A stretch of 64,000 nucleotides of DNA, from positions 62,001 to 126,000 of the forward strand of contig JAPPFJ010000031.1 in the NCBI GenBank assembly GCA_028877215.1. Reading direction: 5' to 3'. Every line of letters begins with the position of its first letter. Position 1 is the stretch's first letter. Of the stretch, positions 1-64,000 are shown in pieces. The translations under genes and the position numbers were made by a program. This DNA is from Gemmatimonadota bacterium. Its GTDB lineage: Bacteria; Latescibacterota; UBA2968; GCA-2709665. The notes under the pieces were generated by a model. It saw only the letters and a program-made list of their open reading frames with translations. It made no database searches and was not told the origin of the DNA.

Positions 1-982
1 ATTCAACCCGGGCGGCAGTCAGCCCGGCGTCGGAGGCGACCGCCTCCAGACCCGCGACGTCCAGCACCGATTTCGCATTGCGCCGCATTCCCAGGTCCCC
101 CTCGACCGTGCACTTTGCGCGGGGTTCGGGCAAGGGGTCGGCCGAAACGCTGCCCAGGGTAGATTCGCCCGTGCAAATGGAGTGGACGTCGATCGTTGTG
201 CCGCCCACGTCGACCGCCACAAGCGTTCCTACCCCGGGACGCCGGCCGTCGCCGTCCGCCAACAGCCGCGCACCGTCCAGGACGGCGGCAGGCGTGGGCA
301 TCAGAACCAGATCGAACATCCCGCTGGCGCGATCGATCCCCTTTGCCTGGACGATGCGATCGATGAAGATGCGCCGGATCTCATCCCGGGCCGGTTCGAC
401 GTTCAGCACGCCGTATGACGGCATTACGTTTTCGGTGACCACAACTGGTATTCCGGCGTCCGTGAGTACGTCGCCTATCGGCCCGGAAGCGGAACGGTTA
501 CCCGCGACTACGACCGGACAGCGGATCGGAAGTTCCGACAGTGTCCACGCATTTGCGAAAATGGCCTCGCTGTTGCCGCCGTCTGTACCGCCTGTAAGCA
601 GGATGATATCCGGCTCGAGGCGCGCAATCCTATCGGTGTCCGCGCGGGTCAGTTCACGTGCAAACGTTTCGACCAGTTTGGCCCCCGCGCCCAGTGCCGT
701 CCGGCGGGCCGCCTCGGCGGTCAATTCGCGAACCAGGCCGATGGCAACCAGGCGTAGTCCGCCGGCAACGCTGCTGCAGGCCAATCTGTAGCGAAAACGC
801 GTCTGTTCGCCCAGACGACGGTGCAGAACGTCCAGTGCTTCGGCATATCCCAGCCCGACGTCGGTCTCAACCGTGGAAGGCGCCTGGCTGGCCGCGAGAA
901 GTCGACCCCGGGTGAGGTCGACGGCACTCAGCTTCGTAAAGGTACTTCCGAAATCGATAAGCAGTGCAACGGGCCCGCTCAT
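1..982 (-). CDS. glmL: Glutamate mutase-associated MutL/GlmL family ATPase (partial, runs off window start)
   Basis: Reverse-strand translation begins MSGPVALLIDFGSTFTKLSAVDL (actin-like ATPase P-loop) and contains GTLVAVDVGGTTIDVHSI. ATGA overlap with the upstream GlmS-like gene. Confidence 0.75.
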   Translation of the reverse strand, partial: MSGPVALLIDFGSTFTKLSAVDLTRGRLLAASQAPSTVETDVGLGYAEALDVLHRRLGEQTRFRYRLACSSVAGGLRLVAIGLVRELTAEAARRTALGAGAKLVETFARELTRADTDRIARLEPDIILLTGGTDGGNSEAIFANAWTLSELPIRCPVVVAGNRSASGPIGDVLTDAGIPVVVTENVMPSYGVLNVEPARDEIRRIFIDRIVQAKGIDRASGMFDLVLMPTPAAVLDGARLLADGDGRRPGVGTLVAVDVGGTTIDVHSICTGESTLGSVSADPLPEPRAKCTVEGDLGMRRNAKSVLDVAGLEAVASDAGLTAARVE

Positions 983-1428
983 GGATGGCCCCGGGGAATG
1001 CCGCCGGCGCGCGCCAGGAAGTCGCACTCGAGCGCGGAGGCGATATCGTTCGCACCTGTACCTGAAGGAAAGGCCCTGTCGAATCCCATCGTCAGAAATC
1101 GCTCTTCCACGGCGCGCCAGTCATCTGTGCAGTCGTCCGGAATACCGATGAAATAGGCCAAGATCTCTCCGATACCCGCTTCAACGCAGATCTCGCGAAA
1201 GCCACGGCACTCAGGTTCTCCGTGTCCGTGCAGAGAGTAAACAAGGATACCGTCGGCATTGGTTTCCACAGCCGCGTTGACAAAATCAGCGGGCGGAGAA
1301 AAGGCGGAAAGCGGCACGACATTGTATCCCGCCGCTTCCAGGGCATGACCCGGAATCCGTGCGCCGGCCGTGTGGCGGTCCGATCCAATCTCCGCGGCAA
1401 TCAATGTCTTCGATACAATGGTGTGCAT
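979..1428 (-). CDS. glmS: B12-binding methylaspartate (glutamate) mutase small-subunit-like protein
   Basis: Small B12-binding fold; DxHxxG-like motif in IGSDRHTAG, then a Rossmann-like YSLHGHGEPECRGF. Directly upstream of the MutL/GlmL homologue. Confidence 0.7.
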   Translation of the reverse strand: MHTIVSKTLIAAEIGSDRHTAGARIPGHALEAAGYNVVPLSAFSPPADFVNAAVETNADGILVYSLHGHGEPECRGFREICVEAGIGEILAYFIGIPDDCTDDWRAVEERFLTMGFDRAFPSGTGANDIASALECDFLARAGGIPRGHP

Positions 1429-1482
1429 CGCTCGCTTCAAGTCGTCCTTCTGCGAGGTTGATCAGCCGCGCAGCCAGGCACC

Positions 1483-2679
1483 TCATTCATACGGTCGCGC
1501 CCATCGACGTACGATGCGGCTCACGTGTCCGAGGCGGACCCGCCCTACCTGGGGGTATACGGGAAGAAACAGGAGCTGCGACCGAAGCGCCATTGCAGAT
1601 GTTGGCGCCTGGTCCGGCAGATTCCGGTCCGGTTCGACCACGCATAGCGAAGGTGGCCACAGATGTGCGTCAAGGTCGGCATCCCAGAGCCGCCGGCACA
1701 GGTCTGAGGCGTTGCCGACCCTGACGGCGAAGAGCCAGTAAGAGTGCTCCGCGCGCCGGCCCGGGTAGCAGAGGTCCGATACGCTGCGATGGAATGCCAT
1801 GGCTTCCCGCCGGCAGCCCCTGGGCTTGAGGGCATTTGAATGCAAGCGCCTGGACAACAGACGCAAGAGGGCGCTGCAGGGTTGACGGCGGATCTTCCTG
1901 AGCAGTTCCATTCCCCTGAACCCGCGTGTAGCGCGGTATCCCACGGCATCGTGCGATCTGCCCAACAGGCGGCACGCGGCGCAGAGAAGGGAATACGGCC
2001 CCGGCCTGTTGAGCAGGAGAACGACGCCGTATTTTGCCAGACGCAGGAAGAACCACCCCTTGCCCTGCACCGGATAACTGCTATGCAGCCGTCTGATTCT
2101 TTCGCGAAGGACGGGATCGCCCACATAGAGAAGGCCGCCGCCCAACGCGGTATTGTATTTGATCGGCCCGAAACTGAACATGCGCACGTCGCTGTCCGGA
2201 TGACCTGTGAATCCGTCACCCCAATACGCCTGGGCGCAGTCTTCGAACAGCACCAGGCCGTGCATTCTGGCGAAGCGAACCAGGGAGTCCATTGGGTTGC
2301 GGGCACCGAACAAATGAGTCGCCAGCAGCGCGACGGTTCCCGGCGTCAGCCCGCTGCGGAGGCTGTCCGGATCGGGCTCGAGCGTGAGTGGATCCAGATC
2401 GACCGGAACGGGCACGAGTCCGTGGCTACGGATGATTTCGAGTATATCGGGAATGGTGATGGCGGACACCAGGATTTGCGAACCACGGGGAAACCTGGCT
2501 GCCTGGAGACAGGCATCGAAGCCGCTGCGAAGCGAAAGAAAAAAGAGGGCTTCGTCGGGGTCGCCCGTGGTTTCCCGGCAGGCAGCATGGCTTTTCGCTC
2601 GCCTGTCGCCCGAGAGGCACTGGCTCATGCCGAAAAGGAGGTCGCGCCAGCCGATATCGAGTCTCTTGCGAGGAATCAT
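1483..2679 (-). CDS. DegT/DnrJ/EryC1-type PLP-dependent aminotransferase
   Basis: LFEDCAQAYWG...FSFGPIKYNTALGGG (PLP-lysine region). The ORF extends further upstream but ATG at 2679 (MIPRKRLDIGWRDLL) is the likely start. Confidence 0.75.
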   Translation of the reverse strand: MIPRKRLDIGWRDLLFGMSQCLSGDRRAKSHAACRETTGDPDEALFFLSLRSGFDACLQAARFPRGSQILVSAITIPDILEIIRSHGLVPVPVDLDPLTLEPDPDSLRSGLTPGTVALLATHLFGARNPMDSLVRFARMHGLVLFEDCAQAYWGDGFTGHPDSDVRMFSFGPIKYNTALGGGLLYVGDPVLRERIRRLHSSYPVQGKGWFFLRLAKYGVVLLLNRPGPYSLLCAACRLLGRSHDAVGYRATRGFRGMELLRKIRRQPCSALLRLLSRRLHSNALKPRGCRREAMAFHRSVSDLCYPGRRAEHSYWLFAVRVGNASDLCRRLWDADLDAHLWPPSLCVVEPDRNLPDQAPTSAMALRSQLLFLPVYPQVGRVRLGHVSRIVRRWARPYE

Positions 2680-3035
2680 CTCAGATTCACTCGTTTGCCG
2701 GCGCGCGCAGGCAGGATGAAACGATATGGAGGAACTGATTTCGCATGGGGCGAGCGTATCGTCGGATCGGATCCGACCTTCCGGGCTCCAAGTCTTGTAT
2801 TTCCCCAACGTCAGTGAATCAATATCGTAATTCCCTCCATAATACCCATTTGCCGCTGCATCCTGCAACACATTCGTTGACATCGAAATTGCGTTGCGGG
2901 AAAGCGGATAGATGCCGACAGCAACGCGAGAGGATTGATGGGTAGCGGACAACATATCTCCTCAGCCGTCATCTCTTCTACGGTGCAGAATCGTATACGA
3001 TGGCTCTGGCGGGAACTCTCGTCCTATTTTCGCCA

Positions 3036-3890
3036 TCAGGCTGGCTCCCGGGCAGCCGGCGTCGCGGCTTGCTGGGGACCGGCCTGGGGTTCGAGCGGCG
3101 TCCCTTCACGCTTTGCCATCTGATGAAACCATCGCAGCCCGATGACGGCCAGTACGATACCGCTCGCAAACAGCCACGACGGAAGAAACTCCACAACACC
3201 CCAATCCTCAATGGGACGGAATAGCTCCATACGCACCGAAATCAACGACAGAAAATTGTTCAGCGCGTGACCGAATAACGCAGGCAGCAAAGAACCTGTC
3301 TGTACGACCCACCACGCGAATACAAGACCCAGTATCAAGGATCCGGGAAACTGCCACGGATTCATATGCATCGCGGCGAACAGCACTGCAGACCACAAAA
3401 TAGCGCGCCGGCGGGTACCGTGGGCTAACAACCCGCCAAGAATAACGCCTCTGCAGAGAACTTCCTCGGTAAGCGGCGCGTGAATCGCGAGAACATAAAA
3501 CGCGAGACCAAGAGGTGTTTTGCTCCCCATTAGATCAAGGAATATGTCGAGGTATACTTTGGGAATTGGAATCAGATATTGGACGAAGGTTGAGACGTCG
3601 GATATGACAATGCCGAATCCCAGGATCGAGACAGTAAGTGGGAGGTACATTTTCCACGGCACTGTCCTTAAAAGCAGGACGTCCGACCAGGGCCGACCGG
3701 ATCGACGCTGCGCATATAACACGAGTAGAGCGAAAACGGGGAGGTTTAGAATCCATCCCAGGTATTCGAAGATTCGTGTTTCATTGTCCGACTCGGCGCC
3801 GAGGAAATGAAGCACCAATCCCAATATGCCGGTTGCGACCACAAACAAGACCATCAGCCAGACGGACTGCTTCAAATTCGGATACGCCAT
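3036..3890 (-). CDS. CPBP family intramembrane metalloprotease (copy 1)
   Basis: Multi-TM; EEVLCRG, FAAMHMNPWQF and GHALNNF motifs; N-terminus MAYPNLKQSVWL shared with two other copies. Confidence 0.85.
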   Translation of the reverse strand: MAYPNLKQSVWLMVLFVVATGILGLVLHFLGAESDNETRIFEYLGWILNLPVFALLVLYAQRRSGRPWSDVLLLRTVPWKMYLPLTVSILGFGIVISDVSTFVQYLIPIPKVYLDIFLDLMGSKTPLGLAFYVLAIHAPLTEEVLCRGVILGGLLAHGTRRRAILWSAVLFAAMHMNPWQFPGSLILGLVFAWWVVQTGSLLPALFGHALNNFLSLISVRMELFRPIEDWGVVEFLPSWLFASGIVLAVIGLRWFHQMAKREGTPLEPQAGPQQAATPAAREPA

Positions 3891-4042
3891 GTAACCCCTC
3901 CCTTTTGGGCGATCTGATGATTACACATTCAATCGTCCGTGAATCCGAAGTGTGACGATTGGAGTTGAGTCTCCAAATTCCTCGCCGATACAGACCACAC
4001 GCATTGTCTACTGAGCAGCCGGTTATGGCGGAAAGCGTGCCT

Positions 4043-4870
4043 TCAGGCATGCTCCATGCCTGCGCGCGTTTCGACCTGTCCGCCTCTGTCCTTTGATACC
4101 TTGCTGAACCACCACAGTCCGAACAGGGCAAGAATGATGCCACATCCGTGCAGCCACCACGGAAGCAGCGTCCCGACACTTAGTTCATCCCCGCGTCCGA
4201 AAATATCCAAATGCGTGGCCGTCACGATCAGGAAGTTGTTCAGCGCATGTCCCAGTATCGCGGGCAGCAAGGAACCGGTTTGCACGACCCACAACGCGAA
4301 TACCAGCCCCAATATCAAAGCGGGAGGATATCGCCATGGGTCCATGTGCGTTACCGCGAACAACACGGCCGACCAGACAATGGCCCCGCTCCGTGCTCGG
4401 TGTGCCAAGAGGCCCCCCAGTATAACGCCTCTGAAGAGGATTTCCTTCGCAAGCGGCGCCTGCACCACCATGGCATAAAACGTGAACGGATACGGCGTTT
4501 CTTTGCGTGCCGAACCCCCGAACAGCTTTTGCGCGCTTTCGGGCACCGGTATCAGGTGTCGAAACAGGTTACCCAGGTCCGAGCAAACGATTGCCAATCC
4601 GGCAATACACACCCCAAGTGGCAGGAACAGTTTCCAGGAAACCGGTTTAAGTAGCAGGATGTCGGACCACGTCCGGTCCGTTCGATGGTATGCGTACATT
4701 ATCGTCAATATGAAACCGGCCAGTATCAAGAACTGGATTACATAGGGACTCTGGAGCAAGGACTGGTCGAAGACGGCGCCAAGAATGCTAAACGGAATTC
4801 CCACCACCAGGGTGATCAGAAAGAACAGCACCACCAGCCACACGGATTGCTTCAGATTCGGATACGGCAT
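4043..4870 (-). CDS. CPBP family protein (copy 2), degenerate first catalytic glutamate
   Basis: N-terminus MPYPNLKQSVWL; KEILFRG in place of EExxxRG; AVTHMDPWRY; GHALNNF. Confidence 0.85.
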   Translation of the reverse strand: MPYPNLKQSVWLVVLFFLITLVVGIPFSILGAVFDQSLLQSPYVIQFLILAGFILTIMYAYHRTDRTWSDILLLKPVSWKLFLPLGVCIAGLAIVCSDLGNLFRHLIPVPESAQKLFGGSARKETPYPFTFYAMVVQAPLAKEILFRGVILGGLLAHRARSGAIVWSAVLFAVTHMDPWRYPPALILGLVFALWVVQTGSLLPAILGHALNNFLIVTATHLDIFGRGDELSVGTLLPWWLHGCGIILALFGLWWFSKVSKDRGGQVETRAGMEHA

Positions 4871-5821
4871 GTAAGCCCTCCACTCATTGACGCGATCGGA
4901 CGACAGCGCATCCAACGACCCCGCATTCCCGCGCGAGCGGCGGATTTCATCAAGCCCGCAACTCCGGCAATCCTCTTGCCGCAGTCGCATTCGGTGTCCT
5001 GTTTGGATGTCGAACAATCCAGGTCGATATGCAAAATGCGAGCCAGATTTGAACAAGCGAATAACTTGATGTATATACAGTATTTAATAAAATTGGTGAG
5101 GCGCTTTGTAGAGAAGCGGACGTGTAGCGATATGCGTCTCGACGCTTCAAGGAAGGTGCCGGTACGCCGGCGCGGACGAGAGATGAAACCCGTGCCTGCG
5201 GGCTTTTTTGCGTAGCTGGAACGCGCGCGTTAAAATGTGATGCATTTTGCATCGTATGGCGAATTCTGCAACGCCTGGCGCCGACCCAATATTGTAGGCG
5301 TCTTACGACAAAGACAGCGGCTTGGCACTGCATCGGAAAACATTGACACGCGATGGATGTTGGAGAGGACCAGCAGGTAAGGGCAAAAAAATTCCCCTCC
5401 ATCCCCCGTTTGATCAGTGATGAACTTCTTAACGGCACCCCGGTTAAAGGGTGCCGGGCAGTGTCACCACTCACGCAGCTTTGAGGATGCGGGAAGGTCC
5501 TACGTATTCGCCGAGGACAGGGGAGCTACCCTTGTCCCTTTGTGTCGGCTGTTTTATTCGGTAGGCTACCCGACATACGGGTACTGCCCGAGTGGTGACA
5601 ACCGGAATATAGTTTCCGCTCTTGTGAATGACAAGGACTAATTTGCTTTTCTACAGAAACGGGACCGCCTGAAAGCGGCGAGGATGCGTACGTAGCCGAC
5701 GCCGAAATACTGTATCATCGTCCGGATGAAACGAAGCCACATCAGGAGAATTACATTCGCGCCCCGATGACTGAATTGTCTTCATTGGCGAAGGGACCCG
5801 TCACCGCACCACGCCTCGCGT

Positions 5822-6640
5822 CTACTCCCGGTTTTCTTTCGCGGATTCCCAGATCGGGTAATGAATTTCCGCTCGTTGAAACTCTCTCTGCAGCCACTGG
5901 CTGAATAATATGTTGCGAATTTCGTTTGAAACGCGTTCGTCAAGGACTGCCGGAAAGTTCCGCTGCAGCATATACAACGCGAAACCGCCCGGCGCTTTCT
6001 CCGGTCCGAATAACTCACCTGGAGCGGCGGCAAACAGGTGGGCGGCAATGCCTTTGGGCAACTGCTCACGCCGCAGCCTGCCCATGTACCCGCCGGCCGG
6101 ACGCGTGCGCTCATCCAGTGAAAATTCGCGGGCCATTGCGCAAAAGTCCTCGCCGTCTTCTCTCGCCTGAAGCCCGACTTCGTCAATTACGCCCCTATCC
6201 CGGTGGAAAATCCAGCAGACCTCCGCCTCGTCGAAATCCAAAGTGTGCTGCGCGAAGTAAGGTTCGATACGTCCCTCCACGATCTTGTCGGACAACGCGC
6301 GCTCCATCCGTCTCGCCTGGGCGTCTTCCGCGACGTCGCCAAGGGTGATGCCTCGCGATACGAGCCAGGCCTCCGTGTCTTCCACCCGTTCCAGTCGATG
6401 ACGATAACGCCAGTTGTCCACGTCGTTCTGGATGTCTTCGGGCGTCGTCCGAACGCCTTCACGAATAGCAAGCTGTCGAACCAGTTCTCTGCGCGCGAAC
6501 GAAGTGAAAAAATCGAGCTTGTCGGCAACCCCCAACAGACGCACAATCTGATTCATTGACACGTGGATGCCATTGACCTGGACGAGCGTGATTTCCAGGT
6601 CCGCATTCGGGTTCCCGTCTTCGGAAGGACGACCCATCAC
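5822..6640 (-). CDS. PpiC/SurA-like peptidylprolyl isomerase of a peptide secretion operon
   Basis: PPIase-like C-terminal region (FSLDERTRPAGGYMGRLRREQLP...LFAAAPGELFGPEKAPGGFALYML). Overlaps the HlyD gene start. Confidence 0.75.
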   Translation of the reverse strand: MMGRPSEDGNPNADLEITLVQVNGIHVSMNQIVRLLGVADKLDFFTSFARRELVRQLAIREGVRTTPEDIQNDVDNWRYRHRLERVEDTEAWLVSRGITLGDVAEDAQARRMERALSDKIVEGRIEPYFAQHTLDFDEAEVCWIFHRDRGVIDEVGLQAREDGEDFCAMAREFSLDERTRPAGGYMGRLRREQLPKGIAAHLFAAAPGELFGPEKAPGGFALYMLQRNFPAVLDERVSNEIRNILFSQWLQREFQRAEIHYPIWESAKENRE

Positions 6641-8037
6641 GAGTCCTCCGGCTGAGCTGCCGCCGAACTGACGGCGTCGTACGTTGCTGACTCGTAAAGC
6701 CTTCGCAGAGGACTCAGAAGCATCAACAGGACCGACTGCCGGTCCGTCATGACTTCCGCCGTGCCCTTCATACCGAACAGAAGCGGCTTCTCCTGTCCCT
6801 TCACAACCATGGTGGTTTCTTCCAATTCAACGATACCCCTGAAAACAGGTCCGACCGTCTCGTCGATAACGGCATCCGGCGAGATCTGTTTGAGCCACCC
6901 GCGTTTGATTCCGAAGTCCTGAAACGCGAAGGCGTCGTATTTCAGCTTGACCGTCTGCCCCGCTTTCAACAGGCCCACGTCCCTGTTCAATACCGTAAGT
7001 TCGGCGATCATTGGAGCGGACGACGGGGCGAGCGACACCAGCGGCTGTCCCTTGCTGACGACCTGCCCGAGCGCATTCACCTCCACCCGCGTTACGATAC
7101 CGGACTCAGGCGCCAGAATCAGATCCGATTCGGCTTCCAACTGGCGATCGACGCGTTTGCGCGCCTGCTGCAGTCTAAGTTGCGCCGCCTTGAAGGCGTG
7201 CTTCATTTGTGAGACTTCCCGGCGTTGCGCGACGCGCGCTTCGAGAATCTGGCGTTTGAGATCCTGGACGGCCGTCTCATTCCTGTAGATTTCCGACATG
7301 CGTCCCGGAAGCGCCGCGAGTGCGCTCAGGTACCGTATGCGCGCCTGATTGACATCGACTCTGCTAATCAACTCTCGCTGAAAAAGCATCTTTTGCTGAA
7401 GGTAGTTTTGTTTCAAATGATCGATTTCCGCCTGCCTAAAACCGATCTGCGCCTGCAGTTCCTCGTCGAAACTGTCATTTCCGGATCCTGCAGCATCGCC
7501 AACGTCTGCATGGTAATCATCCAGGGCGTTTTGATGCGCATGCATAAACCGCTGCAGCACAGCCAGTCTTTTTTCAAGTGACGCGATCGTCTCCCGGTTC
7601 AATTCCGTCCTTTGGGGCAATACCTGTTCAAGGTCGTACGCGGCCTGCTGATTTGCCATTTCCGCCTGTTCCAGTTCTCGAAGGTCTCCCCACGTTTCCC
7701 ACGATTTGAGCTTGAAGAGCAATTGGCCTTCGTCGACCCGATCTCCTTCTCTGACGCCGATGTACTGGATTTCGCCCCCTCTGCCGGCCTGCAGCGTCTT
7801 CACCTTCCCCAGGGGGACCAGGCGGAATGGCGCGGACGCCACGACGTCCACCTTGCCCCACCACGCCCAGACCAGCGCGATTCCGACAAACAGCAGGACG
7901 ATGTATAGCAGCGCCCTCCCCCAGAACGGTCTGAGAGACCACACGAACGCCTCCATCTCGTCCGAGGCCTCCTTCCGAGGAGGCAGGTACAACGAAGACG
8001 ATTCCCCCACCGACTCCAATTGTTGCGGTCCCGCCAC
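6637..8037 (-). CDS. HlyD-family periplasmic adaptor / membrane fusion protein
   Basis: Single N-terminal TM, lipoyl-like halves, long coiled coil (QAGRGGEIQYIGVREGDRVDEGQLLFKL ... APESGIVTRVEVNALGQVVSKGQPLVSL). Confidence 0.85.
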   Translation of the reverse strand: MAGPQQLESVGESSSLYLPPRKEASDEMEAFVWSLRPFWGRALLYIVLLFVGIALVWAWWGKVDVVASAPFRLVPLGKVKTLQAGRGGEIQYIGVREGDRVDEGQLLFKLKSWETWGDLRELEQAEMANQQAAYDLEQVLPQRTELNRETIASLEKRLAVLQRFMHAHQNALDDYHADVGDAAGSGNDSFDEELQAQIGFRQAEIDHLKQNYLQQKMLFQRELISRVDVNQARIRYLSALAALPGRMSEIYRNETAVQDLKRQILEARVAQRREVSQMKHAFKAAQLRLQQARKRVDRQLEAESDLILAPESGIVTRVEVNALGQVVSKGQPLVSLAPSSAPMIAELTVLNRDVGLLKAGQTVKLKYDAFAFQDFGIKRGWLKQISPDAVIDETVGPVFRGIVELEETTMVVKGQEKPLLFGMKGTAEVMTDRQSVLLMLLSPLRRLYESATYDAVSSAAAQPEDS

Positions 8038-8064
8038 CGGCCCTGCTCCTCGCCAGCCGCAGTT

Positions 8065-11000
8065 TCAAGCCATCTGTAACTGTTGGCTGCACATGTGATA
8101 ATAGAGACCCCTGCCTGCCATCAACTCGTCGTGCGTACCCATGTCGACAATATGGCCTTTTTCCATTACGAGAATGTTATCCGCGTTCCTCACGGTGCTC
8201 AGTCGATGGGCAATCACGAAGGCGGTCCGGTTTTCCAGGAAGAGCGCAAGATTGGCCTGAATTGCGCCCTCCGACTCCGTATCCAGCGCATTTGTCGCTT
8301 CGTCGAAGATCAGTACTTTCGGATCGCGATAAAGCGCCCTCGCAATCGCGATTCGTTGCCGTTGTCCGCCCGACAATCCGATCCCCTGTTCACCTACCTT
8401 CGTCTCGTATCCCAAAGGCATTTCGTTTACAAAGTCGTGGACGCAGGCCAGCCTTGCCACTTCAAGGAGCCTGTCCATATCTGCGTCCTGTTCACCCACC
8501 GCGATGTTCTCCGCAATGGTACCGCTGAAGAGAAAGGAGTCCTGCATGACCATCCCCACCTGGCGGCGCAGCCAATGAGGGTCGAAATCGCGCACGTCCA
8601 TCCCGTCCAGCAGCACACGCCCTTCCGTGGGATCGAACAAGCGGGGCACCAGCTTGACGAATGTTGTCTTGCCCGCACCGCTGCGTCCGACGATGGCGAC
8701 CCTTTGCCCCGATTTCAATTCCAGGTCGATGTTGTTCAAGACGTACGGTTCGTCGGATCCCACGCCGTACCTGAAGAACACACCTTCGAATACCAGACGG
8801 CCTTCTACCTGTTTCGGTCTCAGGCCTTGTCCGCGCTGGCGCGCATCTTCCATCTTCGAGTCGTAGACGTCATTCAGCCTGTCCAGGGCGACCCGGGCTT
8901 CCTGGACCTCCGGCCATACGCCGATAAGCCCCATAATGGGTCCCATCACGTTGCCGATGAGGGCGTTGAACGCCATCAACTGACCGACGGACAACTCCCC
9001 GTCGATAACCAGGGTTGCGCCATACCAGAGAATCACCGTGGAACTCAGCAGATTGATCATACTTCCGCCCGCGCCGAACAACATTTCCATTTTCAAACGC
9101 CGGAATCCGATCTGTATTTCCTTTGTGAACTTGCCCTCCCACTGCCATCTCGTAACGTGCTCGACCGCTTCCGCTTTCACGACGTCAATGCCGTGCAGCG
9201 AATCGATCAGCACGGACGACTGTTCCGCACGGGCCAGAAAGGCGCGCTGGCTGAAGGACTTCAGAATCGGGGTATAGATCAGCGTCAGCCCCACCGAAAG
9301 CGGTACGAAAATCAACATCACGAGCGTCAACTCCCAATTGTAGAAAAACATCAGCCCGAGATAGACGAACAGCATGATAAAGTCCAGTATCGCCGAAATG
9401 GTCGTGTCCGTAAAGAGGCGCTGAATCGTCGCGTTTTCCTTGAAGCGCGTGGTCAAATCACCGGTGCGGCGCAGCGCGAAGAACCGCATGGAGAGGCCCA
9501 GCAGATGCCGATAGAAGCGGGACAGCATGGTCAGGCTCAGCCGCGCGCTCATATACCCGATCAAATACGCGCGCAGCGTCGAAGTGCCCATCTGGAACAG
9601 CGCCACGACGACCATGCCCGCCAACATCAGGTTCAGCAGATCCTCGTCGTGATGCACCAGCACCTGGTCCACAATTGTCTGCGTGAAGACGGGCGAGGCG
9701 AGGCCGAACAGGCTGAGTACCAGGGACGCCAGCAGAACCTCCACGAGAATGGCTGTATAGGGTTTGATCAACGGGAAGAACCGTTTGAAGGAAGACCTGG
9801 AGGGTTGGTTCTCCGCCACCCGGTCCGTGTATTCCAACAGAAGCGCCATGTTGGTCCAGCTTTTTTCGAACTCCGGACGTGTCAACCTGCGAATGCCCAC
9901 GCCCGGATCCGCGATTTTTACCTCCTTCTTGTTGATCTCATACAAAACAACGAAATGGTTGCCTTCCCAGTGCAGAATCGCCGGCAGTTCCGTCCGTATC
10001 AGCGCTTCATAACCCGTGCGAACGCCTCGCGTGACAAACCCCAGCGTCTCCGCCGCTTCGGCCAGCGCCGCCATCGACGTGCCGTCCCTCGACACGTTGC
10101 ACATGTCCCGCAGCCTGTTCAGCCCGATGGGCATCTTGTAATACTTGCAGGTCATCCCCAGACACGCGGCCCCGCAGTCGGACTGATCGTTTTGCTTCAG
10201 GAACGGAAAACGAAACGACGTCGATGTTCTGGGTTGCCCATCGGATGTCCCGGTATTCGGAGCGTCGTAAGGGTCGCCATTCGGCGCAGCGGCGCTGTTC
10301 ACTACCGCCGTTTCCGCGTGGACGTGAATTCCACCCGATTGAACCTCGCTGGACAACGACCTGTCCGATCCAGGTTCCCGGTACATTTGCCGGGCTATTT
10401 CACGCAAGGGTGTCAGTGCAGGAATTGAATGATTCAAGCTTTCCAGGTCACTTTTTTCCAAATAGAAGATAACACAGTTGACCCGGCTGCGAATCGCCCG
10501 TGCGCCGCCACCCGTAGAATCCGTCTCTTCGAAAAAAACCCCGGCGTCCAGAGTATGGGTGCTGCCGTCCTCAAGTATCACGTTCAACCCGCCGCTACCC
10601 ACCACGCAAAACCTCCCGCCCGAATGACCGGGTCCTGAGAACGTCGCTCCTTCGGGTATCTCCTCTCGCTTCAGGCGACTGAATAATACCCTCATCCCTT
10701 CCGGGGAGGCGGACCCCTTCAAATACCTCGTGAAGTCCCGGTACGCGATATTTGCAACCTGATCCTGCAGATGCGCCTCCAGCTCCCCCTCCCCTTTCAA
10801 TGCGTTGAGGAATTCATCCCGCGACACCTTCAGCACCACGGAATCCTCCGCGGCCCGCACCGCCGCACGACGTCCCTGCCCCGTCAACAGCGCCCCCTCG
10901 CCGAAATGGTCGCCGCTATATAGAAAGCCCACGGTTTCAGGTTGGCCGTCCCGATTCCGTTTGATTACTCGCAGCCGGCCCGATTTTATCATGTAGAACC

Positions 11001-11100
11001 CATCGCCAGGCGCCCCTTGTTCGATTACGACCTCCCCGAAACGAAACCGAACGGATTCCGGCTGATTCGACAACTGAGAAAAACGGGTGAAGACGTCCAT
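8065..11100 (-). CDS. Peptidase-containing ABC transporter (C39 peptidase + TMD + NBD) with tandem N-terminal cyclic-nucleotide-binding-like domains
   Basis: N-terminal cNMP-like (VIEQGAPGDGFYMIKSGRLRVI...FGEGALLTGQGRRA), second cNMP-like (IPEGATFSG...FCVVGSGGLNVIL), C39 Cys motif (KQNDQSDCGAACLGM), Walker A (GRSGAGKTT), signature LSGGQRQR. Confidence 0.92.
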   Translation of the reverse strand: MDVFTRFSQLSNQPESVRFRFGEVVIEQGAPGDGFYMIKSGRLRVIKRNRDGQPETVGFLYSGDHFGEGALLTGQGRRAAVRAAEDSVVLKVSRDEFLNALKGEGELEAHLQDQVANIAYRDFTRYLKGSASPEGMRVLFSRLKREEIPEGATFSGPGHSGGRFCVVGSGGLNVILEDGSTHTLDAGVFFEETDSTGGGARAIRSRVNCVIFYLEKSDLESLNHSIPALTPLREIARQMYREPGSDRSLSSEVQSGGIHVHAETAVVNSAAAPNGDPYDAPNTGTSDGQPRTSTSFRFPFLKQNDQSDCGAACLGMTCKYYKMPIGLNRLRDMCNVSRDGTSMAALAEAAETLGFVTRGVRTGYEALIRTELPAILHWEGNHFVVLYEINKKEVKIADPGVGIRRLTRPEFEKSWTNMALLLEYTDRVAENQPSRSSFKRFFPLIKPYTAILVEVLLASLVLSLFGLASPVFTQTIVDQVLVHHDEDLLNLMLAGMVVVALFQMGTSTLRAYLIGYMSARLSLTMLSRFYRHLLGLSMRFFALRRTGDLTTRFKENATIQRLFTDTTISAILDFIMLFVYLGLMFFYNWELTLVMLIFVPLSVGLTLIYTPILKSFSQRAFLARAEQSSVLIDSLHGIDVVKAEAVEHVTRWQWEGKFTKEIQIGFRRLKMEMLFGAGGSMINLLSSTVILWYGATLVIDGELSVGQLMAFNALIGNVMGPIMGLIGVWPEVQEARVALDRLNDVYDSKMEDARQRGQGLRPKQVEGRLVFEGVFFRYGVGSDEPYVLNNIDLELKSGQRVAIVGRSGAGKTTFVKLVPRLFDPTEGRVLLDGMDVRDFDPHWLRRQVGMVMQDSFLFSGTIAENIAVGEQDADMDRLLEVARLACVHDFVNEMPLGYETKVGEQGIGLSGGQRQRIAIARALYRDPKVLIFDEATNALDTESEGAIQANLALFLENRTAFVIAHRLSTVRNADNILVMEKGHIVDMGTHDELMAGRGLYYHMCSQQLQMA

Positions 11101-11423
11101 TGTTGCTTTCCCGTGAAAGGAAGGATTATTGGCGTGTCCGGATGTCGTTCGACGTCATAAAGTTCGCAATTCGTCGGTTGCCTGGGATCCTGTCGACCTG
11201 AGACCCGGTATTTCCCGGCTCGGAAGGGTGATTCTACACACGGCGCTCAGATTCCAATCATCATTACCGTGCCTGAATTCCGTGGATTCTTGCCAGCATA
11301 TACTATATTTAATATATAAATATACTATAAATAATATGTTTATGTACATTGCCGATCGATCGCAAGGCCTGAGGCCCCCTTACCGATGTGAGGAGATTGG
11401 AGCTACGGGCAACCGGTCAGACC

Positions 11424-11655
11424 CTATTCTGCATCCAACCGGGGTTCCACTTGCGGTTCCTGGTCCTCGGAGATACGTTCCGGGTTCTGTGGAGACCGGG
11501 CAAACCACCACAGTCCAAGTGCTGTGAGCGCCATCCCTGATACACTCCACCACCAGGGATTGAATGCAACTTCGTTAATGTCTCCTGAAATGTCCAGATG
11601 ACGCGTGTAAAAATGCAATATGGTCACGGCGATGAGGTTGTTCAGCGCGGATCCG
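11424..11655 (-). pseudogene. C-terminal remnant of a fourth CPBP protease
   Basis: Reverse translation ...SALNNLIAVTILHFYTRHLDISGDINEVAFNPWWWSVSGMALTALGLWWFARSPQNPE matches the C-terminal third of copy 3 (HALNNLLSTTFMRIDVPYFAVSENLNDVVFNPWWWTGAGMVLAALGFWWFYRISNE). No N-terminal part upstream. Confidence 0.8.
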
Positions 11656-11696
11656 GCTTGTTCCGTCCCGGATTCTCTTCGGAATGGTATGTTATC

Positions 11697-12281
11697 TCAT
11701 TCTGGCGGGGATTGCCCTGCAGGCCAGACATAGCATCCAATCCCGGATGGGTGTTCCTGAACCCACAGGTCGTCAGGGAATTCCCGGATCTTGAAATAGA
11801 TCAAAACGTCCCCCGTACTTGCAGAGAACGCCAAACTGAAAAGCAGGAGTGTCCAGACAGTCGGGGCCCACCATAGCACGAGACCCGTTACCACCGTAGT
11901 TACCGCAAGAGGCAGAAGCGTATAGATTCGAAAGGCACCCATCTTCATCGGGCTCGAGCAATGACAGTAGGCGATGAGCCATTTCAATTTGACTCCAAAA
12001 CGAATCGAGTTATAGGGCACCTTGCCCCAATGCAGTGCGGCGAAGGCATGCAGCGCTTCGTGAACAACCACCAGCGTGACAAGACTTCCCAGAAACACCC
12101 ACCGATTAAAACTGTCCGGCTGGAGGTCAATATTCCATCCGGACAAGCCCCAGTGCGCCACAAGGACTGCATTAACCGCAACAAAAAACATCCCAAGCGA
12201 AAGCAGGAACATCGCAAACGCGCTCGCCCGGATCGTGAGTACGTCCCGGGAATCCTTACTGGTGATCTCCGGTAAATCCAT
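11697..12281 (-). CDS. DUF3267-type membrane zincin (HExxH), copy a
   Basis: VVHEALHAFAALHWGKVPYNSIRFGVKLKWLIAYCHC; multi-TM. Confidence 0.8.
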   Translation of the reverse strand: MDLPEITSKDSRDVLTIRASAFAMFLLSLGMFFVAVNAVLVAHWGLSGWNIDLQPDSFNRWVFLGSLVTLVVVHEALHAFAALHWGKVPYNSIRFGVKLKWLIAYCHCSSPMKMGAFRIYTLLPLAVTTVVTGLVLWWAPTVWTLLLFSLAFSASTGDVLIYFKIREFPDDLWVQEHPSGIGCYVWPAGQSPPE

Positions 12282-12402
12282 ATCGAATTTGGATGCCGGC
12301 CGGATGTTGTGTGGAGCTACCTATACCGAACGCCGTGGAAGTTATCCATGTTCTCTTAATGCGCCTGCCGGATCCCCTTGTAGCGGTTCCGTTTACGGTC
12401 GC

Positions 12403-13260
12403 TTAGCTCGCGGGTGTCTCCCCTGCGGGAAACATGGTGAAACCCACTTCTGACAAATGATCTTGAATCCACGCGTCATTGTCATATCGGCGGGCCTTGA
12501 AGAAAACCATGACATCTCCCGCGCCTCCGGCAAAGGTGGCACACAAGAGCAAGACCGACCAGATCGCCGGATCAAACGACAGAATTAATACCGCGGCAGG
12601 TGTTGTTGCGATTAAGGGCAAGAGCGCGAATGCCCGATATGCGCTCAGTGTCATCGGTTTGTCAGCGTGGCAGTAAAAGGCCATTAATCGCACGTTGATT
12701 CCAAAGTGCAGCGAACTGAATGGAATTTTTCCCCACGCCATCGCGGCAAGACCGTGAAGCGCTTCGTGAATCACATACAAGGCGATTAGTCCTCCAATCA
12801 ATTTCCATATATCGGCGAGAGGAAATCGCAGTTCTATTGCCCACGGAAGCAAGGCATCTACCCCGATGGCAGACATTCCCGAAATCCAGAACATCAAAAA
12901 GTATAAACTGTACATCTCGTTTTTTTCGAGAATGACTTCGGTGACGTTAGATTCCTGGCCTGGTTCAGTTGCGCCGGGACCCGACTCAAGTAATCCGCAG
13001 ACCGCGCTCACCATTACCGCTGCAGTTTCATAGAACTTTTTTCGGAAGACTATAAACGAGACTGTCTGAACAAACAGGACCGCCATCAGGATGGCAAGAT
13101 CGATATGAATGACGTATTTGAGAATCAGCAAAGCCGGCGAAACGGAGAATAACCCGTACATTATGGCCGCCAGAACCCAACCTCTCCACGTTCCCCCCGA
13201 GAGGACATCCTTCATCCGGGACCTCCAGTGTTGTTTCCGTAGCCCGTAAATTCGGGTCAC
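12403..13260 (-). CDS. DUF3267-type membrane zincin (HExxH), copy b, with extra N-terminal TM region
   Basis: VIHEALHGLAAMAWGKIPFSSLHFGINVRLMAFYCHADKPMTLSAYR. Confidence 0.8.
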   Translation of the reverse strand: MTRIYGLRKQHWRSRMKDVLSGGTWRGWVLAAIMYGLFSVSPALLILKYVIHIDLAILMAVLFVQTVSFIVFRKKFYETAAVMVSAVCGLLESGPGATEPGQESNVTEVILEKNEMYSLYFLMFWISGMSAIGVDALLPWAIELRFPLADIWKLIGGLIALYVIHEALHGLAAMAWGKIPFSSLHFGINVRLMAFYCHADKPMTLSAYRAFALLPLIATTPAAVLILSFDPAIWSVLLLCATFAGGAGDVMVFFKARRYDNDAWIQDHLSEVGFTMFPAGETPAS

Positions 13261-13327
13261 GGGGCTCTATCCTGAGTTTGTTCGCGGCATTAACTCAGAG
13301 ACCGGCGAACATCGGCCAGTCGCCGCC

Positions 13328-14170
13328 TCATGGCGTATCTCCTGCCTCAATCGCGTCGGGGCCGGCTGATCGAGTCTCGTTCGAAATACGGTAAAACCAC
13401 CAGAATCCAAGCGCGGCCAATACCATGCCTGCGCCTGTCCACCACCACGGATTGAAGACCACGTCATTCAGGTTCTCCGAGACCGCGAAATACGGAACGT
13501 CAATGCGCATAAACGTCGTGGATAGCAAGTTGTTCAATGCATGTCCGACAACCGCCGGCCAAAGAGATCCGGTACTAATGGTCCACCAAGCGAACACAAA
13601 CCCATACAAAAGGGCCGGCGAGAATTGCCAGGGGTTCAGATGGCTCAACCCAAACAGAATCGATGACCAAATAATCACGCAATTCCTGGAATGGTTCGAC
13701 AACAGACCACACAAGATTACGCCTCTAAAGAGAAGCTCTTCGACATACGGTGCGACAATGGCGGCATAAAAAAGGGCTGACGGGTACGAAGTCTCGCGCC
13801 CAAGCGTCGATTCGATGAGTTCCTGGAACGATTCAGGCATTGGAATTACGGATATTACAGCTTTGTTCAATTCAAAGAGAACCAGCGCCGTTCCGCAAAT
13901 CGATAGCGTAACGCAGGCCCACAGCCGCCAATCAAAACTTGCATTACCTGGATACAAGAGACCTGCCCAATGTCGATCCGTACGACGGCAAATATACAAT
14001 AAAACAAGCAGATAAACCGCCAATTTGGTAATACCCAGCAGGTAGTTGTTATGTTCAAGGGGTTGGCGACTGATGATCCCTGCTACGTAGATGAGCATTC
14101 CGAATCCCGACTCCGTCAGGATCAACAGTGCAAGCAACCAGATGGCCTGCTTCAGGTTTGGATACGCCAT
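13328..14170 (-). CDS. CPBP family intramembrane metalloprotease (copy 3)
   Basis: MAYPNLKQAIWLLALL; EELLFRG; FGLSHLNPWQF; GHALNNL. Confidence 0.85.
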   Translation of the reverse strand: MAYPNLKQAIWLLALLILTESGFGMLIYVAGIISRQPLEHNNYLLGITKLAVYLLVLLYICRRTDRHWAGLLYPGNASFDWRLWACVTLSICGTALVLFELNKAVISVIPMPESFQELIESTLGRETSYPSALFYAAIVAPYVEELLFRGVILCGLLSNHSRNCVIIWSSILFGLSHLNPWQFSPALLYGFVFAWWTISTGSLWPAVVGHALNNLLSTTFMRIDVPYFAVSENLNDVVFNPWWWTGAGMVLAALGFWWFYRISNETRSAGPDAIEAGDTP

Positions 14171-14238
14171 TGAGCTCTCGCAAGATTTCTTATCCGGGCT
14201 TAACTGATCGCCGTCCACGCGTTCAAACATGCCTCGTC

Positions 14239-14889
14239 CTAGCTCCTTTCAAAGGCGTCAGGCTGTCTCAATCTGTCGAGGCTTTGCCCTTCGGGCCAGA
14301 TATAGCAACCTGGTTCCGACGGGTGATCTTGAACCAAGTCATTCTTTCCATATCGGCGTAGCTTCAAGAAAATCATGATATCTCCAGAACACACAGAGAC
14401 TGTCCCGCTGAAAAGCAACAGAGACCAGATGGCGGGATCCAACCAGAACAACAAACCGGCAGCCAGTGTCGTAACGATCAATGGAAAGATTAGGACGATT
14501 CGGTGTACGCGAATTGTCAGTGGCCTATCGCAGTGACAATAGAAAGCCGCAAATTTCCAATTAGCCCCGAATCGTATCGAATTGAACGGAACCTTGCCCC
14601 ATTGCAACGCGGCAACGGCGTGCAATGCTTCGTGAACTGCAATCAGCAAGACAACACTTCCTATAAACATCCACCTATCTACGTCTTCCAGACGGAACTG
14701 AATCTTCAATTGCGACAAATGTGCACCCAAGAGGCAAAAATTCAACGCCCCAAAAAACAAGATCATTCCAAGAATGATCGCATTGACCTTGCTCACACGG
14801 ATTTCGATGACCCCCCGGCCCGTCTCCTTGGCCGCTTCTAGATCTGCGGAGCACATTTCGTTTTTCGCCGACATCGGATTCTCCATCAT
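14239..14889 (-). CDS. DUF3267-type membrane zincin (HExxH), copy c
   Basis: AVHEALHAVAALQWGKVPFNSIRFGANWKFAAFYCHCDRPLTI. Confidence 0.8.
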   Translation of the reverse strand: MMENPMSAKNEMCSADLEAAKETGRGVIEIRVSKVNAIILGMILFFGALNFCLLGAHLSQLKIQFRLEDVDRWMFIGSVVLLIAVHEALHAVAALQWGKVPFNSIRFGANWKFAAFYCHCDRPLTIRVHRIVLIFPLIVTTLAAGLLFWLDPAIWSLLLFSGTVSVCSGDIMIFLKLRRYGKNDLVQDHPSEPGCYIWPEGQSLDRLRQPDAFERS

Positions 14890-15000
14890 TGCAATCTACA
14901 CGAAACCGGGCCGCCAGGCATTCGATCTGAGGTGTCCTCATCCTTCCAGCTTCGACAATCCAAGGATAAGCCCCTCGAAAGCCCGCCTGGCAGTCCGTAA

Positions 15001-15040
15001 GTCCGGTTTCCACCGAAAGTGCTTTCAGTGGAAACCAGAC
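15001..15040 (-). promoter_or_regulatory. 40-nt near-perfect RNA hairpin between precursor gene 1 and the zincin/CPBP array
   Basis: gtccggtttccaccgaaagtgctttcagtggaaaccagac. On minus-strand RNA ~18-19 consecutive pairs including two G-U wobbles. Confidence 0.7.
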
Positions 15041-15083
15041 CATTCAACCTTGTGACTCTCAACAGCTCATTACTATCAACGAA

Positions 15084-15389
15084 TCAGGCTGACAGATTCG
15101 ACAGGCCGTCGGCCATGCCACTGGTCCATTGATCGTAGGCATCCGAGACGTAATTTACGCCGTCCATAATCCTATCGCCGTACCAGCAGACAGATTCAAC
15201 GATATCCTGGGGCTTTGTCGCTGCTACGACAACCAATCCGCCTACAATCGCGTACAGGAGGGGATTTCCTCCCGATACCTGTGCCATGGTATGCTCGCTC
15301 AGATCTTCCCGTCTTGCAGGCAAGGCATGACAGGGGATGAGTACGACGTCTGTCTCGGTTGCCGCCGGATAAGCCAATGCTTGTGTCAT
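15084..15389 (-). CDS. Double-glycine leader peptide precursor 1 (bacteriocin-like)
   Basis: Leader ...LPARREDLSEHTMAQVSGG then core NPLLYAIVGGLVVVAATKPQDIVESVCWYGDRIMDG...; RBS ggaggac upstream. Confidence 0.75.
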   Translation of the reverse strand: MTQALAYPAATETDVVLIPCHALPARREDLSEHTMAQVSGGNPLLYAIVGGLVVVAATKPQDIVESVCWYGDRIMDGVNYVSDAYDQWTSGMADGLSNLSA

Positions 15390-15608
15390 GATGTCCTCCT
15401 GGAGAGTTATTCCCATTTATTGTTTTTCAACCCAATGGCCTGAATCTCGTGTTGCGGAGACGGTGCCTGTTTATGAAGGCAATTGGGTTCGAGAATCGTG
15501 CTTTACGCCACGGTTTCGTAAGAGCTTCGCGAACATATCTGCGAAGTCGCCCGCATCGGCAGTCGAGATCGAGAGACAGAACAGGTTACGTCCTGGGCGG
15601 CGTGACCA

Positions 15609-15809
15609 TCAGTCCGTTTCGTCGAAGTATTCGAAAATGGCTTCTGCAATTGCGCACGCCATTGCCGTCAAATTAACGCCCATCCCGATGGGTCTGAACC
15701 CTCCCGATGTTTTCGCCATCTCATAACTGGCTACTGCGATTCCACGTCTAGGGAGTTGCACACAGGTCACGGAACCGTGCATTGGCATTGATAGAGTTCG
15801 ATCGGTCAT
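15609..15809 (-). CDS. Double-glycine leader peptide precursor 2
   Basis: MTDRTLSMPMHGSVTCVQLPRRGIAVASYEMAKTSGG | FRPIGMGVNLTAMACAIAEAIFEYFDETD; RBS GAAAGGAGGTGACAAAATG. Confidence 0.75.
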   Translation of the reverse strand: MTDRTLSMPMHGSVTCVQLPRRGIAVASYEMAKTSGGFRPIGMGVNLTAMACAIAEAIFEYFDETD

Positions 15810-15946
15810 TTTGTCACCTCCTTTCTTCAACCCTTCAGAAATTCGTGAGTTTGCCCTGTGGACTTCGCTTGCAGATCTTCAAGGACCACGCATTTGCAGC
15901 GGTGATCGCAAAGAGGATTTGCTTTGCGTCAGTTCAGGCCCCAAAG

Positions 15947-16150
15947 TCAATCCTCGTCGTCAAAGTAATCGACTATGGCCTCTGCAATCTTCTTGGAAAT
16001 AAACAGCACCATAAAGCTGGGTCCAGTGGGTAACGAGAAACCTCCCGGTGTGTTTGTCATTTCACGGCTCGCAAGCCCGGTTTCCCGTCCAGGGAGTTGA
16101 GTGCAGGCCACAGATGCCTGTGCTGATGTTGCAAGGATCTGGTCCGTCAT
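15947..16150 (-). CDS. Double-glycine leader peptide precursor 3
   Basis: MTDQILATSAQASVACTQLPGRETGLASREMTNTPGG | FSLPTGPSFMVLFISKKIAEAIVDYFDDED; paralogous to precursor 2; RBS GGAAGTGACGAAATG. Confidence 0.75.
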   Translation of the reverse strand: MTDQILATSAQASVACTQLPGRETGLASREMTNTPGGFSLPTGPSFMVLFISKKIAEAIVDYFDDED

Positions 16151-16234
16151 TTCGTCACTTCCTTTCTACTATGTCCGTATGATATCCTGTTTGATTTCCC
16201 AACCAACATACCTGGTCGGAATGCTACTCAAACA

Positions 16235-16438
16235 TTACAGCAATGGACCAGCTGCGCTTGTTTCCGGCAGATTCGTGCCCAGGTCTATGCCGAACAGGTC
16301 CCTCAGGATGCGCCGCCAGCGTATGGCACCACCGGAGATCTTCGCGGTCTGCCCGTCAGTCAGGTCCTCCGTCCGGATTGGTAACCGTGCCGGAATTCTG
16401 GACGTGTCTGCAGGGCGTGATGCAATGCGTCTTTTCAT
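16235..16438 (-). CDS. Double-glycine leader peptide precursor 4
   Basis: MKRRIASRPADTSRIPARLPIRTEDLTDGQTAKISGG | AIRWRRILRDLFGIDLGTNLPETSAAGPLL; strong RBS GAAAGGAGGTGATAGACATG. Confidence 0.75.
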   Translation of the reverse strand: MKRRIASRPADTSRIPARLPIRTEDLTDGQTAKISGGAIRWRRILRDLFGIDLGTNLPETSAAGPLL

Positions 16439-16727
16439 GTCTATCACCTCCTTTCGTAAACATCCCGGCGACAACCGATCAATGCCGTTTCCTGACAAAC
16501 CGTGTGCCGCTGAGCCGCCGAAATGTCTTGATTTACAAAGGGTTATGCGTGCCGTTTTGCGGTCTCGACACACCCCCTTTGGCGCTGATTCGACTGTAAT
16601 TCAACGGAGACGTCGCGTGACCCTGCACGCTTGTGTTTGGTGCCTCCGTCGACGGATTGGACTCGCAATGTTTGTGCCAGTCGCGATGCCCCTGGACCTA
16701 ACTGTCTGGTATGCAAGAAAGAAAAAA

Positions 16728-16751
16728 CGCCGGCCTTTCAGCAGGCCGGCG
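16728..16751 (-). terminator. Intrinsic terminator (minus-strand orientation)
   Basis: CGCCGGCCT-ttcagc-AGGCCGGCG preceded on plus strand by A-run (T-run on minus transcript). Confidence 0.7.
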
Positions 16752-16859
16752 GTCGACGTCCAGATCGTGAACAATGTGTTCCATTTTGCGGCACTCGGAT
16801 GAAACCTTGTTGCATTTCGCGCCGCTCAAGACCTGACCGAAAAAGAGTCGTCACCACAC

Positions 16860-16891
16860 AAAAAAACACCGGTGACAATGCCACCGGTGTT
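16860..16891 (-). terminator. Intrinsic terminator (minus-strand orientation)
   Basis: AACACCGGTG-acaatgc-CACCGGTGTT adjoining a run of A on the plus strand. Confidence 0.65.
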
Positions 16892-17071
16892 AGACGCACC
16901 ATGGACCCGCGGAGGGGTGATTTCAGCCTGCATTGGGCGGGCAGTCGTCAGATTCCCTGGAAGTCAATGTAATACGCCGCCAGGACAACCTGCCACTTGA
17001 GCCTTACCGTTACTGTTGCCGAGGTGGGGAGATGTCGTTAAACTTGGTGACAGGTCCGCTGCACACGCCTA

Positions 17072-17593
17072 ATGAATCTGTTCGGACGCGAGCGCTCGCC
17101 GGCGCGTCCCAGGCCGTATCCGTTCACCACCCCCCACCCACCAAACTCCATGCGTCTATTCGGAAAATTGCTGTCTCCGACATTCGGCAAATTCGCGCTC
17201 ACGGGCCTGGGCGGCGTGGTTGTGAATCTCGGATCGTTTCAGCTGATGCTGACGCTCGGCGTACATGCGCTGCTGGCGTCGCCGATTGCGATTGAATTGT
17301 CGATCATCTCCAATTTTCTGCTCAACAACTACTGGACGTTCGGCAGTCGCGAACTGACGGGAAAGAGGCGGGTTCGGGGGTTGAAGTACCATCTTGTATC
17401 GCTTGTGTCGCTAATGTTGAGTTACGGCACGTTCGTCCTGCTTTCCGTACTCTTCCACGATGTGCCGCTAGTGATCCTGCAGGGATGCGCGATCGCCCCG
17501 GCCGGCGTGCTGAACTACTCCGTCAATTCTCTCTGGACATTTCGCGAGGCGCCTCCCGAGGCAGCGGATGACGTCCAGGACGTTACCGGATAA
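17072..17593 (+). CDS. GtrA-like membrane protein
   Basis: FGKFALTGLGGVVVNLGSFQLMLTLGV...ELSIISNFLLNNYWTFGSRE...LNYSVNSLWTFRE (four-TM GtrA pattern). Confidence 0.8.
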   Translation: MNLFGRERSPARPRPYPFTTPHPPNSMRLFGKLLSPTFGKFALTGLGGVVVNLGSFQLMLTLGVHALLASPIAIELSIISNFLLNNYWTFGSRELTGKRRVRGLKYHLVSLVSLMLSYGTFVLLSVLFHDVPLVILQGCAIAPAGVLNYSVNSLWTFREAPPEAADDVQDVTG

Positions 17594-17937
17594 CGAGATA
17601 CCCAGATCGCCTCCTCTCGCGTCCCCTATAATTCCCTCTCCTGGTGCTTCATCTCGTCAGCTATTCAAGCAACGTAGTGAACTGCAAGTACGGGAGTCTG
17701 CCGACCGAAGGATGATCGAGCGCGGTTGAGTTGTAGTCCGAATCGTCGAGAATGCGGGGATGGCTCGGGAGGCAGCATGTGGCTGTTTTTCTCACGGCAA
17801 TCCCTTGACACGGTTGGAGAGCGTGGGTATTATCAAGACGTAAGCGATAGACAGACGAACTGACGTCACTGATTCAAGAGGTCATTGGTTTATGCTGCGA
17901 GGAGTTTGCGCCAGTCATTGCGTCAAGGTCCAGACTA

Positions 17938-18390
17938 ATGAAAAATGTCGATATAGCGGTGTCCGGTGCAGATGGAAGCCTCCAACTCGTTGTTGAAATC
18001 AAGAAAGCGCCTGGCTCTTCTGCGGAGTGGGCCACACTTATGCGGCGAAATCTGCTGGCCCATGCATTCTTGCCGCCGGTTCCTTACTTCCTCCTTGTCC
18101 TCCCCGACTACCTTTATCTTTGGACGGCGGCATCTACGGCAGATAATCTGGCAAAACCTGACTACAAGATTGATGCTAATGAAATTTTCGCGCCATATCT
18201 CAAATCAGACCTATCCCTTGATGTTCTAAGCCGGTACGGTCTCGAATTGATTACGATTTCCTGGCTGGGAGATCTACTTGATATCGACTCGCGTAATGGC
18301 TCGGTAGACGGAAATTCCCAGTGGCTCTTTGGCTCCGGGTTGTCCGAAGCGATCGCAAACGGTTCGATTGAACTCGAAGAAACAACATGA
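17938..18390 (+). CDS. Putative PD-(D/E)XK-like nuclease/partner protein upstream of PIN domain
   Basis: MKNVDIAVSGADGSLQLVVEIKKAPGSS (D...ExK-like). The reading frame is open upstream to a TAG at 17848, so the true start may be non-ATG and earlier. Overlaps the PIN gene by ATGA. Confidence 0.5.
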   Translation: MKNVDIAVSGADGSLQLVVEIKKAPGSSAEWATLMRRNLLAHAFLPPVPYFLLVLPDYLYLWTAASTADNLAKPDYKIDANEIFAPYLKSDLSLDVLSRYGLELITISWLGDLLDIDSRNGSVDGNSQWLFGSGLSEAIANGSIELEETT

Positions 18391-18992
18391 TTGTGTATCT
18401 GGAGTCAAATTTCGTTCTTGAACTCGCTTTTCTCCAGGCCGAGCATGACGAGTGCTCGGCACTTTTGCGTCTCGCTGAAGTTGGCAAGATTAGCCTGGTT
18501 TTGCCGGCCTTCAGCATTGGTGAGCCTTATGAAACGTGGGTACGCCGCACGAAGCGAAGACGACAGATCCACGAGGACCTCACAACGGCCATTCGAGAAC
18601 TCTCGCGTTCAAGTCCATACGAAGCGGCATCCGAACGTTTCCACGAACTCACCAGCGTATTTATCCGTAGCGGAGAAGAGGAAAAGCGCAGGCTGGACGA
18701 AACGCTGGAAGAAATTTTGCAGACCGTTGAAGTCATACCGGTAGGATTAAACGTCATGGGCGCCGCAATAAGCCTTCAAGAAAAACTCAACCTTTCGCCG
18801 CAAGATTCGATCGTGTATGCTTCGGTCCTTGACCATCTGAATGCAGAATCCCGGCAGCGCTGCTGTTTCATTACCAGGAATTCCAGGGATTTCGCCAATC
18901 CGTCAATTGAAGACGAACTGACCTCCCACAATTGCCGGCTGCTGACGAAATTCGCCGATGGCGTGGGATATGTCCGGCGTCAGTTGCCGTAA
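18387..18992 (+). CDS. PIN-domain protein
   Basis: MIVYLESNFVLELAFLQAEHDECSALLRLAEVGKISLVLPAFSIGEPYE... PIN-like acidic N-terminus; C-terminal FITRNSRDFANPSIEDEL. Confidence 0.7.
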   Translation: MIVYLESNFVLELAFLQAEHDECSALLRLAEVGKISLVLPAFSIGEPYETWVRRTKRRRQIHEDLTTAIRELSRSSPYEAASERFHELTSVFIRSGEEEKRRLDETLEEILQTVEVIPVGLNVMGAAISLQEKLNLSPQDSIVYASVLDHLNAESRQRCCFITRNSRDFANPSIEDELTSHNCRLLTKFADGVGYVRRQLP

Positions 18993-19051
18993 GTCATGCC
19001 GCACCAACGGGATGAAAGCAGGTACGGTGCCGCAGGGTGAGGCCGCGCGCT

Positions 19052-19468
19052 TCACCTGTCGTGAATCCCATCCAGCTCCGGCAGAAGCCGGACACTCTCC
19101 TGTTCATTGGGGTCGGTGCGGGCGATGACGGCGACGCAGGGTTCGGTCTCGCTGGCGTTATAGGGAAGGTGGGGGACGCCGGGCGGGATGTAGACGAAAT
19201 CTCCGCTGTCAACGCGCACGTGCTCCTCCAGGTTCTCACCGTACCACAATCCGGACCTGCCGCTGATGACATAGACGGCGCTCTCGTGGCCTTCGTGCAG
19301 GTGGGGTCTGGAGCGTTCGCCCGGTGGGATCGTCAGCAGGTGCATGCTGAGTCCCCGGGAGCCGGTATTTTCGGCCGTGACCCCCTTACGGTAGGTAAAG
19401 GCCTGCTTGCCGGTGAAGACGTCCTGCGTGCGAATCAGCTTGCATGTCCGGGCGGTTGACGACGGCAT
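19052..19468 (-). CDS. Cupin-domain protein
   Basis: LTIPPGERSRPHLHEGHESAVYVISGRSGLWYGENLEEHVRVDSGDFVYIPPGVPHLPYNAS. Confidence 0.85.
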   Translation of the reverse strand: MPSSTARTCKLIRTQDVFTGKQAFTYRKGVTAENTGSRGLSMHLLTIPPGERSRPHLHEGHESAVYVISGRSGLWYGENLEEHVRVDSGDFVYIPPGVPHLPYNASETEPCVAVIARTDPNEQESVRLLPELDGIHDR

Positions 19469-19537
19469 AATCCATCTCTCCGGGATAAAACGACATTGCT
19501 GGTTTGATTGCCCGCGGGTTGCGCGTTTTCGCGGACG

Positions 19538-20305
19538 TTACTTCTTCAGGGCCCGACAACAGAAAACCGGCCAATAGAACTCGAAATCGTCTTCGCCCAG
19601 GTGTCGTAACCCGAACCCGCTTCTGACCTCCCTCGGCGCGGCGGCGAAGTCCCGATACAATCCCTCCACAGCCTCCGCCGGCGTCCCTGACCGATCAACC
19701 CACTCCCGAAGCGTCATGTCCACCCGCGTGTCCGCCGTATGGGTCAATTCGAACCCGGTGCCGCTCAGGTCCCTGCACCACTCCTTAGGCGTAGGCGCCG
19801 ACACATGCGTTGGATCCCGTTCCACTTCCACGCGATGATGCCACGCCGCGACCTCCGGATCTTCCGACGTCGTCGTGTCGCACAGAAGAAAGACGCCCCC
19901 CGGTCTCAACACGCGGTGGACTTCTGAAAGAAACCTGCCGATATCCTGAAAATGGTGAGGCGCCGTCCTGCAGGTGACCAGGTCGATCGATGCGTCAGAA
20001 TATGAAATATCGCATGCATCGACAATCTCGAAGCGTAGGTTTGCAATGCCTCGCTCATCGGCGATTCTGCGGGCCTGATCCAGCATCCCCTGCGCGATGT
20101 CAGATGCCACGATCGTGTCACAGAACCCGGCAACCGCGAATGCCGTGAAGCCGGGACCCGTGGCAATATCCAGACCCAGGGGGTAGCGTTCGAAGGACGC
20201 CCAGGCGGTGAGGATGCGCAGACTTTCACCTGATGAATGCGCCTCGCTCACGGCATATTGGGCCGCCTGGCGATTGAACTGCTCCCCGGCTGAATTCAAT
20301 TTCAT
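19538..20305 (-). CDS. Class I SAM-dependent methyltransferase
   Basis: LGLDIATGPGFTAFAVAGFCDTIVASDIAQGMLDQARRIADERG...VLRPGGVFLLCDTT. Confidence 0.85.
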   Translation of the reverse strand: MKLNSAGEQFNRQAAQYAVSEAHSSGESLRILTAWASFERYPLGLDIATGPGFTAFAVAGFCDTIVASDIAQGMLDQARRIADERGIANLRFEIVDACDISYSDASIDLVTCRTAPHHFQDIGRFLSEVHRVLRPGGVFLLCDTTTSEDPEVAAWHHRVEVERDPTHVSAPTPKEWCRDLSGTGFELTHTADTRVDMTLREWVDRSGTPAEAVEGLYRDFAAAPREVRSGFGLRHLGEDDFEFYWPVFCCRALKK

Positions 20306-20404
20306 TCCCGCGGTCTTACCTTCTTACCCAGGTCAAACGCCGATAATCCGGCACCGTCGCCGCTGCGCCGCCGGCTTCCCGCCAAGGCAAAGCGAAACGA
20401 CGCG

Positions 20405-21175
20405 CTACCGAACGGGATCGGAGTACCACCCGGCCCAGGCCCGTTTCCATCGCCGGAACAACGCGATAACTAACGGGTTCGTCCAGACAATGATCTTCCA
20501 GACCGGCCACCTGTCGAAGCGCCGGCAGGAAGGCCGTACCCGTGGTTCTCGAATAAATCTGACTGTCCGGCCCGTTGATTTTGCCAGCCCTTTCAGCTTC
20601 CAGTAGAAGTCGACGTCCTCGCCCATCCACACGCTCTCGTCATAGCCGCCCGTCTGCTCGAAGATGCACCTGCGACAGAATTGCGCAGCCCCTTGAACCA
20701 TCCCGGTGGCGCGACCAAAGACCCGCCAGGCGCCAAGATAGAGCCGAATCGCGAGGCGTCGGGGTCGATAGTCTACGTCCACGCCGCCTCCGATGCACTT
20801 TGGATCGCCCATCGCCAGCTGTATCGTTTGCAGAAGATCGTGAGGAACGCTGACGTCCGCGTCGATAAAGACCAGCACATCCCCGGCGGCGTGACGCGCA
20901 CCCGTGTTGCGCGCGCTGGCGATGCCCTGCACCGGCTCGAAAACAACCGTCACCCCGCTGGCACGTGCAATGTCGGCGGTTCCATCCACGCTGCTGTTGT
21001 CCACGACGATCGTCTCGACGTACGCGTTCGACCCCGCGGTCAGCTGCTCCGCCGCGGCACGGATCGAGTCCAGAGTCGCGGCGAGATATGCCTCCTCATT
21101 GAAAGCAGGGATAATTACGGTGAGCCGGGGACAGGAATCCATCGCTACGTTTTCAACCAAATCCCGCGCAGGCAA
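20405..21175 (-). CDS. Glycosyltransferase family 2
   Basis: RLTVIIPAFNEEAYLAATLDSIRAAAEQL...VVDNSSVDGTADIA...VLVFIDADVSVP. Confidence 0.85.
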   Translation of the reverse strand: MPARDLVENVAMDSCPRLTVIIPAFNEEAYLAATLDSIRAAAEQLTAGSNAYVETIVVDNSSVDGTADIARASGVTVVFEPVQGIASARNTGARHAAGDVLVFIDADVSVPHDLLQTIQLAMGDPKCIGGGVDVDYRPRRLAIRLYLGAWRVFGRATGMVQGAAQFCRRCIFEQTGGYDESVWMGEDVDFYWKLKGLAKSTGRTVRFIREPRVRPSCRRFDRWPVWKIIVWTNPLVIALFRRWKRAWAGWYSDPVR

Positions 21176-21187
21176 GCCTGTATCCTC

Positions 21188-22324
21188 TCACGATGCGCCC
21201 AGGACCTCACGCAGCCGCTCGCCGACGACCTTCAGGTCCTCGTCCGTCAAGGTCGGCACCGACACGTGGAGCGTATCCGCGGAATCCCCCAGCACGATGC
21301 TCGGCCGGCCCTCCTTCAGTTCAGCCAGGACCTGTGACAATGATTTTCCAAGGGCCTTCTCGTCGAACCGGATCAGCAGCCCGCTGCCGAGCCCGCGTTT
21401 TTCGGTCACGTGTTCCACCTGGATGTGCGAAACGCCATTCAATGAGCTGAACAGTTCGTCGGCCTTGCGTCGGTGGTCGGCGAAGCGCGCGTCGTGGTCC
21501 ATTTCAAACCATTCTTTCAAGGCAGCAGTCACGGCGATAACTTCCTGGCGGTCCACCTTCAGGGGACGGCCCACGGTTCGCCGCTCCTCGGTCTCGAATC
21601 CGATGAAACCCTGCACGAAAGCCGCGTCCACCAGGTCTTTCCTTCCGCACATGATCCCGGTGGAGTTGCACGCGCCGAAATATTTCGCGCCGTATCCCAC
21701 CACGTCCGCGTCCATCCGGGGGTACCGGCACATGACATCCAGCGGGAATACCTGCGAGGCCGCATCCACGATTACCGCGACGCCGCGGTCCCTCGCGATG
21801 TCTATGGCGTCTTCCAGCGGGACAACGCCCGGCCCCCCGCCCGGGGCGACGTAGAGCAATCCTGCCGTGCGATCGGTCATCGCGGCCCGCAACTGGCTCT
21901 CCGTCGTACCGTCCCCGTCACCAACCTCCACCAGCTTTCCGCCGTAAATCGTCACGCAGCGTTCGTATTTGTACCGCTGCCCGGACTGAATCAGAAACTC
22001 GTCGCGCATCCCCGCTGTATCCGGCAGCCTTTCCATCCTGCCGCGGTCGTTTCCCGTCATGCATGCGGCCGATCCCAGCGCCAGCACGGACGCGCATCCG
22101 GGCGTGACCAGCGCCGCCTCCGCCCCCAGCATCCCGGCAATCACTTCGCCCGACCCCTTCAGCAACTCCTTCATATCCACGAAATACCGGTTCGCATCCT
22201 GCATCGCTCGGAGCACACCGGGAGAGAGACGCGAACCGCCCAGCACGGTCTGGCTACCCATACCGTTGATCACGGGGTTCACGCCCAGATCTTCGTAGAT
22301 CCGGCGTCCACTCTCGCTGTCCAT
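21188..22324 (-). CDS. SelA-like / aminotransferase class V-fold PLP enzyme
   Basis: IYEDLGVNPVINGMGSQTVLGGSRLSPGVLRAMQDANRYFVDMKELLKGSGEVIAGMLGAEAALVTPGCASVLALG...DVVGYGAKYFGACNSTGIMCGRKDLV. Confidence 0.8.
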   Translation of the reverse strand: MDSESGRRIYEDLGVNPVINGMGSQTVLGGSRLSPGVLRAMQDANRYFVDMKELLKGSGEVIAGMLGAEAALVTPGCASVLALGSAACMTGNDRGRMERLPDTAGMRDEFLIQSGQRYKYERCVTIYGGKLVEVGDGDGTTESQLRAAMTDRTAGLLYVAPGGGPGVVPLEDAIDIARDRGVAVIVDAASQVFPLDVMCRYPRMDADVVGYGAKYFGACNSTGIMCGRKDLVDAAFVQGFIGFETEERRTVGRPLKVDRQEVIAVTAALKEWFEMDHDARFADHRRKADELFSSLNGVSHIQVEHVTEKRGLGSGLLIRFDEKALGKSLSQVLAELKEGRPSIVLGDSADTLHVSVPTLTDEDLKVVGERLREVLGAS

Positions 22325-22459
22325 ACGCACCTCATTTAAGGGAAATGGTCCGGGCGGCAACTGACATTCCTGCGGCTCAAAACGCCGCTGACGACGCCGA
22401 CAAGATAGCCCCCATGAACATACCGATCAACGCCTTTTTGTACTTATGCGAAAAGAACA

Positions 22460-22480
22460 GGGCGACCACAAGGGTCGCCC
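22460..22480. repeat. GGGCGACC-n-GGTCGCCC palindromic repeat copy
   Basis: gggcgaccacaagggtcgccc in an intergenic region. Confidence 0.7.
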
Positions 22481-22615
22481 ATGCAAAAGACATAAATCGT
22501 CGGGATGGTTGTGCAAAGCCGGACTGCCGATTCAGTAGATTCAACAGTCAGTCTCAGTAAAACCCGTCTAACGTGTACTTTTCCCCGGTCACGAATCGAC
22601 CGGTTCACGTCGAGG

Positions 22616-24694
22616 TCATTCAATCGCCTTGCCGAAATCCGGAACACCGGATTCAAAAAGATACGCGACTTTCGCGAACACGGCTCGATTACCCGGCCTG
22701 CCATCCACGAATACGAAGTAAAAGTGGCTTTCAGGAGTGAATTCGTAATCGAAGATGACATTGAAATTAAGAGAATTTTCATCCCGTAACCGTTCCTCAA
22801 TGCGTTCAATGTAGATGCGCCAGCCGACCCTTCGAGTCAGTTGGTAGTTTCCGCGCAGCCGGAATACAATCGTATTGCGAATCGCATCCCATGAAAGATA
22901 GCCGAGATCGACGTCCACAGTCGTTTTTTCCAATAGGTTGAGACCCGCGGAGAAACTCGAATATCGGCTGATTTCCCCTCGACGAAGCCCGATTCGACCG
23001 AATGTGCTCAGTTGCCACCGCTGTGCCGTATAATTCATCTCTGAGCCAAGGAACCTGGTGTCGAAGAGTTCACTGACTTCGCGAAGGGCGCCGAATCCAC
23101 CGAACGTCGCGAAGTCGATCCTGCCGATTTCGACATTGAACCTGATCTCGTGACGCCGTTCCCTCAACAGCTGCTGTGCATTGGTTTGGTACATGTGGTA
23201 CATTTCAGCCGTCAATGACCGCACGAGAGTGGTCTCCGGCAACCCGTAACTGTATCGCGCCCGCACACGTTTGCGATGGAATGCGTCATCTTCAAGTCCG
23301 ATCTCGTTGGGACGAAAGCCGTCCTGGATTTCTTCAACCCCGATTTGGGCCATCCAACCTTCATGGACCCACGTCAGCGCCTGGTGGTACGCGCTATGTG
23401 TTTGACCACCAACGGAATTCACGGCAAATTGGGACGTTGCAGTCAAGTCTCGACCAAATCCAAATCGACCATTGAAAGACAGAAGCAACACATCTCTGTC
23501 TTCCTGGTGTTTCCGGACTCCCATGAACCCGACGACCGTGCGTTCGCCAATGTCGTAGTTGACACGACCGGCCAGGAGATTCGCCTGCTTTTTGCGATCC
23601 CCCTCGTATCGGTCTATCATCTTTCCGTAAGTGTTGATCACGGCGAAATTCGCTGCGCGCAATCTGCCGGCTACTTTCGTCCCGATATCGATTTCCTGAA
23701 CGCGGCGGGTATAATACAGGTTCAGGGGCAACTTGAACAGTTCGGCGCCCTCCCGGAAAAATGGCCTTCGTTCCGGCAGCGACAGCTCTCTGTCACTAAC
23801 GATATTGATTCGGGTCGGGTCACTTTCCAACTGAGAAAAGTCGGGGTTGAACGTCACATTCGAGGTAAGGTGCGTCGAGATCGGTACAATAAAGTCCAGG
23901 CCACCGTTGAAATCATCCTGACCGTCATCTATCGCACGATAAGTGGCGTAGGGAAGAACGCCGATTTTCGGTTCGATGCCGATCTTTCCAAGATTCAATC
24001 CGGTCAGATCGCCGAACTCGGACACACGACCGAAAAATGCGGAAGGCGCCCAGGAATAGGATTGACCGCTTATCGGATGCGTCCTCCAGAAGTTGATTCC
24101 CCACGTCGCATTGTGCGGATCAAACCGGAGCACTCGAAACGGGATCGAAAATTCTGCGGTCCAACCATAGCGATATTTTTTTACTTTTGATTCCCATACG
24201 GCATCCCAGCTCATATCAAACACACTCTCATTGCCTATCCGTTCGTCCATCTGCGTGCCAAGCGTGTTTGTCGCGAAAACGTAACAGTTGCGACGGTCTC
24301 GATAGGTGTCCAGCATCACTTCTACGCATTCATTATGCCAGATACGGGAATCACGTCGGGTCATTGTCTCCCGCAGATTCGCCATATCCGGTTCTTCACA
24401 GTATATGCCGATATAGAGCGCCTCTTCGTCGTACAATATCCTGACTTCCGTCTTCAGACGCGACGGGTGAATACTTCCCTCCTTTATACGGAAGAAGCCG
24501 GTCGCGACTTGCGCTTTTTCCCATACGGCATCGGAAAGCTCGCCATCTATAACCGGTGCGGTTTTCACCCTGACGGCTTGAGCGACCCGGGTCCGGTGCT
24601 GATCTTCGGCGCCCAATGACACCGGCATCAGCAATGTCGCAACGAGGATCCAGGTACCTACAAATGGATTCAGCCTGCGAACAGATATAATCAT
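22616..24694 (-). CDS. CBM9-like N-terminus plus DUF5916-type outer-membrane barrel protein
   Basis: Signal peptide; VKTAPVIDGELSDAVWEKAQVATGF...VRILYDEEALYIGIYCEEPD...; long beta-barrel-like C-terminus ending VAYLFESGVPDFGKAIE. Confidence 0.75.
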   Translation of the reverse strand: MIISVRRLNPFVGTWILVATLLMPVSLGAEDQHRTRVAQAVRVKTAPVIDGELSDAVWEKAQVATGFFRIKEGSIHPSRLKTEVRILYDEEALYIGIYCEEPDMANLRETMTRRDSRIWHNECVEVMLDTYRDRRNCYVFATNTLGTQMDERIGNESVFDMSWDAVWESKVKKYRYGWTAEFSIPFRVLRFDPHNATWGINFWRTHPISGQSYSWAPSAFFGRVSEFGDLTGLNLGKIGIEPKIGVLPYATYRAIDDGQDDFNGGLDFIVPISTHLTSNVTFNPDFSQLESDPTRINIVSDRELSLPERRPFFREGAELFKLPLNLYYTRRVQEIDIGTKVAGRLRAANFAVINTYGKMIDRYEGDRKKQANLLAGRVNYDIGERTVVGFMGVRKHQEDRDVLLLSFNGRFGFGRDLTATSQFAVNSVGGQTHSAYHQALTWVHEGWMAQIGVEEIQDGFRPNEIGLEDDAFHRKRVRARYSYGLPETTLVRSLTAEMYHMYQTNAQQLLRERRHEIRFNVEIGRIDFATFGGFGALREVSELFDTRFLGSEMNYTAQRWQLSTFGRIGLRRGEISRYSSFSAGLNLLEKTTVDVDLGYLSWDAIRNTIVFRLRGNYQLTRRVGWRIYIERIEERLRDENSLNFNVIFDYEFTPESHFYFVFVDGRPGNRAVFAKVAYLFESGVPDFGKAIE

Positions 24695-25127
24695 TTCCGC
24701 CTTTCATTCGACACATTGACGGCGATTCGATGACAAAACACGGTCCGGATGTTTCTAAACCTCGTTAAAACATCTATTTATCCTATTGAAATACACGGTC
24801 GTTCCGCCCGCGTCCAGTGTGCTGACGAACCGCGAACTCTTTTAACCAATTCCCCTGTGATCTTGCGGATATTTCCAGGTTATTGTCGCACAAAGCGTGG
24901 AATCAAGGCTAATGGCTGCCTCTTCACTCCGGGAGAAGAGACCGGGAGGAGAGGTCCCCGGACAGAAAAATCGCTGATTTCAATACAATACAAAAACGAA
25001 TTATTAAAATAGGATATATTCCTAATTGGAATATATCATTGTTGCCCGATTGAACACGACGCACCAGGTACTGGCGTCCGCCGACTTCAGCACATCTCGT
25101 TAGTCCGGTACCTGGGTTCCTGTCCCC

Positions 25128-25190
25128 ATTTACACTCTTCAGGATGCACCGTGGAAGGCCATTCAAAACGAAAAAAAAACAGGAGGCCAC
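25128..25190. repeat. Dispersed repeat copy (degenerate) downstream of the ABC pair
   Basis: atttacactcttcaggatgcacc identical over 23 nt to 28886..28908, followed by similar sequence ending aacagg. Confidence 0.7.
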
Positions 25191-25243
25191 GAGGGCCACC
25201 CAAACGATTCGTCGGGAAACCGATCAATGTAGATGAGAAGTCT

Positions 25244-27073
25244 TCATCCGTTTTCTGTCGTGCTCAGTTCTCCGTGCCACAGCCCTCGCATCTCGTTGCA
25301 GCTATTGAGCAGCACGTCCAATGTTCCCTCGGCGTCAACCCGTCCATCCTTGAGGACGATAATATTGTCCGCGCGCCTCAATGCGGCTCGGCGATGGGAT
25401 ACAACGAGATACGTGCTGACGACACGTCCGGGAGGAGTCATTTCCGGATGTTCAAATACACGTCGCCATAACGTCTGCTCCGTCTCCACGTCGAGGGCGC
25501 TGGAAAGATCGTCGAATACAACCAGTTCAGGTTCACGGACCAGCGCCCGCGCTGCCGCCGTTCTCAGTACCTGGCCGCCGGAAAGTTTCGCGCCCCTGGG
25601 ACCGATCCTTGTTTCCAGTCCGTCGGCAAGCGTCTCCAGATCGTCTTCCATTGCCGCTTTCCGTATCGCCGCAAGCAGGTCGACGCGCTCTGGTGGCAGG
25701 CCCATGAGGATATTGTCCTGAAGCGTGTCGCTGAAGAGCCTCGGGACCTGCGGCGTATGGGCGCAACGCGGCGGGACGAGGAACGATGCCGGATCCGAAA
25801 CCTGTTCGCCATTCCAGTATATGTCTCCGGTATCCCTGGGAAGGAGACCCAACAGAGACTCCAGAAGCGTCGTCTTTCCGGACCCGATTCGTCCTGTGAT
25901 CACCGTTACGGTCCCGGCTTTCAGTCGCAGGTCTATCCCGTCAATTCCCCGACCCGTTTCCGAATGAATGAAGCTCAAGCCTCCGACCTCCAGTGTTTGC
26001 AAACGGTCGGTGCTCTCTTTTTCGATGAATGGCACGGCCGGGAAGTCACCCCGCAGGTAAACCGGACCGGGACGGACAAGCGATTCCTGTGAAATCCCGG
26101 GCAAGAGTTCAAGAAGTCGCTTTATAGAGACTTCAGCCTGCTTGAGCGCGGCCAGCAAGGCTCCCAGGCGGTCTGCAAATGCTAATACCGTGATCTCACC
26201 CAGCGCGATATAACTGACAAACAGCGCGAAGTCACCAACGGTAAAGTCCCCCGATCGCATCAGTTCAGCGGCAAATATCAGGATTACGCCGGTCGCCAGA
26301 TTGATTGTCGTCGAATTCAACGATGCCAGCAGCCGGTTGAACAGGCGTTCCCGGATAACCGCTCTGCGCCTTGCTTCGTTGAGCCGTTCTACGTGCAGGA
26401 CTGTGTCCGCCTCGCTGTTTGAAGCCTTGACCGCCAGTACCGCCCCGAAGAGGTCGCCAAGAAAACCGCTGACACGGCCCGTCGTCCTCCGGCTCTCGTG
26501 TCGAAAGGACTGAATGCGCCTGCCCATTCCGTTCGCAAGGAGTACGATGGCGATCATCGGCATGAATGCCAGAAACGTGATATAGGGATTGACACTCAAC
26601 AGTACGGCAAATGCAAAGACTGCAGCCGCAGCGTGTCCGATCAGGGCCAGGAAAATCATTACCGGCGCAATCGCTCCGTCGATATCGTCGTCCAGACGAT
26701 TGACGATTTCTCCCGGACCATGTACAGCACGGCCATCCGAGGCCTGCAGGAGACGATTGAACAGATTCCCGCGAATGAGTGTTTTGAGTTTGCCTTCGAA
26801 ATACGCGTAGTTCGCGGCGTATCCCTGCTCGAAAATCTGTACGGTCAATCGAGTCGCAAGAAAGAAAATAACCAGGACCGAGATGCCGAAGCGGACATCA
26901 CCTTCCCCTGCTAACGCGTCGAAGAATGCACGGAGGATCAGCCCAACGATAAGTGGGAAACCGTAATACCCCAGGGAAAGGAGGACACCGAGAAAAAACA
27001 GCCAGGGGCTGAACCTAATCAGCCTCCGGAAATAGCGTAATCTTCCTTCGTTACTTTCGACATTGCAGTTCAT
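25244..27073 (-). CDS. ABC exporter half (TMD-NBD)
   Basis: Six-TM region plus Walker [25 protein letters not shown]. Confidence 0.85.
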
Positions 27074-28818
27074 CGCAGAACCCCTTCCAACCCCGTACGC
27101 AACAGACCGGAGAAGATGGAATCGGGATTCTTCACCAGATTCGCATAAGACCCATGTTCTCTCAACCGTCCTTCTTCGAGAATCATGATTTCGTCGGCAC
27201 GATATACCGTCGAAAGACGATGTGCGATAACAATCGCGGTCCGATCACGGAGGAGGGCGTCCATCGCGTGTTGCATGCGTCGTTCGGTAGCCGCATCCAG
27301 ACGCGACGAGGCTTCGTCCAGAATCAGTAAACCGGGGTTCCTCAGAAAAACCCTCGCAAACGCCACCAGCTGCGCCTCGCCTGCGGAAAGTCCGCCCCCG
27401 CCCGGCAGCATCTGCGAATCGAGACCCAGGGGAAGCGATGCGTACCAGGCGCCAAGTCCCACAACGTGGAGCGCGTCTATAACGCGATTATCCCCAATGG
27501 ATCCATCAAAAAGCGTCAGGTTATCCCGGACCGACGCCTGAAACAGCTGTACGTCCTGCGTGACCAATCCAACGTGTGCGCGTAGGTCGGACAACCGCGG
27601 TTCGCGAATGTCCGTACCACTCAGGCGGATCGAACCGCCGCAGGCATCGCAGAGCCGGAACAGCAGACGGGAAAGCGTGGTCTTTCCGCTCCCTGTGCGT
27701 CCCAGCAGACCAAGCACTTTGCCAGGTTCCAGTCGAAACGTGAGATCTTGCAGTACCGGTTTTTCTGGCTGGTAGGAAAAGCAGAGGTTCCGACACTCGA
27801 CTGTAAGCGGTCCCGTCGGAAGAATCGTTCCAGGGCCATCAGGAATCTCAGGTCTGATCGACGTGAGTTCTTCAACGCGCTGGATTCCGACCCGTATGCT
27901 CTGAAACGCTTCTACCTGTCTTTGAATCCTGTTCAGCGGTGTGTGCAGCATCTGGAAATAGTGGATCAGGAGATAGACGGTCCCGATCGTTATGACGTCC
28001 GCCCGGTACAGGTATGCGCCATATGCCATTGCCGACGCAAAACCAGCTGCAAAGACGATGTTCGAGATTGACCACCCGACGTCAGTGATGACATCGGCTT
28101 TGAACGCGGTTGCGAATGCCCGCCTTACAGCCTCATGGAAACGTCGCATCGTGTATGTGGTTGCGCCGTTGGCCCGGATGTCTCTGAGGCCGGAAAGACG
28201 TTCCTCGAGAAAACCGGACAGTTCCGCACTGGCCTGCCGCTCGGCGTGCCAGAAAGGCACTGAGATCATTTGTGCGCGAATGTGGACCGTCAGATAGACC
28301 GCCACAAAGGCTGCGAGAATTGCACCAAGCCGCCAGTCTTCGAACATGAGGACGGTCAATACGCCAAGTGACAGCATGAGGCCGCCAACCAGTTCAATCA
28401 CGAAATCCGAGAAGAAGGCGGCGAGCCGACCCACGTCGCCATCAACGCGTTCAATCAGTTCACCAGGCGTACGGCTGTGGTGAAACGACATATCCAGGCT
28501 CAGGATATGACCCGTCAGATTGGACCGAAGACGGTTTGTCGCGCGCCAGCTTACGTCGCTGCAGACGTAGCTCGCGAAGGCAGACACGGCCTGGTGAACC
28601 AGCCCCACGCCGATGAACAGCAGGCCCGCACGGGTAAGTTGCCGCAGCGATCCTCCTTCTGTTGCCGTATCGATGAAAAAACGCATAATCAACGGGTTGA
28701 CCAGCTGCAGACCGATACCGCCGAACAACAACAGCGCCATCGCCAGAACCCGCGGCCACTGTGGCTTGAGGTAGCAGATCAACAATGCGAAATATCGGTT
28801 TCGTCGTCTTTTCATCAT
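27070..28818 (-). CDS. ABC exporter half (TMD-NBD), partner of the preceding gene
   Basis: Walker [10 protein letters not shown]; signature [19 protein letters not shown]-type overlap with 25244..27073. Confidence 0.85.
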
Positions 28819-28885
28819 TTATCTTTGCATTCCATCGTCGAATCATGCTGTTCAGTATTGCGAAGGAATTCAACCGATCCTTCGG

Positions 28886-28976
28886 ATTTACACTCTTCAG
28901 GATGCACCCTGAAGTGCCATTTCACAACGCACAATAAAACAGGGCGACCACTAGGGTCGCCCCTACACCTGAAAGG
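28886..28976. repeat. Dispersed repeat (full copy) including GGGCGACC palindrome
   Basis: atttacactcttcaggatgcacc...aaaacagggcgaccactagggtcgcccctacacctgaaag. Confidence 0.7.
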
Positions 28977-29188
28977 TAACGCGTCCTGTACATCGGAGCA
29001 TCGTCATCTCTCGCCGACAGGTTTCCATCTCCGGCCGGTCGCGCCGGCGTATTTCGACCTCGTACACGGAACGTGGGCGAACTTCCGGAGGAGAAGACGT
29101 CAATCCGATAAGGCATGAAAAACGGGGATCCCTTCCCGATGCGCTCGGCGGAATCCCCTGGCTTTTCCCGTCTTCGATTTCCGGATCG

Positions 29189-30361
29189 CTATAACCGCGG
29201 CCGGCTGCCCGTCCCGTACCCCACGAGTTCCACGTATCCCTGCCCAATCCGCTTCCCGTCACGGCCGGTGATTTCCACCGCGCCCTCCCAGTAGAACATC
29301 GACTTGATCAATGCGCTATGGTTTTCCTGGTCCGCCATCACAGGCCGGATGGACAGCCGCAGGTCCTCGGCGGGCAGCAAGACCTCCCAGCGCGAGGGGT
29401 AGACCGCATCCGTTTCCGGACTCTCCCAGGTCTCCGTCGCTCGAATGGAAAACGCCCCCGGCGCCAGAAACCTGGCCTGCCCGGACGCCGAGACGATTGT
29501 ACCGCGCGCATAATCCGCGGCGCCCGTGGTATCCCGCAGCACGTACAGCATCACCTCGCGGTTGTCGTCGAGCTGAAGGCTGAACCAGTCCCACCCCACC
29601 TGGTGGGCTTCGAGCTGGTTCGACCCGAACTCCTTGTCCATCCAGCTCCGGCCCGATACCGAAAGCCGCTCGCCGCCCAGCCTGATCTCGCCCGTTGTGG
29701 CAAGCCGGGTAAAGCTGTAGTACTGGCTGGCCGCGGCCTCGGCGTTGCCTTTTCTGCTGAATCCGTTCGGCCCCTGGAAGATCATCTCCCTTTCGGGCCG
29801 GGTCGAAAGCGAGAATCCCATACGCTGCCGGCTGTCGGTCATCGCGAAATCGAAACCGGATCCGTTCCACCTCAGCGCCCAAAGCGCGTCAGTACCCGCA
29901 GGGGCCCGGCTCCACGCGATCAGCGTATCCGGGTACTCGCCAAACCCGCCGAGCAGGGGCGTGATCCGGTAGATCACCTCGCTGAAGTGATGGCGTTGCG
30001 ACTCGAGGTCGCCGATGGCCGCGTGGCCCATGATCACATTGCCGGCCGCCCATTCCGAGGCCAGCGAGGGGCGCCGCGGCAACATTCCAACCCTGAAGAA
30101 GGTGAACTGGTACCCGAAGCGGCGCCCGTCCTCCGACGTCAGATGCCCGGTAAAATACCACCACTCCGTTTTGTACCCGTCACGCGCCCAGTGGTCCTGC
30201 GGGAAGGACCACACATAGTCCGGACGGGCGGCCTTCCACTCCCCGGCGTGGACCGCGGGGGCGATCGCAAGCAGGCAAAAAGCAAGCGCAACCCCCATTA
30301 TGTAGGAAAACAGCGAGGCGCGCTCCGTTTTCGGGTTCGATTTCACGATTTTTCGATTCAT
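29189..30361 (-). CDS. AttH/carotenoid 1,2-hydratase-like lipocalin-domain protein (secreted)
   Basis: YVWSFPQDHWARDGYKTEWWYFTGHLTSEDGRRFGYQFTFFRVG...WMDKEFGSNQLEAHQVGWDWFSLQLDDNREVMLYVLR. Confidence 0.85.
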   Translation of the reverse strand: MNRKIVKSNPKTERASLFSYIMGVALAFCLLAIAPAVHAGEWKAARPDYVWSFPQDHWARDGYKTEWWYFTGHLTSEDGRRFGYQFTFFRVGMLPRRPSLASEWAAGNVIMGHAAIGDLESQRHHFSEVIYRITPLLGGFGEYPDTLIAWSRAPAGTDALWALRWNGSGFDFAMTDSRQRMGFSLSTRPEREMIFQGPNGFSRKGNAEAAASQYYSFTRLATTGEIRLGGERLSVSGRSWMDKEFGSNQLEAHQVGWDWFSLQLDDNREVMLYVLRDTTGAADYARGTIVSASGQARFLAPGAFSIRATETWESPETDAVYPSRWEVLLPAEDLRLSIRPVMADQENHSALIKSMFYWEGAVEITGRDGKRIGQGYVELVGYGTGSRPRL

Positions 30362-30548
30362 CTAACGAAATACTGAGATGAACCGTCTCCTTACGCGGGG
30401 CTTCGGTTCAGGCTTCATTTCAGGTGTCGTATCTTCAATCGGTTCGGTTGTCGGTTGAACCGCGGGTTCTCCCAGATTCGTCCGGACGACGACGGTACCC
30501 GCGTTAAAATCATGGATAGCCCGGTTTTTAAAGATTCCTGGCCTTTTT

Positions 30549-32006
30549 TCATTTGGACCCTCCCGATACCAGCCCCGCGAAGCCCTCGCGCCCCTGGCGG
30601 AAGAGCTCCCGGACGTCTTCGCGCTGCCGGTCGTTGTTGTAACGGCCCCAGGTATCGATCCATTTCAGCGAGTCGTCGATTCCGTTCAGGAAAATTTGTG
30701 CGGACTCCTCTCGTTCGGTGGGGGGACGGCCGCACGAGAAATAGACCGGGCTGCTGTGCGCGTAGATGGACTGGTCGAAGCTGTCCCGCCCGTCGCCCCA
30801 GAGCCGCGCGGCGATCCACCCGTCCCTGTCGACGTCCACGCGATGGCGGACGGCGCCCGCGCGTTTACCATTCGCATCGTGCTCCGCGTGGATGACGCGG
30901 CCATTCATCACAACTTCCACGCGATGGACCGGATAGAAGGAACCGAAGCTGGTTTCGATATCGAGCGCGCCCCCTGAGGGCAGCCGGACCGTGGATCCCA
31001 TCGGCTGATCGTTGACGGTCAGATCGACGGCGGGGCCGTTGGTGATGAAGGTGTTGCCCGCCTTCATGCCGGCGATCCAGTTTTCGTAGGAAAACGCGTC
31101 GCTGGTGTTGACGTACACCCGGTTGTTGGAGCAGACGAACCAGTCCGTGCCGGTGGATGCGGGCAGGCGTATGCCGCAGTTGAGGAGCTTGTACCAGAGG
31201 TCGTATTCGGGGTCCATCCAGAAGGGATCGAACAGGTTGAAGGCATCCAGCTTACCCAATACCGCCGCGACCGGCGCCTCCATGCCCCGGCCGTTGTGGC
31301 ACCAGATGACAATGCCGCCCTGGTCTCGCGCTTCGTCGCAGCAGAAGCAGAGCGGCGGATAGTCGGGGTCGAACTGGGCGGTGAGGATGTGGCCGCGGCT
31401 GACGGGCTGGACGATATTACGGATGTTGAGAAACATCACGTGTCCGTACCCGAAACCCCAGGGGGAGTTCTCGCCGTAGTGGCGGTTCTCTTCGCCGATG
31501 TCCAGGACGTGATGCGCGGTGGTGAAGTCGTTCATCACGCCGATGGGATACTTGTTGCTGGCGTAGGGAAGTTGCCTTCTGTCCAGGACGCTGACGACGG
31601 TCACGTTGTAGCCTTCGACGCTGCAGTCGATGGCCAGCCGGTCGTCCGGCCGCGATTCCTTTTCATCGTAGTGGATGTGGGTGTTGCCCGGGTACCAGTT
31701 GTTCTCCTGCGGGAAATACCATCGGTTGAGGCTGATCTCGACGTCTCTCGCGCCGTGTTCGGGCATGTCGACGACCGTGCGAAGGGGCTCGTATTCGGTC
31801 CCTCGTTCCACCAGGACGTCGGTGCGCCCGCGGCCCCCTCGGACCTCGAATTCCCCGTCGCAGAAGAAGAACGGCGTTCCCGGGCCCCGCTTCAGCAGGG
31901 CCTCGGGAGGATGCGCGAAACGGCCGTCGGAGGTCAGCACGTGGACCTTGGCGTCGATCGGCTCGCCGGTCGCACCGTCAACAATTCGCCCTCTCAGAAT
32001 ACCCAT
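30549..32006 (-). CDS. CehA/McbA-family metallohydrolase (PHP-like)
   Basis: NNWYPGNTHIHYDEKESRPDDRLAIDCSVEGYNVTVVSV...GIVIWCHNGRGMEAP...GIRLPASTGTDWF...GNTFITNGPAVDLTVN. Confidence 0.75.
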   Translation of the reverse strand: MGILRGRIVDGATGEPIDAKVHVLTSDGRFAHPPEALLKRGPGTPFFFCDGEFEVRGGRGRTDVLVERGTEYEPLRTVVDMPEHGARDVEISLNRWYFPQENNWYPGNTHIHYDEKESRPDDRLAIDCSVEGYNVTVVSVLDRRQLPYASNKYPIGVMNDFTTAHHVLDIGEENRHYGENSPWGFGYGHVMFLNIRNIVQPVSRGHILTAQFDPDYPPLCFCCDEARDQGGIVIWCHNGRGMEAPVAAVLGKLDAFNLFDPFWMDPEYDLWYKLLNCGIRLPASTGTDWFVCSNNRVYVNTSDAFSYENWIAGMKAGNTFITNGPAVDLTVNDQPMGSTVRLPSGGALDIETSFGSFYPVHRVEVVMNGRVIHAEHDANGKRAGAVRHRVDVDRDGWIAARLWGDGRDSFDQSIYAHSSPVYFSCGRPPTEREESAQIFLNGIDDSLKWIDTWGRYNNDRQREDVRELFRQGREGFAGLVSGGSK

Positions 32007-32127
32007 AGAGAACCCCCGGGGTGGAAATTTCATGTCACAAAGGTGCCGATTGTCCTCATCAGCCAGCGACGAATCTATGCAGGCTCACTTCACACACCCG
32101 GCTTCGAACGGCACACGCGCCACCAGC

Positions 32128-32147
32128 GGGCGACCGGCCGGTCGCCC
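32128..32147. repeat. GGGCGACC-GGCC-GGTCGCCC palindromic repeat copy
   Basis: gggcgaccggccggtcgccc, perfect 8-bp arms. Confidence 0.7.
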
Positions 32148-32222
32148 CTGCAAATGCTATGAAGGTACAACGAGGCCAGGATGCCCTCGATCCGGGGGAA
32201 GAGGTCTAGTCTGTTGCCTCCA

Positions 32223-33485
32223 TCAGGCTTCCTCCTGCCCCGCCTCTCCCGTCGCTTCCTGGAATTCGGCGATCCATTTTTCGGCGTCTTCTTCGGTGTA
32301 GGTTCCGATGACCGCCCCGCTGTGTTCCGGAAGCTCATAGGAAGCCGTCTTGCCGACGTGTGGCGTTAACTTTTCACGTAGTGCGCTTGCCGTTTCGTGG
32401 TACATCCCATCCAGAATGGATTCCATCTCCTCCAACGTCAAGCCGCCGCTGAAAATCGCCCCGCTCGGGTCGGTCTCTTCGCCGACGGACTGCGTCACGC
32501 GCTCCGAGAATGAGTCCGGGTAATCCACGTGACTCCTCACGCCCTGAAACTGCGCCTCGGTGAGATCCGCACCCTGAAGATTCGCATCCACAATGAAAGC
32601 GCCCTGAAGATGCGTGCGTCCAAGCGTTGTGCCGCGCAGCATCGAACGGCCAAGATCGGCGCCCTGGAGGCTCGCCCTGGAGAGGCTCGCGGCGTCGAGT
32701 CGCGCTCCGACCAGGTCCGCCCCCTGCAGCTTGGCCCATGAGAGACCGGCCACCTGAAGGTGCGCCCACGACAGGTCCGCGCCCTGGAGTTGCGCCCCGA
32801 CCAGGTCCGCCCCCTGCAGCCTCGCCTCCGCAAGATTGGCGCCGCACAAATACGCGGCACAAAGTGTCGCTCCGTTCAACCAGCTTCCCTGCAGGTCGAT
32901 CTGAAGCCCTTTACAGATCCCGCGAGGGGATGCGAACAGCAGGTTCAGCAGGCTTTGGACCTCCTCCGACGGTTTCGACCTGTACCTTCTCCGATACGTA
33001 TCCTGTTCCGTAGTGCGGCGGATATGCGAGCAGAGAATGTCCAGCACAGGCTGTCGTAACGCTTCCGTATCCTGCGCAAGGTGGAAGAGTTCGTAAGCGC
33101 CACCCAGGCGAACGGCCACCGACTCGTGCCCCATGTGTTCGACACCGTAATGGAGGCGTTGATGCCTCTGTCCCATTTCGGCGTCGCGGCTCGTGCGCGC
33201 CTGCTCCGCCGTGGCCCGGGCCTGCTCTACAGCCGCGTTGGCCTGCGTTCTGGCGACCTCCTCCATCTCTCTGGCGCGTTTGTAGGACATCAGGGCGTTC
33301 AGCGCAACCAGGACACCGGCAGCGCCTATTCCCAGGAACTTAAGCGTATCGGCTCTCTGGTTCATACCCAGAGCCTCGGTCATGGAATATGCGGCCCCCG
33401 GTAAGAACAGGAAGCACACGAATGCCCCCAGCGCGAGCACGAGCAGGGCAATCAGAACGGTCTGCAGAACCAGGAAAAGATTCAT
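32223..33485 (-). CDS. Membrane-anchored pentapeptide-repeat protein
   Basis: N-terminal TMs, coiled coil, then repeated A(D/N)LxxAxLQGADL pentapeptides. Confidence 0.85.
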   Translation of the reverse strand: MNLFLVLQTVLIALLVLALGAFVCFLFLPGAAYSMTEALGMNQRADTLKFLGIGAAGVLVALNALMSYKRAREMEEVARTQANAAVEQARATAEQARTSRDAEMGQRHQRLHYGVEHMGHESVAVRLGGAYELFHLAQDTEALRQPVLDILCSHIRRTTEQDTYRRRYRSKPSEEVQSLLNLLFASPRGICKGLQIDLQGSWLNGATLCAAYLCGANLAEARLQGADLVGAQLQGADLSWAHLQVAGLSWAKLQGADLVGARLDAASLSRASLQGADLGRSMLRGTTLGRTHLQGAFIVDANLQGADLTEAQFQGVRSHVDYPDSFSERVTQSVGEETDPSGAIFSGGLTLEEMESILDGMYHETASALREKLTPHVGKTASYELPEHSGAVIGTYTEEDAEKWIAEFQEATGEAGQEEA

Positions 33486-33648
33486 CGGGTCCTCCCTGTA
33501 ATGTGGCGGTATTCAGAATCGGGTTGCAATGTTGTCCCGCGCTCCGTTCACGTCGGACGCGGGACAAGGGGCGAATGCATCGCGGTCTCGGAAATATCCA
33601 GCCATATGCTGCCATTGGCAAACAGAATTCGCGGCACACCGCCCTGCT

Positions 33649-36180
33649 TCACGCCAGCAGATCGTCCCGGCCCAGTTCGGTTGCCATGGTACGGCTGGCG
33701 CGCGCCGCAGGGTAGAGACTGGCCAGAAAGGCCGCTCCGAGTATGGCTGCCACCTGCTGGAGAACGGGTCCCCAGGGCCAGTAGACCTGTATGGTCCATC
33801 CGAAATACGCCCGGTTGATCTCGAAAACAAGGACTCCCGCGAGCAGCACGCCCCCCAGAAGTCCGAGCGCCAGGCCCAGCAGTCCGAAACCCATGCCCTG
33901 GCCCAGAAACACCAGAAAGACCTGGCTGCGCTTCGCGCCGACCGCGCGATATAACGCCAACTCGGTAACCTGCTCGCGCACGAGTACCAGAAGCATCAGC
34001 ATAATCCCGCAAACGGCAATCAGCAGGCTCATACCCTGCAGAATCCGGGTGACCAGAAACGTCTGGTCGAAAATCCGGAACACCTCGTCTCTCAGCCGGC
34101 GATTGCTGCGAATTTGCAGCGGCGCATCCGAATACCGAACTTTCAGACTCTCTATGACCCTGTCCCCGTCCCAACCCGACTTGAGGAATAGCGCCGCGCC
34201 GTTGACCGGACCGGGACCGAAGGTGGTCTCCAGTGTTTTCAGGTCCATGACGACCGCGCCGCCGCCCGTATGGTAGTCGTAATACACACCTGCCACGGCA
34301 AACCGGACCTCCCCGTCCGGCCCGGAAACCGGGATTTCGTCACCGGCCCACACATCGATCCCGCGGGCAAGCGTTTCTCCGACAAGAACTGCGGACTCCT
34401 CCCGCGCCCGTCGGAACGCCTCATCCACGTTCCCGTCGAGCAGCGGAAAACGTACCTCGCCCCCTGGAAGCGCCATGTCAACCCCGGCCAGTCCAATCTG
34501 ACGGTCGCCGGACCATGCGGGGAAGCCGCGGAGGCGGTCCACCATCGCTACGCCCGGATGACCCGCCATAGAAGCAACGAGTTCATCGCTCAGTGTACCC
34601 TCGTTTCCGCGCCCACGCCAGGAAGCGGGCGAAATATAAACGTCCGCGCGGACCGAAGCGTTGACCCACACCTCCATCGTCCGCCGGAAACTTCCGATCA
34701 TCAGCGTGATGCCCACCAGCATGCTGACGGCGATGGCCAGAGACGCCACCGCGAACGACGTCGTCCGGATCCGGACGCCAAGCGCCCTCAGGCTGTACCC
34801 CGGCCCGAATCCCCTTACGCGCACCAGGCCGCAAACCTGGCTGATCGCAAACGGCGCGCACAGCGGCAGTCCGATGAGGAGTGCCACACATAGCACGAAC
34901 CCCGCGTGTTTCCATTCCCGCCCCCATCCGAGGTACCAGACGCCAGCCGACGCGAAAATACACATGCCCGCCGAAAAAAGGCGCAATACCAGCGACCCCG
35001 TCCGCTCCTGAAGCGGGACCGCTGAAAGCAGGGCACGTGTATCCCGTCGACTCATGTCCAGCGCGGGCGCCAGTGCGCCCGCCAGTGCGCCGCCCATCCC
35101 AATCGCCACTCCCAGCCCGTACAGCCACCCTGGCAGCGTCAGGGATGAGATTTCCTCCAGCAGGTAGAGATTGGTGAGCGTCGCGCTCACAAGCTCCATG
35201 TTCGCCTCGGCGGCCCAATATCCCAATGGCAGCCCGAGCAGCACCCCCACCGCCCCCAGAAGCGCCACCTCCCCCAGTATCAGCGCAAGGACCTGAGCCC
35301 GTGTGGCGCCAAGGGAGCGCAGAAGTCCGAACTCCGTCCGCCGCCGTATCAGCCCCGCCTGCGTGCTGCTGTACACCAGAAACAATCCAACGAACAGGCT
35401 GATCAGGCTCATCGCCGAGAGATTCAGCCTGAACGCGGAAAGCAGTCCCTCAGCCTGCTCCGACCGCTGGCCGGGCGTCGACACGCGCACCCCGGGTCCA
35501 AGCCTTTCCTGCAATCGCCTTCGGACGCTGGAAGCGTCGGCGCCCCGGGCGACCCGCACGTCGATCTGATGCAGCTCGCCCCGCCTCCCTGTCAGCGCCT
35601 GCGCCTGCGCGATATCCATCACCACCAGCTTCCGGCTGGCGACCGGGCTCAGCGCCTGGAAGTCCACCAGCGCCCCCACGCGCAGCCGCACCCTCCGCAC
35701 CCCGCTGTGCACTTCGAACGTATCGCCCATGGCCCAGCCGAACCGCTTTGCCAGGTCCGGCGTTACCGCGCTCCAGCCGTCTCCCGCGAGCGCGGCCGGA
35801 AGATCGCCGGGGTCGCCCCGCCATGGGATCCGCATCGGCGTAAAAAAGTCGACCCCCAGAACCTCGAGGTAAAACCTCTTCCGGCCCGCCAGCGCCACGT
35901 CCGTGCGGTACAACGGCCACGCCGCCGCCACACCCTCAACCGACAGCACTTCGGGGTACAAATATTCCGGAAACGCCGGCGTTCTTCCCAGGACGCTCAA
36001 GTCCGCATCCCCGCTTACCGCCCGTACGGTCCCCTCGAACGCGGCCAGCGCATTGAAATTCACAATCTGAATGGAGAGCACCGAAGCAACGCCCAGCGCC
36101 ACTCCGAAAACGGTCAGGAAATAAAGGCTGCCCCCCGCGCGAAGATGGGCGCCCAGCGATTTAGCAAAGTATCGGATCAA
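33649..36180 (-). CDS. FtsX/MacB-like ABC transporter permease (two FtsX domains)
   Basis: RTEFGLLRSLGATRAQVLALILGEVALLGAVGVLLGLPLG...ELALYRAVGAKRSQVFLVFLGQGMGFGLLGLALG. Confidence 0.85.
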   Translation of the reverse strand: MIRYFAKSLGAHLRAGGSLYFLTVFGVALGVASVLSIQIVNFNALAAFEGTVRAVSGDADLSVLGRTPAFPEYLYPEVLSVEGVAAAWPLYRTDVALAGRKRFYLEVLGVDFFTPMRIPWRGDPGDLPAALAGDGWSAVTPDLAKRFGWAMGDTFEVHSGVRRVRLRVGALVDFQALSPVASRKLVVMDIAQAQALTGRRGELHQIDVRVARGADASSVRRRLQERLGPGVRVSTPGQRSEQAEGLLSAFRLNLSAMSLISLFVGLFLVYSSTQAGLIRRRTEFGLLRSLGATRAQVLALILGEVALLGAVGVLLGLPLGYWAAEANMELVSATLTNLYLLEEISSLTLPGWLYGLGVAIGMGGALAGALAPALDMSRRDTRALLSAVPLQERTGSLVLRLFSAGMCIFASAGVWYLGWGREWKHAGFVLCVALLIGLPLCAPFAISQVCGLVRVRGFGPGYSLRALGVRIRTTSFAVASLAIAVSMLVGITLMIGSFRRTMEVWVNASVRADVYISPASWRGRGNEGTLSDELVASMAGHPGVAMVDRLRGFPAWSGDRQIGLAGVDMALPGGEVRFPLLDGNVDEAFRRAREESAVLVGETLARGIDVWAGDEIPVSGPDGEVRFAVAGVYYDYHTGGGAVVMDLKTLETTFGPGPVNGAALFLKSGWDGDRVIESLKVRYSDAPLQIRSNRRLRDEVFRIFDQTFLVTRILQGMSLLIAVCGIMLMLLVLVREQVTELALYRAVGAKRSQVFLVFLGQGMGFGLLGLALGLLGGVLLAGVLVFEINRAYFGWTIQVYWPWGPVLQQVAAILGAAFLASLYPAARASRTMATELGRDDLLA

Positions 36181-36240
36181 CGGAACGGCCCTGATCTGCC
36201 AAAAACAGTCGACATACGGTGCGTTCGGCGCCCCGGACGG

Positions 36241-36981
36241 TTACGCGGGGGCGTGCGGCGGGGACGGCAGGCTCAGCTCTCCGCTGTGCAGTTCCCAGAC
36301 CTCGTCGGCCAGCGCGGCGAATTCCCGGCTGTGTGTCACGTAAACCAGCGTCGCGCCCTCGTCTTCAACCAGGTCCATCATCATATTCATCACCCGCCGC
36401 CCGTTCTCGTCGTCCAGGTTGCCCGTGGGTTCATCCGCCAGCAGCAATCCGGGACGGCGCAACAGCGCCCGGCAGATGGCCACCCGCTGCTGCTCGCCCC
36501 CCGACAGCTTCTGCACCGGGTCTCCGGCACGGTCGGCCAGTTCCACGCGCTCCAGCAGTTCCCGGACCCGCGGGCGGTACAACCCCGTCTTCTCCCCGGC
36601 GATCATCGCCGGAAGCGCGACGTTATCCGCCACCGGCAGGTGCGGCATCAGATAGAAGAACTGAAAAATGAGCCCGATCCCGTCCCGGCGCAGCTTCGTT
36701 CGCGCGTCTTCCGACAGCGCACTCAGGTCCCGTTGGCCCACCCTCACGACACCTTCGGTGGGAACGTCAATACCGGCCGCCAGGTGCAATATGGTGGACT
36801 TCCCGCTCCCGCTCCGTCCCACAACCGCCACCTTCCGGCCCGGCTCCACCACAAACGAAACGCCGCGAAGCGCATATCGCAATCCGACGCCTGCATCATA
36901 AGCCTTCGAGACGCCTTCAAACGAGAGCGCGTTTGCTATTTCGATTTCACCGTTCATCAGGACCGTATCGGGGAAAAACAC
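36241..36981 (-). CDS. LolD/MacB-like ABC ATPase
   Basis: VVGRSGSGKSTILHLAAGIDVPTEG...LSGGEQQRVAICRALLRRPGLLLADEPTGNLD. Confidence 0.9.
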   Translation of the reverse strand: MFFPDTVLMNGEIEIANALSFEGVSKAYDAGVGLRYALRGVSFVVEPGRKVAVVGRSGSGKSTILHLAAGIDVPTEGVVRVGQRDLSALSEDARTKLRRDGIGLIFQFFYLMPHLPVADNVALPAMIAGEKTGLYRPRVRELLERVELADRAGDPVQKLSGGEQQRVAICRALLRRPGLLLADEPTGNLDDENGRRVMNMMMDLVEDEGATLVYVTHSREFAALADEVWELHSGELSLPSPPHAPA

Positions 36982-37104
36982 GAGGTGCCACGGGCACAGG
37001 ACTCCGGAACACGCAGATGGATTGAGGTTGCGATCACGGTTGTTTTCGCGTATCTATTTCAGCACGGATCGTAATACGAAACATCCTCCGGGGGCGTCCC
37101 TTCC

Positions 37105-38160
37105 ATGTCGTTCATCAGAAAGAAACATACGCTCACAAGCCTGGCGCGGACCTGCGGGTGAGCGGCCAAAATCAGTCCGGTCGGACTGAAGAAACTCCTG
37201 GACGGCCTGCCTCAAAACGCCGACCCGAATCTTATGGTGGGATTTCAGTCCAGCGACGACGCCGGTGTCTACCGGATGGACGGCGAGACCGCCCTGGTGC
37301 TCACGGCGGACTTCATCACGCCTCCGGTCGACGACCCGTTCGTTTTCGGACAGATCGGCGCGGCCAACGCCCTCAGCGACGTCTACGCCATGGGCGGACG
37401 GCCCATCGCGTGCCTGAACCTGATCGGATTTCCATCCCGGCGCCTCGGGCCGGAGGTCCTTGAGGGCATCGTAGAGGGCGCCCTGAGCAAGATCACGGAA
37501 GCGGGCGCTGTACTGGCGGGCGGGCACACGACCGACGACGAGGAACCCAAGTTCGGCCTGTCCGTGACCGGTGTCGTGCACCCTGAAGAATACTGGCACA
37601 ACGCCGGGGCCCGTCCGGACGACCTGCTCATCCTGACCAAGCCCATAGGCAGCGGCGTGCTGTTTAACGCCAACCTAAAGGGATGGGTTTCGGACGCGGC
37701 GCTCAAGGATTGCCTCGACACGACGTCGGCTCTCAACAAAACATCGGCTGACGTGATGGCGGGGTTTGACATTCACGCGGCGACAGACGTCACCGGCTTC
37801 GGCCTGGCCGGCCACGCCCTCGAAATCGCGAGGGGTTCCGGGCTCACCCTGGAGATCTCGGCGGCAGACGTCCCGGTGATGCCGGAAGCCCTGGAAATGT
37901 ACGAGAAAGGCGTTGGCACCGGCGCCAACGCCGCCAACCGGGAACTCATCCGTGACGCGACCCGGTTTGACGCGGCCCTGCCTGAACGGCACGACGAGAT
38001 ATTCGTCGATCCCCAGACCAGCGGCGGTTTACTGGTCTCGGTTTCTCCCGACCAGGGACGAAACCTCCTGACTGCCCTGCACGACGCCGGAGAGCGTTGG
38101 GCGCGTATCATCGGTTCCGCAAAGCCGCTCGACGGGAGCGCGCAGATCATCTTTGCCTGA
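37105..38160 (+). CDS. selD: Selenide, water dikinase (SelD), predicted selenoprotein with in-frame UGA at 37159-37161
   Basis: MSFIRKKHTLTSLARTCG-U-AAKISPVGLKKLLDGLPQNADPNLMVGFQSSDDAGVYRM...; conserved NALSDVYAMGG, GGHTTDDEEPKFGLSVTG, ATDVTGFGLAGHALEIA. Confidence 0.88.
37172..37189 (+). promoter_or_regulatory. Predicted bacterial SECIS hairpin
   Basis: TCAGTCC-GGTC-GGACTGA, 7-bp perfect stem; loop begins 18 nt after the UGA and starts with G. Confidence 0.75.
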
Positions 38161-38218
38161 GTGTCCTGTCCCAAAAAGATCTCACCATTCAGGCAACTTA
38201 TTTCCGGGACAGAACACT
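38160..38218. repeat. Short inverted-repeat element between convergent selD and trmB
   Basis: AGTGTCCTGTCCC...GGGACAGAACACT (12 of 13 matching arms). AGTGTCCTGTC also occurs at 45761. Confidence 0.5.
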
Positions 38219-39236
38219 AGCGGCCGACCGCGCTTTCCGCCACGCTCAGCCCGGGACACCGCGTCAACACCATTTCTCCCACCCTGCCCACCGCCTGCTT
38301 CACCCCCCAGGTGGGCCGCGGCTGCCCGATCGGCGACAGCTTGATCAACACCCGGTTTCCCGGACGCGCCAGCACCAGGACGCCGAAGTGCTGTGAAAAC
38401 GCGCCCTCCTTGACCAGCGCCTCCACCAGACTGTCCCCGTTCCGGTCTGTGTAGAGGGCCGCCAGTTTGACCACCACCGTGACCCCGCGATGTTCCGTCT
38501 GCCACGAACAGGCTTCAAAGTCCGCCGGCAACCGGTCACGATCGTACTTGCCCTTAAGCAGCATATTCGGCATCGGTCCGACCTTTTCAACGGTTCTTGC
38601 CATGGCGCCGCCTGCGTTTCGCCGCCAGACGAAATAACGGACGGACGCCCCTGCATCCAGGGCCTTTCGTTCATACTTGGTGGGCTTCCTGCCGCGTATC
38701 CTGCACACCGACGGCGTCCGGAAGCCGGATCGCAGAAGCGGTTGCGATCCCAGAATTTCCGAAATCCACGACGCGTATCCACCGTGGTCCGTCGCCACGG
38801 TTACCGTGCCGCCGGGCGCCAGCCGTTCCGCGAGTACCTGGGCAAATGCCGGCTGGATCAGGCGCCTGCCGTGATGCCGCTCCTTGGGCCAGGGATCCGG
38901 GAAGTTAATATATACCTGCGCGAGGCTTTCCGCCGAAAAGAGGCGTTCCAGCACGAAATCCGCCGCTCCATGGACCACCCGCACGTTCTCCGGTCCGCCG
39001 CGATCCAACCGCCTGAACAACCGCTGAACCGACACCCACGATCGTTCGATCCCTACGAAATCCATCTCCGGATGCGCACGGGCCCGGTCCACCAGAAACT
39101 CGCCGGTGCCGAAGCCGACTTCCACGACCAGCGGGCCCGAACGGCCGAAGACCGTCCCCCAGTCAACCGGCCAGTCCACCCTTGTCCAGGATACCGTGTA
39201 ATTCAGGATGGCTTCGCTAAGCGGCCTGGCAGCCAT
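38217..39236 (-). CDS. trmB: tRNA (guanine-N7)-methyltransferase with long C-terminal extension
   Basis: LVVEVGFGTGEFLVDRARAHPEMDFVGIER...QVYINFPDPWPKERHHGRRLIQPAFAQVLAERLAPGGTVTVATDHGGYASWI. Confidence 0.85.
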   Translation of the reverse strand: MAARPLSEAILNYTVSWTRVDWPVDWGTVFGRSGPLVVEVGFGTGEFLVDRARAHPEMDFVGIERSWVSVQRLFRRLDRGGPENVRVVHGAADFVLERLFSAESLAQVYINFPDPWPKERHHGRRLIQPAFAQVLAERLAPGGTVTVATDHGGYASWISEILGSQPLLRSGFRTPSVCRIRGRKPTKYERKALDAGASVRYFVWRRNAGGAMARTVEKVGPMPNMLLKGKYDRDRLPADFEACSWQTEHRGVTVVVKLAALYTDRNGDSLVEALVKEGAFSQHFGVLVLARPGNRVLIKLSPIGQPRPTWGVKQAVGRVGEMVLTRCPGLSVAESAVGR

Positions 39237-39247
39237 GACACCGCTCC

Positions 39248-39424
39248 ATGGGGAACAAACACACAGTCGAATTCATCCTCGCCGGCGGCGGCGGGCAGCC
39301 AATTCTTCTCTCAGGGACACCCGGAAAAGACGTCGAACTTGCGTTTACGATCTTCCTCGTCGCGCAACCGAAACTCAGCGAAGATTACAGGCGTGACCGC
39401 CCATCAGCAGCGCTCGAATTCTGA
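39248..39424 (+). CDS. Possible small protein (58 aa), below the ORF-track size cutoff
   Basis: MGNKHTVEFILAGGGGQPILLSGTPGKDVELAFTIFLVAQPKLSEDYRRDRPSAALEF; divergent from trmB. Confidence 0.3.
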   Translation: MGNKHTVEFILAGGGGQPILLSGTPGKDVELAFTIFLVAQPKLSEDYRRDRPSAALEF

Positions 39425-39790
39425 AACTGTATATCGCGTTCCGGATTACCGCACCCGGGAGCGGAATCGCCGCCTCGTTGAATTTAGGGGATATGACAGC
39501 CCGAATCAAGAGGCGCGTTCCTCCGATGCCGACGCCGCGAAAAATCATTGACATCGGAATTCTCGCAATGCATGTTTTGTCCGACGTGAGCGTACTGGAT
39601 AGAAGATGAATAAAATCAATTAGATAAGAAATTCATCCGGTTCCGCTGACTCCTGTCGCCGGCGAGTCCGGATGGCCGTTCGCGATGGCGGGCGGCCCTC
39701 TCAGGGGGATACGATCGTCGAGCGCTGTCGACGGTCCGGATCGCCGCCGCGGATTTCAAAGGGCAAAGATTTCCCAGAGGAGGTATTGCG

Positions 39791-40429
39791 ATGAGGGTAT
39801 TGATTTTGTCGGGTGAGAATCACGGCTTCGATCAGAGCGCCGGAATGATCCATGGGTTTCTGGACGCCCAGCCCGAACTGTCGGCGGAACTGAGTACGGA
39901 CAAGGACCTGCTGGCGTGCGGGATGGATCAATACGACGTCTGCGTGTTCGGTACGGGATTCACGCGCACCGTCAAGCGGGAGGACGGTTCGATTGCCCGC
40001 GAATCGGACCTGACGCCCGCGCAGGAGGACGGCCTCTTCGGGTTTGTCGCCGGCGGCAAGGGACTCGTGGGGATTCACGGAACGGGATGGTGGATCGGCG
40101 GGCGGGCGGCGGACCTGCTGGGCGGGCATGCCAATTGGCATCCGCCCGGGTTGACGTTTACCGTACGGGTGGATGACGCGGCCCATCCCGTGATGGAGGG
40201 TATCGAGGATTTCGAGGTGGACGACGAGATTTACATTTCGGCGTACGAACCTCAGTTGCAAATCCTCGCGTTCGCGCAATGGCATGGCGGGACCTTTCCC
40301 GTTGCGTGGGCGAAAGCGTACGGTTCGGGTCGCGTCTTCTACACGGCGCTCGGCCACGGCCCGGGGACGTTCGCGAGGCCTCCGGTACAGGCCATGCTCT
40401 GCCAGGGCGTGCGCTGGGCCGCAGGTTGA
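39791..40429 (+). CDS. ThuA-like (trehalose utilisation) domain protein
   Basis: GEN-HGFDQSAGMIHGFLD...GLVGIHGTGWWIGGRAADLLGGHANWHPPG...AYGSGRVFYTALGHGPGTF. Confidence 0.85.
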   Translation: MRVLILSGENHGFDQSAGMIHGFLDAQPELSAELSTDKDLLACGMDQYDVCVFGTGFTRTVKREDGSIARESDLTPAQEDGLFGFVAGGKGLVGIHGTGWWIGGRAADLLGGHANWHPPGLTFTVRVDDAAHPVMEGIEDFEVDDEIYISAYEPQLQILAFAQWHGGTFPVAWAKAYGSGRVFYTALGHGPGTFARPPVQAMLCQGVRWAAG

Positions 40430-40510
40430 ACGGCACGCGGCGCGCGGCAGGACTTTGACAATCGAAGGCACCGTTGACGACACAGAGTGTCGACTCAAGG
40501 AGGGACCGAG

Positions 40511-41296
40511 ATGCTGGAGTTGAATCTGTCGAGCAAGGTGGCGCTGGTGACAGGGGCCAGCGAGGGCATCGGAAGAGGCATCGCCCTGAAATTGGCCGGG
40601 GAGGGGTGCCGGGTTGCGATGTGCGCGCGGCGTCAGGACGTTCTGGCGGCAGCGGCGGAGGCCATCAGATCGGAATCCGGCGCCGAAGTGCTCGCGGTGG
40701 CTGCGGACGTCACGCTTGCCGCGGACGTGGAACGGTTCGTAAATGACGCGGTGTCGAACTTCGGCGGTATCGATATTCTGGTCAACAACGCGGGTCGTTC
40801 GGAAGCCCATCACTTCGAGGATGCGACCGAATCCGTCTGGCAGGGGGACTTCGAACTGAAGTTCTGGGCCGCGGTCCGCAGTTCCCGGCTGGCGGTTCCG
40901 CACATGAAGGCGCGCGGCGGTGGCAGCATCGTGAATATCACCCACCCTGGAGGCAAGGCGCCGGGGCCGGGTTCCGTGCCCACGTCGGTGAGCCGCGCGG
41001 CGGGGATCGCATTGAGCAAGGCGATGTCCAAGGACCTGGCCCGGCACAGGATCCGGGTGAATACCGTGTGCCTGACGAATATCAAATCCGCGCAGGGCGT
41101 GCGGGCGTGGCAGGCGTCCGGCAGCGACATGGACTTCGACGCCTGGTGCGAAGAATACGGAAAGGACGTGCCGCTGGGGAGGATGGGAGAACCCGGAGAG
41201 GTGGCCGACCTGGTCGCGTTCCTGGTGTCCGACAGGGGCGCCTTCATGACCGGCGCCGCGATCAACTTCGACGGCGGGTCGGGCGAGACTGTCTAG
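40511..41296 (+). CDS. SDR-family oxidoreductase
   Basis: VALVTGASEGIGRGIALKLAGEG...NNAGRSEAHHFED...FLVSDRGAFMTGAAINFDGGSGETV. Confidence 0.88.
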   Translation: MLELNLSSKVALVTGASEGIGRGIALKLAGEGCRVAMCARRQDVLAAAAEAIRSESGAEVLAVAADVTLAADVERFVNDAVSNFGGIDILVNNAGRSEAHHFEDATESVWQGDFELKFWAAVRSSRLAVPHMKARGGGSIVNITHPGGKAPGPGSVPTSVSRAAGIALSKAMSKDLARHRIRVNTVCLTNIKSAQGVRAWQASGSDMDFDAWCEEYGKDVPLGRMGEPGEVADLVAFLVSDRGAFMTGAAINFDGGSGETV

Positions 41297-41301
41297 CCGG
41301 A

Positions 41302-42075
41302 TTAGACGACCAGCTGATGCGCCCTGGTGAAGCAGCGGCGGCGGACGACGTGTACGACGATAATCGAGCCGATAGCGGTGGCGGCGACGATCATCAGCAT
41401 CACGATGATCTGATACTTGATGGCAGTCATCGGGTCCGAACCGGCCAGGATCTGACCCGTCATCATCCCGGGCAGGGAAACGAGGCCGACGGTCATCAGG
41501 GAGTTGATAGAAGGGATCATACCGGCCTTGACCACGTCTCGAAGAATCGTTGCGGTAGCTTCCTGGTAGGTGGCGCCGAGGCAAAGGGCGAGTTCGATCT
41601 GGTCCCGCTGTTTGCGCAGGTCGGAAAAAAGGCGTTCCAGGGCGATCGTGACCGCGTTCATGGAGTTGCCGATAATCATGCCGCCGAGGGGGATGAAGTA
41701 CTGAGGCGTGTACCAGGGCTTGACCTGAACGATCGCCGCCGTAACCAGGATGGACACGGTGGTATAGCTGGCGACCATGGAAATGAACGTGGGCACAAAA
41801 TAGGCCACCTCCTTTTCCTTTACCCGGCCGCGGATGGCGTGGGCGGCCCAGAAGACCATCCAGACGAAGAGGATGAGAATCAGGTACGGGTTGTTGATCT
41901 GGAAGATGTACTTGAGAACGTAGCCGACGAGAAAGAGCTGCGCGAAGGTGCGCACCGTGCCCCACGCGAGGTCCTTTTCCAGCTTGAGGCGGAAGACAAC
42001 CGAGCCGGTGCCCGCGATCAGGATGAAAACGAGACACAGAAGCAGTTGTACGGGGGTGATCTCGATCAGGTTCAC
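41302..42075 (-). CDS. fetB: FetB/YbbM-like metal export permease
   Basis: LLLCLVFILIAGTGSVVFRLKLEKDLAWGTVRTFAQLFLVGYVL...GMIIGNSMNAVTIALERL...SLPGMMTGQILAGSDP; GTG start overlapping the fetA stop. Confidence 0.85.
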   Translation of the reverse strand: MNLIEITPVQLLLCLVFILIAGTGSVVFRLKLEKDLAWGTVRTFAQLFLVGYVLKYIFQINNPYLILILFVWMVFWAAHAIRGRVKEKEVAYFVPTFISMVASYTTVSILVTAAIVQVKPWYTPQYFIPLGGMIIGNSMNAVTIALERLFSDLRKQRDQIELALCLGATYQEATATILRDVVKAGMIPSINSLMTVGLVSLPGMMTGQILAGSDPMTAIKYQIIVMLMIVAATAIGSIIVVHVVRRRCFTRAHQLVV

Positions 42076-42734
42076 GCGGAGACCTCCTGAAGACCGTCGT
42101 CGAGCCGGTAACGCCGGGCCCTGACGCGAACCGGTGTGAAGTCCAGGTGCGTCACCTGGACGATGCCGATGTTCTGTTCCAGCGCGAGTCGTTCCAGCCA
42201 TGTTTCGACCACGGATTTGGACTCGGGATCGAGGGCGGAAGTGGGTTCGTCGCAGAGGAGGAGGCCGGGTTCGGAAAGAAGCGCACGGATCAGGGCGATC
42301 CGCTGTTTCTGCCCTACGGAAAGGGTTTCCGCGTCGTCGTCGAGGTCAACCTCCTGAAGCAGGAAATCGTCCAGGAGGCCTCGGAGCCGGTCTTCGTCCG
42401 GCTGTTGCCTTTCTCGTCCGGCTTTGAACGTGAATGAAAGGGTCAGGTTGGTACGCACGTTGCCCCCGGCCATTGCGGGCGTCTGCTGGACGTAACCGAC
42501 CATTCGCCGCAGGTCCGTGACGTTGTGGCGAGACACGGGGCTGCCGTCAAGCAGAATGTCGCCCGATGAGGGTTCCTGCAGCCGGTTGGGCAGCCTGAGG
42601 AAGCTGGATTTACCGCTTCCCGACGGCCCGTGGATGAGCACGAAATCCCCGCTGTCAACGGTGAGATCCACGCGTTGAAACAGCGGTTTTTTTGTGCCGT
42701 ACCGAAGTGAGAGGTTTTTTATTTCGAGTCGCAT
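42072..42734 (-). CDS. fetA: FetA-like ABC ATPase
   Basis: LIHGPSGSGKSSFLRLPNRLQEPSSGDILLDG...LSVGQKQRIALIRALLSEPGLLLCDEPTSALD. Confidence 0.85.
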   Translation of the reverse strand: MRLEIKNLSLRYGTKKPLFQRVDLTVDSGDFVLIHGPSGSGKSSFLRLPNRLQEPSSGDILLDGSPVSRHNVTDLRRMVGYVQQTPAMAGGNVRTNLTLSFTFKAGRERQQPDEDRLRGLLDDFLLQEVDLDDDAETLSVGQKQRIALIRALLSEPGLLLCDEPTSALDPESKSVVETWLERLALEQNIGIVQVTHLDFTPVRVRARRYRLDDGLQEVSA

Positions 42735-42757
42735 GGCTGCCTGTATCGTGCGTCTGG

Positions 42758-44194
42758 CTACGCATTCTCGAAGATTTCGAGTACGTCGATGATGCTCAGA
42801 CCCGTGTGGTATCCCGGGTCCGCATCCGCGGTAGCGGGAATGACCGGCACGACCTGTCCGGCTTCGTTTCGTGTCTGATAGGCCATCAGATGGAGGTCCG
42901 GACGAACGAAGTGCCTTGTGAAGGCGTTGTGGCACGCGCTGAATATGCTCAGGGCGTCCTGCCGCTGCACCGTGGATGGGGCAATCGAAAAGCAGTACGC
43001 GGCGGCGCGCAGCGTTTCAGGAAGGTTCCACCACGGCATGTCGGTATTGGCGGGTGCGCGGGAAACCAGGTCGAACATCTTGCAGATGCCGCCGGGGCCG
43101 GGTTGGAAACCTCCCGCAAAAGTATGCGCGAGCAGCGCAGGCATCTGGGCTTCGACGCCTGCGATTTCCGTCAGCTGTTCGGCATCCGCCAGCGCGTTTT
43201 CTCTGGCGGCCGAGGTGAATTTCAGCGTCAGGCCGATAAATTCGAGGACGTGGCCCGGATCGGAAAGGATCCTGCCGTCCTCCTCGAAGGGCCGGCCGTC
43301 GTCATCCACCGCTTCCCAGAAGTCGTACTCCCGGAGACGCGGCACCCGCCCGCCTAGATTGACGTAGGTCTGCATTTCATGACGGATGAGGCGCAGCCCC
43401 ATCTCCACGCTGTCGGGAATCCGGTGTTCGGCCAGCAGCGCCGCGGCGCCGATCTGAATCATGTACGCGCCGTGGGGATGGCGTCCCGGTCGAGGTCCGG
43501 TTGGATTCCCGGGATCCAGTGAAATCTGGTCGGTGGTGAACCCGCCGTCTTGAATTGCATCGTCCACCCGGCTGCAGTATTCCATGGCTTCCGCTTCGGC
43601 ATCCCGCAACTCGAGGTATCTCGCCGCGGCAACCATGCCCTTGGCGCTGAAGAGGTCGCTGTATCCGTAGTGCGATTCCTCCGTGAGCTTCAGCGTCCGG
43701 ATACCGCCATTCTCGTCCAGCGCGAACGGATTTCCATCGGGTGACATGAAAAAGGACAGGTGGCCGGCGTTTCTGGCGCGAATATCCAGCAGAGCCGCGA
43801 GTACGTCCGACGTGATCCTCTCCAGGCGCCGCCGAAGTTCCGGCGCCAGATTGTGACGGCGCATCCATTGGCAGTGCCCGGCCAGGGATTCGAGGCCGCG
43901 ACCCTGAATCCAGCCGTAGACCGCGTTCGCACCCCTTACGGGATCGTCCGGCGGGAAGTCCTCTCCGGAGCTGAGGTCCAGCTTGGTATCGATGAAGGGG
44001 TAGTCGGGCTCGCATTCGTACCGATCCGCGATGGCGGCCATCACCGCAAGCAGCATGGCGCGGTAGTCGGGCAGAACGGACCTGACGTCGCAGAGGGCAG
44101 GACGCTCAGGTAGGAGTATTCCCCGATACAGGGTTTCAGCCATGGCGGCGGATTCCGGGACGCAACCCGCGAATTCCCATCGTGAAAATGACAC
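42758..44194 (-). CDS. Alpha/alpha-barrel protein resembling N-acylglucosamine 2-epimerase family
   Basis: Helical repeats; DPGHVLEFIGLTLKF. Weak motif-based call. Confidence 0.4.
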   Translation of the reverse strand: MSFSRWEFAGCVPESAAMAETLYRGILLPERPALCDVRSVLPDYRAMLLAVMAAIADRYECEPDYPFIDTKLDLSSGEDFPPDDPVRGANAVYGWIQGRGLESLAGHCQWMRRHNLAPELRRRLERITSDVLAALLDIRARNAGHLSFFMSPDGNPFALDENGGIRTLKLTEESHYGYSDLFSAKGMVAAARYLELRDAEAEAMEYCSRVDDAIQDGGFTTDQISLDPGNPTGPRPGRHPHGAYMIQIGAAALLAEHRIPDSVEMGLRLIRHEMQTYVNLGGRVPRLREYDFWEAVDDDGRPFEEDGRILSDPGHVLEFIGLTLKFTSAARENALADAEQLTEIAGVEAQMPALLAHTFAGGFQPGPGGICKMFDLVSRAPANTDMPWWNLPETLRAAAYCFSIAPSTVQRQDALSIFSACHNAFTRHFVRPDLHLMAYQTRNEAGQVVPVIPATADADPGYHTGLSIIDVLEIFENA

Positions 44195-44230
44195 TGTGGG
44201 CGACAGATTCCGACTTGTGGCGGGATTACG

Positions 44231-45067
44231 CTATGCCCAGACGTAGACCTCGCTGTCGTCGTCGGACCAGCCGATGAAGACGGCCAGGACGATTCTGGGG
44301 TCTGTTCCCTCGACCGCGGGGACCTCGTGGATGCAGCGGGTGTTGAAGAAGTAGAGATCGCCCGGTTCAAGTTCGACGCGGCACTGTCCGACGTCGTTCA
44401 GCCGGGCGTATTCGTGAAAGGCGTTTTCGGCAATGTGGGCCTCGACGTCTTCCGTCCACAGGCAGCGATGCAGGATCGCCTGGGTCGCCGGCCCGGCCTG
44501 AGCCGCGTTTTGAAAGCAGAGGATGCCGGCGAACTGGTGTTCGAACCGGGAGACCTCGTAATTGAAGCGTTTTTCGCGCAGCGTGACGTGGTCGATGTGC
44601 GGCCGGTAGGTGTGGTGGGTGTAGTGGATGCGGAAAATGGCCGGTCCGTAAAGGCGGCCGTCTGGTTCGCGCGCCGTCAACACCCGTTTGCCCGTCGCGA
44701 GGGCGGTGAGGCTGTCATAGATGACGTCGACCGGATTGTCGAATCCGTTGAAGAGATCCCCGAACAGGTCGTGAGTCTTTACGGCGTGATCGAGAAATCC
44801 CTCCCGGTCGTTACCCAGGTTCCCCAGGCTGGTGCCGATGTCGATTCGGGTTCGGGCATCGTCGGATTCCGTGTCCGCGGGATCCCGCATCAGGCCGCGG
44901 TCTATGAAACGGCGAATCAGACCGGCACAGTGGGCCGGGTCGTAGGACCGAGGCAGGAGGATGGCCGGTATCTCGGCCGCTGAAAGGGCCTGGAGCGGAT
45001 TTTCGTACGCCGCGTTGACGGTTTTCAGGTCCGGTCCAACCGGCAGCCAGGGATCCGTGGCCGGCAT
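44231..45067 (-). CDS. Putative 2OG-Fe(II) oxygenase-like protein
   Basis: YRPHIDHVTLREKRF...LEPGDLYFFNTRCIHEVPAVEGTDPRIVLAVFIGW (HxD...H...R arrangement). Confidence 0.5.
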   Translation of the reverse strand: MPATDPWLPVGPDLKTVNAAYENPLQALSAAEIPAILLPRSYDPAHCAGLIRRFIDRGLMRDPADTESDDARTRIDIGTSLGNLGNDREGFLDHAVKTHDLFGDLFNGFDNPVDVIYDSLTALATGKRVLTAREPDGRLYGPAIFRIHYTHHTYRPHIDHVTLREKRFNYEVSRFEHQFAGILCFQNAAQAGPATQAILHRCLWTEDVEAHIAENAFHEYARLNDVGQCRVELEPGDLYFFNTRCIHEVPAVEGTDPRIVLAVFIGWSDDDSEVYVWA

Positions 45068-45091
45068 TTCGGCTTCCTCTCTGATCCAATA

Positions 45092-45586
45092 TCAGGAAAG
45101 GTCTTTGAATTCGATGTGCAGGTGATCCCGGTACCCGGTGAGCCGGCGGTAGTCGACTCCCGCACTGTCGAACATGCGTTTGGAGGCCATGACGGGTTCG
45201 GTTTCCGCGTATTTGTCCGCCAGGTAGATGACTTCCCGAATGCCGGATTGAATGATCACTTTCGCGCATTCGTTGCACGGAAAGTGCGTAACGTAGATCG
45301 TGCAGTTGTAGAGGTTGGTGTCGATCTTGTTCAGGATCGCGTTGAGTTCGGCGTGGCAGATGTACGGGTACTTGGTGTCGAGAAAGTCCCCCTCTCTTGC
45401 CCACGGATACTCGTCGTCCGAGCAGCCGATCGGCAGGCCGTTATAGCCGATGCCTACGATTTTCTTTTTCTCGTTGATGATGCATGCGCCGACGCGGGTG
45501 TTGGGGTCCTTGCTCCTGAGGGCGGAAAGCAGCGCGACACCCATGAAATATTCGTCCCACGAGAGATAGTCTTCACGTTTGTTCAT
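45092..45586 (-). CDS. dCMP deaminase-like zinc-dependent deaminase
   Basis: SKDPNTRVGACIINEKKKIVGIGYNG...ICHAELNAIL...YVTHFPCNECAKVIIQSGI. Confidence 0.9.
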   Translation of the reverse strand: MNKREDYLSWDEYFMGVALLSALRSKDPNTRVGACIINEKKKIVGIGYNGLPIGCSDDEYPWAREGDFLDTKYPYICHAELNAILNKIDTNLYNCTIYVTHFPCNECAKVIIQSGIREVIYLADKYAETEPVMASKRMFDSAGVDYRRLTGYRDHLHIEFKDLS

Positions 45587-45938
45587 TTGAGAATCCGGTG
45601 AATTTCCGGAGAGGTGGAACACGCGCAAGGCACAACCGGGCCGCCTGAGCCGGAAATGCGTGGGTTCGGAAAAATCCGCACCAAAGATCGCAACCGGACG
45701 CAGGTCTTGCAAAGACAATATGCTCTTCAATGACGGAGTCTGCAACCGTTTCTTTGGCTCAGTGTCCTGTCTCGAAAATCCCTCACGATTCGGCCGCCGA
45801 TTCATGTCGCGAATGAAGCGCCTTCCCTTCTTTCGAAGCAGCCCGACGAGACCGTATAAAACGCGAGGCGCACCATCAAGCGCCTCAAGGAATTCAGGTG
45901 GCCGTCAACCGGCAAGGCTGGAATGCGCATCCCCTGAT

Positions 45939-47030
45939 TCAGGACTTTCCCCGGCCGTCCGGACCGAACCGCAGCAATCTGACGCCGGCATATGCTTTGG
46001 CCTGGACGCCGCCATCTTCGATCGCCAGTTTTACGTGGTTGAGTCCCTTGTGAAGGATATACACACCGTCCTTATCGAAAAGCTGTTCCATTCCCGGGAA
46101 GACACGCAAGCCGCTACCCTTTGCCGGCAGACACAGTTCCCGCTCCTCCAGGCGTTCCAGAACCGGCAGCCATGTCCTGATGCCCGTACTGAGCCAATCC
46201 CCCACCGGCCAGCGGCCCTTTCTTTCACTTCGCGGAAACATCTCAAGACCGAGACGCGGACGCAAGCCGCGAGCGGAAGCGTCGAAACAGGGTCGGAAGT
46301 ATGGAAATACGTCACGCCAATCAGCAAGGGCGTCCATCACGTTTCGTACCGAACCCGGCCAGCCGGCGCGCTCCAGGAAAACCGGCATTTCCTCCGGCGC
46401 GATTCCGTTGACAATTACGCGCACGGCCCTGAAGGGGCGGCCGGGCATCGCTCCCACGTGATCCAGCCGCCCGCCCGGCGGAAGCGCGCCGACAACCCGT
46501 TCCAGAACCCGGCGCTCGCCGGCGTCATCATTCCATCCTACCGCGTTCGTCAACTCTGCAACCACGTTACCTGGAGAACCGACCTCTGAATCGTCCGGCG
46601 ACGCGGCGGGCCGCAATCCGAGAAACAAACCGGGATCCGGCGATGCTTCCGACTCGATTCCGGCGATATCGTATTCGAGCATGATATCGTTGAACCTGGC
46701 GCTTAGAGCGGATTCGGACACCGTACGGGTATCCGCAGCCTCTGAAAGAAATCTGCCCAGCGCGGCAGCCGCGGAATTTTGCTGAGCCGTCTTCCCCCGA
46801 TGGACGTAGTGGCCAGGCAATCCCGGATGCCCCGGATAGACGCGGACAGAGAAGTCGGCCGCAGGCGCGGGGTCCCCAAGACCGAATTCGAAGAACACCC
46901 TGTTCAGGACCGGCCAGCCGGGAAGTTCGCCAACCCGGCGTACCAGGCGGTCCCAACCTCGACCGGCGACGAGTTCCGGCGGTATGAAACGGCGCGATTC
47001 CGGGGAAATCACCCTGAGGCGCTCCGACAT
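45939..47030 (-). CDS. Unknown-function protein adjacent to the NHLP precursor
   Basis: MSERLRVISPESRRFIPPELVAGRGWDRLVRRVGELPGW...HVKLAIEDGGVQAKAYAGVRLLRF; RBS GGAGCTGACGATG; no family recognised with confidence. Confidence 0.6.
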   Translation of the reverse strand: MSERLRVISPESRRFIPPELVAGRGWDRLVRRVGELPGWPVLNRVFFEFGLGDPAPAADFSVRVYPGHPGLPGHYVHRGKTAQQNSAAAALGRFLSEAADTRTVSESALSARFNDIMLEYDIAGIESEASPDPGLFLGLRPAASPDDSEVGSPGNVVAELTNAVGWNDDAGERRVLERVVGALPPGGRLDHVGAMPGRPFRAVRVIVNGIAPEEMPVFLERAGWPGSVRNVMDALADWRDVFPYFRPCFDASARGLRPRLGLEMFPRSERKGRWPVGDWLSTGIRTWLPVLERLEERELCLPAKGSGLRVFPGMEQLFDKDGVYILHKGLNHVKLAIEDGGVQAKAYAGVRLLRFGPDGRGKS

Positions 47031-47147
47031 CGTCAGCTCCTTCGTCAGACCGCTACAATTGAACCATAATGTCATCGCGAACAGGAGGACGCTGCCCGCA
47101 CCCGTCCGGACCGGATAGGATGCCGGCAGGGTTCGCATCGCACGTAC

Positions 47148-47180
47148 GAAAAAACCGGCGCCGCCTTCGGGCGGCACCGG
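47148..47180 (-). terminator. Intrinsic terminator downstream of the NHLP precursor gene
   Basis: Minus strand CCGGTGCCGCC-CGAA-GGCGGCGCCGG followed by TTTTTTT. Confidence 0.8.
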
Positions 47181-47252
47181 GGAAAAACGTCGTATAGCCG
47201 TGCGGGATTCCTGACCCCGCCTCCTGATGTCTCGGCAGGATTCTTCGAACGA

Positions 47253-47567
47253 TCAGGGACCCCCCAACGGCACGTGGTATTCGTCGTGGTGGTCGTGACC
47301 CCATTCACAGTTCTCCGCGCCCGCACCGCCCACGACCGCCGCCAACTCGTCCTCGCTCATCGCCTCCGGTCCGGTTGTCACCGGAAGGACCAGGTGCGCG
47401 GTCGTCAGGTTGTCCTCGTGAATTTCAACCGAGAAATCTTCCGGAATCTTCACGCCGAGCTCTTTTTCTATTGAACCCCTGGGATTCTTCAGCAGACTGG
47501 CGCGAAACTCCGCGTCAAAAGACGCTTTGAAAACGACGTGTTCCTGCATTTCCTTCATGGTCTTCAT
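47253..47567 (-). CDS. NHLP (nitrile hydratase-like leader) peptide precursor with His/Asp-rich core
   Basis: MKTMKEMQEHVVFKASFDAEFRASLLKNPRGSIEKELGVKIPEDFSVEIHEDNLTTAHLVLPVTTGPEAMSEDELAAVVGG | AGAENCEWGHDHHDEYHVPLGGP. Confidence 0.92.
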   Translation of the reverse strand: MKTMKEMQEHVVFKASFDAEFRASLLKNPRGSIEKELGVKIPEDFSVEIHEDNLTTAHLVLPVTTGPEAMSEDELAAVVGGAGAENCEWGHDHHDEYHVPLGGP

Positions 47568-47784
47568 CGTGGCCCCCCTGTTCTTGAGTGGTGGGAAAAG
47601 GTGAATGTTTCGTGACGTTATTTATTAATATCGCTTTATACGTGATTTATTTGGCCAATTATGGCAAAAAATCATGATCTTTATGTGATAATTACCACAA
47701 AGCAAATATAACCAATTTCCCTTGCATGTCAACCCCGGCGTACGGACTGCCTGGATGGTGTCGGGGTGTCTCCCCTTACGGTTT

Positions 47785-50727
47785 TTACGCGCTCGTTGAC
47801 TGAACCGTTTGACGCCGCGCGAGCGCGGCAAAGACCCCGTTGCGCTCGACAAGGTGCCGGTAGCTGCCGCTTTCCACGATACGCCCGGCGTCCAGCACGA
47901 AGATTCTGTCAACGTCGCGGATCGTGCTCAGCCGATGGGCAATGACGACGCGGGTCACCCCCAGCCCCTTCAGGGACGATTGTACCACTGCCTGTGCCCG
48001 GTTGTCCAGGGCGCTGGTGGCTTCATCGAAAAGTATAATGCGCGGCTTGCGGGCGAATGCGCGCGCGATCAGCAGACGCTGCTTTTGTCCTGCCGAAAGA
48101 CCCACGCCGCCTTCCGGTATGATGGTATGCATACCCATCGGCATCGCCCGTATATCTTCCTCAAGCGCCGCCGCTCTGGCGGCGGCCCACGCCTCTTCAT
48201 CGCTCAACGGCGACATCCCGGCGATATTCTCGAATATATTTCCCGCGACAATCTGTCCGTTCTGAAGGACGACGCCCATATGCCTGCGGAGGACTGTCAG
48301 GTCCAGGCTGGACAGGTCGTGCCCGTCCAGAAACACCGTCCCTGACTCCGGCCGCTCGAAGCCGAGCAACAGGCGGTAGAGGGTTGATTTTCCGCAGCCG
48401 GAGGGTCCCACGAACGCGACGTAGTCGCCCTGCCGGATTCGAAACGATACGCTGTCGATCGCCTTTGACGCATCCGGACTGTATCGAAAGTTCACGCTCG
48501 AGAATTCCAGCTCGCCCTTTATGTCCGAAAGCTCGATGCGTCCGTCCGCGGTTTCGGGCGTGGCATTGAAAATCGGCCGTACGCGCTCGAGAAGCGGGAT
48601 CACGGCGATTGCGGTTGCCGCGGCGGAGGTGAGGGCAAACACTGCGGCGGTGAGCTGGCCGAACGCGGCATTGAAGGACAGAAAACCTGCCAGGTCGAAT
48701 GTCGATCCTCTCCCGTCCAGGATGGCGTGCTGCACCGACTCGAAGATGACGATAAGCGCCAGGGGATGAAACATACCGACAACGACGTATTGCCCTGCGG
48801 TCCACTTCAGCGCGGAGAAGGCGGCCTGTTTCTGCCGGGCGAAGCGCCGGGCCCAGCGCGCCAGCGCGAAGGTCTCTGAATTGGCGACCCGAAGCTTGGG
48901 GAGGCCGGTTATCAGTTGAAACACGAATCCGTTGATCGCTCCCTGAATGCGAAATACGTCCCGATAATGACGAAGCTGTCCCCTTGCCAGAAACCATGTC
49001 GCGCCCACCAGGACCAACAGCAATCCACAGACGTACAAAGCGAGCGACCAGCTGTAGTAGAAGAGCAATGCGAGATTGAATACGGAGAAGATGCCGCCCA
49101 TGGCCGCACCCACGGCCGCGAAGGAGATGATGCGTCTGATCTCGCTGATTCCGTTCGCGCGGTTTTCAAGGTCCCCCACCGTGTAGTCGCGAAAGAACGG
49201 TGCGCGAAGCGCAATCAGCCTGCTCCAGATGGCGGACTGGAGGCGCTCGTCGACGCGACCCTCGATCCTCAGCAGGGCGATTCCGCGCACAATCTCGAAG
49301 ACCGCGTTGCCGAAAGCAGCCAATAACAGCGCCATCAGTGCGACGGACCACAGCGAGATTTCTGCTCGGGGAATGATGCGGACGAGCAATTCGCCGGTAA
49401 GTATCGGCGTCAGGAGTGACGCCAATCCGCCCAGGATGCCCACCAACAACACCGTACGAAGGTCCCCCCCACGGCGATGCAACGAGAATCGAAGTACCGA
49501 CCTGCCCGTCTCGATGCGGTCGGGCAGCGGCGCGTAGAAGGCCAGGCCGCCCGGAGCGATACCCGCCACGTTGCTTTCGTCAACCACGAAAGATGTACTC
49601 GTGACCGGATCAACCGCACGGTACGTGCCTCGGTTGTCGGAAATCAACGCGAGCGGCCGGTCCGTGCCGCCTTCGCCCCCTTTGAAGCCCACCAGGGAAG
49701 GGCCGTCCTGCCGCCACCATCCGGGATCCAGCGAAATCCATCGCGTCCGGATCCCCGACCTGCGGGCAATCCCCTCTACGGCCTCCACGGACGTCTGTGC
49801 CTGCCCGGACTTCGCCGGAATCTCCAGCGAGGCCCCGCAGGAAGAAGCCACCATGGCTGCCGCCGCATGAAGCGGCGTCCCGTCCTTAAAAGTGGCGGTC
49901 GCGTTGTCTCCCGGCCCCGCCAGAATTCTCTGGAATCCGCCGAGCGCCCGCGTAACCGCAGTTCTCCTGACTTCGTGCGCATTGCGGCGTCGGTCCTGGA
50001 CGTTCCCGGCCGTTTCGGACTCGGCCAGAATCGCGAATTCCAGGATTCGGGTGCTGAAGCCATCAAACGCTTCCCAGAACCGGTCCGTGAGAAGGGCGGC
50101 AGGGGTATAGACCGCGGACACCGCCGCGTCGGCGTCGATCCGCATCCATGTTCGATCGGTGACCGGCACGAGCGGACTGCCCGCCGGCACGGCCAGTGCA
50201 TCGCGCCCTGCAAGGTTCATCGGCGCATTTGCGCTGAGCCAGATGACGTCCAGATGTTGTGCGCTGAGCATGCTGCCGGCTGCATAAGAAACGTCCGGTT
50301 CCGCCTCCAGCAGTTGCGCGTCCCGGGGAGGCGGCCGGTCCTTCACAATGAATTCCGAGATCCGGGAAATCCATTCGTCGATCCAGCTGGTCGCGGCAAG
50401 ATCGAAGTCGTCCGAAGCGACGCCGTCCCGCTCACCCCGGACGATGACCGCGTCGAGTGATGGTACGGCGAGGAATCCGAACGTGCGATGAGACTGAAGC
50501 GATTGCCTGACCGTGTCAGCGCCAAAGGCCATTTCTCCGGCCGGTACGCGGGAGATGAAGTTTCGGCGTCCCGCGGCTTCGTTGTCTTCCAGTTCGACGG
50601 CGAAGACGTCCAGGTATCCCCGTTCAACGAAGTAGACGACGGCCGTGTCGTCCATCGGGAACGGCCGGTGGGCTCCGGTTTCGATCCGGACGCCGCGTAT
50701 GCGTTCGATGAGCGGTCTTTCAGGCAT
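47785..50727 (-). CDS. NHLM-type export ABC transporter permease/ATPase (no peptidase domain)
   Basis: Long N-terminal region, six TMs, VGPSGCGKSTLYRLLLGFE, LSAGQKQRLLIARAF; adjacent to the peptidase-containing partner. Confidence 0.88.
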   Translation of the reverse strand: MPERPLIERIRGVRIETGAHRPFPMDDTAVVYFVERGYLDVFAVELEDNEAAGRRNFISRVPAGEMAFGADTVRQSLQSHRTFGFLAVPSLDAVIVRGERDGVASDDFDLAATSWIDEWISRISEFIVKDRPPPRDAQLLEAEPDVSYAAGSMLSAQHLDVIWLSANAPMNLAGRDALAVPAGSPLVPVTDRTWMRIDADAAVSAVYTPAALLTDRFWEAFDGFSTRILEFAILAESETAGNVQDRRRNAHEVRRTAVTRALGGFQRILAGPGDNATATFKDGTPLHAAAAMVASSCGASLEIPAKSGQAQTSVEAVEGIARRSGIRTRWISLDPGWWRQDGPSLVGFKGGEGGTDRPLALISDNRGTYRAVDPVTSTSFVVDESNVAGIAPGGLAFYAPLPDRIETGRSVLRFSLHRRGGDLRTVLLVGILGGLASLLTPILTGELLVRIIPRAEISLWSVALMALLLAAFGNAVFEIVRGIALLRIEGRVDERLQSAIWSRLIALRAPFFRDYTVGDLENRANGISEIRRIISFAAVGAAMGGIFSVFNLALLFYYSWSLALYVCGLLLVLVGATWFLARGQLRHYRDVFRIQGAINGFVFQLITGLPKLRVANSETFALARWARRFARQKQAAFSALKWTAGQYVVVGMFHPLALIVIFESVQHAILDGRGSTFDLAGFLSFNAAFGQLTAAVFALTSAAATAIAVIPLLERVRPIFNATPETADGRIELSDIKGELEFSSVNFRYSPDASKAIDSVSFRIRQGDYVAFVGPSGCGKSTLYRLLLGFERPESGTVFLDGHDLSSLDLTVLRRHMGVVLQNGQIVAGNIFENIAGMSPLSDEEAWAAARAAALEEDIRAMPMGMHTIIPEGGVGLSAGQKQRLLIARAFARKPRIILFDEATSALDNRAQAVVQSSLKGLGVTRVVIAHRLSTIRDVDRIFVLDAGRIVESGSYRHLVERNGVFAALARRQTVQSTSA

Positions 50728-50731
50728 CGCG

Positions 50732-52951
50732 TCAATCCGACATGACCAGGGTTCTGTAAAGGCCGTCTTCCGTGATCAGGCGGTCGTGCGTGCCGCGCTG
50801 GACGATACGGCCCCGGTCGAGAACGACTATCTGGTCCGCGTCTCTGATTGTACTCAACCGGTGGGCGATGATGAGGCAGGAGCATCCGCGGCGTCGAAGG
50901 TGGTCGTCGATCTCGACCTCGGCAATCGGGTCCAGCGCCGCGGTGGCCTCGTCGAGCACCAGTACGGCGGGATTCCTCACAAGCGCACGCGCGATCTCCA
51001 GGCGCTGCCGCTGACCGCCGCTGAAATTGCGCCCTCCCTCGCTGACGGGGCAATCGTATTTCATCGGCCTTGCGGAGACGACGTCATGGATTGCGGCATC
51101 CCTGAGCGCCTGTACCACGTCGCGTTCTTCGACGTCGGGGTCCCACAGCGTGACGTTTTCCCGCACGCTGGCCTCGAACAGGACAACTTCCTGATCCACG
51201 TAGGATACGATTTCGGCGAAACGGGCGGGCGGGACGTCCTCGAATGCCTGCCCGTCGATGCGCACTGATCCGGACCAGGGCGTCAGCAGACCGCACACGA
51301 TCCTGGCGATCGTCGACTTTCCGCTTCCCGAAGCGCCTACCAGCGCCACGCGGCGGCCCGGCCCGATGGAAAGACTGAAATCCTCGATGAGGGGCGGCTC
51401 CGTGGCATTGTAACCGAACGTCACGCCTTCGAGATCGATAAAACCCCGGGGCACGGACGCGTCCGATACAGGCGCTACCGTGTTGATGCTCCTGAGCGTT
51501 CGCTCGTCGGGGGCGTAGTTCAGAACGTCGTCGAGCCGGCCGATATCAGCCCTGATCATCTGTAGACTGGCGCCGAACCGAACCAGACCTTCAACAGGTC
51601 GTGAGAAACTCAGCGTGAGGCTCTGAAAGGCGATCAGCCCGCCGATGGAAAGCGCCCCGTCGAGGATACGAATACCGCCGTATCCCAGGACGATGATGGA
51701 GGTAAGCGCAGAGAGCAGAACGGGCGCCACGTTCGCAACTGTCGACACGTAATCGAGGCTCTGCTGGGCGCGAAGCGCATTGGCGTGGATACCGGACCAT
51801 CGGGCGAAGAAATCGTCCTCGGTACCGTTGGCCTTGAATGTCTCGATGATCCTGATGCCGTTTATGGAGGCGCCGGCAACCCTTCCCTTCTCCTTCAGAA
51901 GCCTCCGGTTGGCGTTGTCGCGGGCGCGTGCCGCGAGATGCAGCACGATCAGATTTATGGCAACCATCCCCAATGCGATCAACGTCAGCGGAACATCGTA
52001 CGATATCATGACCAGCGCATAAAACACCATCGTGAATACGTTTATCGCATTGACGGCCAGTTCGCCGGAAAGCAACCGAGCGACCGTGTCATTCGACGCC
52101 ACGCGGCTGGCGATGTCACCGGCATAGCGCTGGCTGAAGAACAACATCGGCAACGTCGCGACGTGCCAGAAGAAGCGCACCGTCGAGATAACGGACAGCT
52201 TGGTCTCCATCCTTGCCAGGAGGATACGCTGCAGCCAGGTCAGCGCGCCCTGGACAACAGCCGCGAAGGCCAGTCCGATCAGCATCGGAGACACCCAGGC
52301 GCTGTTCTGCCCGATGAGTACGTCGTCTATGAATACCTTGATCAAGGTCGGGACGGCCACGCCAGGCACAACGAGAGCCAGGGTCGCCAGCGCCGCGAAC
52401 GCAAACGGGCTTCCCGCGTCGCCAAAGCGGTCGCGCAATCCGCGAATCAGATCGGGCTGCGGCCCGCCGGGACTGAACCCCGACGAAGGCGCGAAGCCGA
52501 AGCAGACGCCCGCGAAGCCCTCGACGAACTCCTGTCTCGTTATCCTTCGAGGGCCTTCACCGGGATCGTTGATATAGACTCTGTCGCCTTTGATCCCTTC
52601 GAGTACGACGAAATGGTTGAACTCCCAGAAGACCACCATGGGAAACGGAATGTCGAACAATTGCTCATGCCGACTGCGGAAACCCCGGGCAATGAGACCG
52701 TATTCCCGTGCGGCTTTCAACATATTGGCGGCATTGGCGCCGTCCCTTGAGACGCCGCAACGTATCCGCAGCGCTTCGAGGGGTACCCATCGTCCGTGAT
52801 AGGCGAGCATGATGCCCAGACAGGCGGCGGCGCACTCCGTGGTCTCCATCTGCAGAATCGTCGGCGTCCTGAAACGTCCGCCCCGATCGGACCGGAGGTT
52901 TGGATGCAGCTCAGGGTGGGGATTCAATGACTCAGTTTTTCTTTGATCCAT
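50732..52951 (-). CDS. NHLM-type export ABC transporter peptidase/permease/ATPase
   Basis: C39 motif TPTILQMETTECAAACLGIMLAYHGRWVPL; Walker A GASGSGKST; FSGGQRQRLEIARAL. Confidence 0.92.
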   Translation of the reverse strand: MDQRKTESLNPHPELHPNLRSDRGGRFRTPTILQMETTECAAACLGIMLAYHGRWVPLEALRIRCGVSRDGANAANMLKAAREYGLIARGFRSRHEQLFDIPFPMVVFWEFNHFVVLEGIKGDRVYINDPGEGPRRITRQEFVEGFAGVCFGFAPSSGFSPGGPQPDLIRGLRDRFGDAGSPFAFAALATLALVVPGVAVPTLIKVFIDDVLIGQNSAWVSPMLIGLAFAAVVQGALTWLQRILLARMETKLSVISTVRFFWHVATLPMLFFSQRYAGDIASRVASNDTVARLLSGELAVNAINVFTMVFYALVMISYDVPLTLIALGMVAINLIVLHLAARARDNANRRLLKEKGRVAGASINGIRIIETFKANGTEDDFFARWSGIHANALRAQQSLDYVSTVANVAPVLLSALTSIIVLGYGGIRILDGALSIGGLIAFQSLTLSFSRPVEGLVRFGASLQMIRADIGRLDDVLNYAPDERTLRSINTVAPVSDASVPRGFIDLEGVTFGYNATEPPLIEDFSLSIGPGRRVALVGASGSGKSTIARIVCGLLTPWSGSVRIDGQAFEDVPPARFAEIVSYVDQEVVLFEASVRENVTLWDPDVEERDVVQALRDAAIHDVVSARPMKYDCPVSEGGRNFSGGQRQRLEIARALVRNPAVLVLDEATAALDPIAEVEIDDHLRRRGCSCLIIAHRLSTIRDADQIVVLDRGRIVQRGTHDRLITEDGLYRTLVMSD

Positions 52952-54171
52952 GGCAGGACGAGCGCGGCTGGCGGTTTGGTGGACTCCCGGATTTCGACGG
53001 TTGCAAACGTTCCGGGTGTGATTTCAAGGCGAGTGGCGTGCGGCGATGTCCAGGCGAAGCCGCTCCGCGTCGTCGCGTCCGGCGTGAGCGCGATTCGTGC
53101 CGGATATGGCGGGCCCGCTGCTGAGAAGATCGCGGCAAGCTCCTGGTTCCGGAGCACGGCGACCATGCCGTTCAGACTCGCCGGAAACTCGGAAACGTGT
53201 TCTACAGTACCAATCATGGAGCCGTACTCCTCGCGTCGGACGGTGGCCGGAGAAACGAGGACGGACATACCCGCCTTGACGCTCTTGCCATCCATCGCAG
53301 AGATATAAGCCAGCACGTCCAGACCTTCTCCACCGGTCTCAATGCTCAGTACGGACTCTCCGGGGTTGAGCGTAGCGCCAATCTGCGCCTTGATCTCGAT
53401 GATCCTCCCGGAGACCGGGGCGCGAATTCGCCAGGTCTCGATGAGCGCCCTGAGTTCGCTGACGTCCAACTCGGCTTTCAGGAGTTCGCCCTTGGCGTGA
53501 GAGAGCCGGGAATTGATGCCGCTCCGCCGCCGAACGTCGTCCACTTCGAGCGCGTCCCTCCGGCGCAGTAATTCGAACAGATTCTGCTGCAATGCGCTCA
53601 GCGCCTGTTCGCTTCGCTCGACGGCCGTCCGATCGATCATACGCTTTTCGAACAGCTTCCGGTCGTCACGAAGGCGCATGTCGGCCTTTTCTTTCAGTTC
53701 GCGGTTTATGCGTTCCATCTCGTCCAGGCGGTCCCGCTGCCTGGCGATGTTCTCCGCCGCAAGCCTGTTCTCCTCATTGGTCTCGGCGATGCGATCCCGG
53801 AGTTCCAGCTTGTGCTCGGCCACGAGCGCCACGGCGCCCTCCAGCCGTTCACTCGTCTCCACGTCGAAGATTTCAGCCACCACGTCGCCTTCACGAACCT
53901 GCTGTCCGACGGTGGCCGTGATTCGCGCCAGTCTGCCGCCGCCAGACGACGCCGCGTCGAACACCACACCTTTGCGACTCAGAAAAATGCCTTCCGCTTC
54001 CACGTAGATGGAAATCTCGCCCCAGATACTCCATGCCACCACAGCGCCGGTCAACGCGACGAGGACGCAGAGCCACAGCCATGTCATCGGCGTTGTCACG
54101 TAAAGCGCGCGGTCCAGGTGTTCGGGCGTCCTCAGGCGATCAAGTGGATTTTTCCGGTCGGGTTCGTTCAT
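52924..54171 (-). CDS. NHLM-type HlyD-family secretion protein
   Basis: Single TM, VFDAASSGGGRLARITATVGQQVREGDVVAEIF, coiled coil, RIRAPVSGRIIEIKAQIGATLNPGESVLSI. Confidence 0.88.
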   Translation of the reverse strand: MNEPDRKNPLDRLRTPEHLDRALYVTTPMTWLWLCVLVALTGAVVAWSIWGEISIYVEAEGIFLSRKGVVFDAASSGGGRLARITATVGQQVREGDVVAEIFDVETSERLEGAVALVAEHKLELRDRIAETNEENRLAAENIARQRDRLDEMERINRELKEKADMRLRDDRKLFEKRMIDRTAVERSEQALSALQQNLFELLRRRDALEVDDVRRRSGINSRLSHAKGELLKAELDVSELRALIETWRIRAPVSGRIIEIKAQIGATLNPGESVLSIETGGEGLDVLAYISAMDGKSVKAGMSVLVSPATVRREEYGSMIGTVEHVSEFPASLNGMVAVLRNQELAAIFSAAGPPYPARIALTPDATTRSGFAWTSPHATRLEITPGTFATVEIRESTKPPAALVLPWIKEKLSH

Positions 54172-54365
54172 ATTTGAGAAGGCCGGGAAACCAGGCGTGC
54201 GGCATTTCAATCAAATCTATGGCAATGCGCACGGTCGGTTTGCGCCATCAAAGTACCGGCGTGCATCGGGACAACGAGAGCGGTGGCCAGATTGACATAT
54301 GTGAACAATTATCTCGAAACGCAAGAATAATATGATTTTTTCGTGATTTCCTTTGATGCCAGCGA

Positions 54366-54394
54366 ATTTTAGGTATATCGTTTGACGATGTCAA
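54366..54394 (-). promoter_or_regulatory. Sigma70-like promoter upstream of the NHLM operon
   Basis: Minus strand TTGACA-17 nt-TAAAAT; -35 lies in palindrome TTGACATCGTCAA. Confidence 0.6.
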
Positions 54395-54459
54395 TAAACA
54401 TTTCGAGTCCACGCCCCGGTCGTTCGATTGGATCAACCCGCTCAACGCGCAATCATAAC

Positions 54460-54491
54460 AAAAAGACCACCCATATGCGGGTGGTCTTTTT
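54460..54491. terminator. Bidirectional intrinsic terminator
   Basis: aaaaagaccaccc-atatgc-gggtggtcttttt. Confidence 0.85.
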
Positions 54492-54557
54492 CGATCGGCA
54501 GTCATCCGTCCGAAACGGTCGGCCGGAGGCGCCTGTTAGTCTCCATCCGAGACTATA

Positions 54558-55064
54558 TCAGGGCATATTATGAAATTCAGGCGATAATTGCGGTCCTTTC
54601 AATGACTTATTCATGATATTCAGAGCGAATTGGAAATCGCAATCCGACCTCGGCAACTCACTCTTGCGAAAGACAATCACCCTTAAACGTACGTCGTCAG
54701 CCGGGAAGTGACCCAAGACCACTCGATGGCCAAAAATACGCACCTCCCGCACGCAGATGACCAAGTTCTAATTCCACGTCGATCCACCCTGAACGTCGGC
54801 GACAACACACTTTATCACAGAACCAGCGACAGCCACTGTAGACAGTTGAGAGCGCTTGCCTCCGAAACGACAGATGTCGTCGCAAATGGCGGCAGTCGCA
54901 GCTTCCGTTTTGCCCGTCGCTGACGGAGACGCAAACAGAACGTCATGTCCCTTGCCAATCTCGGGCATTACCGCTTTCTGACCGTCGTTTTGTTTGCGTC
55001 GCTCGAAGAAAATCGGAAACGTACCCTGCATCATACTGCACAATTGCGCCCGATCCTCATTCAT
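54558..55064 (-). pseudogene. Decayed DEAD/DEAH-type helicase gene (N-terminus with Walker A, internal stop, apparent loss of the core)
   Basis: MNEDRAQLCSMMQGTFPIFFERRKQNDGQKAVMPEIGKGHDVLFASPSATGKTEAATAAICDD...STWN[TAG 54768-54770]NLVICVREVRIFGHRVVLGHFPADDVRLRVIVFRKSELPRSDCDFQFALNIMNKSLKGPQLSPEFHNMP. No DExD/H box or C-terminal helicase motifs between the two pieces. Confidence 0.65.
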
Positions 55065-56520
55065 CCCAGGGTAGTACCTCGCCAGCAACTTGACGCGCTG
55101 CCTCGTCAACCGATTTTGCCAGTTCATCTATTCCCACCTCTCGTGTATGGCTGAGCAGAACCGCTGGGCAGAAGCCTGCCAGCTTGGTCCAATTTCGCAA
55201 TATTCGCTCATCGACCGGTGCTTCTCCGAATCTCGTACGCAATATACCGGCGATCCGCGTCCGAACGTCAGGATCGACAAGGATCTGCACCTTAGGGCCG
55301 AGACGTTCTCCACACTCTTTGAGAAAATCCAATACCCATTTCTCATAATCGGCATCATTTGCCGACGAGAGTAGCACCACATCGCTCTTATCGTGAATAA
55401 AGACGCTTATCTCCCCGACCTTGCGCCGAAGGTAACGCGTGTCCTCCCCTTCGGTCAATCCGACGAATAATGCGAAATGAGGTCCCTCTCTCCAGAAACG
55501 TGGTAGATCGAAATGTTCATAGTCGTCGTCGGGATTGTCAAGATTATAGCGAGGTCGATGTGCACATCGTGCAAGAACATCAAAGAAGTTGTTCGCGCGG
55601 GCATATCGGTTGAACGAATACGTGCGCACATGCTCCGCTTCGTCGATTATTATAACAAGGCCCTTGTAGCCCAGCGACTTGACGATATCATGTAGAACGA
55701 CTAAGTTGTATGCATAGACAATGCCAGTATCCTTTACCTGCGGAAGGGTTGGGATCTTTTCTCTGTACCCGGCTTGCCAACTCAGCGATCTGATAGTCCG
55801 GATCTGCTTCATCTGCCCTGCAAGCCAGTTGACTGCAGACACATAATCCGAATCGTCCCGACGATGTGAGAGATACAGTAGTGCTTTCAACCCCTGACTG
55901 AACCAAGGCGAGCGTCTCACATACGAAAGACCCCTGATCGTCGTCCAATTGTCCCGTATTTCCTTGACAAGATCGAAAAAGTCGAGGCTTCGGCTGCCGT
56001 CCGTGCGTGTGGGGAATTCAAGACCGCTCGTAAGCGCCTGGTAAACTGTTGAGGGTTTGGCAGGATCCGCTGCCTTTGGATCAAGTTCAACTGAGGCGGT
56101 AACCCATCCATCCCGGAGCGCAACCGACTTAACAACGCGAAGATGATGAGACTTTCCTGATCCATAATAACCCATGTAGACTCGACAGAGCCCGCTTTCT
56201 GGTGCTCGATCCAACAAATGACTGATTTCTTCCGCCAATTCCTCTCCGCCGATCGTCAGGTTGACCAACCGTTCTGGATCAGTTGGCACGACACCAAGAT
56301 TCACTGCTTCAAACACCTTACGAAACGCTTGATCTGACACTGGCTGCGATTGTTGTGGCTGCGACCCAGGGTCAGGATGATTTAATCGGGGACGTAAATC
56401 TCTGACTTCAACATCGAGTTCCTCACCAAAAAACTCGACTGTGGCGACATCGCCTAGAACAGAGACAACTTTCCCAATGCCGAAAACTAGATGGTCAACT
56501 TCCAAACCGACCTCGATCAC
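55057..56520 (-). CDS. BrxD-like (DUF2791) P-loop ATPase, copy B
   Basis: RLVNLTIGGEELAEEISHLLDRAPESGLCRVYMGYYGSGKSHHLRVVKSVAL...GLVIIIDEAEHVRTY; GTG start overlapping copy A stop. Confidence 0.75.
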   Translation of the reverse strand: MIEVGLEVDHLVFGIGKVVSVLGDVATVEFFGEELDVEVRDLRPRLNHPDPGSQPQQSQPVSDQAFRKVFEAVNLGVVPTDPERLVNLTIGGEELAEEISHLLDRAPESGLCRVYMGYYGSGKSHHLRVVKSVALRDGWVTASVELDPKAADPAKPSTVYQALTSGLEFPTRTDGSRSLDFFDLVKEIRDNWTTIRGLSYVRRSPWFSQGLKALLYLSHRRDDSDYVSAVNWLAGQMKQIRTIRSLSWQAGYREKIPTLPQVKDTGIVYAYNLVVLHDIVKSLGYKGLVIIIDEAEHVRTYSFNRYARANNFFDVLARCAHRPRYNLDNPDDDYEHFDLPRFWREGPHFALFVGLTEGEDTRYLRRKVGEISVFIHDKSDVVLLSSANDADYEKWVLDFLKECGERLGPKVQILVDPDVRTRIAGILRTRFGEAPVDERILRNWTKLAGFCPAVLLSHTREVGIDELAKSVDEAARQVAGEVLPWDE

Positions 56521-57809
56521 CCGTGCTCTCCATCAAGAGGAGGTTCATTGTCACTGACGAAATCCGTCGCCTGTTCCGTGCTTATTGAGCATTCTCTCTG
56601 CAGCTGTTGGCCAAGAAACCGACAATATTGATACACGAAAAATCGTGGTTTCGGCGTCTCGAACCAGTTTTTCTCTTGTGTAGAGACGATTTCTTTCATA
56701 TTCGATTTTTGAATCTCCTGATTCCATTTTTTGTTGTGAGCCTGACTGAAGACAGCCAACAATCTCTCACCTATGCGGTAGATGACTTCTCTTGAATTTG
56801 TTTCTTCCAAATTGATAAGTGGCACCAAAGGACTGCCCTTCGAAAACGCCGTGCTGCCTATCCGATCCTGAAGCGCTCTATATTTGCTAATCACCTCCGA
56901 TCGAAAATCCTGTGTAGCAGCGTATAGAAACATTATCCCACCGAACTCGCCCTCGGCGTTTTGATTGATCATTGTCAGTAAATTCTCGATGGCTTGCCTC
57001 TGCTTAACTGAACCACGTCGGAAGGAGGTTATTCGACTCCCTTCATCAAAGGCAATAAGGAACCCTTGGTAGGCCATGCGTGTTCTCAGAAAGGCGATAA
57101 CCGTCTTTAGTCGTCGGAAAGCGTTATCATCGCGCACTGGTTCAAAAAGCCCCATGTTCCTGAGGGTGGTTGACCGCGCGTTGTCGCCCTTGACCCACGC
57201 AATCAATTCGTAATCGCTCCCGGAAGTGATTGCACCGCACGCCAACTTCAAGAGGCGCTGACTTAGTGCGGTAAGTGCGGAGGCCATCTGCGGGTCTGGA
57301 GCACCTCGCCAAAGGCCACCGATCTGCTCCTCGATTTGTCTTTGTACCAAATCCGGCACATTGTTGCCCGGTTCGGCACCGAGTTGGTTTATTCGTCGTC
57401 GAATCCAACTGTCAATTAGAACATCAAGACCCTTGTCGTCACTGCCATCCAATTGCGCTTCAAAGGGTGGCTGAAACGATCTCATAGTCGCGCGAAAAAT
57501 CGCGGACGGGGAATTGAACGGACACTCTATCCCCACAGACACAATCGCGGTGATAACGTCCTGCTCGCTAGCCCGTTGGGCAAGACTATTGATGAACTGA
57601 GTCTTGCCGCTCCCGTAATCCCCTTCCAGATATTTGAAGCATCCCAATCCCTCTGCAAGCTGTCCACGGAAGTAATTTTGATCAAGGGCATCAAGAATAT
57701 GATCCGTACCCACATTGATGAAATATGAATATTTACCCGGGGCGATCGGGGAGTTCATCAATCGACGCAGCAAATTCCGAGCGTCATCGCTGTTGATCGA
57801 TACTTCCAT
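56517..57809 (-). CDS. BrxD-like (DUF2791) P-loop ATPase, copy A
   Basis: DDARNLLRRLMNSPIAPGKYSYFINVGTDHILDAL...FKYLEGDYGSGKTQFINSLAQRA...GFLIAFDEGSRI. Confidence 0.75.
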   Translation of the reverse strand: MEVSINSDDARNLLRRLMNSPIAPGKYSYFINVGTDHILDALDQNYFRGQLAEGLGCFKYLEGDYGSGKTQFINSLAQRASEQDVITAIVSVGIECPFNSPSAIFRATMRSFQPPFEAQLDGSDDKGLDVLIDSWIRRRINQLGAEPGNNVPDLVQRQIEEQIGGLWRGAPDPQMASALTALSQRLLKLACGAITSGSDYELIAWVKGDNARSTTLRNMGLFEPVRDDNAFRRLKTVIAFLRTRMAYQGFLIAFDEGSRITSFRRGSVKQRQAIENLLTMINQNAEGEFGGIMFLYAATQDFRSEVISKYRALQDRIGSTAFSKGSPLVPLINLEETNSREVIYRIGERLLAVFSQAHNKKWNQEIQKSNMKEIVSTQEKNWFETPKPRFFVYQYCRFLGQQLQRECSISTEQATDFVSDNEPPLDGEHG

Positions 57810-57820
57810 GTCGTTCCTCC

Positions 57821-58729
57821 CTATCTGACGACTTTCCTACGTATGTAGATCATTGGTCTTACAACTGTTCCTTCCGCATTTGCCGGTACGAAAAACGAAC
57901 GCGACTTTGTGCCATGAGCCTGATTGAGCGTAGCCGGAATCAGTTCAAAAGAGTTAGATTGACCCAAAGATGATATCTGCCGCCGCCAATTGATCAGATT
58001 TGCAATAAAAACTGCCTCTGGAACGTCCTCGAAATTCCGACGCGATGGTCTTCCCCAGAACCGTTGACTCTGTACAGCGATCTTGAACAGCCGTGCAACG
58101 TCAGCGATCAATACGTTGTCATTCCCTGTGCGGTGTCTCGCCATGGTCCACGCGAACGCTAATCGTTCAAGGAAGTCATCAACCGGTAGAGTCCATTTTT
58201 CAACTGCCTCATCGGCGGTCTTAAATCCACCTACAACATAGTCTATATCGGCAGGGATCTTATCGATAACTGGATAGTGAGGTGTCATCGACCAAGCCCA
58301 GTTCTGGCCACCCTTGTCAGAGACAAGCACCAAACGACCGGCAAAAAACTGATTGTCTCTGTAGCCGGTCCGCACGCCCTTCAGATGGCTAAGCGCCTGA
58401 AGTGCAAACCTTCTACGGTTTTCAGGATGACGCATGCGTTCAGCATGCTGCTTCACGGCGAGCTTAGCTTGTTCGATCTCGCGGGCAGCCGCGGGTCCAA
58501 GAACGGACTCTTTGGGCAATGCCAGCGCGGCTAGCTCCTGCTGTCGCTCGATCCGTGCAGGGGGTATGTCGAGACCGTCCGCACGAGTTTTGCCTTGACC
58601 CAGAATCCGAGGCAGCCGGGCGGCCAGAATTCCCCTTGCGTTGGCAAGTAATCCTGTGCCTTTTGCATAATCCTCGAATGCGGGAAACAGGACTTTATCG
58701 GTGGCCTTCAATGTACCTACTCCCATCAA
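57821..58729 (-). CDS. Unknown-function component of the defence-like operon
   Basis: 302-aa ORF between the UvrD-like helicase and BrxD-like genes with 3- and 11-bp spacings; no recognised motif. Confidence 0.6.
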   Translation of the reverse strand: MMGVGTLKATDKVLFPAFEDYAKGTGLLANARGILAARLPRILGQGKTRADGLDIPPARIERQQELAALALPKESVLGPAAAREIEQAKLAVKQHAERMRHPENRRRFALQALSHLKGVRTGYRDNQFFAGRLVLVSDKGGQNWAWSMTPHYPVIDKIPADIDYVVGGFKTADEAVEKWTLPVDDFLERLAFAWTMARHRTGNDNVLIADVARLFKIAVQSQRFWGRPSRRNFEDVPEAVFIANLINWRRQISSLGQSNSFELIPATLNQAHGTKSRSFFVPANAEGTVVRPMIYIRRKVVR

Positions 58730-58732
58730 GGT

Positions 58733-61036
58733 TCAGGATTGCGTTACATCGAATAGATCTCGCGACACACCCCGAAGCACCGAGGGATATTCCTCAGCGA
58801 TAAGGCCTAAGCGTCGGGTAGGCCGCGAAAGACCCACATAGGCTCGTTCTCGCGTGAAGTTCAGCGAAGCACTTTTGACCCCTTCGAGTCCCAGAACGAT
58901 ACAGGCATCGAATTCAAGACCCTTAATTCGTTCAACTGACGTCGTAATTAGACCATCACCCGAGGGTTCCCACTCTCGAGCCAGTGGGACATTAAGGTTC
59001 GCTAACTCCGATCGAAGTCGCGACAGCGCCTGTTCGTCTTCGTTAATCTGAATAAGCGCGACACTTTGAACGACATCGGAGCGTCTAAGCACGGCCACGA
59101 GTTGGCTGATACGCAACGCTTGGTCGTGCGGTGGAGTAATAATCAGTTGAGGCTTTTTGTCTTCCAGCGTCTCGTTAACATCAAACGATGGGCGCTCTTT
59201 AAAGGCGACCTCATAGAACCCCTGCAGAAAGCGACCGATCTGCCGGCTTTGTCGTATATTTCGGGCAAACAGATAAATCTGATCGGTTCCGGGTCCGCGT
59301 AGCGAGTGGCCCACATGGAGCGCTTTCGGCGAAGTCATTCCATGAACTGGGCTGACAATCTGCCTAAAATCCGAAGAGACCGTCAATGCACCATCCGGAT
59401 CCACAAGCGATCCAATCAACGAGGCCTCCGCGACACAAAGGTCTTGCGCCTCGTCTATCACAACATGCGTCCACCGTTGATCACCATGCAGCGCCAGACC
59501 GATCGCTGAAGGCACCTCGCGGAACTTTAGCCCAAACTCACTTGTCTCGGGAAGAGCAAAACGAAGGAGCCAAGCGAGCCAAGGTCGGTCCTCGGGGCCG
59601 TAGAGACGATCAGACCAGTCCTTGACCGCACTACCCAGCACATCCGCCTCGTCGACGCGGTCCCCCGTCCCGCGTCTCATCCTGACTGCCGCCTCGGATT
59701 TCATATCCCCGAAATAGGACATCAGTGCGGAGAGTGGATCATAAACCGCGTAGAGCCATTGCAGAAAAAAGGTGTCAAAACGTGCGCCGGATTCCGCTGA
59801 CATCGATGCTCGAGCCTTGGTATAGCTGTCGACAACAGCCGAAAACACTGCCTTCATCGACAATTCTGATCGCAATGGATCTGAGCCTATCCGGGTACGA
59901 TTGCCATGGGAAGAAAGGTCACCCGCCAGAGTTCTCAAAGCACTATGTTTATCTTGGTTCACAGTCATCCAAGGGGCGTCAGTAACAGATTCCAATCGGC
60001 TGGCAATCTGTCGCTCATAGACTTCCCACAACCGCCCAAGGTCGTAATGATCGGAGAGGCCGAGCACAGCGGCTCGCGCAGCGCTCTCCAGGCGTGACAG
60101 TCTTCTTTGCCGCGGACGAGCACTGTGCTTGAACACCCACGCGTGATCCAGATACCGTTCAATGAACTCGTTTACCGGCTCAACCACAAATTCGGGAATG
60201 TTGAGCTGATCTATCAGCAGATTCTTCGCATGCTCCACCAAGTTATCGTTGGCCAGAAACACTCGCGTCAGGTCTGGCGAATATGTGACGAGCCGGCTGT
60301 GTTCCTGACGCTCATCCTGTTGATCATACAAAAACCGGATTCGCTGAAAGGCGACTGTCGTCTTGCCCGATCCTGGAGCTCCAGTTACAAGCATCAATCC
60401 AGACATGCGGGAAATAAACGCCGAAACCTGGTCTGGCGTCATGTCCAGCTTGACAGCCTTGAGCCCCGTTTTAGGCCTTGCTGTTGTGCGTGGTCTAACG
60501 GCCCCGCCAGGCTGATAGACTCCCGATAGATCTGGAAACAAACTGTCGAAACGCGCCTTCGCGCGTGGTTTCACGCTTAGTAGTCGATAGCCGTTTGCAC
60601 TTATATCCTTGACTTCGCCTATTCCGAGCGCCAATGCACTTTGAAGGCCGGGATGAGTCCACGCAAGAACGTTCACCGACTGACCATCACTACTAAGGAC
60701 CTCGTTAGCTTTCGAGTTCGTATTTGCGTACCAAAGCTGTTCCCTTTCAAGCGGCCTACCCGAAATGTCAGCTGATTTGGTGTACACTTCCACCATTACG
60801 TGAAAAGCCTCGTCTGCAATGGCTTTAAGGGATTTCCGGTCTCGATCCAGATGTTCCATTCTGCTCTTGTGGGATTTCGTCACACCGAAGCGACTGTCCG
60901 TTTGAGGCGTACGAAGACGCCCGAGTTTACTTCTCGCCACTTCAATCACGAATTCCGCATTCTGCCGGTCTCGTTGAACGCGGTGATTAAGCCCAAATCT
61001 CTTCCTGTCATTTGTGTCCATGTAACCTCCGATCAT
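58733..61036 (-). CDS. UvrD/Rep superfamily I helicase-like protein with unusual N-terminal region
   Basis: GLMLVTGAPGSGKTTVAFQRIRFLYDQ...THVVIDEAQDLCVAEASLI...TTSVERIKGLEFDACIVLGLEGV...AYVGLSRPTRRLGLI. Confidence 0.8.
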   Translation of the reverse strand: MIGGYMDTNDRKRFGLNHRVQRDRQNAEFVIEVARSKLGRLRTPQTDSRFGVTKSHKSRMEHLDRDRKSLKAIADEAFHVMVEVYTKSADISGRPLEREQLWYANTNSKANEVLSSDGQSVNVLAWTHPGLQSALALGIGEVKDISANGYRLLSVKPRAKARFDSLFPDLSGVYQPGGAVRPRTTARPKTGLKAVKLDMTPDQVSAFISRMSGLMLVTGAPGSGKTTVAFQRIRFLYDQQDERQEHSRLVTYSPDLTRVFLANDNLVEHAKNLLIDQLNIPEFVVEPVNEFIERYLDHAWVFKHSARPRQRRLSRLESAARAAVLGLSDHYDLGRLWEVYERQIASRLESVTDAPWMTVNQDKHSALRTLAGDLSSHGNRTRIGSDPLRSELSMKAVFSAVVDSYTKARASMSAESGARFDTFFLQWLYAVYDPLSALMSYFGDMKSEAAVRMRRGTGDRVDEADVLGSAVKDWSDRLYGPEDRPWLAWLLRFALPETSEFGLKFREVPSAIGLALHGDQRWTHVVIDEAQDLCVAEASLIGSLVDPDGALTVSSDFRQIVSPVHGMTSPKALHVGHSLRGPGTDQIYLFARNIRQSRQIGRFLQGFYEVAFKERPSFDVNETLEDKKPQLIITPPHDQALRISQLVAVLRRSDVVQSVALIQINEDEQALSRLRSELANLNVPLAREWEPSGDGLITTSVERIKGLEFDACIVLGLEGVKSASLNFTRERAYVGLSRPTRRLGLIAEEYPSVLRGVSRDLFDVTQS

Positions 61037-61634
61037 TAGACTTAAGCATACAAAAAAGAACTTCGCTTGTCAATATCTTTATCAGGTAACCAAAAGTATT
61101 AATATACGCGCGCGTGGAATCTACATCGTATTTATCTGATAGAAAAAGAAATCCATATACAAAATCGAAACGCCAACGATCCATTGCTCACGACGTCGGC
61201 AACCATCCGTTGCAATGCGACGTGTCCGCAACTTTGATCGTGTCCGGTTCAGCTACAAGGAGTTGCGCCGCATTATTCCAAGCCGTTCAGCCGTGGAGAA
61301 CAGCTGAGCGGAGCGTCCTTTTGTAGTTCGCACGGAAAGTGGGTGTCGCCTTGGATATCCCTGAGACGTATTGAAAGGCACTCCGGAATCGGACTTTCGC
61401 GCTGGGCGCGGCCTGCACCTTCTTTAACGCGTACTGTACTGAGAAGAACGCGAGGAATTGGGAGAAAGTCCGAAGGTGGCTGGTCTTTGTAATTGCGTGG
61501 TAATCACTGCTGTCCAAGAACCGTGGGATTCTTGGAGATGAGGTTTGAAAAGTGGATTCGATTGGCGACTATGGACGGGATAGACCCGGATAACGAAAAC
61601 CAGGTTGCCATGGGTTCACGTCAGTTGCAATGCA

Positions 61635-61792
61635 TGTCATTCTGAGCGGAGTCGAAGCATCTCTCGCCGCATGGGTCCCGCGCTGCAGGCGGACGTGCTG
61701 CCTCTCAGGTATCGATACGTGAAAATCGCACCGGGATGATCCGATGCAGCAGTAGATCCTTCGTCGGCCTAGGGGCCTCCTCTGGATGACAG
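61635..61792. repeat. MITE-like dispersed element 1
   Basis: TGTCATTCTGAGCGGAGTCGAAG...CTCTGGATGACAG with inverted ends. Confidence 0.7.
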
Positions 61793-61824
61793 TGGGAAGC
61801 AATATGCTTGACTATCGGCCAACG

Positions 61825-61946
61825 TGTCATTCTGAGCGGAGTCGAAGAATCTCCCGTATTCTCGATTGTACGTGTCGTACATGGCCTTTGTAGACGACCT
61901 TGTGCGCGGACACTTAAACTGGCTCGAGGCCTCCTCAGGATGACAG
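61825..61946. repeat. MITE-like dispersed element 2
   Basis: TGTCATTCTGAGCGGAGTCGAAGAATCTC...CTCAGGATGACAG; start identical to element 1 over >20 nt. Confidence 0.7.
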
Positions 61947-62297
61947 TCTTCGCAAAGGTAGGACCGACTCGTTTCGCCAATGGCTGTGGACGATTTTGCC
62001 AGCCATATATTTCGCGTGTTTTCGCGACTTTCGTAGTGACTCAAACCCGTTTTTGGACAGGTTTGATGCAAATTGAAAAAGGCGATTAAACTGCGGATTA
62101 CCAAGATACATCAGGTCACTGGACGTGAACGGAAAATACGTCCTTTTGGAAGACCCTTACGCCCCGTTTCAGGGGTATTCGTCGCGTCGCCGCGTTGCTG
62201 GTTTTTTCAATTTGGGGTTAACTGTGAACCTGACAGGCAAAAGGCATCCGCCAGACCAACGGATGCCCTTTGTGAGACTGTTATGAATCACGGACCG

Positions 62298-64000
62298 TCA
62301 ACTTCCGAGATGGTAGGTTACAGCCAGCTTCAGCCGACGGCCCTTGGGATCGTGCGTGAAGCCGTCGTAGGCCTGCTCGATATTCACGAGAGGAGGCATT
62401 GCGTCGAGCAGATTCATGCCGGATAGCGCGATGTTCAACCCGTTTGGCATGTTCCACAGGAACGTCATGTCCCATGTTACATACGATTCGATGGTACCGA
62501 AAATACTCTTAATCTTCGAATTATCGGAGCCCATCGACCCGCGGTCCTCGTAAGACGAGATGTAGTTCAGATAGGTCGCAAGACTGTAATCCTGCCAGTA
62601 ATAGCTCCCCGAAATCCGCCCCTTGAACTTTGGAAGGGACGTCGCGATGGGATTGCCGAAGTTCAGGTATCCGGCGGCGTCCGCATCCTCCAGCAGCACC
62701 AGGTTGCCCAGCATCAGCGCCTTTGTCTCGTACGCCAGCGTATAGGTGCCTTCGAGGCCTGCTGTGAACAGTCCTGCTCCCTGCGGGACCCGCGTACCCA
62801 GATGCAGATCGATTCCCGAGGTCTTGAGCCCCGGCCAATTGACGATATCCACCTGCACCCGCTCGAGTTCCGAGGCCGCGCAAGTTCCGGTACCGATTCC
62901 GTCCGGACACACGATAAATTGTTTCAGGGCGTTCTTATTTGCTTCGTCGGCGTATAAGGCGGTAATGGCGCCGTGGGGCATGGAACCGATCACGTCGCTG
63001 AAATCGTAACTCCAGTAGTCCAGTGTCGCCTCAAATCCCGTCTCGGTGACCAGGGCAAGGCCCGCGTTAAAAGTAAATGCACGTTCGGGTTTGAGGTCCT
63101 TGCTCCCGATTCTGTCCACCGTTTGATACGCGTCCGTCTCGTTGATCCACTCGAGGGTCGAGAGCGGGCTCTCATTCACATCGTCCAGCGCTGGCGTGCG
63201 GAACGTCGTCTGAACAGAACCGCGCAGGAACAGGGTTTGGTCCGCTGATTCCACCAGTTGATAGCGCCACCCGAACTTGGGATCGAAACTGCTCGCCACG
63301 TCGTGGAACTCGTAGTTGGCGGCAAGCTGCACGCCAAACCGCTCTCCCAGGCTCAGCGGAGTCTCGGCAAAGAAGCGATGCACCGTCTGAGATTCATCAT
63401 ACGGCCGATGCACGTTGGTGAACGCATAGGGGCCGAACCTGTCCTCAGCAGAGCAGTTCCTGTCGCCGACAACCGGACACGGGTTGATGGTCACGTCGCC
63501 CTCGTCGTTGGGGTCCCCGCTGGCATTGAAGAGCCGGAACTGGTAGCCCGCCGCGTAACTGAAGACGTCCTCGATCCAGGTCCCCGTCATCGTCGCGTCG
63601 GCCACCAGCATGTCGGCCGTGCTCTGCATGTCCACTTCCTGGTTGAGCCAGAGTCGAAGTTCCTCACTGTTGGCAAGCGCGGCGCGGTAACCGGGATTCG
63701 CCCGGGTTGCATACGCCGAACCGTATTGGTCCGTGAACTCGATGGCATTGCCGAAGGGATTGTAGTACTGGCAGTCGCCCTGACCCGCCACCTTGCCGCC
63801 GAGCGCGCCCAGGCGCATTCCGGCAAGAGACGTCTGATCCGCCACCACGTCAACGCCGCAACGCGGTCCCCCGAAGCCCCGGAAGCCGAGGAAAAGCCGC
63901 TCGATGTATACACCCGGCAGGTTGTAGTTGCCTTCGGTGCGGGAGTAGGAAAGGCCCAGGTCGAAATGCGAGTCCCGCCCGCCGAATCCCTCGAAGTCTC
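62298..64000 (-). CDS. TonB-dependent receptor, C-terminal part (runs off window end)
   Basis: Barrel-like repeats; ...LPKFKGRISGSYYWQDYSLATYLNYISSYEDRG...WDMTFLWNMPNGLNIALSGMNLLDAMPPLVNIEQAYDGFTHDPKGRRLKLAVTYHLGS. Confidence 0.85.
   Translation of the reverse strand, partial: DFEGFGGRDSHFDLGLSYSRTEGNYNLPGVYIERLFLGFRGFGGPRCGVDVVADQTSLAGMRLGALGGKVAGQGDCQYYNPFGNAIEFTDQYGSAYATRANPGYRAALANSEELRLWLNQEVDMQSTADMLVADATMTGTWIEDVFSYAAGYQFRLFNASGDPNDEGDVTINPCPVVGDRNCSAEDRFGPYAFTNVHRPYDESQTVHRFFAETPLSLGERFGVQLAANYEFHDVASSFDPKFGWRYQLVESADQTLFLRGSVQTTFRTPALDDVNESPLSTLEWINETDAYQTVDRIGSKDLKPERAFTFNAGLALVTETGFEATLDYWSYDFSDVIGSMPHGAITALYADEANKNALKQFIVCPDGIGTGTCAASELERVQVDIVNWPGLKTSGIDLHLGTRVPQGAGLFTAGLEGTYTLAYETKALMLGNLVLLEDADAAGYLNFGNPIATSLPKFKGRISGSYYWQDYSLATYLNYISSYEDRGSMGSDNSKIKSIFGTIESYVTWDMTFLWNMPNGLNIALSGMNLLDAMPPLVNIEQAYDGFTHDPKGRRLKLAVTYHLGS

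Follow-up and report, generated by a model that had tools for sequence, protein, structure and literature searches.

A mobile operon of five genes, which encodes in order an SF1 motor homologous to HelD, a 302-residue protein termed U302, two BrxD-like ATPases (BD1 and BD2, the latter with an N-terminal Tudor domain) and a BrxHI/SngC-like SF2 helicase, is established by sequence comparison to recur with this gene set in bacterial genomes. The copy in the window (the whole 64,000-nucleotide stretch of DNA analysed here) has lost most of its helicase gene. The operon likely serves defence. As judged from protein homologies, its most informative feature is the presence in one operon of two unrelated modules of RNA polymerase (RNAP) type, the HelD-type motor and the Tudor domain. 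Our leading, still tentative, reading is that the operon is a mobile and probably anti-phage system of undescribed type, in which the ATPases would load the helicase on invader DNA and RNAP would be engaged or cleared.

BREX- and Shango-type systems pair BrxD-class ATPases with helicases. The operon joins such a pair to two RNAP-type modules, which leads to the testable idea that these systems act on transcribing polymerase. If true, this would provide a defence role for HelD-type motors, so far known as RNAP recycling and rifamycin-tolerance factors. Such a test is practical because several cultured bacteria carry the operon intact and because it includes the U302 family, which is of no known kind.

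Structure and insertion of the window copy

The window contains four intact genes at 55057–61036 and a helicase gene fragment, all on the minus strand: the HelD-type motor (58733–61036; 767 aa), U302 (57821–58729; 302 aa), BD1 (56517–57809; 430 aa), BD2 (55057–56520; 487 aa) and the fragment (54624–55064). The four open reading frames and the overlaps GTGA and ATGAATGA are present as described in an earlier note on this DNA, and the operon spacings given there hold for the four intact genes. The same note had counted the helicase as a fifth intact gene, which is ruled out by a short N-terminal match and a frameshift. The region 54768–55064 matches just the first ~90–105 of ~690 residues of the homologous operon helicases, at about 45–50% identity; a frameshift lies near 54.88 kb, after which similarity is lost to unrelated sequence and the remainder of the gene is gone. 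No second copy of the operon helicase was found in the same genome, where only distant helicases were detected. The stretch from 54558 to about 54623, previously assigned to the operon, is ancestral flank common to empty sites in related genomes, because the helicase end is missing where the insert meets the ancestral sequence. The window copy is decayed and is probably inactive. Catalytic motifs are retained in its three intact ATPase/helicase proteins, and its U302 retains the conserved residues of U302 homologues. A promoter-like TTGACA-17-TATGCT is located upstream of the operon (61045–61073, minus strand), a motif whose count does not exceed the shuffled expectation.

The interval between an HlyD gene and a TonB-receptor-like gene is 388 and ~630 bases in two genomes of the same genus and 8.1 kb in the window. 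Alignment to the empty sites of these two genomes (G003 and G004) places the operon within an insertion of ~7.7 kb at about 54.62–62.30 kb (54624–62304, approximate boundaries), the GC content of which is 0.516, compared with 0.59–0.60 in the flanks. The empty sites in this genus, together with the element genes beside copies elsewhere (below), mark the five-gene operon as mobile. A search of 63 further genomes from the same phylum as the window found no U302.

Recurrence and genomic setting

A BD1-based scan of 85,462 species genomes returned 11 loci outside the window, one in a Bryobacterales MAG and ten in alphaproteobacterial genomes (two Rhodospirillales, Pseudorhodobacter, Albimonas, Falsiroseomonas, Bradyrhizobium, a Methylobacteriaceae MAG, Mesorhizobium, Amaricoccus and Novosphingobium), thus spanning two phyla besides the window's lineage. 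The same five-gene order, which the earlier note had proposed to seek elsewhere, is kept at 11/11 of these loci (HelD-type motor, U302, BD1, BD2 and helicase), a recurrence within one genome scan indicating that the order is not due to chance. Among the 11 loci, no other constant gene was found beyond the five, and no internal stops were found in the aligned parts of the five proteins. The helicase is intact at 677–699 aa in other genomes where the contig permits, and Mesorhizobium sp. YM1C-6-2, Novosphingobium hassiacum and Albimonas pacifica are among the carriers of an intact operon. At one locus the contig ends within the helicase gene, and the C-terminus of one HelD-type protein is truncated. 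Pairwise identities range from 59 to 99%, and the five proteins co-vary in identity between loci (correlation of their matrices, 0.82–0.94), as would be expected for jointly inherited parts. Distribution of the operon is sporadic, and close relatives have a broken or absent copy.

Searches of plasmids with U302 and HelD and of phages with BD1 and HelD (tblastn) found nothing, and additional scans for viral copies yielded either no match or just the Albimonas contig already listed. Plasmid matches of BD1 and BD2 were rejected as operon copies; these are distant, and those inspected were mostly Shango or BREX.

Several homologous loci are associated with mobile elements or with defence genes. 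Prophage tail or lysis genes adjoin the loci of Albimonas and Falsiroseomonas (L054 and L055), a tRNA gene and an integrase gene surround the operon in the Bryobacterales MAG (L051), tRNA genes are near the operon at L052 and L053, and a DUF2840 gene is near that of Amaricoccus (L059). In Novosphingobium (L061), the neighbours include BREX BrxC (2074 bits) and BrxA (348 bits), this BrxC being part of an adjoining BREX locus outside the conserved five-gene set. Other neighbours are DpdF-like (L060; 625 bits), ZorD/DpdE-like (L057; 402 bits), SIR2 (L053) and GajB-like (L058). The neighbours examined were picked as likely defence candidates, and their association, which is qualitative and has no random baseline, supports a defence-island setting for the operon homologues. 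Location of homologues outside defence islands had been named as a possible refutation of a defence role; in this qualitative sense, prophages, BREX and other defence-family genes adjoin them instead.

Protein families of the operon

The superfamily I helicase reported earlier is present at 767 aa with its motifs kept (GAPGSGKTT, DEAQD, VERIKGLEFD and YVGLSRP), and its label of "UvrD-like" is replaced here by HelD-type on the basis of NCBIfam models and a fold match. The four HelD/HelR models of NCBIfam match 12/12 homologues and outrank those for UvrD or PcrA; the protein is very divergent and the cut-offs are missed, with a HelD score of 43 bits against an equivalog cut-off of 419. Most SF1 homologues align from about residue 16, so translation may really begin at an ATG inside the reading frame. 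The protein is collinear with Bacillus subtilis HelD over ~530 residues (query residues 188, 521 and 715 align with 202, 546 and 732), a spacing which calls for extra helices between motifs I and II, as in HelD. In the AlphaFold model (mean pLDDT 48), the better N-terminal part consists of a two-helix hairpin followed by strands, and Mycobacterium smegmatis HelD shows the same hairpin-then-strands arrangement in its NCC and NG domains (PMC7749160). The sole significant PDB fold match of this low-confidence model is M. smegmatis HelD on RNA polymerase (6yxu_H; E 5.3e-5, 657 columns), in a search that also uses sequence and with low TM-scores. Sequence and model together point to a HelD architecture for the SF1 protein, with putative RNAP binding. 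Like HelD/HelR RNAP recycling motors, it would combine an SF1 motor, an N-terminal coiled coil, a beta-rich domain and a helical insert separating motif I from motif II; unlike them, it is always found within the five-gene set.

The presence of two divergent BrxD-like ATPases, as stated in the earlier note, is corroborated by PF10923 (BrxC_BrxD) scores of 132 bits for BD1 and 81 bits for BD2 against a gathering score of 22.2. Both belong to the ORC/Cdc6 class of AAA+ proteins, and their scores with the BrxD NCBIfam equivalog are 81 and 57 bits, respectively, versus a cut-off of 350. Walker A (GDYGSGKT) and Walker B (FDEG) of BD1 are conserved across the 12 homologues, one of which has G for the Walker A D; Walker A (GYYGSGKS) and Walker B (IIDEAEHVR) of BD2 are likewise conserved.

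The N-terminal region of BD2 (~residues 4–43; 56392–56520, minus strand) is retained in all homologues. A profile covering residues 1–56, built from 11 members of the BD2 family and a protein of the sister module described below (L047), has as best PDB matches the UvrD/PcrA Tudor chains 7egt, 4c2t, 5dma, 9dqs, 7egs, 6yi2 and 1qhh (E from 1.3e-4 for 7egt to 0.075). Pfam PcrA_UvrD_tudor matches 10/12 members weakly, below the cut-off, and the CarD/TRCF RNAP-interaction domain matches 4/12 members weakly. These profile matches indicate that BD2 starts with a PcrA/UvrD-type Tudor domain, the ligands of PcrA-type Tudors also including UvrB. The PcrA Tudor binds the transcription elongation complex (PMC8318588).

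U302, previously described as an unknown protein, has no match in Pfam, NCBIfam or PADLOC (2023). It is 62–72% identical to 11 homologues, with a conserved C-terminal NLINWRR...FELVPATLNQAHG. Its structural model (pLDDT 58.5) is too weak to use and gave no significant structural match.

Relation to known systems and possible function

No named system was recognised for this gene set in the earlier note, and none fits here: no match is found in PADLOC 2023, and no published description of the five-gene set was found in the open-access literature by a search whose HelD-name part was weak. The likeness to Shango (SngABC: TerB protein, ATPase and DEAD/DEAH helicase) lies in the compact arrangement of a BrxD/SngB-like ATPase gene next to that of an SngC-like SF2 helicase. 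The operon is not Shango, as it has no TerB/SngA and, in every homologous locus, two ATPases instead of one; it also adds U302, the HelD-type motor and the Tudor domain on BD2. With the BrxD/BrxHI dyad of BREX type 2 it shares BrxD-class AAA+ ATPases and a BrxHI-like helicase of Ski2/Lhr type, whereas PglX, PglZ, BrxC and PglW are all outside its conserved set. It is not BREX either: PglX, PglZ and BrxC are missing from the set, and its BrxD scores lie far under the equivalog cut-off. ARMADA type II, for which direct non-abortive defence has been reported (PMC12458937), is similarly rich in helicases, of SF2 and UvrD type, but contains YprA and BrxHII-like helicases and a PglX-like methyltransferase, and BrxD-like ATPases and HelD are not reported for it. 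The operon is therefore not ARMADA in its published form (PMC12458937).

A sister module in the window's phylum has a ~300-aa protein, BD1, BD2 and a helicase in the same positions, with tandem BrxD-like ATPases at 20–39% identity over partial stretches. It differs in that no HelD is seen and in that the helicase is either 667 aa or a ~1900-aa fusion of DEAD and AAA_11/12 parts. Comparison of U302 with the sister ~300-aa protein gave P 0.0099 but a probability of 4%. A Dna2-like neighbour at L061 was rejected as a part common to this fusion, the similarity being that of generic SF1 helicases only.

For the reading as a mobile anti-phage system, we infer the defence function, the targeting of RNAP and the following order of events. 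BD1 and BD2 would form a loader on invader DNA, which would place the BrxHI-like SF2 helicase there or switch it on, much as BrxD has been suggested to act on BrxHI, loading or activating it as replicative helicase loaders do (PMC12839542). The BD2 Tudor and the HelD-type motor would recruit the complex to RNAP on invader DNA, or would clear RNAP, and U302, as the conserved fifth subunit, might act as scaffold or sensor. None of the operon proteins was recognisable as a nuclease or toxin, which makes interference with transcription or replication likelier than cleavage; the outcome might be a block of invader transcription or replication which requires no dedicated nuclease. A stronger form, possible though on balance doubtful, is a new class of anti-phage systems acting at RNAP, in which the HelD-type clearing motor and the Tudor-bearing AAA+ protein would couple the BrxHI-like helicase to transcribing RNAP, so that immunity would operate via transcription and not via DNA cleavage.

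The operon might instead be a variant of Shango or BREX, its ATPase/helicase pair acting on DNA and its HelD-type protein and U302 being accessory, with no role for RNAP. The resemblance to BrxD/BrxHI and SngB/SngC pairs indicated in the earlier note is real, in that SngB/BrxD models hit both BD1 and BD2 and BrxHI/SngC models hit the helicase; in addition, BrxD and BrxHI are known to occur as a linked dyad, and the sister modules keep the ~300-aa protein, BD1, BD2 and helicase without HelD. By contrast, the conserved set contains neither BrxC nor, as the earlier note had pointed out, TerB, PglZ or PglX, HelD is present in 12/12 copies and co-varies with the other parts, and no homologue lacks the BD2 Tudor; such a variant is conceivable, but rather unlikely.

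Still less probable is a function other than defence, as a module for mobile-element maintenance or for replication-transcription conflicts that would clear RNAP and unwind R-loops or forks. Conflict resolution would suit a set that combines ORC/Cdc6-class ATPases with two helicases and RNAP-type domains, R-loops are suppressed by PcrA itself, and some copies are in prophages or integrative elements. This reading is in tension with the sporadic distribution, the defence-type neighbours including BREX, the homology to BREX and Shango parts and the survival of close relatives with a broken or absent copy. A module for transcription recovery or drug tolerance, like HelR for rifamycins, is very improbable: HelR models rank among the top hits for the SF1 protein, but its scores are far under the HelR cut-offs, and HelR acts as a single protein, whereas the HelD-type protein invariably occurs together with U302, two BrxD-like ATPases and the BrxHI-like helicase.

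Possible helicase exchange and a BREX neighbor in related operons

The helicases of the five-gene operons in Albimonas (L054), Mesorhizobium (L058) and Amaricoccus (L059) are 97-98% identical, whereas other operon genes of Mesorhizobium show only 75-89% identity to those of Albimonas and Amaricoccus. This difference in sequence identity suggests recent exchange of the helicase gene. In Novosphingobium hassiacum, the BREX genes BrxC and BrxA are located immediately upstream of an intact five-gene operon, in divergent orientation (L061:628-5626).

Surroundings of the decayed copy

The operon insertion point in the window lies close beside the HlyD gene of an NHLM/NHLP bacteriocin export cluster (47785-54210, minus strand; TIGR03797, TIGR03796 and TIGR03794, each above cut-off). 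The non-coding end of the insertion includes two 32-nt direct repeats (TGTCATTCTGAGCGGAGTCGAAG...; 61635-61666 and 61825-61856), resembling dispersed palindromic repeats.

Sister modules and other BrxD-like sets

Five loci of the same phylum (L042-L046) bear sister modules consisting of a protein of about 300 aa and two BrxD-like ATPases, most including a helicase fusion of about 1900 aa (DEAD plus AAA_11/AAA_12); modules with this fusion are possibly an undescribed system in their own right. On a Deinococcus psychrotolerans plasmid (L038:4945-18747), two sets of a BrxD-like ATPase and a DEAD helicase are preceded by unknown proteins.
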